Of a stretch of DNA of 47,528 nt, positions 1 to 47,528 are shown one piece after another (within the stretch, counting starts at the first letter, position 1; each line of letters begins with the position of its first letter). A program made the position numbers and the translations under genes. The notes under the pieces were generated by a model. That model saw nothing but the letters and a program-made list of their open reading frames with translations, did not search any database and was not told where the DNA came from. The DNA comes from Gammaproteobacteria bacterium (GTDB lineage: Bacteria > Pseudomonadota > Gammaproteobacteria > Steroidobacterales > Steroidobacteraceae). The DNA lies in the NCBI GenBank assembly GCA_016874235.1, contig VGUJ01000013.1, positions 1 through 47,528 on the forward strand. The letters run 5' to 3'.

Positions 1-2
1 AA

Positions 3-131
3 CCCGCCGGATCCGGCTCAGCGATGAACGCGGAGTCATTCGTGTTCGGAACGCTGCAGATGGTGGCCTATGGCCGAGACCATGCCGAGGCGCTGGTGGA
101 GTATTCGGCAGACCGTGATACGGTGCTGTAG
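3..131 (+). CDS. C-terminal end of an unidentified protein (cut by window edge)
   Basis: An open frame enters from the left edge and ends at a TAG at 129-131, giving about 42 residues that end in ALVEYSADRDTVL. The frame lies just before mtnN on the same strand with a 64-base gap, so the two could share a transcript, but an AT-rich palindrome and possible promoter sit between them. I do not recognise the family from this tail. Confidence 0.5.
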   Translation, partial: PAGSGSAMNAESFVFGTLQMVAYGRDHAEALVEYSADRDTVL

Positions 132-168
132 CGCCGGGATTTCGCCATTGGGGACATCCTTGAGTGCG

Positions 169-184
169 CATAATGTATATTATG
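169..184. promoter_or_regulatory. AT-rich palindrome upstream of mtnN
   Basis: CATAATGTATATTATG is a 16-base inverted repeat with one mismatched pair, inside an AT-rich patch (168-195) in otherwise GC-rich DNA and 11 bases before the mtnN start. It contains several sequences that could serve as a -10 box (TATATT, TATTAT). It could be an operator, a promoter or both. No regulator can be assigned. Confidence 0.35.
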
Positions 185-195
185 TTAAATAACGT

Positions 196-912
196 ATGAT
201 CTTGCTGCTATCCGCCATGCCGGAGGAAATCGCCGCCCTGCGTGCGGGTCTCTCGAGCGCTAGCCTGCAACACGGCGCCGGCCGCGAGTTCGTGCTCGGT
301 TCGTTGGGACCACAGTCGATCGTGCTGGCGTTCTCACGTTGGGGCAAGGTCGCCGCGGCCACTACAGCAGCGCATGCGATTTCGAGATTTCCAATACAAG
401 AGATTGTTTTTACAGGAATCGCAGGCGCCCTAAAGACCGATCTCGAGATTGGCGATTTGGTCCTCGCTGATCGCCTCTTCCAACATGATCTCGATGCCCG
501 TCCATTCTTTGCAGCCACCGAAGTGCCGTTGCTCGGCCTATCAGCCTTACCAGCCTGTGAGACGCTCACTGGCCGCTTGCAGGCTGCCTATGGGCGCTGG
601 GCCGCGGCAGAGCGAGATCTTGGCCGTGCTGTACCCAAACTACACCGCGGTGCGATTGCGACGGGCGACCAGGTCATCGGTGACAGCGCCGCGCGGGATC
701 GTGTTCGACAGGTGACGCCGGAGGCCCTCTGCGTCGAGATGGAAGGCGCCGCGGTGGCCCAAGTCTGTCACGAGTTCGGCCTGCCCTATGCGTGTCTTAG
801 GATGATCTCCGATCATGCAGATGAGCGGTTAACTCCGGAGCAGGTGTTCGCCTTGGCGCGGCGCAGCGGTGAGACGACGCTTGGCGTGATGCAGCACCTG
901 GGCGCGCTCTAG
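196..912 (+). CDS. mtnN: 5'-methylthioadenosine/S-adenosylhomocysteine nucleosidase
   Basis: This 238-residue protein should hydrolyse the glycosidic bond of S-adenosylhomocysteine and methylthioadenosine in the cytosol, recycling by-products of SAM use. The family signatures appear in order: MPEE near the N-terminus (acid residue E11), FTGIAGAL at 72-79, QHDLDAR at 96-102, ATGDQVI at 155-161, VEMEGAA at 180-186 (E183, matching E. coli E174) and SDHAD at 205-209 (D206, matching D197). Length is normal for the family. The ATG at 196 is the first possible start after the AT-rich promoter-like patch. The 3' end runs into a convergent minus-strand frame that overlaps its last 116 bases. A hopanoid-type phosphorylase of the same fold is a less likely alternative. 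Confidence 0.9.
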   Translation: MILLLSAMPEEIAALRAGLSSASLQHGAGREFVLGSLGPQSIVLAFSRWGKVAAATTAAHAISRFPIQEIVFTGIAGALKTDLEIGDLVLADRLFQHDLDARPFFAATEVPLLGLSALPACETLTGRLQAAYGRWAAAERDLGRAVPKLHRGAIATGDQVIGDSAARDRVRQVTPEALCVEMEGAAVAQVCHEFGLPYACLRMISDHADERLTPEQVFALARRSGETTLGVMQHLGAL

Positions 913-1270
913 CTCTTGGCCTCGCGGCGGTCTTACGCACTCCGGCGATTGTCCAGCCGACAACCCACACCAGAGCGACCGCTGGAACCTTAATCGCCGT
1001 TGCACGGACTCTGGCGACCGTCTCGGCGTCATCGCGGGCCCAGTCGTTGGCGATACCAAACACACTACGCAAGGTCGCAAGCGGCAAGACGAGCGCACCC
1101 CAATGGATGGTCTGTATCGCGACCAGAGCGGTGATCGCCGCTACGGCGATGACATGCATCGCCACGAACAGCGCGACGGGTCTCGTCGTTCGACCCGGCG
1201 CAAGTGCCATGGCAGTCGCCGACGTCCAAGCCAACAACGCGACTATGAGCGGATAGAACCCATCGCTCAC
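797..1270 (-). CDS. Small four-helix membrane protein, function unknown
   Basis: A GTG start at 1270 overlaps the stop of the upstream transporter gene by GTGA, a typical translational coupling. The 157-residue product has four hydrophobic stretches, roughly FYPLIVALLAW, PVALFVAMHVIAVAAIT, WGALVLPLATLRSVFGI and VPAVALVWVVGWTIAGV, followed by a basic Arg/Ala/Pro-rich tail. About the last 40 codons are antisense to the end of mtnN, so the C-terminal tail may not be conserved, or the original stop may have been lost. I do not recognise the family. Coupling to the DASS transporter suggests an accessory membrane role, which is inference. Confidence 0.55.
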   Translation of the reverse strand: MSDGFYPLIVALLAWTSATAMALAPGRTTRPVALFVAMHVIAVAAITALVAIQTIHWGALVLPLATLRSVFGIANDWARDDAETVARVRATAIKVPAVALVWVVGWTIAGVRKTAARPRARARPGAASRQASSHRCAAPRRTPAPELTAHLHDRRSS

Positions 1271-2703
1271 AGGATGTGTGGAACGATCCAGAAGCAGATC
1301 GCAGCGATCGTGATGGCACCTGCGAGATCGACCAGTAAACCGGCTTTCAGCATCGCGGTGATCGGAATACGGCCGGTCGAATACACGAGCGCATTCGACG
1401 AAGTCGCAGCGGGATTCGCAAAGCCGAGATTCGCCGCCATCGCGGCCGCGAGGGCCGCGAGTACCGGATCGTAGTTGGCGCCGAGCGCCAAACTCGCAGC
1501 GATCGGCATGAAGATCGTCGCGGTCGCCACGTTGCTCGCTGCCTCGGTGATAAGAGCGCACAGCAAGGCAATGGCGAGCAGCATGGGCAACAACGGTAGG
1601 TCGCTCACGGCGCCGAGCGCCTGAGCGAGCCAAGCCGAAAGACCAGATTTGACGACGGCATCCGCAAGCGCAAGACCGCCACCCAACAGCAAGATGAGAT
1701 ACCAAGGCGCACGTTTCGCATCGTCCCACTCGAGCAGCCTTCGGGACTGACCCGCGCCCTCTGCACCCGACGGCAGCAACGCAAGCAGCAAGGCGCCTGC
1801 GATGGCGATCCCGGCGTCAGTGATGCCAGGGACATGGCTTTGTACGAAGGGTTGAAAAACCCAAGTGAGTGCGACGAGGCTGACCACGAGGACCACCCTC
1901 TTCTCTGGTCTGCCCATCGACCCCATGACGCCGATTGCGGCGCGGATGGAGTCCCGTGTTCCGCCATCGAATCGGAATGGCAGAGTGATACGCGAGAGTA
2001 TCCACCAAGTAACAGGTAGCATCACCACCATAAAAGGAACGCCATAGCTCATCCACTCGGCAAAAGAAATCGACGTCTCGAAACTACGTTCAAGAATGCC
2101 GACCGCGATCGAATTGACGGGTGTGCCGATCGGCGTGGCGAAGCCGCCGATGTTAGACGCGAAGGAAATACCGAGGATCATCGCCGCTGCGAAGTTACGT
2201 CGGTGCGTATCGGCTTGCGGCGAGTCGAGATTGGGGACGATGGCGCTGATCGCCGCGAGCGCGATCGGCAGCATCATGACCGTCGTCGCCGAGTTGTTGA
2301 CCCACATCGACACGACGGCGGTGACGGCCATCACGGCAAACAGCAAAGAGCGTGGCTCCGGATTCGCGTGTGACACGACAAACAGCGCCACGCGTCGGTG
2401 CAGGTTCCATTTCTCGAATGCAGCACCGATCAGTGTTCCGCCGAGAATCAAGAACAACACCGGCGACATGTACTGCCCCGCAACGGCATCGGCCTTAGAT
2501 ACCCCGAGCAGCGGCAACAGCAAGAACGGCAGGCTGCCCGTTAGAGTAACGGGCACGGCCTCGGTGAACCACCAGCAGCCAATCAGTACCGTCAACGCGG
2601 CTACACGCCATCCCTCGAACGAAAGCCCCTCTGGTGCAGGTAGTACAATCATCAAAGAAAAGAGACTGGCACCTAACCAAAAGCCGACTCGTTGCAGACT
2701 CAC
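1267..2703 (-). CDS. DASS/SLC13-family anion (dicarboxylate) transporter
   Basis: This 478-residue polytopic inner-membrane protein belongs to the divalent anion:sodium symporter family, whose members import di- and tricarboxylates or sulfate. Two repeated substrate-site motifs with the SNT-like pattern are visible, WVNNSATTVMMLP in the first half and ITEAASNVATATIFMP in the second, and hydrophobic segments cover nearly the whole length. The GTG start at 2703 overlaps the stop of the molybdenum hydroxylase gene by GTGA, and its own stop overlaps the next gene the same way, so three genes are translationally coupled. In this context it may import a carboxylated substrate for the neighbouring catabolic genes. 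The substrate cannot be read from sequence. Confidence 0.88.
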   Translation of the reverse strand: MSLQRVGFWLGASLFSLMIVLPAPEGLSFEGWRVAALTVLIGCWWFTEAVPVTLTGSLPFLLLPLLGVSKADAVAGQYMSPVLFLILGGTLIGAAFEKWNLHRRVALFVVSHANPEPRSLLFAVMAVTAVVSMWVNNSATTVMMLPIALAAISAIVPNLDSPQADTHRRNFAAAMILGISFASNIGGFATPIGTPVNSIAVGILERSFETSISFAEWMSYGVPFMVVMLPVTWWILSRITLPFRFDGGTRDSIRAAIGVMGSMGRPEKRVVLVVSLVALTWVFQPFVQSHVPGITDAGIAIAGALLLALLPSGAEGAGQSRRLLEWDDAKRAPWYLILLLGGGLALADAVVKSGLSAWLAQALGAVSDLPLLPMLLAIALLCALITEAASNVATATIFMPIAASLALGANYDPVLAALAAAMAANLGFANPAATSSNALVYSTGRIPITAMLKAGLLVDLAGAITIAAICFWIVPHIL

Positions 2704-4871
2704 GCGAACTCCCAGCCGTCAGCGATCAGCGGTAAGCGGCGCGGTCGTTGACCGGTGGCGGCATGGATAGCGCCCGCGAGCGCCGGCGCGACGCCGGGCA
2801 CACTCGCCTCGCCTGCGCCGCCGGGTGGATGGTCGGTGTCGAGCAAATCGACGACGATGGTTGGTGTCTGACTCATCCGCAGCACCGGCGCCGAGTCAAA
2901 ATTTTGGGCAATCGCCGCGCCCCTAGTAAAGCGAATGTCGCCATCGATTGCCGCGGAGAGCCCAAAGACGATCCCACCGGATATCTGCGCGTCGACCGTA
3001 CCCGGATCGATCATCAAGCCACAGTCGAACACGGCCGTGATCTTCACGATCTGCACGCGCCGTCCCGTGACAGCGACTTCGACGACTTCGGCGCAATACG
3101 AACCGTAAGCTATGCTCAACGAAATGCCTCGTCCGCGTCCCTTAGGGAGCGGTTGATCCCACTGTGCCAAGCGCGCGGCGCGCTCGAGTACGGCCAATGC
3201 CCGAGGATCGTGCGCACATAGCTCACGTCGCAAGGCGTATGGGTCGCGCTGAACGATTGTCGCAATATCGTCTATCGTACTTTCGGAAAAGAAACCGTTT
3301 TGCGACTGCGCGACCGAGCGCCACGTCCCGATCGGTACGGGTGCTTTGGTTTCGACGTAATCGGCAAGTCGAGCGGGCAAGCGATAGAAATCGTTGATCA
3401 ACAAACCAGTGGCAAAGGGATCAGCGACGCCCGGCGGGAGGTTTCGCTTTTGGTAAGTGAAGATGCTCGGACCGGTAATACGGCTGTGCAGGGCAAGTAG
3501 TTGTCCATCCTCGCTCAAGCCGACGCGCGAGCGCGCCACATGCGCGGGGCGGAATCGATCGTGCAGAAAATCTTGTTCGCGCGTCCAAGTGAGTTTGACG
3601 GGCGTTCCGGGTCGCTCTCGGGCGAGTTCACGCGCGATGGTGACCGTCTGACGTACGAAATCGGTTTCCCATTTTCGGCCGAAGCCGCCGCCCAAGAACG
3701 TGACGTGCAGAACGCAGCGCTCGCGCGGCAAGTCGGTGATGGCCGCGATCGCATCGCGACAGCGGTCGGGCTGTTGCGTGGGTGCCCAGACCTCGGCGCG
3801 ATCCGCGTGCACGACCGCCGTCGCACATAGCGGTTCAAGCGCCGCATGCGCGAGGAACGGTACCTCGTAAATCCATTCCGCCTGTCGCGGCGCGCTCGAG
3901 AGCGCAGTCATCGTGGCAGCACGATCGTAAGGCGGTCCGCTCAGGGCGCGCCCGACTCGGGCCTCGTCATCGGCATCGAGCGCCGCCCGCATGGCTGTGC
4001 GCAGCGTCTCACTCTCGAAACTGTCGGCTGGCGACTCATCGAACTCAACCGAGATTTCTTTGGCCGCTTTCCAGGCTGCCCAGGTCGAGTTGGCAACGAC
4101 TGCGACGCCCTCCTCCAGCTCGAATGCGTCGACGACGCCCGCTCGAGCGAGCGCGGCCTCGCGATCAAAGGCTTTTACTCGAGATGCGACGACCGGCGAG
4201 CGACGCATCGCCGCGTACAGCATACCGGGCAATTGCACATCGATACCGTAAACCGCACGCCCGGTGACTTTTGCTGGGGTGTCTTTGCGCGGCGTCTTGC
4301 GACCGACCAGTTGATAGTCTTCGCGGCGCTTGAATACCGGCGCCTCTGGCACGGGCAGCTTGGCAGCAAGAGATGCCAATTCGCCGAAACCGAAGCGCCG
4401 TCCTGAACCGGAATGACGGACGATGGAACTCTGCGCTCGGCACTCGCTGACGTCGACTTGCCACTGCTCTGCCGCCGCCCTGAGCAGCATATCGCGTGCG
4501 CTCGCACCCATCCGCCGCATGACATCGCGATAGATCACCACCGACTCGCTCACAGCCGTGCGATGCCGGCGGGTCAAAGGGTTGACAAGCGCGTCATCCG
4601 CTGTGGGCAAGAGGATCTCGACATCCGCCCAGTTCGCGTCGAGTTCTTCAGCCAAAATTTTCGCGAGCGCGTCGTGAATGCCTTGGCCCATTTCCGACTG
4701 CGGACTCGTGATGCGGATCTGACCGGTTGGTGTGATTTCAAGATACGCACTGAAACGCGCTGACGTGTCGGCGACGAGCGCCACGGCCGGTGAGCCGCGC
4801 AGGATCAGACCACCGCTCAGAGCGACAGCCGCTTGCAGTAGTAGCCGACGTTGCGGATTGAGCACAGTCAC
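2700..4871 (-). CDS. Molybdenum hydroxylase large subunit, IorB-like, Tat-exported
   Basis: This protein (about 723 residues) matches the aldehyde oxidase/xanthine dehydrogenase molybdopterin-binding family and most resembles isoquinoline 1-oxidoreductase beta subunits. It has FLGGGFGRKWETDF, the YGIDVQLPGMLYAAM entry to the a/b hammerhead region and a terminal GAGEASVPGVAPALAGAI. The N-terminal QRRLLLQAAVALSGG is a twin-arginine signal, so the enzyme should act in the periplasm. I chose GTG at 4871 because GGAG lies nine bases upstream and it leaves a 26-base gap from the previous gene. The longer frame (GTG 4931) overlaps that gene by 34 bases and has no good ribosome site. Relatives work with a small 2Fe-2S subunit and a cytochrome, and neither is adjacent here. 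Confidence 0.85.
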   Translation of the reverse strand: MTVLNPQRRLLLQAAVALSGGLILRGSPAVALVADTSARFSAYLEITPTGQIRITSPQSEMGQGIHDALAKILAEELDANWADVEILLPTADDALVNPLTRRHRTAVSESVVIYRDVMRRMGASARDMLLRAAAEQWQVDVSECRAQSSIVRHSGSGRRFGFGELASLAAKLPVPEAPVFKRREDYQLVGRKTPRKDTPAKVTGRAVYGIDVQLPGMLYAAMRRSPVVASRVKAFDREAALARAGVVDAFELEEGVAVVANSTWAAWKAAKEISVEFDESPADSFESETLRTAMRAALDADDEARVGRALSGPPYDRAATMTALSSAPRQAEWIYEVPFLAHAALEPLCATAVVHADRAEVWAPTQQPDRCRDAIAAITDLPRERCVLHVTFLGGGFGRKWETDFVRQTVTIARELARERPGTPVKLTWTREQDFLHDRFRPAHVARSRVGLSEDGQLLALHSRITGPSIFTYQKRNLPPGVADPFATGLLINDFYRLPARLADYVETKAPVPIGTWRSVAQSQNGFFSESTIDDIATIVQRDPYALRRELCAHDPRALAVLERAARLAQWDQPLPKGRGRGISLSIAYGSYCAEVVEVAVTGRRVQIVKITAVFDCGLMIDPGTVDAQISGGIVFGLSAAIDGDIRFTRGAAIAQNFDSAPVLRMSQTPTIVVDLLDTDHPPGGAGEASVPGVAPALAGAIHAATGQRPRRLPLIADGWEFA

Positions 4872-4897
4872 CGGGTGAGTCTCCGAGTGGCCGACGC

Positions 4898-5527
4898 TTA
4901 GCGGTTTTGACGCGCGGAGGATCGGATCCACGCTTCGGCCGTGGCGCGATCCGTCACGTCAGCATAGCGCCGACCCACATCTCGGAGGGTGTCGTTATGC
5001 GGACCCTCTTCGGCATCGCCGCAACAGTCGGCCAGCACTTGCACCCGAAACCCGTAGGAAAACGCATCGACGATCGTCGCTCGAACACAGCCACTCGTCG
5101 TGCATCCGGTCACGAAGACGGTATCGACGTTTTGCTTCACGAGCCACGCGATGAGCGGTGTTTGGAAAAACATCGATGGCGCATTCTTGCAGTAAGTGAA
5201 GTCGGAGGGATCGTGGATCTTAGGATCCATCTCCGTGCATTCATGTCCATAAAAGAACTCGCGACGGACGGCTGCGACCTTCCAGAGCGGCATGTCTTTC
5301 TGACTGCAATACGCCGTGTAGCAGGCGGCGATCGGTGTCCCCGCCGCCCTCGCAACCTTCAAAAACGCTGCCGTGTTGTCACGGGCCGCATGCAAGCGCG
5401 CGAGTCCGCCGAGCTCGAAACGCGGATCCGTAAACGCCAGCTGCCAATCGACGACCAGCACCGCGGCTTTTTGGCCCATACCGATCTGGGTGGAGTCATA
5501 GCCGACATCGACGTAGGTATCACTCAT
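4898..5527 (-). CDS. Isochorismatase-family cysteine hydrolase (N-carbamoylsarcosine amidase-like)
   Basis: The 209-residue protein has the complete catalytic triad of the family: D27 in VVDWQLAFTD, K114 in CKNAPSMF and C147 in TGCTTSGCVRAT, followed by the usual Rossmann-like core. Members hydrolyse C-N bonds of carbamoyl or amide substrates such as N-carbamoylsarcosine, maleamate or nicotinamide. It lies directly downstream of hydantoinase A/B, the arrangement expected if it hydrolyses the ring-opened N-carbamoyl or amide product, although an intrinsic terminator separates it from hyuB. A GGAG ribosome site follows the terminator's U-tract. A second family member sits at 12049-12693. The substrate assignment is inference. 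Confidence 0.85.
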   Translation of the reverse strand: MSDTYVDVGYDSTQIGMGQKAAVLVVDWQLAFTDPRFELGGLARLHAARDNTAAFLKVARAAGTPIAACYTAYCSQKDMPLWKVAAVRREFFYGHECTEMDPKIHDPSDFTYCKNAPSMFFQTPLIAWLVKQNVDTVFVTGCTTSGCVRATIVDAFSYGFRVQVLADCCGDAEEGPHNDTLRDVGRRYADVTDRATAEAWIRSSARQNR

Positions 5528-5538
5528 GACGACGCTCC

Positions 5539-5569
5539 AAAAAAATCCCCGCGCCTCGCGGTGCGGGGA
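5539..5569 (-). terminator. Intrinsic terminator between hyuB and the cysteine hydrolase gene
   Basis: On the minus strand a 10-base-pair stem (TCCCCGC plus ACC on one side, GGC plus GCGGGGA on the other, one G-U pair) with a GCGA-type loop is followed by seven Ts. The U-tract runs straight into GGAG, the ribosome site of the next gene, whose ATG is at 5527. It could end the hyuA-hyuB message, or reduce downstream expression by partial read-through. Confidence 0.85.
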
Positions 5570-5599
5570 CTTCTGCCCGTTACCCGTTGGACTCCGAAC

Positions 5600-7516
5600 T
5601 CAGGCGGCCTTGATGCCCTTCTTGCGCATCATGGCCTCCGCCGCAACCGCCGCCCACTTCGTGAAGCGGGGTTGAGCCGGCGGATCAAAGCCGGTCTCCG
5701 CCTTACAACGACCCTTGAGCTCTTCGATCGATTCGAAACCGCGATCAAAAATTTTCTTCGGGCCGCGCTTGGCGCGTATCTTCGCACGCAGCGCCTCAGT
5801 CGCCGCTTCGTCGACCTGACCGTCCTCGTCGCAGACCACACCGTAGCGCTTGGCGCCCTCGGCGGAGACGAGTCCCGCGGCGACATCGAAGCCAACCTTC
5901 GCGCTCTCGCGCTCGAGCGGATCGCCCCATCCACCACCACCCCAAGTGTCGGCCAGCAAGAGATCGCCCGCCTCGACTTTGACGTGATCGATCTTGGACG
6001 GCAGCAACTGCTCAGACCCGTCTGCACGGACCAGCGTCTTACGGCTGCGAGCACCCGGCTCACCGCCGTTGGCACCCCACGGATAGGTCAGCCAGCGATC
6101 GTCGTGAATGGAGATTTCGCCCGGCTCGAGGAAGCGATAACCGATACGAAGTCCGTTACCTCCTCGATTCTTGCCGGCACCACCGGTATCCGCGATCGTC
6201 TCGTAGATGTCGATCCGCAGCGGGAAGTAGCTCTCGAGGAACTCGTTCGGCACATTGGTGAACGAGGGCCAGAGCGAGTGACCGTCCGGACCGTCGCCGA
6301 ACGGCTTGCCTGGGATGCCGCCGAAGGTGATTTGGTAGAGCTGATACCACTCGCCGTTCTTGTCGTAACCCGAGTACATGAAGTGGGGACTATCGGAGAA
6401 GCCGGCGCCACACATGAAGTCGGGATTACCTTGCCCGAGCAAGCCCGCGAGAATGTCGAAGATGCGTCCGAGCGCATGGGTTCGGCACGACAACGCCGCG
6501 GGCTTGAGCGGCTTAAGCAGCGTTCCTGGCGGAATGCGGACTTCCATGAGGTCGTAGAACCCGTCGTTGAACAGAATCTGCGGGTCGAACACCATGATCA
6601 TGTAGATACCCGCAAACATCTTGAACATCTCTTCGTTCAACAAGAAGTTGATCGACGAAATGGACTGCGGATCCGTGCCCGAGAAGTCGAAGATGCACTT
6701 GTCACCCTCGCGCCACATGCTGCACTTGATGCGGTACGGACCCATGTTGAGGCCGTCATCGCAGATGTAGTCTTCGAAGTGCTGCTTGGTTTCAGGAACG
6801 TTTTGTCGAATGAGCGCTCGCATCGCGCGCTTGTTGCGCTCGAGCATGGCATCCATCGCCGAATAAAACACATCTTCGCCAAAGCGATCGGCGATTTCGA
6901 CGCAACGAGCAGCCGCCGTTCGCAGCGCCGCGGTGATCGCGTTGAAGTCCGAGAGGTTCCACTCAGGCAGACGGCAGTTGTGCAACACCACCCGCAACAC
7001 GTCTTCGTTGAGCTTGCCGCCTTTGAAAATCTTGACCGGCGGCACCACGATGCCATCTTCATAGATGGTTGTACCGTCGGTGGGCAACGAGCCCGGGACC
7101 TTGCCGCCGACGTCGGTCATGTGACCAAACATCGCCGACCAGGCAATGATGCGGCCGCCTCGATAAATCGGCATCAGCATCAACCAGTCGTTGGCATGGC
7201 TGATGGCGCCATTGACGGAGTAGGGATCGGAGGTCAGGAAGATATCGCCCTCTTCCACCGTCCCTTCGTACCCTTGCATGAAGCCCCAGATGAAGGAACC
7301 GAACTGTCCGACGACCATCTTGCCGTCGGTGTTGGCGATCATCGGGAATTCGTCGTGCTGTTCGCGGATGCCCGGCGACATCGCCGTGCGGAACAGCACC
7401 GTATCCATCTCGTAACGCGCGTTGCGCAGCGCGCTTTCGATGATATCGATGGTGACGGTATCGACTTTGACCTTCTTGAAGGACTTCTTGTTGCGCTGAA
7501 CGATTGTTGCAGGCAT
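5600..7516 (-). CDS. hyuB: Hydantoinase B/oxoprolinase family subunit
   Basis: This 638-residue protein is the B-type subunit of ATP-dependent hydantoinase, 5-oxoprolinase and acetone-carboxylase-like enzymes. Visible family signatures are NGAISHANDW and MFGHMTDVGG (metal and active-site region, about residues 105-145), GGAGKNRGGNG and TWGGGGWGDPLER near the C-terminus. The last 100 or so residues extend past the glycine-rich motif, making it somewhat longer than typical N-methylhydantoinase B chains. The start has GAGG about ten bases upstream and lies 17 bases after hyuA, so the two subunits are co-translated. Such enzymes use ATP to open cyclic amides or to carboxylate ketones. No acetone carboxylase gamma subunit is present. 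Confidence 0.92.
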   Translation of the reverse strand: MPATIVQRNKKSFKKVKVDTVTIDIIESALRNARYEMDTVLFRTAMSPGIREQHDEFPMIANTDGKMVVGQFGSFIWGFMQGYEGTVEEGDIFLTSDPYSVNGAISHANDWLMLMPIYRGGRIIAWSAMFGHMTDVGGKVPGSLPTDGTTIYEDGIVVPPVKIFKGGKLNEDVLRVVLHNCRLPEWNLSDFNAITAALRTAAARCVEIADRFGEDVFYSAMDAMLERNKRAMRALIRQNVPETKQHFEDYICDDGLNMGPYRIKCSMWREGDKCIFDFSGTDPQSISSINFLLNEEMFKMFAGIYMIMVFDPQILFNDGFYDLMEVRIPPGTLLKPLKPAALSCRTHALGRIFDILAGLLGQGNPDFMCGAGFSDSPHFMYSGYDKNGEWYQLYQITFGGIPGKPFGDGPDGHSLWPSFTNVPNEFLESYFPLRIDIYETIADTGGAGKNRGGNGLRIGYRFLEPGEISIHDDRWLTYPWGANGGEPGARSRKTLVRADGSEQLLPSKIDHVKVEAGDLLLADTWGGGGWGDPLERESAKVGFDVAAGLVSAEGAKRYGVVCDEDGQVDEAATEALRAKIRAKRGPKKIFDRGFESIEELKGRCKAETGFDPPAQPRFTKWAAVAAEAMMRKKGIKAA

Positions 7517-7533
7517 GGGTATGTTCCTCGAGA

Positions 7534-9633
7534 TTATTTCTTGCCCGACTTACGCGGAGCGCCCTTCTTGGGAGCCTTGTAATTGTCGGGGTAAATCAGG
7601 ATGCAGCCAGACTTATCGACGTGGCCGGTGTGCTTCGGCAGGATGACCGTCGTCGAGTCCATTTCCATGACGATGGCTGGCCCGGCGACTTTGTTTCCCG
7701 CCTTGAGCTTTGCACGGTCGTAGACGATGGCGGTGACGTCCTTACCTTCCATGTACGACTTTTGCTTGCCGACCACAGCGGCTTTCGGGCTCGAGCCGCC
7801 CTGGGCAAGCGGTTGACGCTTGATCTTGATGCCCTGTCCTTGGACGGCCGAGCGCAGCGTGACGAGCTCATGCTCGAGCGGCAGCGCAAAGGTGAACAGG
7901 CGCTTGTGCTCTTCGTCGAACTTATCCGAGATCGCCTTCAGCCCTTTCTTCTGCAACTCCGCGAGGTTGACCTCGACGGTGAGGCGTAAACCTTGGCCGT
8001 GGTAGCGCAGATCGACCTGATATGACGTCTTGATCTCAGACTTCTTGACGCCCTCTTCTTCGAGGCCCTTCGAGGCGTCGACTGCGAGCGTTTTCAGAAT
8101 CTTGTCGATTTCTTTGGCACTCGTTTCGCTGAACTTGCGAACGTACGTGCGGGCGCGTTCGTCACGCACTGCTGTCGTGGCGTCGCCGAGCGCGCACAGC
8201 ACGCCCGGACCCGGCGGGATGATCGATGGCCACGAGCCGAGGAGTCGCGAGAGTGCGTTGGCGTGCAGCGGGCCCGCACCACCGAAAGCGATCAGTGCAT
8301 AGTCACGCGGGTCGTAGCCCTGCTCGACCGACACGAGGCGCAGCGCACCCACCATGTTTTCGTTGACGATGTTGTAGATGCCTTGCGCCGCCTGTTTGAC
8401 ATTGAGGCCGAGCGCATCCCCCACCTTCTTGACGGCAGCGTGGGACAGCGGGCGATTGAGAACCATGTCTCCACCGAGCTTCTGCATCTCTGGCAGATAC
8501 CCGAGGACGATGTTGGCATCGGCGACCGTCGGCTCCGTACCGCCTCGGTTGTACGCGGCCGGGCCCGGATCAGCGCCGGCCGATTGCGGACCGACGCGTA
8601 ACGCCTTGGTCAGTTCGGGAACGTGAGCGATCGAACCGCCGCCCGCACCGACGGTGCGAATGTCGACCGACGAGGCACGCACCGTGACGTCACCCACCGT
8701 CGTTTCGCGACGAAGCCGCGGCTGTCCACCCTGAATCAGGGCGACGTCCGTCGACGTTCCACCCACGTCGACGGTCAGCAGGTTCGGAAAGCCCGCTTGC
8801 ACAGCCACCCAGAGAGCGCCCGTGACGCCACCGGCAGGACCCGACATCAGCAGGTTCACGGGATACTCCGCCGCCGAAGAGGCCGAAGCGAGACCGCCGT
8901 CGGAGCGAAGGATGTGCAGCTTCACATCTTTGGCGACCTGTCCGAGCTTCGCCTTGAGGTTGTTGACGTATCGGTCGACGCGCGGACGCACGTAGGAGTT
9001 CGCCACCGTCGTGACGGTGCGTTCGTACTCCTGCATCTCGGGGACGACATCGGAGGAGATCGACACCGGAGTGCCCGGCATCTCTTCTTGCGCGATCTCG
9101 CGCACGCGCCGTTCGTTTGCAGGGTTGGCGAAGGAGTTGATCAAAGAAACCGTGAGCGCTTCGATGTTCTGCGCCTTCAGTTTGCGCAGGCCGCTACGCA
9201 ACGCTTTCTCGTCGAGTCGCTTGACCACTTCGCCTTTCGCGCTGACGCGCTCGTCAGCTTCGATGGTGCAAGCGAGCGGCGCCATCGGCAAAGATTTGTT
9301 GTAGATGATCCATCCGCCCAGACCACCCGGGACGTACGAGCGCGCGATCTGAAGCACTTGCCGATAACCCTTGGTCGTCACGAGACCGCAGCGCGCGCCG
9401 GTACCCGTGAGCACCGTGTTCGTGGCCACGGTCGTGCCGTGCATCACGTGATCGATCGCGCTCGGATCGATGCCCGCTCGCTCGCATACGCGCTTGATGC
9501 CGTTGAGGACGCCAATCGACTGATCGGCGGGGGTCGAGGGCACCTTCGCAGACCAGGTCTGACCGGATTTTTCGTTAACAAGCAGCAGGTCCGTGAACGT
9601 GCCGCCGACATCTACACCCAAACGATATGACAT
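7534..9633 (-). CDS. hyuA: Hydantoinase A/oxoprolinase family ATP-binding subunit
   Basis: The 699-residue A subunit has the ASKHA-type ATP-binding signatures: DVGGTFTD at 8-15, HGTTVATNTVLTGTG, SGPAGGVTGA, TVDVGGTSTDVAL, GAGGGSIAHV and GGAGPLHANALSRLLG. It should phosphorylate the ring amide (or the bicarbonate or enol equivalent) of the substrate before turnover by the B subunit. GGAGGG lies just before the ATG. HyuB follows after 17 bases. With a neighbouring N-carbamoylsarcosine-amidase-like hydrolase, an N-methylhydantoin-type or other cyclic-imide pathway is the closest known parallel, but sequence alone does not fix the substrate. Confidence 0.93.
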   Translation of the reverse strand: MSYRLGVDVGGTFTDLLLVNEKSGQTWSAKVPSTPADQSIGVLNGIKRVCERAGIDPSAIDHVMHGTTVATNTVLTGTGARCGLVTTKGYRQVLQIARSYVPGGLGGWIIYNKSLPMAPLACTIEADERVSAKGEVVKRLDEKALRSGLRKLKAQNIEALTVSLINSFANPANERRVREIAQEEMPGTPVSISSDVVPEMQEYERTVTTVANSYVRPRVDRYVNNLKAKLGQVAKDVKLHILRSDGGLASASSAAEYPVNLLMSGPAGGVTGALWVAVQAGFPNLLTVDVGGTSTDVALIQGGQPRLRRETTVGDVTVRASSVDIRTVGAGGGSIAHVPELTKALRVGPQSAGADPGPAAYNRGGTEPTVADANIVLGYLPEMQKLGGDMVLNRPLSHAAVKKVGDALGLNVKQAAQGIYNIVNENMVGALRLVSVEQGYDPRDYALIAFGGAGPLHANALSRLLGSWPSIIPPGPGVLCALGDATTAVRDERARTYVRKFSETSAKEIDKILKTLAVDASKGLEEEGVKKSEIKTSYQVDLRYHGQGLRLTVEVNLAELQKKGLKAISDKFDEEHKRLFTFALPLEHELVTLRSAVQGQGIKIKRQPLAQGGSSPKAAVVGKQKSYMEGKDVTAIVYDRAKLKAGNKVAGPAIVMEMDSTTVILPKHTGHVDKSGCILIYPDNYKAPKKGAPRKSGKK

Positions 9634-9664
9634 GCGCCCTCCGGGGCCTCGTTTAATCGGGAAC

Positions 9665-9700
9665 GAAAACGGCCGCCAAGTATCGGACCACCCAGGCGGC
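9665..9700 (-). terminator. Possible terminator after the HMG-CoA-lyase-like gene
   Basis: On the minus strand GCCGCC and GGCGGC form a six-pair stem with a 17-base loop, followed by CGTTTTCG, 56 bases after the lyase stop and before hyuA. The U-run is short and the loop long, so termination would be weak. Confidence 0.35.
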
Positions 9701-9755
9701 AGCGCAATCGGGCATGGAGGAACCCGTCTGCGACTGCCATCAGGCGGCTTCTAGC

Positions 9756-10676
9756 TCACGCGGCGCAGGCCGACGCGTCTTTGGGGAAAACCCCCGCCTT
9801 GACCAGCATTCCCGGAACCGATCGCCCCAAGGTCTGCTGCAGCCACTCAGCCGTGCTAACCAGTTTGTCGAGGTGGATACCGGTCTCGATGCCGGACCGA
9901 CCCAGCATGTAGACCAGATCTTCCGTGGGGATGTTGCCGGTGGCCGCCGGCGCAAACGGGCATCCTCCAATTCCGCCGACGCTCGAGTCGAGCGCCGAGA
10001 CGCCAGCGGCGACCGCGGCATACGCATTGGCGAGGCCGGTATTACGGGTATTGTGGAAGTGCGCCCGCAGCTGGATGCTCGAGGGCAAGGCTTCCCGGGC
10101 TCGCCCGATGAGTTCACTTACTTGCGCAGGCACGCCCACGCCGATGGTGTCCGCAAAAGCGATTTCAAATGGGTCGGCTTCGGCCACGCGCTTTGCGACC
10201 TCGATCACCCTTGGGATGGGCATCTCACCCTCGAAGGGGCACCCAAAGGCGGCCGAGACCGTGACTTGGGCGCGAAGCCCCGCAGCCTTCGCCTCTCGCG
10301 CGATCGCAAGCCAGGCAGCGATGGATTCGTCGGTGCCGACACCCTGATTGCGCCGATTGAAGGTGTCACTGGCGACGACGGCCATGCCGACCTCATTGCA
10401 ACCCGCCGCGAGTGCCCGCTCGAATCCTTTTTGATTGAGGACGAGTCCGATGTAACGAACCTGGTCGCGCTTGCGAAGTCCCGCCAGCACGAGTTCGGCG
10501 TCGGCCATCTGCGGAACCTTTTTGGGGTGGACGAAACTCGTGACCTCGAGACGTCGAAGGCCCGAATCGATCAGCCGTTCGATCAGTTCAATCTTGGCGG
10601 CCGTCGGCAAGACACCGGGCTCACTTTGCAGGCCGTCGCGCGGCCCGACTTCAACGATCTCGACCTGTCCTGACAT
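9756..10676 (-). CDS. Hydroxymethylglutaryl-CoA lyase family protein
   Basis: This 306-residue TIM-barrel protein belongs to the HMG-CoA lyase branch of the DRE-metallolyases, which cleave a 3-hydroxy-3-methylglutaryl-CoA-like thioester by a retro-Claisen reaction. It has VGPRDGLQ at the N-terminus (metal Asp and catalytic Arg), FADTIGVG, the metal-binding HFH, and GGIGGCPFAPAATGN carrying the catalytic cysteine loop. The usual HDT after the second histidine is HNT here, a small deviation. AGGAG lies upstream of the ATG, and an extended -10 (TGCTAGAAT) is seen at 10720-10728. It heads the strand that continues into hyuA-hyuB and is divergent from a CoA-transferase, so an acyl-CoA intermediate in the same pathway is plausible. 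Confidence 0.9.
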   Translation of the reverse strand: MSGQVEIVEVGPRDGLQSEPGVLPTAAKIELIERLIDSGLRRLEVTSFVHPKKVPQMADAELVLAGLRKRDQVRYIGLVLNQKGFERALAAGCNEVGMAVVASDTFNRRNQGVGTDESIAAWLAIAREAKAAGLRAQVTVSAAFGCPFEGEMPIPRVIEVAKRVAEADPFEIAFADTIGVGVPAQVSELIGRAREALPSSIQLRAHFHNTRNTGLANAYAAVAAGVSALDSSVGGIGGCPFAPAATGNIPTEDLVYMLGRSGIETGIHLDKLVSTAEWLQQTLGRSVPGMLVKAGVFPKDASACAA

Positions 10677-10719
10677 CTCGATCTCCTGAAGACCCTATGG
10701 ACTATCGTCCTCACGTCGC

Positions 10720-10728
10720 ATTCTAGCA
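10720..10728 (-). promoter_or_regulatory. Extended -10 promoter for the lyase operon
   Basis: TGCTAGAAT on the minus strand matches an extended -10 element and would give a 5' leader of about 36 bases ahead of the ATG at 10676. No good -35 box is seen at 16-18 bases upstream, as is common for extended -10 promoters. Confidence 0.45.
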
Positions 10729-10754
10729 ATCGTGGTGTCGGGGGCCGCTCAACC

Positions 10755-10783
10755 TTGACCCGAGGAAGGACGGCCGGTACAAG
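10755..10783 (+). promoter_or_regulatory. Promoter for the CoA-transferase operon
   Basis: TTGACC (10755-10760) and TACAAG (10778-10783) are separated by exactly 17 bases, about 33 bases before the expected leader end and 40 bases before the ATG at 10823. It stands back to back with the extended -10 of the divergent operon, so one regulator could control both. Confidence 0.55.
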
Positions 10784-10822
10784 TTTCGCCGGTTCCCCTA
10801 CACGCTCGGCCGAGGTTCTTGC

Positions 10823-12037
10823 ATGTCCGGTGATTCGACTTTCAAACGTGGCCCACTGTCCGATCTCCGCGTCTTGGAGCTCGGGACCCTGCTCGCCGGA
10901 CCGTTCTGCGGGCAGTTGCTCGGCGACATGGGTGCAGAGGTGATCAAAATCGAGCCGCCTGGTCAGGGCGATCCGATGCGCGTTTGGGGTCGCCAGAAAG
11001 CGGGGGAACCTTCCCTGTGGTGGCCCGTCGTGGCCCGCAACAAAAAAGCCGTGACCCTCGATATGAGACAAGAAGAAGGTCAGAGTGTTTTCAAGGATTT
11101 AGTAAAGAATACTGACTTCGTACTTGAGAATTTTCGCCCCGGCACCATGGAAAAATGGAACTGCGGGTACGAGGAGCTTTCGAAGATCAACCCGAAGCTG
11201 ATCATGATTCGCGTATCCGGGTACGGTCAGAACGGCCCGTATTCTCACCGAGCGGGATTTGGCGCGATCGGAGAAGCGATGGGCGGGTTACGCTACGTGT
11301 GCGGCGATCCCTCGACCCCGCCCTCGCGGATGGGCATCAGCATCGGCGATGAGCTGGCCGCCACCTTTGCGTGCGTCGGCGCCTTGGCCGCCCTGCACCA
11401 CCGGGACAAGACCGGCCGAGGGCAAGTGGTCGACTCGGCGCTCTACGAGGCGGTGCTCGCGATGATGGAGTCGCTTATCACTGAGTACGACAAAACGGGT
11501 TATATCCGAGAGCGCACCGGCGCGATCCTGCCGAACGTCGCCCCCTCGAACGTATACAAGACGAGTGACGGCCTGGTGCTGATTGCGGCCAACCAAGACA
11601 CCGTGTTCAGCCGACTTTGCGAGGCCATGCAACAGCCGACCTGGCCGACCGATCCTCGTTTCGTGAACCACCAGGCTCGAGGTGCCAACCAAAAGTTACT
11701 CGATGGCCTGATCGAGGCGTGGACCCAGACCCTGCCCACCAAAAAAGCCCTCGAGGTCATGGACGAGTATGGTGTCCCGGCAGGCCAGATCTATCGCGCG
11801 CCGGAGATGCTCGAGGACCCACACTTCAAGGCGCGAGAGGCGATCATCACGACGAAGCACCCCTACTTCGGCGATTTGAAGATGCAGAACACGGTTCCAA
11901 AATTTTCCGCGACGCCCGGCGGCGTCCACAGTCCCGCTCCGACCGAACTCGGTCAACACAATGACGAGGTGCTCTCCGGGCTATTGGGATATGGCGCTGA
12001 GCGCCTCGCGCAACTGCGCGCAGCGAAAGTCATCTGA
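10823..12037 (+). CDS. Class III CoA-transferase (CaiB/BaiF family)
   Basis: The 404-residue protein is a family III CoA-transferase, which moves CoA between carboxylic acids through an aspartyl-CoA anhydride intermediate. The N-terminal LEL-GTLLAGPFCGQLLGDMG and VIKIEPP signatures, the ENFRPG motif near 102-107 and the catalytic Asp in GISIGDELAA (D176) are all present. Length is normal. It is followed after 11 bases by a cysteine hydrolase and then, two bases after that, by a VOC protein, forming a tight three-gene unit. It probably activates the acid produced by the pathway, which the HMG-CoA-lyase-like enzyme could then cleave. Donor and acceptor are unknown. Confidence 0.92.
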   Translation: MSGDSTFKRGPLSDLRVLELGTLLAGPFCGQLLGDMGAEVIKIEPPGQGDPMRVWGRQKAGEPSLWWPVVARNKKAVTLDMRQEEGQSVFKDLVKNTDFVLENFRPGTMEKWNCGYEELSKINPKLIMIRVSGYGQNGPYSHRAGFGAIGEAMGGLRYVCGDPSTPPSRMGISIGDELAATFACVGALAALHHRDKTGRGQVVDSALYEAVLAMMESLITEYDKTGYIRERTGAILPNVAPSNVYKTSDGLVLIAANQDTVFSRLCEAMQQPTWPTDPRFVNHQARGANQKLLDGLIEAWTQTLPTKKALEVMDEYGVPAGQIYRAPEMLEDPHFKAREAIITTKHPYFGDLKMQNTVPKFSATPGGVHSPAPTELGQHNDEVLSGLLGYGAERLAQLRAAKVI

Positions 12038-12048
12038 GCATCCCGAAC

Positions 12049-12693
12049 GTGGAGGAATCACTCGGAGAGAATTACTCGCGCGGAGGTTTCGGCAAGGCAC
12101 TTGTACCAGGTCATCGCCCCGCCTTGCTCGTCATCGACTTTGTGCGCGCCTACCTCGTTCCGAGTTCCCCGCTGTACGCAGGCGTCGAGCAAGCGCGTAG
12201 CGATTGCGAGACGTTGCTGAAGCGCGCACGGCGCGCTGGGATTCCCGTCATCCATACCAACGTGGCGTATCAGCCCGGCGGACGTGATGGCGGCGTGTTT
12301 TTTCGTAAGGTTCCTGCGCTTCGGTGTTTTGAGGTCGGCGCGCACCCGGATCTTGCCGCCTTCGCCGAGGGGCTCGAACCGATCACCGGTGAAACGGTGA
12401 TTTCGAAACAGTATGCCAGTGCCTTTTTTGGTACGACCTTGGCGTCGACGCTCACTGCGCTCGCCGTCGACACTGTGTTGATTGCCGGACTCTCGACGAG
12501 CGGCTGCGTTCGCGCGAGCGCCGTAGACTGCTGCCAGCACGGATTCATTCCGATGGTGGTTCGTGAAGCCGTCGGCGATCGAGCGCCGGGACCCCACGAA
12601 GCAAACCTTTTTGATCTTCAGGCGAAATACGCGGAGGTCGTGTCGTTGTCTGATGCGCTGACCTACCTCGACTCCCTTAAAGCAAGAGCCTGA
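12049..12693 (+). CDS. Second isochorismatase-family cysteine hydrolase
   Basis: This 214-residue protein carries the family triad D30 (LLVIDFVRAYL), K120 (ISKQYASAFFGT) and C153 (GLSTSGCVRAS). It is clearly related to the hydrolase at 4898-5527 but diverged, especially in the loop between strand 3 and the lysine (PGGRDGGVFFRKVP), so the two probably act on different substrates or on successive amides. The start is GTG at 12049, 11 bases after the CoA-transferase stop. The purine-rich stretch GGAGGAA lies just after rather than before the start, so ribosome binding is unclear. It ends two bases before the VOC gene. Confidence 0.85.
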   Translation: MEESLGENYSRGGFGKALVPGHRPALLVIDFVRAYLVPSSPLYAGVEQARSDCETLLKRARRAGIPVIHTNVAYQPGGRDGGVFFRKVPALRCFEVGAHPDLAAFAEGLEPITGETVISKQYASAFFGTTLASTLTALAVDTVLIAGLSTSGCVRASAVDCCQHGFIPMVVREAVGDRAPGPHEANLFDLQAKYAEVVSLSDALTYLDSLKARA

Positions 12694-12695
12694 CT

Positions 12696-13589
12696 ATGCC
12701 CTCCATCGGACCGATCTCCTGCGTCACGATCGCTGCACCTGAGCTGCAGCACATGATCGACAGTTATCGCCTGTTCCTGGGGTATCAACTCGTGGACCAC
12801 GGACGAGTCAGCGACGCGCAAGCCAGTCTGTGGGGACTCCCTAGCCTGACCGGCCGCCGATATGCGCTCATGCTGCCGGAGGGCGACGGACAAACGTTTC
12901 TGAGATTCATTGAGAGCAAGCCGTCACCTGATTACCTTCCGTTCAAGCACATGGGATGGAACGCCGCCGAGCTCATGGTGCAAGACACCGATCGCGCGGT
13001 CGCCCGTCTGGCAGGCTCGCCGTTTCGCATCATCGGTCCCCCGGCCAATCTGTCGATCTCAGACAAGATCCGTGCAGCACAAGCGTTGGGTCCATCAGGA
13101 GAGGCTCTTTATCTCACCTCGTTTTCCGAGAAGTTGCCGCAGTTTGATACGCCTGACGCGAAGCATTTCATTGATCGGGTGTTCATCGTGATCCTGGGTG
13201 GCCCCTCGGTACAAACCGTGAATGCGTTTTACAAAAAACATTTCGGCGTGGCCGATGCAGCCGTGGTGCCCTGTGTGATTTCCGTCTTGTCCAACGCCCA
13301 CGGCATGCCGCCTGATACGCGGCACGACTTGGCGGCTCTGCCGTTACAAGGGCAGTCGTACATCGAAGTCGATCGAATGCCCGAGGGTACGGCGTCTCGC
13401 GAGGCGCGCGAGGACGAGTTACCCCCCGCGATTGCGATCGTCAGCTTCGGCGTCACCGAACTGCCTCGAAGCGTCGAGTGGATCGCCCCACCCCGTGCAC
13501 TACCCCAGGCGCCTTATCATGGTCGAAAAGCCGGATTGTGCCGTGGCGCGGCGGGTGAACTCATCGAGGTGATTGAGACCAGCGGTTGA
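12696..13589 (+). CDS. VOC (glyoxalase/dioxygenase-fold) protein, two-module
   Basis: The 297-residue protein has two modules of the vicinal-oxygen-chelate type, the first starting at PISCVTIAAPELQHMIDSYR and the second around FIDRVFIVILGG. Such proteins are dioxygenases, isomerases or lyases using a divalent metal. The metal ligands are not obvious, so a non-metal or altered role is possible. It is the last gene of the CoA-transferase unit and starts two bases after the hydrolase. A clear paralogue begins at 46956: both share GWNA-E, SPF-IG, QA-GP and DR-FI-V-GG in the same order. The function is not known to me. Confidence 0.75.
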   Translation: MPSIGPISCVTIAAPELQHMIDSYRLFLGYQLVDHGRVSDAQASLWGLPSLTGRRYALMLPEGDGQTFLRFIESKPSPDYLPFKHMGWNAAELMVQDTDRAVARLAGSPFRIIGPPANLSISDKIRAAQALGPSGEALYLTSFSEKLPQFDTPDAKHFIDRVFIVILGGPSVQTVNAFYKKHFGVADAAVVPCVISVLSNAHGMPPDTRHDLAALPLQGQSYIEVDRMPEGTASREAREDELPPAIAIVSFGVTELPRSVEWIAPPRALPQAPYHGRKAGLCRGAAGELIEVIETSG

Positions 13590-13708
13590 GCCACGGACTG
13601 TTCAACCACCTTTCGGACACCGCGTCGGCACTGCGCGGATCGACGAGCGTCAATCGGTAGGATTAATACAGCTCAACTACAGCCCACCGGCCCCGCGGAG
13701 TGGTCTCG

Positions 13709-14848
13709 ATGCCCGCCTTCAATCGACATGCCATGCAGCCTGTTCCCAGTCTCGACGAGCAAGCTCGTCAAGACTTTGTCTGCTCCTTGCGCGCTCACCT
13801 CTCTGGTCGTCTGATGCCGGGCGCCTACAAGGTGTATGAACATCGCGTTGAGCCGAGTTTTCGGGCGACGAACGGGCGAAATCCGCAGGACCATGACGAA
13901 GTGCGCAAGGCGATGACCCTCGATCCGTTTTATCAATTCTGGAGCGCGATGCAACGGCGAAGCCAGGAACTGCTTTGGGAGTCGGTGATCGACCCGACCG
14001 AAAGACAGCTTCCTGACCTGATCGAGACCTCGAAGTCCCTTGCGCGCTCTGCCAACCAGTCGGGTCGCGGAACGCTACGACTCGACCCGGCGTTACCACT
14101 CCCGCGATATCACGCCGCAGTGGATATTCATCTTCAGCCCGGTGGATATCACACCGAATTCACCGAGGACGACGTGGCGGCGGGCGTGGTCTACGACAAG
14201 GGCATCAATCTCTACATGGGTGGCGCGCTCGGTGCCGAGAACAACCTGATGGGAGACATCCTGCTCGCCTACCTGAGGGATAAACACCCCGACTTCCGAC
14301 CAAAGAAAATTCTCGATCTCGGCTGCGCCATCGGGAACAGCTCGGTCGTTTGGGCACGCGCCTTTCCAGACGCCGAGGTCTATGGGATCGATGTGGCCGC
14401 GCCCGTCTTGCGCTACGCCCATGCTCGCGCGGAGGCGCTCGGAGTGCCTGTTCACTTCAGCCAACAGAATGCAGAGAAAACCAATTTCGATGAGGGAGCC
14501 TTCGATCTCGTGCTCTCCCATATCGTTCTGCACGAAACCTCGAAGTCAGCCTTGCCACGGATTCTTGGGGAGTGCCACCGCGTGCTACAGAAAGGTGGAC
14601 TCATGCTGCACCTCGAAATTCCACGAGGCAAAAGCATCATCGAAAAATTCATGCATAACTGGGAAAGCTATAACAACAACGAAACCTTCAGTCGGTTCAT
14701 GACGGGGATCGATCTCAAGGCCGAAGCCCTCAAGGGCGGCTTTGTCGATCGCGATGTGCTCGTGGATGAGTTCGCGCCAAAACTGGACGTCGCCCAGATG
14801 AACTACGCCGAAAATTTCTTCTGGAAAATCTTGGCTGCACGCCGATGA
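13709..14848 (+). CDS. SAM-dependent methyltransferase, class I
   Basis: The 379-residue protein has a Rossmann methyltransferase domain in its C-terminal half: motif I ILDLGCAIGNSS at about 201-212, the acidic GID at the end of strand 2 (226-228) and the FDLVLSHIVLHE motif IV region. The N-terminal 190 residues form an extra domain of unknown role. I start it at ATG 13709, where GGAG lies eight bases upstream, rather than at the GTG three codons earlier. Its stop overlaps the next start by ATGA. The 119-base gap upstream shows no strong promoter. The substrate is unknown. Position after the catabolic cluster suggests, but does not prove, a link. Confidence 0.85.
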   Translation: MPAFNRHAMQPVPSLDEQARQDFVCSLRAHLSGRLMPGAYKVYEHRVEPSFRATNGRNPQDHDEVRKAMTLDPFYQFWSAMQRRSQELLWESVIDPTERQLPDLIETSKSLARSANQSGRGTLRLDPALPLPRYHAAVDIHLQPGGYHTEFTEDDVAAGVVYDKGINLYMGGALGAENNLMGDILLAYLRDKHPDFRPKKILDLGCAIGNSSVVWARAFPDAEVYGIDVAAPVLRYAHARAEALGVPVHFSQQNAEKTNFDEGAFDLVLSHIVLHETSKSALPRILGECHRVLQKGGLMLHLEIPRGKSIIEKFMHNWESYNNNETFSRFMTGIDLKAEALKGGFVDRDVLVDEFAPKLDVAQMNYAENFFWKILAARR

Positions 14849-15219
14849 GCGATCCGATGAGTAAGCCAGCTTTGCCAAAATCTCGACTTGCGCGCGTCGC
14901 CAAAGGCAAGCGTCCGCAATACTTCAGCGATCCTGCGACCGACAAATTGCTGTCCATGACGCTAACGCTCATGGAAGAGCTTTCCGTCACAAGAGAAAGA
15001 CTCGATAGTCTTGAGCGTTTGCTGGCGTCCAAGCAGGTGCTCGCTCAAGCCGAGCTCGAGAGCTGGGCGCCCAGCGCAGAGGCCGCGCTGGAGCGCGCCG
15101 CAGCACGAACCGCCTACGTCGAACGAATGATGCGAGCCATGCACGCCGAGCTCGAAGAAATCACCCGACGAGGGACGCCAGCGAGCGACATCGATCCGCT
15201 CGATGCCGTCGGTTCATAA
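14845..15219 (+). CDS. Small helical protein of unknown function
   Basis: The 124-residue product starts in an ATGA overlap with the methyltransferase stop, so it is almost certainly co-translated with it. The N-terminus is basic (SRLARVAKGKRPQYF). The middle is predicted to be long helices rich in Leu, Glu and Ala (LLSMTLTLMEELSVTRERLD), likely a coiled coil. I recognise no family. A partner or regulatory subunit of the methyltransferase is the simplest guess. Confidence 0.7.
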   Translation: MSDPMSKPALPKSRLARVAKGKRPQYFSDPATDKLLSMTLTLMEELSVTRERLDSLERLLASKQVLAQAELESWAPSAEAALERAAARTAYVERMMRAMHAELEEITRRGTPASDIDPLDAVGS

Positions 15220-15236
15220 CCCCCAAAACGAAGGCT

Positions 15237-16484
15237 TTACTTCGTCTTCAGAGTCCAGAGCCGGGCGACACGCTGAAGGGTTTCATCACCCTTCACCGCG
15301 GCGAAGGTTGCCGCCGCAGCCTCTTTGTTTCCGGCCTTCAGCTGGGCAATACCGAGATTAAGCCGTGCTTCTTCGACATTTTTGATATTGCCCTTCGCAA
15401 AACCACGCTCATACGCCGCTACCGAGCGCTCGAACTCCGCGTAGCTCAGAAAGGCCAACGCAATACGGGCATCGACTTCACCGCTCTTTCGACCGGCCGC
15501 TTCCTTGTCTTGGGCAAGCAGCGTCGGCTTGTCCGCCAACGCTTGGGCCTTGGCTGTCCCGAGAAGACGGGTCGCAAGCTCAAGATTCGACTTATTGGTG
15601 AAAATACCTTTTTCCTTACCCTCTTCGATGACCGACTGGGCTTCGCCCGGCAGACCTCTTTCCAGTGCAAGCTGCGCCATCTCGGTGTACTCCTCCCCTC
15701 GAAGCAGTCCACCCATTTCGCGCGACAAGCGAAACACGTTGAGCGTGTTGGTCTCTCCGCCCGCGCGGAGCATCAGCAAGGTCAGGTTCGGCCAAGTTTC
15801 CTTCTTCGGGAAGTACTTGGCCTGCTTCTCCAGGGCGCGAAGCGTACACGCGTCATCATCCTGTTTGATACAGGAACTGGCGTACAACTGCAGCGCCATG
15901 TCCGGCGGCGTCTGTCCCGCTGACTCCATCGACGCCACATACGCGGCGGACATCGTCTCCGCACCTTTGAAATCGTTTTGCAGATAGAGCGATTGGATCG
16001 TTAGTAAGTGCACCGCTTCGTCAGCAGTACCGAGTTCGATCAAGCGACGACCATAGGTGACTGCACCCGAGTAGTCTTTAGCCTGGTAGGACAATTGCAA
16101 AAGCCCTTTTCGCAAAGTCGCTGAGCGCGTCGCTTCCGCAAACTCGGAATCGACGACTTTCGCCCAGGAGGCGATCGCCAGCGCACTATCGTTCGCGCGC
16201 AGCGCACAGAAACCCAGAATGTCGTTGATGACATAGTTGTCGTACGGCGCATTCGTCGGCTGACCATCGAGCGCCTTGAGCTGGGAAATACACTCGGCCC
16301 ACTGCTCCTTCTTAGCGGCCTCCTGAGCCGCCGCGAGAGGCTTGAGCAAAGGCTTACTGACCGTGGGCCCTTTCACGGCGGGAGCGTTTTTCTGATTCTT
16401 TACCTGCTGTGCCATCGCGCCGACCGGAAGAGCCAACGCGAACACTGCTGCGATCACAACGACCCACACATTACGCATGATCAA
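15237..16484 (-). CDS. Exported tetratricopeptide-like protein, second of a tandem pair
   Basis: This 415-residue protein has an N-terminal signal peptide (hydrophobic VWVVVIAAVFALALPVG, predicted cleavage after AMA) and then helical repeats of TPR/Sel1-like character (for example WAECISQLKAL, YVINDILGFCAL, AVTYGRRLIELGTADEAVHL). It is a paralogue of the preceding gene product: the repeat register, the FCAL motif, the TEMAQ-ALE-GLPGEA block and the final RVARLWTLK are shared. Four cysteines occur in the mature part. It ends the minus-strand TonB cluster and converges on the small gene at 14845. Location implies a periplasmic scaffold for TonB-dependent uptake, which is inference. Confidence 0.8.
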   Translation of the reverse strand: MIMRNVWVVVIAAVFALALPVGAMAQQVKNQKNAPAVKGPTVSKPLLKPLAAAQEAAKKEQWAECISQLKALDGQPTNAPYDNYVINDILGFCALRANDSALAIASWAKVVDSEFAEATRSATLRKGLLQLSYQAKDYSGAVTYGRRLIELGTADEAVHLLTIQSLYLQNDFKGAETMSAAYVASMESAGQTPPDMALQLYASSCIKQDDDACTLRALEKQAKYFPKKETWPNLTLLMLRAGGETNTLNVFRLSREMGGLLRGEEYTEMAQLALERGLPGEAQSVIEEGKEKGIFTNKSNLELATRLLGTAKAQALADKPTLLAQDKEAAGRKSGEVDARIALAFLSYAEFERSVAAYERGFAKGNIKNVEEARLNLGIAQLKAGNKEAAAATFAAVKGDETLQRVARLWTLKTK

Positions 16485-16513
16485 ACCCCCATCTCAAAAC
16501 TGACGACGGACTG

Positions 16514-17713
16514 TTACTGGGCCCGAAGGCTCCAAAGCTTCGCGACACGCTGCAACTCAACGTCACCCTTGATACCCCGGAGCACGCGGCCTGCTTCGGC
16601 CTTGTTGCCCGACTTGAGCAACGCAATACCGAGCACCAGCTGAGCCTCCGCCGGATCGGTGGCGTTCCCCTTCGCGATCCCGCGCTTGATAGCCGTCACC
16701 GCGGGCGCAAACTGCCCGTAGCTCATATACGCCTGGCCAACTCGAAGATCGGCATCAGCGCTTTTACCCGCTGCGGCGTCTCGATCTTGCTTGGCAAGAC
16801 CAGCACGATCAGTCGCTGCTCGCTCCTTCGCCACGGTGAGAAGTCGAGTGTTACGGTCGATGTCGCGCTTGTCGGTAAAGACTTTACGCGCGAACGCGGC
16901 CTCGAGCGTCGTAAGCGCTTCCCCGGGCAGGCCCTTCTCGATTGCTCGCTGCGCCATTTCGGTGTAGTCGTCGCCGGTGCGCATCGCACCCACTTCGGTG
17001 GCGAGGCGGTACGCGTTGAAGGCTGCGGCTTCGTTGCGCGATGCAAAGAGCGACTGCATCAAATTCGCCCAGCCCGCGGGGTTCGGATAGTAGGTGACCA
17101 GTTTTTCGAAACCGGCTGCCGTGCAGGCCTCGTCTTTAAGACGCATACATGAGGTGACATAGATTTGGATCGCGTTTTCGCGAGGACGTTGCCCGCGCTT
17201 TTCCTGGTCCTTGATCCAATTGCCGACAAACTCACGCGCGTTACGGAAGTCGTTCGTTTGGTAATACGACTGCGCGACGACGAGATAAGTGTCCGCATCA
17301 CCATAACCCTTCGCGATCGCATCTCGACCCACTTCTATCGTCTTTTTATAGTCGCGCGCATTGAAGTAAATCTTGGCGAGATCACGCGTACGTTGGGCGA
17401 TCTTGTCCGCCGCAAAGGGCGACGAGAGATTAGCCTCATACGCACGAGTGGCGGTCGCCACATCGTTCGAGCTCAGTGCGCAGAAGGCCGTCAGCTCATT
17501 GATGATGAAGCTGTCATAAGCGGTCTTACCTGCCGTGGCATCGGCTGCTCTGAGGTTAGAGAGGCATTCGGCCCACTTCCGAGCCTTGCTTGCGTTCTGC
17601 GCCGCCTGAAGCGTCTTGGCTACCGCAGGGCTGACCTTCTCCGCGTTTGCAACGGCGGAGAACGTCAAAACCAACGCAACAGACACTGCAAGCAATCCGA
17701 CTGTCGTCCTCAT
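16514..17713 (-). CDS. Exported tetratricopeptide-like protein, first of a tandem pair
   Basis: The 399-residue protein starts with a signal peptide (VGLLAVSVALVLTFSAVANA) followed by TPR-like helical repeats (WAECLSNLRAADAT, FIINELTAFCAL, DYKKTIEVGRDAIAKGYGDADTY written in pieces). It is 29 bases upstream of its paralogue and on the same strand. An intrinsic terminator lies between it and the end of exbD2, so it may have its own promoter or depend on read-through from the TonB operon. The two copies are diverged enough that the duplication is old. Confidence 0.8.
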   Translation of the reverse strand: MRTTVGLLAVSVALVLTFSAVANAEKVSPAVAKTLQAAQNASKARKWAECLSNLRAADATAGKTAYDSFIINELTAFCALSSNDVATATRAYEANLSSPFAADKIAQRTRDLAKIYFNARDYKKTIEVGRDAIAKGYGDADTYLVVAQSYYQTNDFRNAREFVGNWIKDQEKRGQRPRENAIQIYVTSCMRLKDEACTAAGFEKLVTYYPNPAGWANLMQSLFASRNEAAAFNAYRLATEVGAMRTGDDYTEMAQRAIEKGLPGEALTTLEAAFARKVFTDKRDIDRNTRLLTVAKERAATDRAGLAKQDRDAAAGKSADADLRVGQAYMSYGQFAPAVTAIKRGIAKGNATDPAEAQLVLGIALLKSGNKAEAGRVLRGIKGDVELQRVAKLWSLRAQ

Positions 17714-17747
17714 GATTTCCTCTCTCGACCTTATTCCCTGGTCCGAT

Positions 17748-17783
17748 AAAAAAATCGCCGCATCACCCTAGGGGCTGCGGCGA
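17748..17783 (-). terminator. Intrinsic terminator after the second exbD
   Basis: On the minus strand TCGCCGCA and TGCGGCGA form an eight-pair stem around a 13-base loop (with a CCCTAGGG centre that can add pairs), followed by seven Ts. It lies 58 bases after the exbD2 stop and about 35 before the first exported repeat protein. Confidence 0.88.
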
Positions 17784-17840
17784 CATGGTGTGATCTAATG
17801 AGCCAATCTCGTCTCGACTTGCCGCCCTCAGGCGGCTTCC

Positions 17841-18266
17841 TCATTCACCGAATTCGGAGACGTTGACGAACCCGATTTTCTTCATGCGATTTCTCTGCGC
17901 CGAAGCGAGAATTTTAGCGACGGTGTCGTACTTGGCACGCTTATCAGGGCGCAAATGCAACTCAGGCTGCGGATCCTTCTGCGACTCGACACGGAAGTAC
18001 CGCTCGAGTACTTCGATGTCCTGGATGGGTGTGCCATTCCAGACCACCGTACCGTCGAAATCGATTTCGATATCGATGACTTCCGGTTGGACCGGCGGCG
18101 GCGGAGCCCCCGTCGGGCGCGGCATGTCGAGCTTGACGGCATGCGTCATCACCGGAATGGTGATGATGAACATGATGAGGAGCACCAACATGACGTCGAT
18201 CAGCGGCGTCGTGTTGATGTCACACATCGAGCCGCCTTCGTCTCCACTTCCAACATTCATTCCCAT
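17841..18266 (-). CDS. exbD: ExbD-type biopolymer transport protein, second copy
   Basis: This 141-residue protein has one N-terminal transmembrane helix containing the proton-path Asp (NTTPLIDVMLVLLIMF) and a periplasmic domain beginning with a proline-rich stretch (PTGAPPPPVQPE). It is the second of two exbD genes in tandem, 20 bases after the first. ExbB and ExbD use the proton gradient to energise TonB. The two ExbD copies differ most in the periplasmic domain, so they may serve different TonB states or form a heteromeric complex, as proposed for Xanthomonas ExbD2. Confidence 0.9.
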   Translation of the reverse strand: MGMNVGSGDEGGSMCDINTTPLIDVMLVLLIMFIITIPVMTHAVKLDMPRPTGAPPPPVQPEVIDIEIDFDGTVVWNGTPIQDIEVLERYFRVESQKDPQPELHLRPDKRAKYDTVAKILASAQRNRMKKIGFVNVSEFGE

Positions 18267-18286
18267 CGAAGTGCGCTCCTAAAAAC

Positions 18287-18724
18287 TCAGCGCGAGCCGC
18301 GGATGCCGCGATCAGGTTCGGTGATGAACCCAACCTTGACGATACCGCCACGCTGAATCGAGTAGATGACGGCGCCGATGTCTTCGAAACGGACATCGGA
18401 GTCGCCGCGAATGTGGATCTCAGGCTGAGGGTCTTTGACTGCCTCAGTCTTGATCATCTCGATAAGTTGAGCGCGGTCCGCGACCTGCTCGTTATTCCAA
18501 TAAATGTTGCCGCGAGAATCGACCGCCACCGTGATGTTCTCGGGCTTCGTCTGCGTGGCGATGTTCGCCGCCTTCGGCAGCGACACCTTCACCGTCTTGG
18601 TGATAACCGGAATGGTGATCAAAAAGATGATCAGGAGTACCAACATGACGTCCACCAACGGAGTCGTATTGATAGTCGAGTTCAGCTCGTCATCGCCGCC
18701 GCTGGATCCAACGCTCATCGCCAT
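18287..18724 (-). CDS. exbD: ExbD-type biopolymer transport protein, first copy
   Basis: The 145-residue protein has the ExbD signature NTTPLVDVMLVLLIIFLIT with its conserved membrane Asp and a periplasmic domain ending in a basic tail. It follows exbB by an 86-base gap that holds a strong inverted repeat, and precedes the second exbD by 20 bases. It works with ExbB and TonB in the inner membrane. Confidence 0.92.
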   Translation of the reverse strand: MAMSVGSSGGDDELNSTINTTPLVDVMLVLLIIFLITIPVITKTVKVSLPKAANIATQTKPENITVAVDSRGNIYWNNEQVADRAQLIEMIKTEAVKDPQPEIHIRGDSDVRFEDIGAVIYSIQRGGIVKVGFITEPDRGIRGSR

Positions 18725-18755
18725 GAATCTAAACCTCGTGTGGTCCCGGTTCGGG

Positions 18756-18782
18756 AGCCGTCCGGCACATGTCCGGACGGCT
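18756..18782 (-). repeat. Perfect 10-bp hairpin between exbB and exbD
   Basis: AGCCGTCCGG and CCGGACGGCT form a perfect ten-pair stem with a seven-base loop in the exbB-exbD gap. No U-tract follows on the minus strand, so it is more likely an mRNA stability or processing element that sets exbB above exbD than a terminator. Confidence 0.6.
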
Positions 18783-18810
18783 TCCCCCAGAGGAACCTAA
18801 ACGAAACGCC

Positions 18811-19539
18811 TTACTTCTTGGCAGCCGCCGGGGCCGCCGCCGGAGCCGGCACCGCCACGCGCGCGCCGCTCACCAGGAATGAGTGCAAATCGGAGGTGAA
18901 GTTACCCAGCTCCTCCTGCACTTCCTTGTTGCGACGAATCAGCCAGTTGTAGCCCATGACCGCCGGAACGGCGACCGCGAGACCGATGGCCGTCATGATG
19001 AGCGCCTCACCAACTGGTCCTGCGACCTTGTCGATCGACGCCTGACCGGACACGCCGATCGCGACGAGGGCGTGGTAGATGCCCCAGACCGTTCCGAACA
19101 GACCGACGAACGGGGCGGTGGAACCAACCGTCGCGAGCCACGGCAGGCCGTCGGTCAACGCCATCGAGACGCCTTGATTGGAGCGCTGCAGCGACATCGT
19201 CACCCACTCGTGAAGCGCGATGCGCTCGCCGAGGCGGCCTTCGTGATGTTGCGACGCGCGCAAACCGTCTTCAGCGATCTGACGGTAGACGTCGTTCTTC
19301 GGGAGGCGCTCGATCGCTTCGCGAATCGAACCGGCACTCCAAAACTTCTGCTCAGCGACCTTCGCGGAGGCGCTGAGCTTCCGCTGATCGAGCAGCTTCA
19401 TGATGATGACGTACCAAGAAGTCAGCGACATGATCACCATGATGATCAGCGTGCCCTTGGCGACGAAATCGCCTTGTTCCCACAGGGCCCCAAGGCCATA
19501 CGGGTTTTCGACGACAGCGGTGGCTTCAGTGTTTTCCAT
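18811..19539 (-). CDS. exbB: ExbB/TolQ-type proton channel protein
   Basis: This 242-residue MotA/TolQ/ExbB-family protein has an N-terminal transmembrane helix (TLIIMVIMSLTSWYVIIM) and two later ones (around TVGSTAPFVGLFGTVWGIYH and EALIMTAIGLAVAVPAV) with the family's conserved small and polar residues, plus an Ala/Pro-rich tail. It forms the proton-driven motor with ExbD that energises TonB. It follows tonB by 24 bases. Confidence 0.93.
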   Translation of the reverse strand: MENTEATAVVENPYGLGALWEQGDFVAKGTLIIMVIMSLTSWYVIIMKLLDQRKLSASAKVAEQKFWSAGSIREAIERLPKNDVYRQIAEDGLRASQHHEGRLGERIALHEWVTMSLQRSNQGVSMALTDGLPWLATVGSTAPFVGLFGTVWGIYHALVAIGVSGQASIDKVAGPVGEALIMTAIGLAVAVPAVMGYNWLIRRNKEVQEELGNFTSDLHSFLVSGARVAVPAPAAAPAAAKK

Positions 19540-19563
19540 GTTTTCCTCAGGGAATGAAACGCT

Positions 19564-20178
19564 TTACTTGATCTCGAACTTCACGCGGAACGAAACGCAG
19601 GACTCCGGCAATGCCTCACCACCCGACGTGCCAGCCTGATAACGGCCGGCACGGGCGAGCTTAACCGCGCCCTCGTCGAGTCGAGCGAAGCCCGACGACG
19701 TGACGACGGTGGGATTACCGATGATCTTGCCCTTGTTATCCACGCAAACTTTGACGGTGACCGAGCCCTGCTCCTCAGCGCGCTTCGAGGCCGCCGGGTA
19801 GTAGTCTTCACTCGAGGGCATTCGGCCGATCTTTGCTGGGGTGCCCACCGCGACGCGCGGCGGCGGAGCGGGCGGAACCGCCTTGTCGGTCACGTTACTG
19901 ATGGCGGTCGTGTTCGACTCCATCGGAATGTCGATGGTCACGTCGGGCGGCGGCACCTGAACCGGCGGCCGCTCAATCTGAGGGGGTGGCGGCGGAGGCG
20001 GTTTATCCTCCGGCTTGATCTCTTCTATGATGTCCGTGACGAGTGGCGGCGCCACGACTTCAACGACCTTACGGGCGAGTCCGCTCACGAGCGCATACCC
20101 GATCAGGACGTGTAATCCCACGATGAACCCGAAAATCGCCATACGGCGGGACTGGTTCTGTTGTACGTACGTCGCCAT
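19564..20178 (-). CDS. tonB: TonB energy transducer
   Basis: The 204-residue protein has a single N-terminal helix (IFGFIVGLHVLIGYALVSGL), a proline-rich periplasmic spacer (runs such as KPPPPPPPQIERPPVQVPPP) and a TonB C-terminal domain (EQGSVTVKVCVDNKGKI, then ALPESCVSFRVKFEIK). Two cysteines in the C-terminal domain could form a disulfide. It is the first gene of the cluster and links the ExbB/ExbD motor to outer-membrane receptors. No receptor gene is present in the window, so this is probably a general system. Confidence 0.93.
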   Translation of the reverse strand: MATYVQQNQSRRMAIFGFIVGLHVLIGYALVSGLARKVVEVVAPPLVTDIIEEIKPEDKPPPPPPPQIERPPVQVPPPDVTIDIPMESNTTAISNVTDKAVPPAPPPRVAVGTPAKIGRMPSSEDYYPAASKRAEEQGSVTVKVCVDNKGKIIGNPTVVTSSGFARLDEGAVKLARAGRYQAGTSGGEALPESCVSFRVKFEIK

Positions 20179-20519
20179 GTTCTCTCGTGGCAGTTGCGTC
20201 TATTGCGATCGACGGGGACCGGAAACTACCCGGCTCTCCTTTCAATCGCAACCTCATCCCCCAAACCGCCGCCCACCCATCGATGGTTACGATTCGAAGA
20301 CCCTACACCCCTTAACAGATCACAGCCTCACCATGCCGACCGGCGGCGAGTCGCAAAACCTGAACAGAGTGATTGGAGGACTGCATTCCCTAAAGCGAGT
20401 TCCAAACCAGCGCGAAGCCGTGCATTTCTGAACTTGCAATCCCTTGCGGGCCCCCAACCGGGCCCAACTCTACCCGCCCGGCGTGACCGATACAACCGTG
20501 CGTCGTTGTTCGGAAGGCG
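20179..20519. other. 341-base intergenic region between ilvD and tonB
   Basis: Both neighbours are on the minus strand. I see no convincing gene or RNA here. On the minus strand TTGCGA, a 17-base spacer and TAGTTT just upstream of tonB could be a weak promoter. GGGCCCGGTTGGGGGCCC-like inverted sequence downstream of ilvD has no U-tract. Confidence 0.35.
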
Positions 20520-22193
20520 CTAGTCGGTCACGGCCCCCTCCGATGCACTACTGACGGCCCGAGCGTACTTTGCCAAAACCCCTCGAGTGGCGTAGGGCTT
20601 CGGCGCTTTCCATACGCGACGGCGACGTTTCATTTCAGTGACAGGGACGTCGACATCTACCCGCTTGCTAAGCGTATCGATCCGAATTCGGTCTCCATCT
20701 CGAATGAGCGCGATCGGGCCGCCATTCGCCGCCTCAGGGGAAATGTGTCCCACGACGAATCCGTGACTCCCTCCAGAGAAGCGCCCGTCTGTCACCAAGG
20801 CGACTTTGTCGCCGAGACCGAGGCCCATGATGGCGCCCGTCGGGCTCAGCATCTCGCGCATCCCAGGACCGCCGCGCGGACCTTCGTACCGAATCACGAT
20901 CACATCGCCTGCCTTCACCCGCCCACCGAGAATCGCTTGCGTGGCGCGCTCTTCGCCGTCGAACACTTTCGCTCGTCCAACGAACGACAGCCCTTCCTTG
21001 CCTGTGATCTTCGCCACAGCGCCTTCGGGCGCCACATTGCCGCGAAGCACCACGAGGTGACTGTCCTTTTTGATCGGGTCTGAGAAATCACGAATGATGG
21101 TCTGCGATGTCGGGTAGTCACGAACGCCCGATAAATTGTCGCGCAGGGACTTGCCTGTGACCGTCAGACATTCTCCGTGAAGGAGACGTGCATCGAGCAG
21201 CCGCTTCATCAGCGGCTGAACGCCTCCGATGGCGACCAACTCCGACATGGCGTAGCGCCCACTTGGCCTCAAGTCCGCCAGCACGGGCACGCGACGTCCG
21301 ATTCGGGTGAAGTCATCGAGCGTGAGTTTCACATTCGCCGCACGCGCGATCGCCAGCAAGTGCAGTACCGCGTTGGTCGAGCCGCCAAGTGCGATCGTCA
21401 CCGTGATTGCATTGTCGAATGCCTTCCGCGTCAGAATCATCGACGGAGTGATGCCGGCTTTGATGAGTCGAACCACTGCTTCGCCCGCATGATACGAATC
21501 GCTTCGCTTTTGCCGACTGATGGCTTCTTGCGCGGAGCTTCCCGGAAGCGACAAGCCGAGGGCCTCCATCGCGGACGCCATGGTATTCGCGGTGTACATG
21601 CCTCCGCAGCTACCCGGGCCCGGAATGGCGGTACGTTCAACCTCGGCGAGTTCAGCATCGCTGACCGTACCGGCTGCATGACCGCCTACGGCCTCAAACA
21701 CGGACACGATATCGCGACGCTTCGCGCCCGGTCGAATCGTTCCGCCATACACGAATACGGACGGACGATTCAGTCGCGCCATCGCAATCGCGCAACCCGG
21801 CATGTTCTTGTCGCACCCGCCGATCGCAACGAAGCCGTCGAAGCCCTCGGCGCCGACGACCGTCTCAATCGAGTCCGCGATAACTTCTCGAGACACCAAT
21901 GAGTAACGCATACCCGGCGAGCCCATCGAGATGCCGTCCGACACGGTGATCGTGTTGAAGAGGACGCCCTTGCCTCCCGCCGCATTCGCGCCCGCCTCGG
22001 CCTCGGCAGCCAGAGCGTTGATGTGCATATTGCATGGCGTAAGATTCGCCCAGGTCGATGCGATTCCGACCTGAGGACGTTTGAAATCTTTGTCCGTGAA
22101 TCCTACGGCCCGAAGCATCGCCCGCGACGGCGTTTGTTTGGGGCCGTCGACGACCTGCTTCGACCATCGACGGGGGTCAACTTTCTTTTTCAT
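20520..22193 (-). CDS. ilvD: Dihydroxy-acid dehydratase
   Basis: This 557-residue Fe-S enzyme dehydrates 2,3-dihydroxy acids to the keto-acid precursors of valine and isoleucine. The cluster cysteines are in NLTPCNMH, IGGCDKNMPGC and GPGSCGGMYTANTM. TDGRFSGG near the C-terminus is the other family signature. The three-cysteine arrangement fits the family, but cluster type is not certain from sequence. I start it at ATG 22193, which overlaps the pepA stop by ATGA. The frame is open for 15 more codons upstream, but those lie inside pepA. The remaining ilv and leu genes are divergent, beyond pepA. Confidence 0.95.
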   Translation of the reverse strand: MKKKVDPRRWSKQVVDGPKQTPSRAMLRAVGFTDKDFKRPQVGIASTWANLTPCNMHINALAAEAEAGANAAGGKGVLFNTITVSDGISMGSPGMRYSLVSREVIADSIETVVGAEGFDGFVAIGGCDKNMPGCAIAMARLNRPSVFVYGGTIRPGAKRRDIVSVFEAVGGHAAGTVSDAELAEVERTAIPGPGSCGGMYTANTMASAMEALGLSLPGSSAQEAISRQKRSDSYHAGEAVVRLIKAGITPSMILTRKAFDNAITVTIALGGSTNAVLHLLAIARAANVKLTLDDFTRIGRRVPVLADLRPSGRYAMSELVAIGGVQPLMKRLLDARLLHGECLTVTGKSLRDNLSGVRDYPTSQTIIRDFSDPIKKDSHLVVLRGNVAPEGAVAKITGKEGLSFVGRAKVFDGEERATQAILGGRVKAGDVIVIRYEGPRGGPGMREMLSPTGAIMGLGLGDKVALVTDGRFSGGSHGFVVGHISPEAANGGPIALIRDGDRIRIDTLSKRVDVDVPVTEMKRRRRVWKAPKPYATRGVLAKYARAVSSASEGAVTD

Positions 22194-23590
22194 TGTCCGA
22201 AACGCTCCAAGATCAATCGATCTGCAAGACGAAGACATTGAGCCTCTGCACCCACGGGACGCCCGGGGCGCTCGCGCGCATTCCAGGCGTAGAGGTCGAA
22301 GTGCGCCCAGGATTGGGTCGAGGAGATAAACCGTCTCAAAAAAAGAGCACCAAAAATGGCGCCGGCAAATGCCGAGCTCGAGACGTTATTGAGGTCGGCC
22401 ACGCGGCTGACTAACTCCTCGTCGTACGGATCCCATAGGGGCATCGGCCAAACAGGGTCCGACTCCTGTTCGCCACAGCGTCGAATCTCCTCAACTAGCA
22501 CGGGGTCGTTGCAAAAGACAGCTGGCAGTTCAGGCCCCAGCGCGACCCTCGCCGCGCCGGTGAGCGTCGAGAAGTCGAGAAGCAACGACGGGCGCTCGCT
22601 ATCGGCCTCGGTCAGCGCATCCGCTAAAATCAGGCGACCCTCGGCGTCCGTGTTTCCGATTTCGACCGTCAGCCCTCGACGCGATCGAACGACATCACCC
22701 GGTCGATAGGCCGTCCCAGAAATGCTGTTCTCCACTGCGGGAATCATTACGCGTAGCCGAATGGGTGCCTGGCGCGCCATTAGTGAGCGCGCGAGACCGA
22801 GCGCAATCGCCGCACCCCCCATGTCTTTCTTCATTAAGGCCATTCCGGCGGAGCCTTTGATATCGAGCCCACCGGAATCGAAACACACCCCTTTTCCCAC
22901 CAACGTGACGGTCGGATGGCGAGGGTCGCCCCAACGAAGATCGATCAGCCGAGGTGCCCGCGAACTCGCCCGACCCACCGCATGGATAAGAGGAAAGTTT
23001 TGGGCGAGAAGCTCGTCGCCCTCCAGGCATCGAAACTCCGCAGCAAATTCGCGCGCCAGGTCCGCACCCGCGGTGGCGAGTTCCTCAGGACCCAATTCAT
23101 TGGACGGCGCATTGATGAGATCTCGCGCCCAATGCAGGGCCGAGGCCTGTCTGACCAGTGTGCTGCCATCGACCCCGATCGGGCACGCCAGACGGGCACG
23201 CGCAACGGCCGGCGCCGCCGATTTGAACCGGCTGAGCCGATAGCTTCCATGGAACCAGCCGGTCAGCACCTGCTGGAGGCACAAGGACGGCAACTCGCTT
23301 GCCAGACGAAAGTCGCGGGCCGGCAGTCGATCGGGCAGCCCCGAAACGTGCCACCACGCGAGTTGGCCCCACTCGGCGATCGTTCCGAGGCCGACGATGG
23401 CGCCCGCGATCTCGCCGCGAGCCCCCGGGACGACGAGGACACGATGCCTCTCCCCCGTAAACCCATTCTGCTCGATCCAACTCGCCAGCTCCGGATGGGT
23501 CGCCTTGAACGCAGCGAGCTCTCTATCGCGAACCAACCAGAGGGGCAAGCACGTGGCCTCGTTCGGCCAGATCGACGCATCGTGAGACAT
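22190..23590 (-). CDS. Leucyl aminopeptidase, M17 family
   Basis: The 466-residue cytosolic metallopeptidase has the M17 catalytic region: GKGVCFDSGGLDIK (metal Lys and Asp), the KKDMGGAA block and the signature NTDAEGRLILADAL. It removes N-terminal residues, notably leucine, from peptides. The N-terminal domain is diverged, as in the shorter M17 sub-branch. Its stop overlaps the ilvD start by ATGA, coupling peptide-derived amino acid release with valine/isoleucine synthesis. TACTAT (23602-23597) lies six bases before the ATG and no ribosome site is visible, so the mRNA may be leaderless. Confidence 0.9.
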   Translation of the reverse strand: MSHDASIWPNEATCLPLWLVRDRELAAFKATHPELASWIEQNGFTGERHRVLVVPGARGEIAGAIVGLGTIAEWGQLAWWHVSGLPDRLPARDFRLASELPSLCLQQVLTGWFHGSYRLSRFKSAAPAVARARLACPIGVDGSTLVRQASALHWARDLINAPSNELGPEELATAGADLAREFAAEFRCLEGDELLAQNFPLIHAVGRASSRAPRLIDLRWGDPRHPTVTLVGKGVCFDSGGLDIKGSAGMALMKKDMGGAAIALGLARSLMARQAPIRLRVMIPAVENSISGTAYRPGDVVRSRRGLTVEIGNTDAEGRLILADALTEADSERPSLLLDFSTLTGAARVALGPELPAVFCNDPVLVEEIRRCGEQESDPVWPMPLWDPYDEELVSRVADLNNVSSSAFAGAIFGALFLRRFISSTQSWAHFDLYAWNARERPGRPVGAEAQCLRLADRLILERFGQ

Positions 23591-23632
23591 GGGGAAATAG
23601 TAGCTGGAAACAGGCTCCGGCCGACGGCACCG

Positions 23633-23662
23633 TTGACAAAAACCCGTCGTCCATGCTCGTAT
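23633..23662 (+). promoter_or_regulatory. Likely promoter of the leader-ilvC-leu operon
   Basis: A perfect -35 (TTGACA, 23633-23638) is followed after 18 bases by TCGTAT (23657-23662), a weak -10. Transcription would start about at 23669, the A of the leader-peptide ATG, which would make the leader message leaderless. The -35 match is strong and the -10 choice is uncertain. Confidence 0.5.
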
Positions 23663-23668
23663 TCACCC

Positions 23669-23794
23669 ATGTTCCGCGCCTCAAAGCTGTCCTCGATCGG
23701 CCCGTCGGCATTCGCCGCGATCGCCCTATTGCGCAGCCTAGCGCTACCCCTTGCCGGTAGCCGGAGCGGGTCGTTCCTTCGTTTTTTGGTCTAA
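23669..23794 (+). CDS. Leucine-rich leader peptide of the ilvC-leu operon
   Basis: This 41-codon frame has eight leucine codons, five of them packed into codons 20-28 (residues LLRSLALPL), and those five are CTA, TTG, CTA, CTA and CTT in a GC-rich genome that prefers CTC and CTG. It ends 38 bases before a strong intrinsic terminator that itself precedes ilvC. This is the classical layout of leucine attenuation: ribosome stalling on scarce leucyl-tRNA would favour an antiterminator. Candidate antiterminator pairs are GCGGG (23766-23770) with CCCGC (23833-23837) and TTTGGT (23785-23790) with ACCAAA (23826-23831), nested and just beyond the leucine codons. Confidence 0.7.
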   Translation: MFRASKLSSIGPSAFAAIALLRSLALPLAGSRSGSFLRFLV

Positions 23795-23831
23795 CGCCAG
23801 AACTCAAAAGCGGACGAGGATCAACACCAAA

Positions 23832-23866
23832 CCCCGCACCGGCACCAGCCGATGCGGGGTTTTTTT
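23832..23866 (+). terminator. Attenuator terminator upstream of ilvC
   Basis: CCCCGCA (23832-23838) pairs with TGCGGGG (23853-23859), with an inner CGGC/GCCG stem, followed by seven Ts. It ends 49 bases before ilvC and follows the leucine-rich leader frame, so it should act as a regulated attenuator rather than as the end of a gene. Confidence 0.88.
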
Positions 23867-23915
23867 ACGCTCTAAGTTCTAAGTTGGTTCGAGATACGGA
23901 CCGGGAGTAGCAGAG

Positions 23916-24905
23916 ATGAAATTGTTCGGACAGAAAGACGTCGATCATAAAGCACTTCGTGGTGCCCGCATCTGCGTGCTGGGCTACGGAAGCCAGGGCC
24001 GCGCCCACGCACTGAATCTCAGGGATAGCGGCTTCGATGTGGTCATCGGCGTACGCAAAGGTGACAGCTGGAAAAAAGCGCGCAAAGACGGACTGTCGGT
24101 CGCGTTACCGGTCACAGCGGTCAAGGACGCGGATCTCATCGCGATGCTCGCACCGGACCTCGCTCAGAAGGCGCTCTACGACAGCGTCATCTCGAACGTC
24201 AAGAAAGGAGCTTCGCTCCTCTTCGCCCACGGATTCAATATCCACTTCAAACAAGTCAAACCGCGGAAAGATCTGGATGTCATCCTGATCGCGCCGAAAG
24301 GACCCGGCGACCTCGTTCGTCGGCAGTTCGAGCAAAGTCGCGGCGTGCCCTGCTTGCTGGCGGTGTTCCAAGATTCGTCGAAAAAAGCTTTTTCGAAAGC
24401 TCTGGCATACGCCCACGGCATTGGCGGCACTCGCGGCGGCGTGCTCAAAACCACCTTTGCCGAGGAGACCGAGACCGATCTCTTCGGTGAGCAGGCGGTG
24501 CTGTGTGGCGGCGCCACCGAGTTGGTCGTCAAGGGCTTCGAAACCCTCGTCGAAGCCGGCTATCAGCCCGAAGTTGCGTACTTCGAGTGCATGCATGAAC
24601 TCAAGCTCATCGTCGATCTTCTTCACGAGGGCGGCATTTGGAAGATGCACAAGTTCATCTCCGAAACCGCGAAGTACGGCGACCTCACTCGCGGTCCGCG
24701 TGTGGTCGACGCGCGCACTAAAGCAGAGATGCGGAAGATCCTCAAAGAAATCCAGCAAGGCAAGTTCGCCAAGCAATGGATGCGCGAGAACGCCACGGGT
24801 CGCCGGAAGTACGACAAGATGATGAGGAAAGATCTTGATCGACCGATCGAAAAAGTAGGGTTTGCTCTTCGTGCACGCATGCCGTGGTTGGACCAAGGAC
24901 GCTAA
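23916..24905 (+). CDS. ilvC: Ketol-acid reductoisomerase, class I
   Basis: The 329-residue enzyme converts acetolactate and acetohydroxybutyrate to dihydroxy acids with NADPH. GYGSQG (23-28) is the nucleotide-binding loop, APKGPG is the next family motif, and the C-terminal knotted domain carries the metal-binding [11 protein letters not shown] and the later FECMHELK. Length fits class I. GGGAG lies eight bases before the ATG. It is the first structural gene after the attenuator, and leuA follows after 41 bases. Confidence 0.96.
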
Positions 24906-24946
24906 GCGACGGACACCGAGCCGATTTATTGACGGAGCATTTTGCC

Positions 24947-26485
24947 ATGACTTCGAACACCGATCGAGTGATGATCTTTGACACTACGTTGCGCGATGGT
25001 GAGCAATCGCCGGGCTGCAGCATGACGCAGTCCGAAAAGCTGCGAGTCGCGAAAGCCCTCGCAGAGCTCGGTGTCGATATCATCGAGGCTGGATTTCCCG
25101 CCGCCTCGCAGGGCGACTGGGACGCCGTGAACGCCGTCGCTCGGGAGGTTCGTGGGCCGATCATTTGCGGGCTTGCGCGCTGCGATCGTGCAGACATCGA
25201 AAAGGTAGCCTCCGCACTCGCCCCGGCCGAGAAGCGACGAATTCACGTGTTTCTCGCAACCAGCGCGATCCATCGAGAATTCAAACTGAACATGGCCAAG
25301 GATGAAATTATCCGACGAGCTGTCGAAGGCGTCAGGATCGCTCGCGAGTTTTGCGATGACGTGGAGTTTTCGCCCGAGGATGCCTCGCGCACGGAGGTGG
25401 AGTTCTTGGCGCAGGTGGTCGAGGCTGTCATCGACGCAGGCGCCACCACGGTGAACATTCCCGATACGGTGGGCTACACCGTCCCACACGAGTTCGCGGA
25501 ACTCTTCCGATATCTCCGCAAGAACGTGCCTAATATCGAGAAGGCTCGCCTCTCGGTGCATTGCCACGACGATCTTGGCATGGCCGTCGCCAACAGTCTC
25601 ACCGCAGTCGTCGCAGGCGCACGGCAAATCGAGTGCACCATCAACGGTATCGGCGAGCGCGCGGGAAACTGCTCGCTCGAAGAGATTGTCATGGCGCTGC
25701 GCACACGAGAGACGTTCTTTAACGCGACGACGAACATCCAATCGCAGCGTCTCTATCCGACGTCCCGACTGGTCGCAAGCATTACGGGCATGCCCATCCC
25801 GCGCAATAAGGCGGTGGTCGGCGAAAATGCGTTCGCACATGAGTCGGGTATTCATCAGCACGGCATGCTCAAACATGCGAGCACCTACGAAATCATGCGT
25901 CCGCAGGATGTCGGTCTCGCTCGATCGAGTTTGGTTCTCGGTAAGCATAGTGGACGTCACGCACTACGTGAGCGCGTCAAGGAATTAGGTTTCGAGCTCG
26001 AAGAAACAGAATTCGAGCGCGTCTTCACGGAATTCAAAGCTCTTGCAGATAAAAAGAAAGAGCTTTTCGACGGTGATATCGAGGCCCTCGTGCTGCGCGC
26101 AGAGGGTACCGAGTCGGGTCCTTGGACATTGTCGGTCTTGCGCACGACCTCGGAGGTCGATGGCGGCGGAAAAGCCACGGTCGCCCTGCTCAACGCTGAT
26201 GGCGCGAGGATCGAACGGAGCGCTTCAGGAGACGGACCCGTCGATGCTGCGTTCAAGGCGATCGAAGAGGCGACGGGAATCAAGCCTGCCCTGCAGAAGT
26301 TTGAACTGCGAAGCTTGACCGAGGGCGAGGATGCCCAAGGTGAGGCGGTGGTCTATGTCAACTTCAACGGGCGAAGCTACCGCGGCGCAAGCGCCACCAC
26401 CGATATCGTCGAGTCTGCGACGCGAGCATTTCTTGAAGTGATCAACCGCATTGAGCAGTCGCAACGCGCTCAGGTCGCTGCCTGA
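24947..26485 (+). CDS. leuA: 2-isopropylmalate synthase
   Basis: This 512-residue enzyme condenses acetyl-CoA with 2-ketoisovalerate, the first committed step of leucine synthesis. It shows FDTTLRDGEQSPGC at the N-terminus, the metal-binding HCHDDLGMAVANS, GIGERAGNC, the second-domain ENAFAHESGIHQHG and a C-terminal regulatory domain that usually confers leucine feedback. The ATG at 24947 has GGAG nine bases upstream. An upstream in-frame extension overlaps the end of ilvC and is rejected. Confidence 0.96.
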   Translation: MTSNTDRVMIFDTTLRDGEQSPGCSMTQSEKLRVAKALAELGVDIIEAGFPAASQGDWDAVNAVAREVRGPIICGLARCDRADIEKVASALAPAEKRRIHVFLATSAIHREFKLNMAKDEIIRRAVEGVRIAREFCDDVEFSPEDASRTEVEFLAQVVEAVIDAGATTVNIPDTVGYTVPHEFAELFRYLRKNVPNIEKARLSVHCHDDLGMAVANSLTAVVAGARQIECTINGIGERAGNCSLEEIVMALRTRETFFNATTNIQSQRLYPTSRLVASITGMPIPRNKAVVGENAFAHESGIHQHGMLKHASTYEIMRPQDVGLARSSLVLGKHSGRHALRERVKELGFELEETEFERVFTEFKALADKKKELFDGDIEALVLRAEGTESGPWTLSVLRTTSEVDGGGKATVALLNADGARIERSASGDGPVDAAFKAIEEATGIKPALQKFELRSLTEGEDAQGEAVVYVNFNGRSYRGASATTDIVESATRAFLEVINRIEQSQRAQVAA

Positions 26486-26512
26486 TCATTGGGATTTGAT
26501 AAGGAAGAATCG

Positions 26513-27922
<1,410 letters not shown>

Positions 27923-27931
27923 GCATCCAAC

Positions 27932-28507
27932 ATGACCATCACCACTATTCGTTCGCGTACCGTTGTCATGTCCTCGACTAACATCGATACCGATCAGATT
28001 GTACCGGCTCGATTCCTGACCACCACGTCGAAGGAAGGCTTGGGGAACGCCCTGTTTGCCGATTGGCGTTATGACGCGGGCGGTCGTCCACGTCCCGAGT
28101 TCGTCCTCAACAAGCCTGAGGCACAGGGATGCCGCATTTTGGTGGCGGGTCGCAATATCGGCTGCGGTTCATCGCGCGAGCACGCCCCCTGGGCGCTGGT
28201 CGATTACGGATTTCAAGCGGTCATCAGCAACGAGATCGCAGATATCTTCAAAAATAATTCGCTTAAGAACGGGCTGCTGCCAATTGTGGTAGACGACGCC
28301 ACGCACGCGTGGTTACTCCAAAATCCCGGTGTTGAAGTCGAAGTCGATCTCCGCGCCTCGACGCTGACGGTACCCGGTCGACCGGCGGTAGGCTTTCCCA
28401 TCGACCCTTTTGCGCGTGTGTGCTTGATGAACGGCGTCGACGAGCTGGGCTTTCTCTTGTCCAAGAACGGCGAGATTGAACAGTATGAGGCCCGTCGCCG
28501 AGCATGA
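27932..28507 (+). CDS. leuD: 3-isopropylmalate dehydratase small subunit
   Basis: This 191-residue swivel-domain subunit shows [13 protein letters not shown], the [13 protein letters not shown] motif and KNGLLPI. Length is normal. It completes the isomerase with LeuC, and its stop overlaps the leuB start by ATGA. Confidence 0.96.
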
Positions 28508-29559
28508 AAGCCCACATTGCGATCCTCGCCGGCGACGGCATTGGACCTGAAGTAACGGCTGAGGCCGTACGCATCCTTCGAGCGGTTGCCGAAAAGTTTG
28601 GGCACGCCTTCATCCTCGACGAACTCCCCTTTGGGGGCACCGCGATCGACGAGTTCAATGACGGCTTACCCGTTCACACGCTGAAGGGCTGCCTCGAAGC
28701 CGATGGAGTACTACTCGGCGCTATCGGCGGACCCAAGTGGGGGCCCACCGCTCCGGTTCGTCCGGAAACGGCCCTGCTGCGACTCCGCGCAGAGTTGGGC
28801 GTGTATGCGAATCTCCGACCGGTCGCGATTCAGCCTGCGCTGCTCGAGGCGTCCCCGATCAAACGAGAGTACATCGAGGGTGTCGATCTCGTCTTCGTGC
28901 GGGAACTGACTGGGGGAATCTACTTTGGGCGGAAAACCAAGCACGAAGATCGCGCGACAGACGAGTGTGCGTATTCCGTCGCCGAAGTCGAGCGGATCAC
29001 GAGAGTGGCCGGCCTACTGGCCAAGAAGCGTCGCGGTAAAGTTACGCAGGTCGATAAATCGAATGTCCTGGAGACCTCGCGTTTGTGGCGCGCCGTTAGC
29101 GAGCGAATCATTCGAGATGAGTTTTCGGGGGTTTCTATCGAGCACATGTTCGTCGACGCGGCCGCCATGCATCTCATTCGAAATCCGCGAAGTTTTGATG
29201 TTGTACTAACCGAGAATCTGTTTGGCGACATACTGACCGACGAGGCCGCCATGCTCGCCGGATCGCTCGGCATGCTGCCCTCTGCCGCATTGGGGGATAA
29301 CCGTCGGGGGCTCTACGAGCCGATACACGGATCAGCCCCCGACATTGCCGGTCGTGGCGTTGCCAATCCTTGTGGGACGATTTTGAGCGCGGCTTTACTG
29401 CTGCGTCATTCCCTAGACCTCGAAACAGAAGCTCGGGCAATTGAGGCGGCTGTCTCCAAGGCTTTGGCACATGGCGCCAGAACCGCGGACATCGCCCCGC
29501 GTGGCGCCTCCGCACTAACCACCCGCGCGATGGGCGATACAATTCTATCGGCGCTCTAA
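28504..29559 (+). CDS. leuB: 3-isopropylmalate dehydrogenase
   Basis: The 351-residue enzyme oxidatively decarboxylates 3-isopropylmalate with NAD. Family signatures are [10 protein letters not shown] at the N-terminus, substrate residues in [12 protein letters not shown] and [12 protein letters not shown], and the metal and cofactor region [13 protein letters not shown] followed by [12 protein letters not shown]. It is the last gene of the operon. The convergent metB ends only seven bases away with no obvious terminator between them. Confidence 0.96.
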
Positions 29560-29566
29560 TCGAGGC

Positions 29567-30724
29567 TCAGTGAATCGCTTTTAAGCCCTGCTCGAGATCT
29601 CGCCGAAGATCCGACTCCGCTTCGATTCCCACCGACAGCCGCAGTAAACCATCGACTAATCCTGCGGTCGCTCTTGCTTCCGGCTCCATGGCCGCGTGAG
29701 TCATCGTGGGAGGGTGCGCGATCAGGCTCTCCACGCCGCCCAGCGACTCAGCAAGCGAGAACAACTCCAGCGACGAGACGAAACGTTCGACCGCCGGCGT
29801 CCCGCCATCGAGTTCGAGGGTAATGATGGATCCGAACCCTTTTTGCTGCCGTCGCGCGAGCTCGTGTCCGGGATGTGTCGCAAGCCCCGGGTAGTAGAGC
29901 GTCCTGATTCCTGGCCGTCGTGCGAGCCATGCCGCCAATGAATTCGCGTTCGCCTCGTGCAACGCCATTCGCGCGTGCAAGGTACGGAGTCCCCGAAGAG
30001 TCAAGAAACTATCGAAAGCGGAACCCGTCATACCAAGCGCATTCGCCCACCACGCAAGCTGCTGCGCGACATCCGCCTGCGCTGCGATCACCGCACCACC
30101 GACGACGTCGCTATGACCATTGATGTACTTGGTCGTCGAGTGAACAACGATATCCGCCCCCAGTTGAAGAGGATTTTGGAGGGCCGGAGACAAGAAGGTG
30201 TTGTCCACCGCCACCCGCGCGCCCGCGGCATGCGAAAGCTTGGAGACGGCCTCGATGTCGGTGATTCGGAGAAGTGGATTGCTTGGGGTTTCAATCCAAC
30301 ACAGTGCGACCGGTGTGTTGAATGCCGATTGCAGGGCCTGAGGGTCGCCAAAGTTTACGAAGTCGACGACAAAATCACCGCGGCGGTGCCAAGCCGAAAG
30401 CAAGCGGAACGTCCCGCCATAACAGTCGTGCGGCGCGATGATCCGCGAACCGCGAGGGAGGAGTTGCCCCACGAGCGCAATGGCGCCCATCCCTGAGCCG
30501 GTGATGACGGCGCCTTCGCCGCCCTCAAGCCCATTCAAGGCTTCGGCAAGAAGATCGCGTGTGGGGTTGCCCGAGCGCGAGTAGTCGTAGCGACCCTTCT
30601 CTCCAAAACGCGGAAACGCATACGTGGAACTAAGATGAACCGGCGGAACGACGGCACCCGTCAAGACGTCGGTTTCGAGGCCGGCCCTCACCGCCTGCGT
30701 TCTCGGATCTTTTTGACTCGTCAT
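29567..30724 (-). CDS. metB: Cystathionine gamma-synthase/O-acylhomoserine sulfhydrylase
   Basis: This 385-residue PLP enzyme of the Cys/Met metabolism family forms cystathionine (or homocysteine) from an O-acylhomoserine. It has YSRSGNPTRD, the SGMGAI region, WIETPSNPLL, the cofactor Asp in VAVDNTFLSP and the PLP lysine in HSTTKYINGHSD. It follows metX by 23 bases on the same strand and so is expected to be under the same SAM riboswitch transcript. Sulfhydrylase activity cannot be excluded from sequence. Confidence 0.92.
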   Translation of the reverse strand: MTSQKDPRTQAVRAGLETDVLTGAVVPPVHLSSTYAFPRFGEKGRYDYSRSGNPTRDLLAEALNGLEGGEGAVITGSGMGAIALVGQLLPRGSRIIAPHDCYGGTFRLLSAWHRRGDFVVDFVNFGDPQALQSAFNTPVALCWIETPSNPLLRITDIEAVSKLSHAAGARVAVDNTFLSPALQNPLQLGADIVVHSTTKYINGHSDVVGGAVIAAQADVAQQLAWWANALGMTGSAFDSFLTLRGLRTLHARMALHEANANSLAAWLARRPGIRTLYYPGLATHPGHELARRQQKGFGSIITLELDGGTPAVERFVSSLELFSLAESLGGVESLIAHPPTMTHAAMEPEARATAGLVDGLLRLSVGIEAESDLRRDLEQGLKAIH

Positions 30725-30747
30725 AGTTGGATCATCCCCGAAATCAT

Positions 30748-31818
30748 TTACGCGGTTGGCGGCAGCTCGGCGCTGAAAATCGCTTTAAGTGCATCATGTT
30801 CTTTTAAAAACGCGTCATGCCCGAATACCGACGAGATCTCATGAACGTGTGCGTTCGGCAGTCGCGAACACATCGACTGTATATCGACCGCCGGCACCAA
30901 CTGATCTTGCTTCACCGCAATGGCAACCACCGGAACTGAAATCTGATCGGGGTTGATTTGATGTAGATCAATCGATTCTGAGAGTGTCAGGAAGGAATCG
31001 GGTTGATAACGACGAGCATAGTCGACGCCTCGTGCCATCAGATAGTCCTCAACCGGAAACACAAAACGTCCGTCGCGAACCTCTGCTACCCCGGCGAACC
31101 GACTCGAAAACTCTTCCGCACTGCGGTAGGTCGACATGGCCAACGCCCGCGCAAGCTCGAGTCCCCGCTCAGGTTTACCCGACTCGACGCCGAAACGCAC
31201 GATTCGACGTTGGACGCTTCGCCACGCCGTCGACATGGGACTCGTGCGATCAGCCGCGCTGATGACCACCAATTTTTTCACTCGGTAGGCGTATTGCTCT
31301 GCGAACGCCAAGGCGACCATGCCACCGTACGACGCTCCAATGATCGCATCCAGCTGGTCAATTTGAAGGTGATTCAGGAGACGCAGGAGAAGCTCCCCCT
31401 GATCGTAGGTCGACACCGAGGGAAAGTCCCGACCGTCCTTTGGCCCGCTGGTCGCACCGCTTCCGCCAAGGTAATCGAAGGAAAGAATGCGATAGTGTTC
31501 GGCAGGCAAGGCCAGGCCCACCCCGACAACTTCCGACCACCAGCCAGAGTTCGGATCCTCACCTCGCGCAGCGAAGACCTTGCGATGAGCCGAGATGCCG
31601 CCCAGGGCGACCACAATCGGCGCAGACGGCGGGCCCGTTAGGCGCCAGCCAATTTTGAGGGTATCGACTCGTCCGCCGTGACGCAGGGGTAACGTCGTGA
31701 CCGATTCCAGCATCCCTTCGCGACAGTCGGAATAGACCTCGCCCCTCTCAACGGAGGCGCTCCCGGACCCGGATTTTTGATGAGTGGACGACGTCATGTA
31801 TGCCTCAAGATCGTTCAT
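30748..31818 (-). CDS. metX: MetX-family homoserine O-acyltransferase
   Basis: The 356-residue alpha/beta hydrolase should activate homoserine with an acyl group for methionine synthesis. The nucleophile serine is in GASYGGMVAL, and FGHDAFLKEHD holds the catalytic His. The oxyanion region reads VALGGISAHRK where many acetyltransferases have an LTG motif, so acetyl versus succinyl donor (and even serine as acceptor, known in this family) is not settled. The ATG at 31818 has GGGAGG six bases upstream. Both elements are embedded in the riboswitch (P4 and P1). The 54-codon upstream extension lies within the riboswitch and is rejected. Confidence 0.87.
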   Translation of the reverse strand: MNDLEAYMTSSTHQKSGSGSASVERGEVYSDCREGMLESVTTLPLRHGGRVDTLKIGWRLTGPPSAPIVVALGGISAHRKVFAARGEDPNSGWWSEVVGVGLALPAEHYRILSFDYLGGSGATSGPKDGRDFPSVSTYDQGELLLRLLNHLQIDQLDAIIGASYGGMVALAFAEQYAYRVKKLVVISAADRTSPMSTAWRSVQRRIVRFGVESGKPERGLELARALAMSTYRSAEEFSSRFAGVAEVRDGRFVFPVEDYLMARGVDYARRYQPDSFLTLSESIDLHQINPDQISVPVVAIAVKQDQLVPAVDIQSMCSRLPNAHVHEISSVFGHDAFLKEHDALKAIFSAELPPTA

Positions 31819-31929
31819 CTGACGCCTCCCTTTCGGGATTGCGCGGAGTTGGCACCTTAACCAGAGCTGGCGAGCTCTGGCGGTTGCCCCGGCGTCTATG
31901 GGCCTTTCCCTCAGCCGGTCTCGATGAAC
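31813..31929 (-). promoter_or_regulatory. SAM-I (S-box) type riboswitch overlapping the metX start
   Basis: The 117-base minus-strand RNA has the S-box layout. P1 is GTTCATC with GATGAAC, seven perfect pairs. P2 is closed by CCGGC/GCCGG with internal UGA, GGGAAAGGCCC and AUAGAC. GGCAACC follows, then P3 CCAGAGCT/AGCTCTGG, the conserved AAGGTGCCAACTCC, and P4 TCCC-GAAA-GGGA. The 3' strand of P1 contains the metX ATG (31818-31816), and the ribosome site GGGAGG is in the 3' side of P4. SAM binding would therefore hide start codon and ribosome site directly. No separate terminator is visible. Confidence 0.9.
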
Positions 31930-31935
31930 AGGTGG

Positions 31936-31965
31936 ATGATAATCCGCCGCCATGAGGAGAGTCAA
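31936..31965 (-). promoter_or_regulatory. Promoter of the metX-metB transcript
   Basis: TTGACT (31965-31960) and TATCAT (31941-31936) are separated by 18 bases, each one base from consensus. The start would be near 31929, exactly the first base of riboswitch helix P1. Confidence 0.7.
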
Positions 31966-31983
31966 CGGTCCGGTTGCCAAACT

Positions 31984-31992
31984 TGCTACAAT
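31984..31992 (+). promoter_or_regulatory. Extended -10 promoter of the yerC-his operon
   Basis: TGCTACAAT is an extended -10 element. Transcription would start near 31999, inside the adjacent palindrome, leaving a leader of about 42 bases before yerC. No clear -35 box is seen. Confidence 0.5.
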
Positions 31993-32013
31993 GTTCTAAC
32001 GTATTAAAACATT
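31990..32013. promoter_or_regulatory. Probable operator for the TrpR-like regulator
   Basis: AATGTTCTAA and TTAAAACATT form an inverted repeat matching at 9 of 10 positions around a central CGTA. It overlaps the -10 box and start of the yerC-his promoter. A second, looser pair, TAACGT (31997-32002) and ACGTTA (32017-32022), interleaves with it. Position directly before a TrpR-family gene suggests autoregulation of the his operon. Confidence 0.5.
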
Positions 32014-32040
32014 AGCACGTTAAATCACGCGGAAGATCAC

Positions 32041-32373
32041 ATGAAAACCCATGCTCGGCAATCGCCTCGACAAGAAGCCAAGGCGGAGCGCAATCTGTAT
32101 CAGGCCGTGCTAACCCTCCGATCCGTCGAGGAGTGCCGTGCGTTCTTCCGTGACCTCTGCACCCCGGCTGAGCTTCAAGCGATGTACGACCGGTGGGCCG
32201 TTGTCGAGTGGCTCGAGCGCGGTCTACCTTATCGCGAGATTCATAAGCTCACCGGCGTCAGCGTCACCACCATTACCCGAGTGGCGAGGTATGTCGGTTC
32301 CGGCAATGGCGGATACGACATCGCGGCACGCCGAGTGGCCAGCGCAAAGACTGCCCACTCAGCCGGTCGCTAA
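32041..32373 (+). CDS. TrpR/YerC-family transcriptional regulator
   Basis: The 110-residue protein matches the TrpR-related YerC/YecD family: an N-terminal helix bundle (LTLRSVEECRAFFRDLCTPA, then ELQAMYDRWAVVEWL) and a helix-turn-helix YREIHKLTGVSVTTITRVAR with the typical GGYD after it. It heads the histidine operon. Its stop codon lies within the ribosome site of hisG. By position and by family precedent for TrpR-like regulators next to amino acid operons, it probably senses histidine or a related signal and represses its own operon through the palindrome upstream. The ligand is inference. Confidence 0.85.
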   Translation: MKTHARQSPRQEAKAERNLYQAVLTLRSVEECRAFFRDLCTPAELQAMYDRWAVVEWLERGLPYREIHKLTGVSVTTITRVARYVGSGNGGYDIAARRVASAKTAHSAGR

Positions 32374-32383
32374 GGAGCACACC

Positions 32384-33283
32384 ATGGAAAAACCCTTGCG
32401 CCTCAAACTTGCCGTTCAAAAATCCGGTCGTCTGACCGAGCTGTCGACCGATTTACTGGTTCGATGTGGGTTGAAGTTCTCGCGTGCCAAGGATCAACTC
32501 CTCGGCTTCGGCGAGAACATGCCGCTCGATCTACTTTTTGTTCGTGACGATGACATTCCGGATTTAGTCGAGGAAGACGTGTGTGATCTCGGCCTCGTGG
32601 GCCTCAACGTCGTCGAAGAAAAGAAACTCGAACTGGCTGCCCGAGGATACTCTGCTCGATTCGAAATCCTTCGTTCACTCGACTTTGGTCGCTGCCGTCT
32701 GTCCATCGCTGTACCCGATGAAGTCATCTGGAACGGACCCTCCTCACTCGAAGGGCGTCGGATTGCCACGACCTATCCCTACGCATTGGCGAAGTGGCTG
32801 ACCGATCGTCGGATACGCGCCGAAATCGTGACGCTCTCTGGAGCCGTTGAAATCGCGCCGCGACTCGGCAGAGCGGACGCCATATGCGACCTCGTGTCGA
32901 CCGGTTCGACCCTTGAGGCCAATCGACTTCGCGAGGTCGAGGTGCTTCTTGAGAGTCACGCAGTGCTCGTACGAACGCCCGTCGAACTCCCCAAAGAGAA
33001 GTCCGACTGGGTAGCGCGCTTACTCATGCGTATCGACGGGGTTCAGCAAGTGCGCGAGAGCAAGTACATCATGCTACACGCGCCTCGCGCAGCGCTCCCG
33101 GCTATTCGAAGTCTTCTGCCTGGCAGCGAGTCTCCAACTATCATGCCTCTCGAGGGCAGCGCGGATAAGGTCGCGATTCATGCGGTATGCCGAGAAAACG
33201 TCTTCTGGGAAACGCTCGAGGCGCTTAAGACGGCAGGCGCCAGCTCTTTGCTGGTCCTTCCCGTCGAGAAAATGTTGGCATGA
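32384..33283 (+). CDS. hisG: ATP phosphoribosyltransferase, long form
   Basis: This 299-residue enzyme joins ATP and PRPP, the first and feedback-controlled step of histidine synthesis. It starts LRLKLAVQKSGRLTE, has the PRPP-binding ADAICDLVSTGSTLEAN and a C-terminal regulatory ACT-like domain, so it is the long, HisZ-independent form. AGGAG lies six bases before the ATG. The longer upstream frame overlaps yerC and is not used. Its stop overlaps the next start by ATGA. Confidence 0.95.
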   Translation: MEKPLRLKLAVQKSGRLTELSTDLLVRCGLKFSRAKDQLLGFGENMPLDLLFVRDDDIPDLVEEDVCDLGLVGLNVVEEKKLELAARGYSARFEILRSLDFGRCRLSIAVPDEVIWNGPSSLEGRRIATTYPYALAKWLTDRRIRAEIVTLSGAVEIAPRLGRADAICDLVSTGSTLEANRLREVEVLLESHAVLVRTPVELPKEKSDWVARLLMRIDGVQQVRESKYIMLHAPRAALPAIRSLLPGSESPTIMPLEGSADKVAIHAVCRENVFWETLEALKTAGASSLLVLPVEKMLA

Positions 33284-35700
33284 TGTTGCCGATCTTCAAC
33301 TACCCGAGCTTGAGCGCGGCGGAGCGCGACGCAGCCTTATCGCGACCCGCGGCCGAAGATCGCGAATCGATCATGGCGCTCGTCCGCGAGACGGTCCTGC
33401 GTGTCCGCAATGAAGGAGACACGGCCCTCCTCGACTACGCACGACGCTTTGACGGTGGCGCGCCGGTCACTCTTCGTGTCCCGCGGTCAGAGGTCGATGC
33501 TGCCCTGCAGCGCGTTGGTGAAAACGCCCTCGTCGCGTTGCGGCGTGCAATCGATAACGTTCGGCGTTTCCATACGGCGCAAGGGACACCGCCGTTGTCG
33601 GTCGTAACCTCTCCCGGAGTTGTCTGCGAGCGCATTGTTCGCCCGATCGATGCAGTCGGGCTTTACGTTCCCGGCGGTCGTGCGCCTTTACCCTCTGCAC
33701 TCATCATGTCGGCCATTCCCGCTGGCATCGCAGGGTGTAAAAGACGAGTGATGTGTTCACCGGGAACACAAGAAGGACGAATCGACCCCATCATCCTTGC
33801 CACGGCACGGCTATGCGGCATCGACGAGATATTCGCGATCGGCGGTGCCCAAGCCATCGCCGCCATGGCGTATGGGACGGCTACGATCCCGAAGGTAGAC
33901 AAAATCTTTGGCCCCGGATCCGCCTGGGTCACCGCTGCAAAACAGATCGTCGCCAGTGACCCGGGGGGCGCCGCGCTCGATTTGCCTGCCGGGCCTTCCG
34001 AGGTGCTCGTCATTGCCGACGAGTTCGCAAATCCTGCCTTCGTGGCCGCCGATCTCCTCGCTCAGGCCGAACATGACCCGCTCTCCCAGGCCATTCTCAT
34101 CACGACGTCGAGTTCTCTCGCCGAAGCAGTTCGACGACACGCAATCGAGTTTCGAAAGTCTCTGTCCCGTGGCGAAATTTTAGATCAGTCGCTGAGCCGC
34201 AGTCGCATCGTCATCGTCGATACTCTCGCCGAAGCGGTCTCCATCTCGAATGACTACGCGCCTGAGCATCTCATTTTGCAAATCAAAGCGCCGCGTCGTT
34301 GGCTCGATGAAATCCGTTCTGTAGGCTCCGTGTTTATGGGTCCATGGAGCCCTGAGCCGATGGGCGATTATTGCTCCGGCACCAACCATGTTTTACCCAC
34401 CTATGGTTACGCCCGCGCGTACAGCGGACTATCACTCTCTGACTTTCAACGACGAATCACCGTTCAAGAGCTCTCTCGAGAGGGCTTACTCAATCTTGGC
34501 CCGACTGCGAGCACTCTCGCACGACTCGAAGGACTCGACGCTCATGCACTTGCGGTCGACCTTCGCCTTAAGGCGCTTCAAGACTCGGCCGAGTCAGAGC
34601 CCACTGACACCCGTCGAAACGACCTCCTCTCGCGGCTTGCACGACCGGCAATCGTGTCGATGCGTGCGTATGAACATGCTCATTGGGACGCGCGTTTTGA
34701 GCGCTTGCATGCCAACGAGTCCCCGTGGCCGCCTCCGATCGGAAGTGAGGGCGAACGCCTCGCGCTCCATCGTTATCCTGAGCCACAACCGCCAGCCCTG
34801 ATTGAAGCCCTCGCCCACACCTTTGGCGTCTCGAGCGACGATCTGTTGGTCACGCGGGGTAGCGACGAAGGCATCGATCTGCTGACTCGAACATTTTGCG
34901 AAGCGGGACGCGACGCCGTCGTGGTGTGTCCGCCTACTTTTGGTATGTACGCCGTCGCGGCGGCCACCCAAGGCGCGCAGATCCTCGAAGCCCCGCTTAC
35001 GAACGAATTCGAGCTCGACATCGCTGCGATCAAGGCCAATGTCGATGAGGGCGCTAAAATTCTTTGGATATGCTCGCCGAATAATCCGACGGGTAATGCG
35101 TTTGCAAGTACGTGTATCGAATCTTTGCTCGACTACGCTCGAGATCGATGCGTCGTCGTGATCGACGAGGCCTATGCTGAGTATTCGACCGCGCCCTCAG
35201 CAATCAGCTTTAGGGAGCGGTACCCACAATTGGTGGTACTAAAAACCCTCTCCAAGGCGTACGGATTGGCCGGGGCCCGGGTTGGCGCGGTGATTGCCGA
35301 ACCGTCTGTCATCGCCCTCCTGCGAAAGATTGTCCCGCCCTACTCCATTTCGAGTGCCAGCATCGATGAAGCGATACGGGTTTTGCACGAGGGGTCTCGA
35401 GCCGTGATCGCCTCGAGGGTCGATACCATCGTGAAAGAGCGGGACCGTGTGGCCGCCCAACTGGCATCGTCACCGTTGATCCAAAAAATTTACCGAAGTG
35501 ACAGTAACTTTTTACTCATCGAGTCGACAGCGGCTGCGTCGATACTCGCGTGTCTGCGGGACATCGGCATTCTCGTCCGAGATTTCTCGGGACGTGGCCC
35601 GCTAGGTCAAGCTGTTCGGATCACCATCGGAACTCCGGCGCAAAACGATCGGATCATCGAGGCGTTGTGCTCAACGTTCTCAGGGAGAGCACTCCAATGA
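33280..35700 (+). CDS. hisDC: Fused histidinol dehydrogenase-histidinol-phosphate aminotransferase
   Basis: One uninterrupted 806-residue frame holds two normally separate enzymes. Residues 1 to about 433 are HisD: GPGSAWVTAAKQIV, zinc ligands in LLAQAEHDPLSQ, the catalytic EH in NDYAPEHLIL, GDYCSGTNHVLPT and the final EGLDAHALAVDLR. A polar linker (about 434-446, QDSAESEPTDTRRN) leads into HisC (about 447-806): SPNNPTGN, VVIDEAYAEYS, the PLP lysine in LKTLSKAYGLAGARVG and a final RITIGTPAQND. HisD performs the last two oxidations and HisC the transamination. Both active sites look complete. The ATG at 33280 overlaps the hisG stop, and the stop overlaps hisB by ATGA, so the frame fits the operon's dense packing. 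Confidence 0.93.
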   Translation: MMLPIFNYPSLSAAERDAALSRPAAEDRESIMALVRETVLRVRNEGDTALLDYARRFDGGAPVTLRVPRSEVDAALQRVGENALVALRRAIDNVRRFHTAQGTPPLSVVTSPGVVCERIVRPIDAVGLYVPGGRAPLPSALIMSAIPAGIAGCKRRVMCSPGTQEGRIDPIILATARLCGIDEIFAIGGAQAIAAMAYGTATIPKVDKIFGPGSAWVTAAKQIVASDPGGAALDLPAGPSEVLVIADEFANPAFVAADLLAQAEHDPLSQAILITTSSSLAEAVRRHAIEFRKSLSRGEILDQSLSRSRIVIVDTLAEAVSISNDYAPEHLILQIKAPRRWLDEIRSVGSVFMGPWSPEPMGDYCSGTNHVLPTYGYARAYSGLSLSDFQRRITVQELSREGLLNLGPTASTLARLEGLDAHALAVDLRLKALQDSAESEPTDTRRNDLLSRLARPAIVSMRAYEHAHWDARFERLHANESPWPPPIGSEGERLALHRYPEPQPPALIEALAHTFGVSSDDLLVTRGSDEGIDLLTRTFCEAGRDAVVVCPPTFGMYAVAAATQGAQILEAPLTNEFELDIAAIKANVDEGAKILWICSPNNPTGNAFASTCIESLLDYARDRCVVVIDEAYAEYSTAPSAISFRERYPQLVVLKTLSKAYGLAGARVGAVIAEPSVIALLRKIVPPYSISSASIDEAIRVLHEGSRAVIASRVDTIVKERDRVAAQLASSPLIQKIYRSDSNFLLIESTAAASILACLRDIGILVRDFSGRGPLGQAVRITIGTPAQNDRIIEALCSTFSGRALQ

Positions 35701-36758
35701 AGGTACTGTTCATTGACCGAGATGGAACCCTCATCGAGGAGCCTGCAGACGAGCAAGTCGATGCCCTGTCGAAAGTTCGGTTTGTTCCAGGCGTCTTCGC
35801 CGCCCTGAGTCGGTTGCAGGCAGCGGGGTTCCGACTCGTCATGGTCACGAATCAAGATGGCCTCGGCTCAGAGAGTTTTCCGACCGAGCATTTTGATATC
35901 CCACAGCGCTTTGTCGTCGACGCGTTTGCCACCCAGGGCATTACGTTCGATCACGTCTTCATTTGTCCGCATCGGCCAAACGACGGTTGCGCCTGCCGAA
36001 AACCCAAGACGACCCTAGTTGACGCGTGGGTCCAATCCCGCTCCGTCGACCTGAAATCGAGTGCAATGATCGGCGATCGAGACACCGATATGGCTTTCGC
36101 AGCGAACCTCGGTGTCCGAGCATGTCGGTTCTCGTTGTCTGGAGCTGCTGACACAGGTTGGCCTGGCATCGCTCAGGCTTTACTCAGCCGCGAGGCCTCT
36201 CTGACTCGCGTCACTCGGGAGACGCGCATTCGGGTTACGGTCAATCTGGATGCCGAGGGCCCGACGGACGTGTCGACTGGCATCGGTTTTTTTGACCATA
36301 TGCTGGAGCAAATCGCGAAACACGGCGGTTTCGCGCTCACCCTCAAATGCGAGGGTGATCTGCATATCGATGAACATCACACCATCGAGGACTGCGCGCT
36401 CGCGCTCGGAGAAACCCTTCGTCACGCGTTGGGCGATAAGCGAGGCATCCAACGATACGGATTTCTCCTTCCGATGGATGAAGCACGAGTCCAAGTAGCC
36501 CTCGACTTGTCAGGGCGAGCCTACAGTGTATTCGAGGGAAAGTTCGGTCGAGACCAAGTGGGTGGCTTACCCACGGAGCTCGTTCCTCACTTTTTTCGAT
36601 CTCTGGCGGATTCGCTCGGCGCGGCACTTCATATCTCGGTCACAGGCGATAACACGCATCATCAAGTGGAGGCCTGTTTCAAAGGCGTGGGTCGAGCACT
36701 CCGTATGGCCTGTCGGCGCGAAGGCGACGATCTGCCGACTACCAAAGGAGTCCTGTGA
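35697..36758 (+). CDS. hisB: Bifunctional histidinol-phosphatase/imidazoleglycerol-phosphate dehydratase
   Basis: The 353-residue protein has an N-terminal HAD phosphatase (LFIDRDGTLIEEP with the two catalytic Asp, MVTNQDGLGS, zinc-type CPHRPNDGCACRKPK, MIGDRDTDM) and a C-terminal dehydratase (STGIGFFDHMLEQIAKHGGF, HIDEHHTIEDCAL, then DNTHHQVEACFK with metal histidines). The two-domain form is typical of gammaproteobacteria. The ATG at 35697 overlaps the hisDC stop and has GGGAGAG upstream. Confidence 0.96.
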   Translation: MKVLFIDRDGTLIEEPADEQVDALSKVRFVPGVFAALSRLQAAGFRLVMVTNQDGLGSESFPTEHFDIPQRFVVDAFATQGITFDHVFICPHRPNDGCACRKPKTTLVDAWVQSRSVDLKSSAMIGDRDTDMAFAANLGVRACRFSLSGAADTGWPGIAQALLSREASLTRVTRETRIRVTVNLDAEGPTDVSTGIGFFDHMLEQIAKHGGFALTLKCEGDLHIDEHHTIEDCALALGETLRHALGDKRGIQRYGFLLPMDEARVQVALDLSGRAYSVFEGKFGRDQVGGLPTELVPHFFRSLADSLGAALHISVTGDNTHHQVEACFKGVGRALRMACRREGDDLPTTKGVL

Positions 36759-37372
36759 ACTCGTCGGCACACGTCGTGGTGATCGACTCGGGCGGCGCCA
36801 ATTTGGCCTCCGTCGGTTATGCCTTTGACCGTCTCGGCGTCGAAACGATCGTCACTGAGGAGGCCGCACTCATCCGCTCGGCAGATCGCGTAGTCCTGCC
36901 TGGCGTGGGAAACGCGTCGACCATCATGGCGCGCCTGACTCAACTCGGACTGATTCCGGTGATCGGATCGTTGCGGTGCCCGGTGCTTGGTATTTGTCTT
37001 GGCATGCAATTGCTCTTCGACGGGTCAGCCGAAGGCGACACCCCCGGTCTTGGACTCATTTCAGGACAGATTACTGCAATGCGCCCGGGTCACGGGCTCT
37101 CAGTTCCCCACATGGGGTGGAATACGCTGGAGGCGCTCGTCGACGATCCTCTGCTCCACGGGCTGGATCAAAACGACTGGTTTTACTTTGTGCACGGTTA
37201 TGCTGCGCCGCTCAGCCATGCCAATACCGTTGCGTCAACTCGATATGGCGATGATTTTTCTTCAGTCGTGCGCCAGCGCAATTTCTGGGGCGTACAGTTT
37301 CATCCTGAGCGCTCGGGTCGATCCGGATCACGCTTACTGTCCAATTTCTTGAGCCTGCCGTCATGCGATTAA
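36755..37372 (+). CDS. hisH: Imidazole glycerol phosphate synthase, glutaminase subunit
   Basis: The 205-residue class I amidotransferase has the nucleophile in LGICLGMQLLF and the His/Glu pair in GVQFHPERSG. It supplies ammonia to HisF. The start is GTG 36755 with AAAGGAG upstream, overlapping the hisB stop by GTGA. Its end overlaps hisA by ten bases. Confidence 0.95.
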   Translation: MNSSAHVVVIDSGGANLASVGYAFDRLGVETIVTEEAALIRSADRVVLPGVGNASTIMARLTQLGLIPVIGSLRCPVLGICLGMQLLFDGSAEGDTPGLGLISGQITAMRPGHGLSVPHMGWNTLEALVDDPLLHGLDQNDWFYFVHGYAAPLSHANTVASTRYGDDFSSVVRQRNFWGVQFHPERSGRSGSRLLSNFLSLPSCD

Positions 37373-38097
37373 TTCCATCCATCGATCTGCGAGGCGGACA
37401 ATGCGTTCGACTTCTTTACGGAGATTTCAGTCGAGAGACGGTTTACGACGTCGAACCTCAGGCACTTGCCGCGCGTTACCGAATGTTAGGGGCTCGTTGG
37501 CTGCATGTCGTTGATCTCGATGGCGCGCGCGATGGGGCCGTGGCGAACCGAGACGCCATCATCGAAATGGCTAAGATTCCGAAGCTCTCGCTACAAGTCG
37601 GCGGCGGTGTCCGCAATCTCGCGACCGTAGATGAGCTCTTGTCAGCAGGTATCGCGCGCGTAGTCGTCGGTAGCGCGGCGATCGAAAAACCCGTCGAGGT
37701 CAGCACGTGGATGCGATTTTTTGGAAAAGCGCGGGTTTGCTTGGCCTTGGACGTCCGCGTCGATGCTGGAGATCCGATGGTTCAGACCCGTGGCTGGACG
37801 CAGGCGACGGAGATCACGCTCTGGCGGGCCGTCGAGCAATTTTTGCCCTCGGGTCTGCAGCATCTGTTGTGCACGGATGTCGGTCGCGATGGCGCTCTCG
37901 CCGGCCCGAACACTGACCTCTATCAGCAATGCCTTAGCCGCTATCCAAAGATCAAATGGCAGGCGTCCGGCGGCATCCGGGACGTCACTGATCTCGAGTT
38001 ACTGAACGGCATGGGGATGGCAGCCGCCATCAGCGGACGCGCCCTGCTCGAAGGCCATATGGGCGATGTCGAACTTCGCAAGTGGATGAGAGTCTGA
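37363..38097 (+). CDS. hisA: ProFAR isomerase
   Basis: This 244-residue TIM barrel isomerises ProFAR to [18 protein letters not shown] (first catalytic Asp), [20 protein letters not shown] (second Asp) and ASGGIRD are all present. The ATG lies within the last codons of hisH. Confidence 0.96.
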
Positions 38098-38098
38098 G

Positions 38099-38866
38099 AT
38101 GTTGGCGCGACGAATCATTCCGTGTCTCGATGTCCGAGACGGACAGGTCGTCAAGGGCGTTCGATTCCGAGACCACAAGATTGTCGGTGACATCCTCGAC
38201 CTCGCCACCCGGTACAGAGACGACGGTGCCGACGAACTCGTTTTCTATGACATCACGGCAAGCCCCGACGGTCGTACGGTCGATCGAGGCTGGATCGCAC
38301 GCATCGCTCGTGTACTCGACATTCCGTTTTGTGTCGCTGGAGGCATTCGCAGCGTGAGGGATGCCGAGGCGGTTCTCAACGCGGGAGCGGAGAAGATCTC
38401 CATCAATTCGCCCGCGCTCGACAACCCTGCGCTCATCGAAGACTTGGCCCGCCGATTTGGCAGCCAATGCGTCGTCGTTGGAATCGATAGCGATACGACG
38501 TCCGACGGTTATCGCGTTCGGCAATACACGGGTGATCCATCACGCACTCGCGACTCCGGTCGTGCAACGTTGGACTGGCTCATCGAAGTGCAGGACCGCG
38601 GAGCCGGCGAAATCGTGCTAAACTGCATGACGAGTGACGGCGTCCGAGCCGGTTACGATCTTCTGCAACTGAAAACGTTACGGACGAGTTGCCGGGTTCC
38701 CCTCGTTGCTTCGGGGGGCGCAGGATCCGCGCGTGATTTCGTTGATGTGTTCGAACAAGCACTCGTCGATGCAGCGCTCGCCGCTAGCGTATTCCATAGC
38801 GGGTCGTTACGGATATCGACATTGAAGCGCGAGCTCCGAGCCGCCGCCATTGAGGTACGTCCATGA
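38099..38866 (+). CDS. hisF: Imidazole glycerol phosphate synthase, cyclase subunit
   Basis: The 255-residue TIM barrel has [18 protein letters not shown], the phosphate-binding GGIRS and SGGAGS loops and VVGIDSDTT near the second catalytic Asp. With HisH it makes imidazole glycerol phosphate and AICAR. It starts one base after hisA and overlaps hisIE by ATGA. Confidence 0.96.
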
Positions 38867-39492
38867 TCGTGACACGCGACACCCTTTCCCAGCTGACCTA
38901 CGGCGAAGATGGACTGATTCCGGTCATCGCTCAACATGTCGACTCAGGCGAGATCTTGATGGTGGCGTGGGCGACCCGCGAGGCGATCGAACAATCCTTG
39001 GAGCGCGGTCGAGCGGTGTTCTGGAGTCGCAGCCGTCAAAGCCTGTGGGAAAAAGGCGAGACCTCCGGTCACACGTTATCGCTTATCGCGATACATGCCG
39101 ATTGCGATCGAGACACGCTGCTGCTTCTCGTGCGCCCCCATGGTCCGGCCTGCCACACAGGAACGGTCACGTGTTTTGGCGACGATCGGTTGACGAGAGG
39201 CGGCGACTTTGCGTTCTTGGCAACGCTCGAAAACGTCATCGAACAACGCATGCGCTCAAATGATCCGGCGAGCTACACCACGCGGCTGATCGCTGAAGGT
39301 CCGAAACGTTTGGCTCAAAAGGTTGGCGAGGAAGGTTTGGAGACCGCTCTCGCGCTCACTGCCGGTGACGACCACGAGGCGCGGAACGAAGCGGCTGACT
39401 TGCTGTTTCACTTGACCGTCGCGCTCAAGGCGCGGGGGTTATCGCTTCTCGACGTCATCAATGAGCTGCGCCGGCGCCATACACCCAACTAG
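38863..39492 (+). CDS. hisI: Bifunctional phosphoribosyl-AMP cyclohydrolase/phosphoribosyl-ATP pyrophosphatase
   Basis: The 209-residue protein joins HisI ([17 protein letters not shown], zinc-type [10 protein letters not shown] and [12 protein letters not shown]) to HisE ([19 protein letters not shown], then [18 protein letters not shown]). It catalyses steps two and three and is the last gene of the operon, so all histidine steps are encoded here. Its stop overlaps the end of the convergent lysC-lysA gene by four bases. Confidence 0.96.
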
Positions 39493-42083
39493 AGCTCGAG
39501 TACGCACTCTTCGGCAGGTGAGCGAAGATTGTAATTCGAAGACATCGACGCGCCGTAGGCTCCAGCCGTCGCAATCAGCAACACATCGCCTTCCGACGTC
39601 ACCCGCGGTAACGAGCGTGCGTGTCCGAGGACGTCACCCGTCTCACAAATAGGACCCACCACGTCACAGATCATCATGTCAGGCTCGCTGATCTGAGTGA
39701 GATTCACGATGACATGGTGAGCGCCGTAGAGCGCAGGTCGGATCAAGGAATTCATCCCGGTCGCAACGCCCACGAAGCTGGCATCGCCCTTGCCCTTGAT
39801 CTGGGTGACCTTCGCAAGAAGCACTCCTGCCTCCGCGACCACGAAACGACCAGGCTCAATCCACAAGGAGACATTCGTCAGAGTGGACTTGAGCTGGAGC
39901 AACGCGTCATCGAATGCCGTGAAGTCAAATTCGGGAGCGCCGGGACGATCGGGCACCCCAATTCCACCGCCGAGATCGATTACCCGAACATCGGGAAACA
40001 CCCTCAACAAACCGGCGAGATAGTTCCCCGTGTCGCGCCAGTTGTCGACATCGAACACCCCGCTTCCCGTATGCGCGTGAAGACCCACCACCCGAGCGCC
40101 GGCTTTCGCCGAGGCTGAAATCAGCGCATCGATCTCACCTCTCGCCACACCAAACTTTGACTGCGTCCCGCCTGTGCGAACGTGGGCGTGGTGCCCACGA
40201 CCCATTCCGGGGTCGAGTCGAATGAAGATATCGCGACCCGCGAAGAGCTCCGGCCATCGCTCCAGTGGATACAGGTTATCGAGCGTGACCTGCACACCCC
40301 GACTCAGCGCCCATGCGTATTCGTCGCGCGTGGCGAAGTTAGGCGTGAAAAGCACGTCCTGCGGCAGCAGACTCGGCAAGGTCAACAGCGCATGCTCGAC
40401 CTCCCCTCGAGAGACGCACTCAATAAAAAGTCCGTTCGCATGAGCGACCTGCAGAATCGCAGGATGAGGATTTGCCTTCATCGCATACGATACTCGGTCG
40501 ATGGCGCGGAGAGCCTTCAAGCGTTGGCACCGCTCTCGGACCGTCCCGAGGTCGTAGACATAGGCCGCGTCCCGATCACTCATCAACGACAACAGGCGCG
40601 CTCGTTTACCCACCCACCAGGGCGCCGCGACCGCTTGAGTCTCCGCGGACGTCTCAAATAGTTGTCGCCAGGTTGGCCCGAGCACGACGTCATCGCGAAC
40701 CGGGTCGACCAACAAATGATGGAGATCCTCGACCAAGCGATCTCCCTGCCCCTCATCGACGACAAAAGTGAGATTCAGATCGTTCGCCGCTTGGCTGACG
40801 AGGTAAATCCGCTGCTCCGCGAAAAGTTCGAGCGCGGGACCCAGTTGATGGAGGATGCTACGGATGTTGCGACCGACAAGGCTGACCGAGGCGCAAGATC
40901 CGATGATCTCCGCTCGACAGAGGAGAGCCAGATCCGCCTTCAATGTTTGAAGTACGAGCGGGTCAATCGCGTTCGCCTGCGGGTCGAGCGACACGGTCAC
41001 GTTCGTCTCGGACGTGGAGACCAAATCGACCGACAATCCATGTCGCTTGAAGATCTGGAAAGCATCCGCGAGAAATCCCACCTCATGCCACATGCCCGGG
41101 CTCTCAAGCGAGATCAGCGTCACGCCCTTTTTGACGCAGACCGCCTTGACCTGCGCCGCATCGCTCGGCGGATTCGCACTGATGCGGGTACCCTGCATGT
41201 TCGGCGCTTGCGTCGCAAAAACAAAAATCGGAATGGAATGCTCTCGTGCGGGTAGCAGGCAGCGGGGGTGCAAGACCTTGGCACCGGCGGTCGCAACTTC
41301 CTGCGCTTCGTCATAAGTGAGTTCCAACAACTGACGGGCGCCCGGGGTCGAGCGGGGATTCGCGCTGAACATTCCGGGGACATCGGTCCAGATCTCAAGT
41401 TGTTTCGCCCCCAGCATCGCCGCAAAGTAAGCGCTCGACGTATCGGACCCACCTCGACCGAGCAGCACCGTCTCACCCCTCGCGTTGCTGGCAATAAATC
41501 CTTGAGTCAGCACGAGACGCCCACGCGAGGCGAGTCGCGCCTGAACCTCCACGTTGGGTGAAAAGTTACAGGTGGCGGATAGGTACTCGGCTTGAACGGT
41601 GGCGGCCTCACGCGATTCCGCTTTGAGGTAGTCGCGAGCGTCCACCCAAAAGGCCGGAAGACCGCTTTGGCGCAAGAACTGGGCGCCGATCATCGTCGAC
41701 AACAACTCACCAAAGGCCATGACCTGTGCACGAGTACGATTATCGGCAGCGCCTTTCGCGGAGACCCCAGACAGCAGCGACGAAAGTGTCAAAAACGAGG
41801 ATTCGAGCAGCGCCCGACCATCAACGCCAAGTGAGGAGGCAAGCTCGATATGGCGCTGACGGAGATCATCTACGATCAGCGAGTACCGATCCTCACAAGC
41901 CGCAACTAACGCTTTTTCAAGGCGGTCGGTGACGCCGCTCAGGGCGGAGTGAATGATGAGGACATGGTCTCCCGTCTCGAGACGGTGATTCGCGATATCA
42001 CGAATGTTGCGCCAGTTGGGAGCGGACGAAACGCTGCTCCCTCCAAACTTGAGGACGACCCAAACACTGTCGGAGGACGTCAC
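39489..42083 (-). CDS. lysAC: Fused aspartate kinase-diaminopimelate decarboxylase
   Basis: This 864-residue protein joins the first and last enzymes of lysine synthesis. The N-terminal kinase has LKFGGSSV, LLGRGGSDTSSAYFAAMLGA and two ACT-type regulatory segments (GVTLISLESPGMWHEVGFLA and ASVSLVGRNIRS onward). The C-terminal PLP decarboxylase has the lysine in YAMKANPHPAIL, GLHAHTGSG, DLGGGIGVP, EPGRFVVAEAG, CETGD and the terminal GAYGASMSSNYN. The same fusion is known from Xanthomonas and Xylella. The GTG at 42083 has GGGAGG five bases upstream. It lies 15 bases after a small acidic-protein gene on the same strand. Confidence 0.94.
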   Translation of the reverse strand: MTSSDSVWVVLKFGGSSVSSAPNWRNIRDIANHRLETGDHVLIIHSALSGVTDRLEKALVAACEDRYSLIVDDLRQRHIELASSLGVDGRALLESSFLTLSSLLSGVSAKGAADNRTRAQVMAFGELLSTMIGAQFLRQSGLPAFWVDARDYLKAESREAATVQAEYLSATCNFSPNVEVQARLASRGRLVLTQGFIASNARGETVLLGRGGSDTSSAYFAAMLGAKQLEIWTDVPGMFSANPRSTPGARQLLELTYDEAQEVATAGAKVLHPRCLLPAREHSIPIFVFATQAPNMQGTRISANPPSDAAQVKAVCVKKGVTLISLESPGMWHEVGFLADAFQIFKRHGLSVDLVSTSETNVTVSLDPQANAIDPLVLQTLKADLALLCRAEIIGSCASVSLVGRNIRSILHQLGPALELFAEQRIYLVSQAANDLNLTFVVDEGQGDRLVEDLHHLLVDPVRDDVVLGPTWRQLFETSAETQAVAAPWWVGKRARLLSLMSDRDAAYVYDLGTVRERCQRLKALRAIDRVSYAMKANPHPAILQVAHANGLFIECVSRGEVEHALLTLPSLLPQDVLFTPNFATRDEYAWALSRGVQVTLDNLYPLERWPELFAGRDIFIRLDPGMGRGHHAHVRTGGTQSKFGVARGEIDALISASAKAGARVVGLHAHTGSGVFDVDNWRDTGNYLAGLLRVFPDVRVIDLGGGIGVPDRPGAPEFDFTAFDDALLQLKSTLTNVSLWIEPGRFVVAEAGVLLAKVTQIKGKGDASFVGVATGMNSLIRPALYGAHHVIVNLTQISEPDMMICDVVGPICETGDVLGHARSLPRVTSEGDVLLIATAGAYGASMSSNYNLRSPAEECVLEL

Positions 42084-42098
42084 GTGATCCTCCCGAGA

Positions 42099-42326
42099 TC
42101 AAAGTTCGTCGTCGTAGAATTCTCTGAGATCTTTGGCTAGTTTTTTATCCGCCAGCACTTCCTCGAGCTTGCTCCACGCGGCCTTGCCGCGCTTGCCGGG
42201 CGTCGGGCGCGCGCGCCGGTCGACCCGGTCGAGAAAGCGATCGTAATCCTGGTCTTCTTCGTTACTTGCCGCCTCGCCGAGCATCTCTTCGTCGAGCTCA
42301 AAGCCTTCAGAATCTCGTTCTGACAT
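42099..42326 (-). CDS. Small charged protein upstream of lysC-lysA
   Basis: The 75-residue product has an acidic N-terminal half (SEGFELDEEMLGEA, NEEDQDYDRF), a basic middle (RRARPTPGKRGKAAW) and an acidic end (LREFYDDEL). It resembles in layout the small PA3496-like proteins of gammaproteobacteria, but I cannot confirm that. AAAGG lies six bases before the ATG, a promoter lies upstream, and lysC-lysA starts 15 bases after its stop, so the two are probably co-transcribed. Confidence 0.7.
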   Translation of the reverse strand: MSERDSEGFELDEEMLGEAASNEEDQDYDRFLDRVDRRARPTPGKRGKAAWSKLEEVLADKKLAKDLREFYDDEL

Positions 42327-42381
42327 CTTAAACCTTTAAAAATCAATGGGTTACGCGGAACCCCGGGTGAAGGACCGGGGA

Positions 42382-42409
42382 ACTATAGCGAAAACGCGGC
42401 GGGGCGCAA
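42382..42409 (-). promoter_or_regulatory. Promoter of the small protein-lysC-lysA unit
   Basis: TTGCGC (42409-42404) and TATAGT (42387-42382) are 16 bases apart on the minus strand. The leader of about 49 bases then contains CCCCGG/CCGGGG (42361-42380), an inverted repeat with an eight-base loop and no U-tract, which could instead belong to the end of the upstream gene. Confidence 0.5.
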
Positions 42410-42411
42410 GT

Positions 42412-43221
42412 TCAACTGCGACGAACCCCATCTCGAACGGAGACCGGGGCGCCACGCGAAAGACCGAGCGCATCCACCGCCCGACCCTCGGCGACCGCGA
42501 TCTCGACCACACCGAAGGAATTGAAGAGCGCAATCGGATCTCCAGGCTGGGCATTGCCGTACGTGCGACTGAGCGGCAGAGAGAGCTTTCCAGCGTGCAC
42601 GACCGGATCGATAAGCCGATCACATAATCGCCGATCGATGTTCGTGATCAGATTTCCAAAATGATCGATGGTGATGACCACACCGGCGACACGTTGCGCG
42701 TCAGCCGTCGCCTCATCCACCCACCCGGGAATCAACGCATCGACCTTGCGCCCGATACCCTCAGGCCGAATTCGATCGGCGGCCAAGGCGGCCGCGACGG
42801 GAGCAAAAATATCTCTACCGTGAAAGGTTGCACTCGGACGATCGATTCCAAGGCCATCCAATCGGGTCATGTCGAGATGCCATAAGTGAACATTCGTCTG
42901 GTGACTGACGACCTCAGCCAGCAGCCCGTTGTCCGGCGCCAGGAATACATGGCCCTCCAGCATCACCATCGCGATATCACGCGTCGTGCCGACTCCCGGA
43001 TCGACGACCGCGACATGTACTGTGCCGCGGGGAAAATACTGGAATGCACGACGAAGCCAAAAACCTGCCTCAGCGGGCCAGTGCGCGACGATGTCATGCG
43101 TGAGATCGATGATTCGCGCAGTCGGCGCGACGCCGAGAATGCGGCCTTTCATCACACCGACGAACGGATCACTCAAGCCGAAATCGGACGTCAAAGTAAT
43201 GAGACCACTTGGATTAAACAT
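42412..43221 (-). CDS. SAM hydroxide adenosyltransferase/SAM hydrolase family protein
   Basis: The 269-residue protein belongs to the DUF62-type family related to fluorinase and chlorinase. Members of this branch hydrolyse SAM to adenosine and methionine. It has TLTSDFGLSDPFVGVMKG at the N-terminus, AVVDPGVGT, LAPDNGLL, the HGRDIFAP motif and ITIDHFGNLITNI before the C-terminal barrel. It follows the L,D-transpeptidase by 18 bases on the same strand. Its physiological role is not established in the family. Confidence 0.9.
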   Translation of the reverse strand: MFNPSGLITLTSDFGLSDPFVGVMKGRILGVAPTARIIDLTHDIVAHWPAEAGFWLRRAFQYFPRGTVHVAVVDPGVGTTRDIAMVMLEGHVFLAPDNGLLAEVVSHQTNVHLWHLDMTRLDGLGIDRPSATFHGRDIFAPVAAALAADRIRPEGIGRKVDALIPGWVDEATADAQRVAGVVITIDHFGNLITNIDRRLCDRLIDPVVHAGKLSLPLSRTYGNAQPGDPIALFNSFGVVEIAVAEGRAVDALGLSRGAPVSVRDGVRRS

Positions 43222-43239
43222 TCTGAGCGTCCTGTTGGA

Positions 43240-44235
43240 TCAGCGTGAGGCCATGGCAGGCGAAACCGCCTCGACAAGTGGGTTCTCTGTCGTATCGGAT
43301 TCGGGCGCGAGCTCCAACCCGATCATCACGGGAATACCGCTCGCCTCTCGCAGAGCCTCGATGGCGATATCCCAATTGATTGCCACCTCCGAGTCGCCGA
43401 GCAAACTATCGAGACGCTTTTCGAAATCCTCGAGTTTGACGGCGACCGATTGCCCCTGGGCATCGACCGGCGGATGAACTTCAATCCACACCTCACCGTC
43501 GACACGGGTCATTTTCAGAGGCTCGTTGACGAGACTGACTCGGGTCCCCACTTTGACCGCCTCGAACAACACGGCCACATCTTCCGGGTACATTCGAAGA
43601 CAGCCGTGGGTCACGGCCATGCCCACCGCGTCTGGATTGTTGGTGCCGTGAATCAGATAGGCTCCTCCCGGAATATTGAGCCGTAGCGCATGTCCTCCGA
43701 GCGGATTATTGGGTCCTGGCGGAACAACCCGCGGCAACGGATCACCACGAGCCTCATGCTCTTTACGCACCGACTCCGGGGGATACCACGGGGGATCCTT
43801 TTGTTTCGAAACGACTTTGGTGACGCCGATGGGTGTTTGCCAGTCCATTTTTCCGACACTTACCGGAAAGGTCATCACCTTGGCAGACTCGCCTGTCTTG
43901 GGCTTCGGAAAAAAGTACATCCGATGTTCGGGAAGATTGACCACGATGCCTTCACGATCCGACGGCGGGAGCAGCCGCTGACCGGGAATGACAATTTGCG
44001 TCCCCTCCCCCGGCAACCAAGGATCGACCCCTTTATTGACCCGAACGAGTTCCTCGTATCCAAGGCTGTAGCGACGAGCGATTTCGATCAGTGTGTCGTC
44101 ATAGCGAGTACGGATACGCTCGACCTTCCCGAAGATGTCGCCGCCATCTTCGCGTAACTCGTACTCGACCGCGTTGGAGGGGGATGATAAGAGAAGCAGT
44201 GCCGCGAGGATGCATACGCGGAAAATCGACGTCAC
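43240..44235 (-). CDS. LysM-containing L,D-transpeptidase
   Basis: The 331-residue exported protein has a signal peptide (VCILAALLLLSSPSNA), a LysM-like segment at about 38-87 and a YkuD catalytic domain with H196 (LIHGTNN), H210 and the nucleophile C212 in VTHGCLRMYP. It should crosslink peptidoglycan or attach proteins to it in the periplasm. The last 90 or so residues extend beyond the catalytic domain. The GTG at 44235 overlaps the HDOD gene's stop by GTGA. Confidence 0.93.
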   Translation of the reverse strand: MTSIFRVCILAALLLLSSPSNAVEYELREDGGDIFGKVERIRTRYDDTLIEIARRYSLGYEELVRVNKGVDPWLPGEGTQIVIPGQRLLPPSDREGIVVNLPEHRMYFFPKPKTGESAKVMTFPVSVGKMDWQTPIGVTKVVSKQKDPPWYPPESVRKEHEARGDPLPRVVPPGPNNPLGGHALRLNIPGGAYLIHGTNNPDAVGMAVTHGCLRMYPEDVAVLFEAVKVGTRVSLVNEPLKMTRVDGEVWIEVHPPVDAQGQSVAVKLEDFEKRLDSLLGDSEVAINWDIAIEALREASGIPVMIGLELAPESDTTENPLVEAVSPAMASR

Positions 44236-45080
44236 GCCAACGCTCCTCCGAAGGATGCCGCTTCTTGCGCCGCCGAACTGAGGATCTCCTCAGGATTGAC
44301 TATCGCCAGACCCAGACGCATCGCCGGTACAACCAAGGGTAATCTCGAGGCCACACTCGCCGTATCGCCTTTTGAATCGACGAAAATACCTGCGACGTAC
44401 AAAAGATCGGCGACCGGATCTTTTGATGACGGGTCTTTTGCGGTTTCGTAGGTGGTTGCTGCCCGAACGACGGCCTCGGGGAACTCCCAGTTCTTCAGCA
44501 TGGCGCCCGTCAATTTCACATGCCAAGTCTGCAGCAGATGCTCCACGGCCGCAAAGTCGTTAAGGACGTCTTCGTGAGCCGCCGCTTCCGCCAGCAAGTA
44601 AATCTTTCCGACTCCCGAGAGCATTCCACCCAAGATCAGTGCGTCGCGATCGATTCGACGACCTTCGAGCTGGAGCGATAACGCACGAGCAAGCGTCGCA
44701 AGGGCCACGCTCCTCGCCCAAATTTCTCCCATACGACTTTGCACCGGTTTGTAGAGCTTCATATCGCGCAAACTGGCAAAGGCGTACGCAAGAGCCACCG
44801 TGCGAAGTGCGGCCAGACCGATTCGGGCAATGGCCCCACTGATGGTCGTCGTTGGCCCCGTCGACGATTGGAATGCGGCGGAGTTCGCCATCGAGATGAC
44901 ACGACCGGATAGCGCGACGTCCCCACGGACAATGCGCTCGAGGGTCTGGGTCGAAACGAAGTCGTCCTTTAGCTCAACGAGCAGGCGAACACAGGAGTTG
45001 GGGAAACCCGCAATCTCAATCGAGCGCGAGGCAATATCGCCCTGCAGCTTCGCAAGAAACTGTCTCGCATCGAGACCCAT
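44232..45080 (-). CDS. HDOD-domain signalling protein
   Basis: The 282-residue protein has a single HDOD domain covering most of its length, with GDVALSGRVISMANSAAF, GAIARIGLAALRTVALA and LGGMLSGVGKIYLLAEA. HDOD proteins lack the HD metal site and act in two-component, chemotaxis or cyclic-di-GMP signalling, with roles that vary. AGGGG lies before the ATG. It is first in a three-gene coupled unit with the L,D-transpeptidase and the SAM hydrolase, and it abuts motility relics upstream. Confidence 0.88.
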   Translation of the reverse strand: MGLDARQFLAKLQGDIASRSIEIAGFPNSCVRLLVELKDDFVSTQTLERIVRGDVALSGRVISMANSAAFQSSTGPTTTISGAIARIGLAALRTVALAYAFASLRDMKLYKPVQSRMGEIWARSVALATLARALSLQLEGRRIDRDALILGGMLSGVGKIYLLAEAAAHEDVLNDFAAVEHLLQTWHVKLTGAMLKNWEFPEAVVRAATTYETAKDPSSKDPVADLLYVAGIFVDSKGDTASVASRLPLVVPAMRLGLAIVNPEEILSSAAQEAASFGGALA

Positions 45081-45116
45081 ATTGGCCCCTTAAGACAACG
45101 TGACGAACGCCAAGGC

Positions 45117-45320
45117 TCAAGGCGTGGGAGGCGGAGCCTTGGGAATCTCGAGCGACGGATCACGCGACTGCGAATACAAACCTTGACCCATGCGCTCAGG
45201 TTGAAGGATAGCAAGAAGTACGCGCCGATTGGCAGCTCTTCCCTCTATCGAATCGTTGGGTTCTCGATCGACAATGCCGGGCTCGCCAGCCTTATAAAAA
45301 CCTGCGATCCAGAACGTATG
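45117..45320 (-). pseudogene. C-terminal relic of an OmpA/MotB-type protein
   Basis: On the minus strand a frame bounded by TAA at 45323-45321 and TGA at 45119-45117 encodes AGFYKAGEPGIV then PNDSIEGRAANRRVLLAI, the last strand-helix-strand of an OmpA/MotB peptidoglycan-binding domain (pattern N-D-EGR-NRRV), followed by a Pro-rich tail. No start codon precedes the conserved part and the upstream two thirds of the domain are missing. The DNA beyond 45311 instead encodes a FlgN-like end on the other strand. I read it as a truncated gene. Confidence 0.5.
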
Positions 45321-45530
45321 TTACCGCCCCGCTGGGCCGAATGTGCCGATCTCGCGCGTCGCTGCCGCGATCTCAACGACCACAACGGCGCCCTCGTCGC
45401 CTCCCGCATGCGACGCATTCAAGGCATGCTTGAAGTGCTGACGGGTAAACGCAGCGAGAAAGTGACTTACGGGCGGCAAGCTCACCAAGGATTTGGCACA
45501 CGCGGGCGTGTGCTCGCGACGGAAGCCTGA
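45312..45530 (+). pseudogene. C-terminal relic of a FlgN-type flagellar chaperone
   Basis: The frame ending at TGA 45528-45530 encodes LARRCRDLNDHNGALVASR, then IQGMLEVLTGK, VTYGRQ and GFGTRGRVLATEA, matching the C-terminal half of FlgN (cysteine, N-xxNG, VLTG, TYG and the Gly-rich end), which chaperones hook-filament junction proteins. The family is about 140-160 residues, and here the N-terminal half is absent. The frame stays open further left to a TTG at 45183, but there it is antisense to the OmpA-type relic. Some FlgN-like residues (VGFSIDNAGLASL) may reach back to about 45255. No flagellar gene is nearby. Confidence 0.55.
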
Positions 45531-45536
45531 CCAAGA

Positions 45537-45565
45537 TGCAAAGGGCCGCTTTCGCGGCCCCTGCA
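45537..45565. terminator. Hairpin between the FlgN relic and the cupin gene
   Basis: GGGCCGC and GCGGCCC form a perfect seven-pair stem with a TTTC loop, flanked by TGCA on each side that can extend it. Only a short T-run follows on either strand. It lies between convergent genes, so a bidirectional terminator is likely. Confidence 0.55.
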
Positions 45566-45583
45566 TGGTCTCTCCCTGAGACT

Positions 45584-46534
45584 TCAGCGCCGACGGCGTT
45601 TCTTCTTGTGCTTATGTTCGACGTGCCCGTCACCGTGGTGATGTGGCATATCGCCATGCGCATGACCATGGTCGTACTCGAAGTCGACCGGATGGTTATG
45701 TCCGTGGGTATTGATCCATTTATAAAGGTCGGGCTTCCACTGCATGATGCGATTGGCCGCACGATCACGGTTTTCTTCGACGTTCGTCCACGGATTGAAG
45801 TGGAAGTGATTGTAGAGCTGGGTGTCCGTTCGGCCGATGGCAAGAATGCCAAGCTTTGAAGCAAACGCACCGTGGTTGATATACGGCGGACGCCAGAAGT
45901 AGCCGCCCGTCGGCAGATCACCGAACTGCATCATCCAGGACGTGCCCCAGATGTGATACGCCTCTTCGCAGCAGTCGTGGTAGGAAATGTTGTCCTGCCA
46001 AAAGTTCGGCGTCATGCAATAGAGGAACGTGAAGCCTTGGGTCCGCGGGTCGAACCGCAGGATCTTGACCATGCATCCCGGAGCCGTCGCCGGATAGAAG
46101 TTGGTGGACGTCCACTGCATGTCGTCATACGAGTTGACGGCCGCAAAACGGTTTCGCTCTGCGTTTTTGTGATCGCTCGTCGACTCGACGAAAGACGGCT
46201 CGCCGTAGTTATAGAAAATAAGACCCGTGGCGCCGCGCGGGGAGGTCAATTCCTCCATCGCCACACCCGCTGGCACAAAGAAATAACTGCCCGGCCCCCA
46301 CACCTTGTCGCCCACCTTGATCGAGCCCGACATGACGAAGAGCTCGTATTCGGTGTAACTCATGCCCGGCGGTTGGCGGTAGCCCGGCTCGAAGAGGCAA
46401 GTCATGGTACAGGCGCCGTCGTCGGTATCGAGCGACAGCATCTTGTAGTGCATGCCCTTCGGGAAACCCGGCAGGGTCATTTTCTTGAAGGGAACGTCGC
46501 GATCGACGAAGGGTTCGATATGCGGTCTAGCCAT
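45584..46534 (-). CDS. Double-cupin protein with histidine-rich C-terminal tail
   Basis: The 316-residue protein has two cupin-like barrels, the first with CLFEPGYRQPPG, YTEYELFVMSGS and GPGSYFFVPAG, the second including PPYINHGAFASKLG. The last 41 residues hold 12 histidines (HGHNH, HGHAH, HHH, HVEHKH) and end in a basic KKKRRRR. Such tails often bind nickel, zinc or copper, so it may acquire or store its own metal, which is inference. I do not know its reaction. A small basic protein is encoded 24 bases upstream on the same strand, and a VOC gene is divergent beyond that. Confidence 0.75.
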   Translation of the reverse strand: MARPHIEPFVDRDVPFKKMTLPGFPKGMHYKMLSLDTDDGACTMTCLFEPGYRQPPGMSYTEYELFVMSGSIKVGDKVWGPGSYFFVPAGVAMEELTSPRGATGLIFYNYGEPSFVESTSDHKNAERNRFAAVNSYDDMQWTSTNFYPATAPGCMVKILRFDPRTQGFTFLYCMTPNFWQDNISYHDCCEEAYHIWGTSWMMQFGDLPTGGYFWRPPYINHGAFASKLGILAIGRTDTQLYNHFHFNPWTNVEENRDRAANRIMQWKPDLYKWINTHGHNHPVDFEYDHGHAHGDMPHHHGDGHVEHKHKKKRRRR

Positions 46535-46558
46535 GGTGATGTACTCCCTTGACGTCGA

Positions 46559-46813
46559 TCAGAACACAACCTTGAACTTACGCTTCGGTTTCACCGGGAT
46601 TTCTTCCGGTGCGACCTTACGCATCTGGTTGTAGTGAACGTGGACCCCTCGGGTCTGAATTCGGTAGAGGAAGTCCGCGATCCATTTGTCGCGCTTCGGC
46701 GTCAACGCCTCTTGCTCCCCGACGATCTTGTTGTATCGCTTCTTCTGCTCGGCGATCTCTTGCTTGAGCCATGCCTGAATTGCGCGACTGCGTTTGTGGG
46801 CGATGAACTTCAT
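46559..46813 (-). CDS. Small basic helical protein, unknown function
   Basis: This 84-residue product is rich in Lys and Arg and mostly helical (SRAIQAWLKQEIAEQKKRYN, then VGEQEALTPKRDKWIADFL), ending KPKRKFKVVF. A ribosome site GGAG lies before the ATG. It is 24 bases upstream of the cupin gene and probably co-expressed. I recognise no family. Confidence 0.65.
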   Translation of the reverse strand: MKFIAHKRSRAIQAWLKQEIAEQKKRYNKIVGEQEALTPKRDKWIADFLYRIQTRGVHVHYNQMRKVAPEEIPVKPKRKFKVVF

Positions 46814-46955
46814 CTGCTCTCCTCCAACCGTTTAGGTCTGACCCCCACCGGAATATACGCCGCGAAGGGCGCCCGGGTGGAGTCCACCCGCCACTGCTCA
46901 GCATGACTGTCCACTGTGCGACCTCTCGCCCCCAAGGACGGCTAGACTGGTCGGC

Positions 46956-47528
46956 ATGCTGCGCGCCATCCGAATCGTGACGCTCTCGGTTTCCGACCTC
47001 GCTGAGGCGGAGTGTGCCTACGCGGATTGGCTGGGGTATCAGCGCGTGGAGCGCGGACACATCGACGGCGAGCTTGCGGACACCTGGGACACGCCCCTCG
47101 TCGAAGGCAGCCCCTACGCCCTGTTACGAAGCCCGACGGGATCGGAGGTCATACTTCGCCTCATTGAACGCCCCATCACGCCCGGGTTTGCGCCCTTGCA
47201 TACCCACGGCTGGAATGCCCATGAAATGCTCGTTCTGGATCCCGTGTCGCTGGAACAGCGGTTACGCAAACCGGACTCTCCTTTCGAAGTGATTGGTGCC
47301 TCGGCTCCGCTTGATTCGAATCCGAGCATCATCGCCATGCAGGCGATCGGACCGAATCGGGAGCTCAACTATTTCACGCGGATTCCACCCGAGGGCGGTA
47401 CCTTCATCAAAACTACCGCGCGGGCGTTCGTCGATCGTAGTTTCATCATGGTGGTTGGCGGATCATCGCTATCGGCGCTTCGAGAGTTTTATGCGCTGCG
47501 GCTCGGAATGACCGTCACCGACTCATTC
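46956..47528 (+). CDS. VOC (glyoxalase-fold) protein, cut by window edge
   Basis: From ATG 46956 the frame is open to the right edge (191 codons). It begins IRIVTLSVSDLAEAECAYAD and shows HTHGWNAHEMLV, SPFEVIGAS, MQAIGPNRELNYFT and AFVDRSFIMVVGG, matching the VOC protein at 12696-13589 along its length. It is divergent from the small protein-cupin pair across 142 bases. The C-terminal part is outside the window. Confidence 0.8.
   Translation, partial: MLRAIRIVTLSVSDLAEAECAYADWLGYQRVERGHIDGELADTWDTPLVEGSPYALLRSPTGSEVILRLIERPITPGFAPLHTHGWNAHEMLVLDPVSLEQRLRKPDSPFEVIGASAPLDSNPSIIAMQAIGPNRELNYFTRIPPEGGTFIKTTARAFVDRSFIMVVGGSSLSALREFYALRLGMTVTDSF

What the first reader, a model, noticed from the sequence alone, without database searches (positions are those of the whole stretch)
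31813..31965. Compact SAM riboswitch that folds the metX start codon into helix P1
P1 pairs GTTCATC with GATGAAC, and that 3' strand contains the metX ATG, while the ribosome site GGGAGG lies in P4. Most S-box riboswitches use a separate terminator or sequestering stem. Here the aptamer itself would block translation, and the promoter places the RNA start at the first P1 base, so the whole leader is the aptamer.
Basis: seen in the sequence. Interest (0 to 1): 0.72.

Follow-up and report, generated by a model that had tools for sequence, protein, structure and literature searches.

The report
Platform-less SAM riboswitch before metX
A methionine-synthesis gene in a gammaproteobacterium is headed by an ordinary SAM-sensing RNA switch that seems to lack the usual separate control stem, so that closing the sensor itself probably blocks the ribosome; this compact layout is known in principle, but here it seems to have arisen more than once among relatives.

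Summary
The sequence claims hold. A full-length SAM-I aptamer (RF00162, 65.5 bits, E 3.9e-13) lies at 31930-31812 (-). P1 pairs GUUCAUC with GAUGAAC, GGGAGG lies in P4, and a promoter ends just before P1. Two inferences weaken. First, the AUG in P1 is near-consensus: 45 of 46 aptamers located by the covariance model have one, mostly with metX starting about 60-200 nt downstream. Second, metX more probably starts at a second AUG (31797), 14 nt past P1, with its own GAGG. That AUG is kept at +14 in the six usable compact loci of the genus; in three of them the P1 AUG meets a stop after three codons. What stands is the compactness: I of 129 SAM-I/metX loci platform-less, in three genera, four changes on the MetX tree. 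This fits the published 'direct' translational SAM-I type (PMC2258182): a new member of a known kind. Against simple dismissal, the SD before the P1 AUG is the best in the window, and in all 11 compact loci the P1 AUG is either in frame with metX or opens a 3-7-codon ORF ending at or before its start. A SAM-gated AUG is not excluded.

The parts
31936..31965 (-). sigma-70-like promoter, TTGACT (31965-31960), 18 nt, TATCAT (31941-31936)
   Evidence: like placement in 170 of 224 loci
31812..31930 (-). SAM-I (S-box) riboswitch aptamer
   Evidence: RF00162 65.5 bits, E 3.9e-13, full length; fold
31923..31930 (-). P1 5' strand UGUUCAUC
31812..31819 (-). P1 3' strand GAUGAACG, contains AUG1
31816..31818 (-).
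31825..31830 (-). SD1 GGGAGG in the 3' half of P4, 6 nt before AUG1
31822..31844 (-). P4 hairpin, -11.6 kcal/mol on its own
31798..31811 (-). 14-nt spacer between P1 and AUG2, holds SD2 GAGG (31806-31803)
   Evidence: same length in six usable genus members
30748..31797 (-). metX (homoserine O-succinyltransferase type) from AUG2, 349 aa
   Evidence: NF006449; AUG2 at +14 in the six usable compact loci of the genus
29567..30724 (-). metB, cystathionine gamma-synthase, second gene of the presumed operon
   Evidence: TIGR02080

Best explanation
A SAM-I riboswitch of the 'direct' translational OFF type controls metX-metB. RNA starts at about the first P1 base. When SAM is scarce P1 stays open, the 3' strand and the 14-nt spacer with GAGG are free, and the 30S subunit loads at AUG2 (31797). 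When SAM binds, P1 closes with its last base at -15 from AUG2, so the folded aptamer sits against the Shine-Dalgarno site (and covers AUG1) and keeps the ribosome out. There is no separate anti-SD or terminator stem; it was probably lost from the longer platform that most relatives with metX still have. Shown here: aptamer, promoter-like site, only 14 nt between P1 and AUG2, conservation of AUG2 and its distance. Inferred: SAM binding, repression by steric closure, loss rather than gain of the platform, AUG2 as the main start (about 0.6).
For: Aptamer. Compact layout called in 11 of 129 loci with a metX match, in three genera; in four of them (L046, L041, L146, L020, which cover all three genera) the MetX core lies nearer to P1 (+25 to +79) than in any non-compact locus with a match (+83 or more). 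Tree of 129 MetX fragments needs 4 changes of the label, 3-4 in bootstraps, 2 forced by well-supported branches. AUG2 exactly 14 nt past P1 in window, L030, L046, L038, L041, L045. In L041 and L046 no other ATG/GTG/TTG lies between +14 and the conserved core, and in L041 AUG1 is closed by a stop. SD2 (-5.6 kcal/mol) is ordinary for the window's genes (median of best starts -6.2; internal ATGs -2.4). No terminator. P1 positions 1-6 are paired in 65 of 66 cells of the compact loci, with changed pairs at 4-6. A SAM-I riboswitch on the like operon of Xanthomonas campestris is shown by others to act mainly on translation (PMC7270179).
Against: Folding with the P1 5' strand blocked did not free the SD region consistently: mean unpaired probability of the spacer rose in 4 of 12 loci (L040 included), fell in 7 and was unchanged in 1; in the window it rose 0.55 to 0.66 while the start codon fell 0.40 to 0.26. 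So the ON state is not explained. P1 is absent from the window's minimum-energy fold when 40 nt of metX are added. P1 positions 7 and 8 are paired in only 6 and 7 of 11 compact loci. AUG1 has the stronger SD. An in-frame ATG/GTG/TTG within 25 nt of P1 also occurs in 13 of 118 loci counted as non-compact, so nearness alone does not prove a start; L038 and L045 have the core as far off (+128, +116) as non-compact loci and lean on L041. No SAM binding or expression data exist here.
Confidence: 0.66

Rival explanations
1. One reading: MetX starts at AUG1 in P1 with SD1 in P4, so the ligand-bound aptamer hides its own start codon and ribosome site.
For: SD1 is -11.3 kcal/mol, best of the 33 long ORFs examined in the window; of 198 internal ATGs 0.5% reach -11. 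Among non-compact aptamers with the ATG 1 of 203 is as strong. AUG1 is in frame with metX in window, L030, L046 and L094.
Against: In 7 of 11 compact loci AUG1 runs into a stop within 3-7 codons. SD1 is inside P4 (-11.6 kcal/mol alone) in both states. The AUG is there by consensus anyway (45 of 46). Substitutions between AUG1 and AUG2 are mostly amino-acid-changing (9 against 1 over three pairs), but so are those after AUG2 (28 against 6), so this test does not discriminate.
Confidence: 0.2
2. SAM-gated AUG1 opens a leader reading frame whose translation loads ribosomes for metX: fused in frame in some species, a mini-ORF with termination-reinitiation (ATGA, TTGA overlaps) in others.
For: In all 11 compact loci AUG1 is either fused (4) or ends after 3-7 codons at or before the metX start (7); L020 has an ATGA and three loci of one genus a TTGA overlap. 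In non-compact loci 9 of 203 have an AUG1 ORF of at most 7 codons. SD at AUG1 is stronger in compact loci, median -6.3 against -2.8, n 11 and 127. Coupling by AUGA in a riboswitch leader is shown elsewhere (PMC11260477, one section read).
Against: Eleven loci are only 3-4 independent events; counted by lineage the SD excess is about P 0.004 (3 of 4 groups at a background of 21 of 203, cut-off chosen after the fact). L020, with the clearest overlap, has no SD at AUG1 (+1.2). Stops are partly a by-product of SD2 and start sequences. P4 hides SD1.
Confidence: 0.2
3. The aptamer is a decayed remnant after loss of the platform and no longer regulates.
For: The window's score (65.5 bits) is low among relatives, most of which reach 70-90. 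P1 positions 7-8 are often unpaired, though the same holds in non-compact loci.
Against: P1 positions 1-6 stay paired with altered pairs in compact loci, the match is full length and over the cut-off, the promoter spacing is kept, and the AUG2 distance is constant.
Confidence: 0.08

Closest known systems
'Direct' translation-attenuating SAM-I riboswitches (Barrick and Breaker 2007, PMC2258182; passages read)
   Same: start codon within 15 nt of the end of the aptamer; the paper says the ribosome site is built into the 3' side of P1 in SAM-I
   Different: [quoted passage not shown] here a gammaproteobacterial family in which most loci with metX have a longer leader; SD2 lies just 3' of P1 rather than in it
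SAM-I of the Xanthomonas campestris met operon (PMC7270179; parts 1-2 of 7 and passages read)
   Same: same class of bacteria, same aptamer class, like target genes (homoserine O-succinyltransferase, metB), translational control shown
   Different: about 200-nt leader with a separate platform (P5-P7, anti-SD, anti-AUG) that also binds uncharged initiator tRNA; no room for this here
B12 riboswitch leaders of Mycobacterium tuberculosis metE and ppe2 with translated uORFs (PMC11260477; abstract, outline and one section read)
   Same: possible parallel: short ORF in a riboswitch leader, AUGA overlap, termination-reinitiation
   Different: other ligand and fold; translation of the leader ORF shown there, not here
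SAM-II, SAM-III, SAM-V, SAM/SAH classes (recalled; papers seen in listings only)
   Same: ribosome site is part of the aptamer (recalled)
   Different: other folds; Rfam gives SAM-I only

Membership tests
SAM-I (S-box) riboswitch, RF00162 | covariance match over the curated cut-off, full length | tested here: met
   65.5 bits, cut-off 44.4, model 1-108
SAM-I (S-box) riboswitch, RF00162 | P1-P4 four-way junction | tested here: met
   alignment and fold; P1 pairs vary yet stay paired at positions 1-6; longer fold loses P1
SAM-I (S-box) riboswitch, RF00162 | upstream of methionine or SAM genes | tested here: met
   metX, metB
SAM-I (S-box) riboswitch, RF00162 | kink-turn and P2-loop pseudoknot | not tested
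   not checked separately from the covariance score
SAM-I (S-box) riboswitch, RF00162 | binds SAM selectively | not testable with these tools
   needs in-line probing
direct translational SAM-I (PMC2258182) | start codon within 15 nt of the aptamer end | tested here: met
   AUG2 14 nt after P1, AUG1 inside P1
direct translational SAM-I (PMC2258182) | ribosome site inside the 3' strand of P1 (described there, not the sorting rule) | tested here: not met
   SD2 lies 5 nt 3' of P1, SD1 in P4
transcription-attenuating SAM-I | terminator between aptamer and gene | tested here: not met
   none found; 14 nt only
tRNA-sensing SAM-I of Xanthomonas | separate platform with anti-SD | tested here: not met
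   14 nt between P1 and AUG2

The most novel reading that the evidence does not exclude
In platform-less SAM-I riboswitches the AUG that the P1 consensus happens to carry has become a SAM-gated start codon: low SAM lets ribosomes start there, giving either an N-terminally extended MetX (window) or a 3-7-codon leader peptide coupled to metX, in some species through overlapping stop and start codons. The aptamer's own conserved helix would then be the regulated start site, and the trait would have arisen three or four times as the platform was lost.
Probability: 0.25. Interest if true: 0.62.

Novelty: new member of a known kind. Interest (0 to 1): 0.36.

Why it matters
It gives a natural series of relatives with and without an expression platform on the same aptamer and gene, which would let one ask how little RNA a SAM-I switch needs to control translation, and whether a conserved aptamer AUG can be recruited as a start codon.

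Tried and rejected
Transcription attenuation: no terminator. Separate anti-SD stem before the gene: only 14 nt between P1 and AUG2. A conserved alternative pairing for the ON state: folds of 12 compact loci with the P1 5' strand blocked gave no common answer. Codon-pattern test of the AUG1-AUG2 stretch: 7 codons, and the stretch after AUG2 shows the same pattern, so it decides nothing. More compact loci: the genera of L094 and L020 hold 4 and 1 genomes, all already in hand. Of 77 further loci from family and order, 31 had a metX match, with the core no nearer than +83; for the other 46 the next gene and its start were not determined. The nearest, L205, has AUG1 in frame but an AAGGAG-GTG start further down, and was counted as non-compact.

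Choices that shape the counts. Start positions were picked by a simple SD rule, which gave AUG1 for the window, L030, L094 and L012, +21 for L005 and L013, -83 for L051, -23 for L020 and nothing for L123 and L133. By eye I set window and L030 to +14, L094 to GTG +11, L020 to ATG +13; L012 (AUG1 and +5 in frame, other starts near +101) and L005/L013 (sisters L006 and L011 closed up to +84) were counted as non-compact. In L146, L151, L152 a GTG at +43 is a possible other start. 18 of the first 147 loci had no metX match and were not sorted. L040 was dropped from counts (its contig looks chimeric after the MetX N-terminus) but is in the folds. The loci beyond L046 were found by a pattern that demands AGAT followed by two purines, so the 215 of 224 count of ATG is biased; the unbiased count is 45 of 46. 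The pattern missed L053, L065, L068, L095, L096.

Full report
OBSERVATION. The window carries a complete SAM-I aptamer on the minus strand, 31930-31812 (65.5 bits, cut-off 44.4, E 3.9e-13), the only one found in its 1.8-Mb assembly. P1 is UGUUCAUC/GAUGAACG with AUG at 31818-31816; GGGAGG is at 31830-31825 in P4. The predicted fold of the leader contains this P1, though the fold of a stretch with 40 nt more of metX does not. A promoter TTGACT-18-TATCAT ends with five bases left before P1. In 170 of 224 loci a like promoter ends 4-11 bases before P1, mostly five or six, against 27 of 2240 shuffled upstream stretches. The statement that the RNA begins at about the first P1 base is thus well founded, though not measured here. 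For Xanthomonas campestris a passage of PMC6230763 places the aptamer-like region at nt 1-120 of the 190-nt leader; a methods heading names 5'-RACE for the start site (passages only).

GENES. metX (NF006449, homoserine O-succinyltransferase type) and metB (TIGR02080) follow in the same direction; no terminator-like site lies between aptamer and metX.

RELATIVES. RF00162 is over its cut-off in 187 of 217 genomes of the family, in 191 of 296 sampled over the order and in 6 of 274 sampled over the class. The named collection (23 loci) gave mostly Lysobacter, Luteimonas and Xanthomonas-like relatives at 32-43% identity and one at 66% (a gammaproteobacterial MAG that is the same contig as L046). 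In the MetX tree Xanthomonas massiliensis sits beside a genome marked 'same class', so I place Xanthomonas in the same class, not the same order. I read 224 aptamer loci in all: 129 of the first 147 and 31 of the next 77 had a metX match.

WHICH START. An ATG in the last nine bases of the aptamer is present in 45 of 46 loci located by the covariance model (215 of 224 with the biased later set), because AGATGAG is the local consensus. Its mere presence is therefore not evidence of a start. In most loci with a match metX starts about 60-200 nt after P1 by a rough rule (exceptions are told under Tried and rejected). In 11 of the 129 I place the start 10-14 nt after P1: window, L030, L046, L038, L041, L045 (one genus, all at +14), L146, L151, L152 (TTG at +10), L094 (GTG at +11) and L020 (ATG at +13). 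In L038, L041 and L045 the P1 AUG gives MSG or MGG and a stop; in L146, L151, L152 MDGELP and a stop; in L020 MSGEHKS and a stop. In L041 and L046 no start codon other than the one at +14 lies between that point and the MetX core. The core of L046, L041, L146 and L020 lies at +25 to +79, nearer than in any other locus with a match (+83 or more); the other seven, +86 to +128, overlap the non-compact range, and 13 of 118 non-compact loci also have some in-frame ATG/GTG/TTG within 25 nt of P1. I therefore take 31797 as the more likely main start in the window, not as proven.

THE CASE FOR THE P1 AUG. The SD in front of it is the strongest among the best starts of 33 long ORFs in the window (-11.3 kcal/mol; internal ATGs at or below -11: 0.5% of 198). 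In compact loci the SD before the P1 AUG has median -6.3 against -2.8 in 127 non-compact ones (rank test P 1e-5, which ignores kinship). By lineage, three of four groups reach -5.8, against 21 of 203 non-compact loci, about P 0.004. All 11 have the P1 AUG either in frame with metX (4) or closed within 3-7 codons at or before the metX start (7); in non-compact loci 9 of 203 have so short an ORF. The L020 stop overlaps the metX start as ATGA, those of L146, L151 and L152 as TTGA. This is what one would expect if ribosomes do start there. Against it: SD1 sits in P4, which folds at -11.6 kcal/mol by itself; L020 has no SD at the P1 AUG; and the tests were framed after seeing the data, on 3-4 independent events.

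ORIGIN. A maximum-likelihood tree of 129 MetX fragments needs four changes of the compact label (3-4 in bootstrap trees, at least 2 forced by well-supported branches). Loss of the platform therefore seems to have happened more than once. In the clade that holds the window (98/87 support) four loci counted as non-compact (L005, L006, L011, L013) sit beside the six compact ones.

MECHANISM. With AUG2 as start, P1's last base lies at -15, inside the stretch a 30S subunit must occupy (general knowledge, not tested). SAM-stabilised P1 would exclude it. I could not show the ON state: with the P1 5' strand blocked the spacer's mean unpaired probability rose in 4 of 12 loci, fell in 7 and did not change in 1.

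KNOWN KINDS. Barrick and Breaker (PMC2258182, passages read) sort a riboswitch as direct when the start codon lies within 15 nt of the aptamer core, and list SAM-I among the classes where this is most common, with the ribosome site in the 3' side of P1. The present case fits the sorting rule, though its SD2 lies beside rather than in P1. The well-studied relative in Xanthomonas (PMC7270179, parts read) has a long separate platform that also senses initiator tRNA. Seven paper searches listed nothing whose title or shown abstract names an AUG in a SAM-I P1 used as start; most listed papers were not opened, and only open-licence papers are held. A riboswitch leader with a translated short ORF and AUGA coupling is known from a B12 riboswitch (PMC11260477).

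VERDICT. Real, well-placed, ordinary aptamer; unusual but not unprecedented lack of a platform; start codon claim doubtful. Interest 0.36; the SAM-gated AUG reading has probability 0.25 and would deserve 0.62.

Noticed in passing
window 33280-35700 (+): hisD and hisC are fused in one 806-aa reading frame (TIGR00069 at 35-429, TIGR01141 at 456-796).
   Followed up: partly
window 32041-32373 (+): A TrpR-related YerC/YecD gene (TIGR02531) sits directly before hisG (TIGR00070), divergent from metX, with A+T-rich inverted repeats just upstream (31990-32027); it may regulate the his operon.
   Followed up: partly
L020; L146, L151, L152: The P1 AUG opens MSGEHKS* and MDGELP* leader ORFs whose stops overlap the metX start as ATGA and TTGA.
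   Followed up: partly
L146, L151, L152, L094: metX in this genus appears to start with TTG or GTG, 10-11 nt after the aptamer, behind GGAGA.
   Followed up: partly
L040 (G021:C10): The MetX N-terminus runs into an unrelated reading frame, and this genome has a second SAM-I locus of another type (L039): probably a chimeric or mixed bin.
   Followed up: no
L157, L160, L161, L165 (family f7): SAM-I loci without a metX match in the stretch held; the P1 AUG also has a strong SD there (-9.3 to -10.6); target genes not identified.
   Followed up: no
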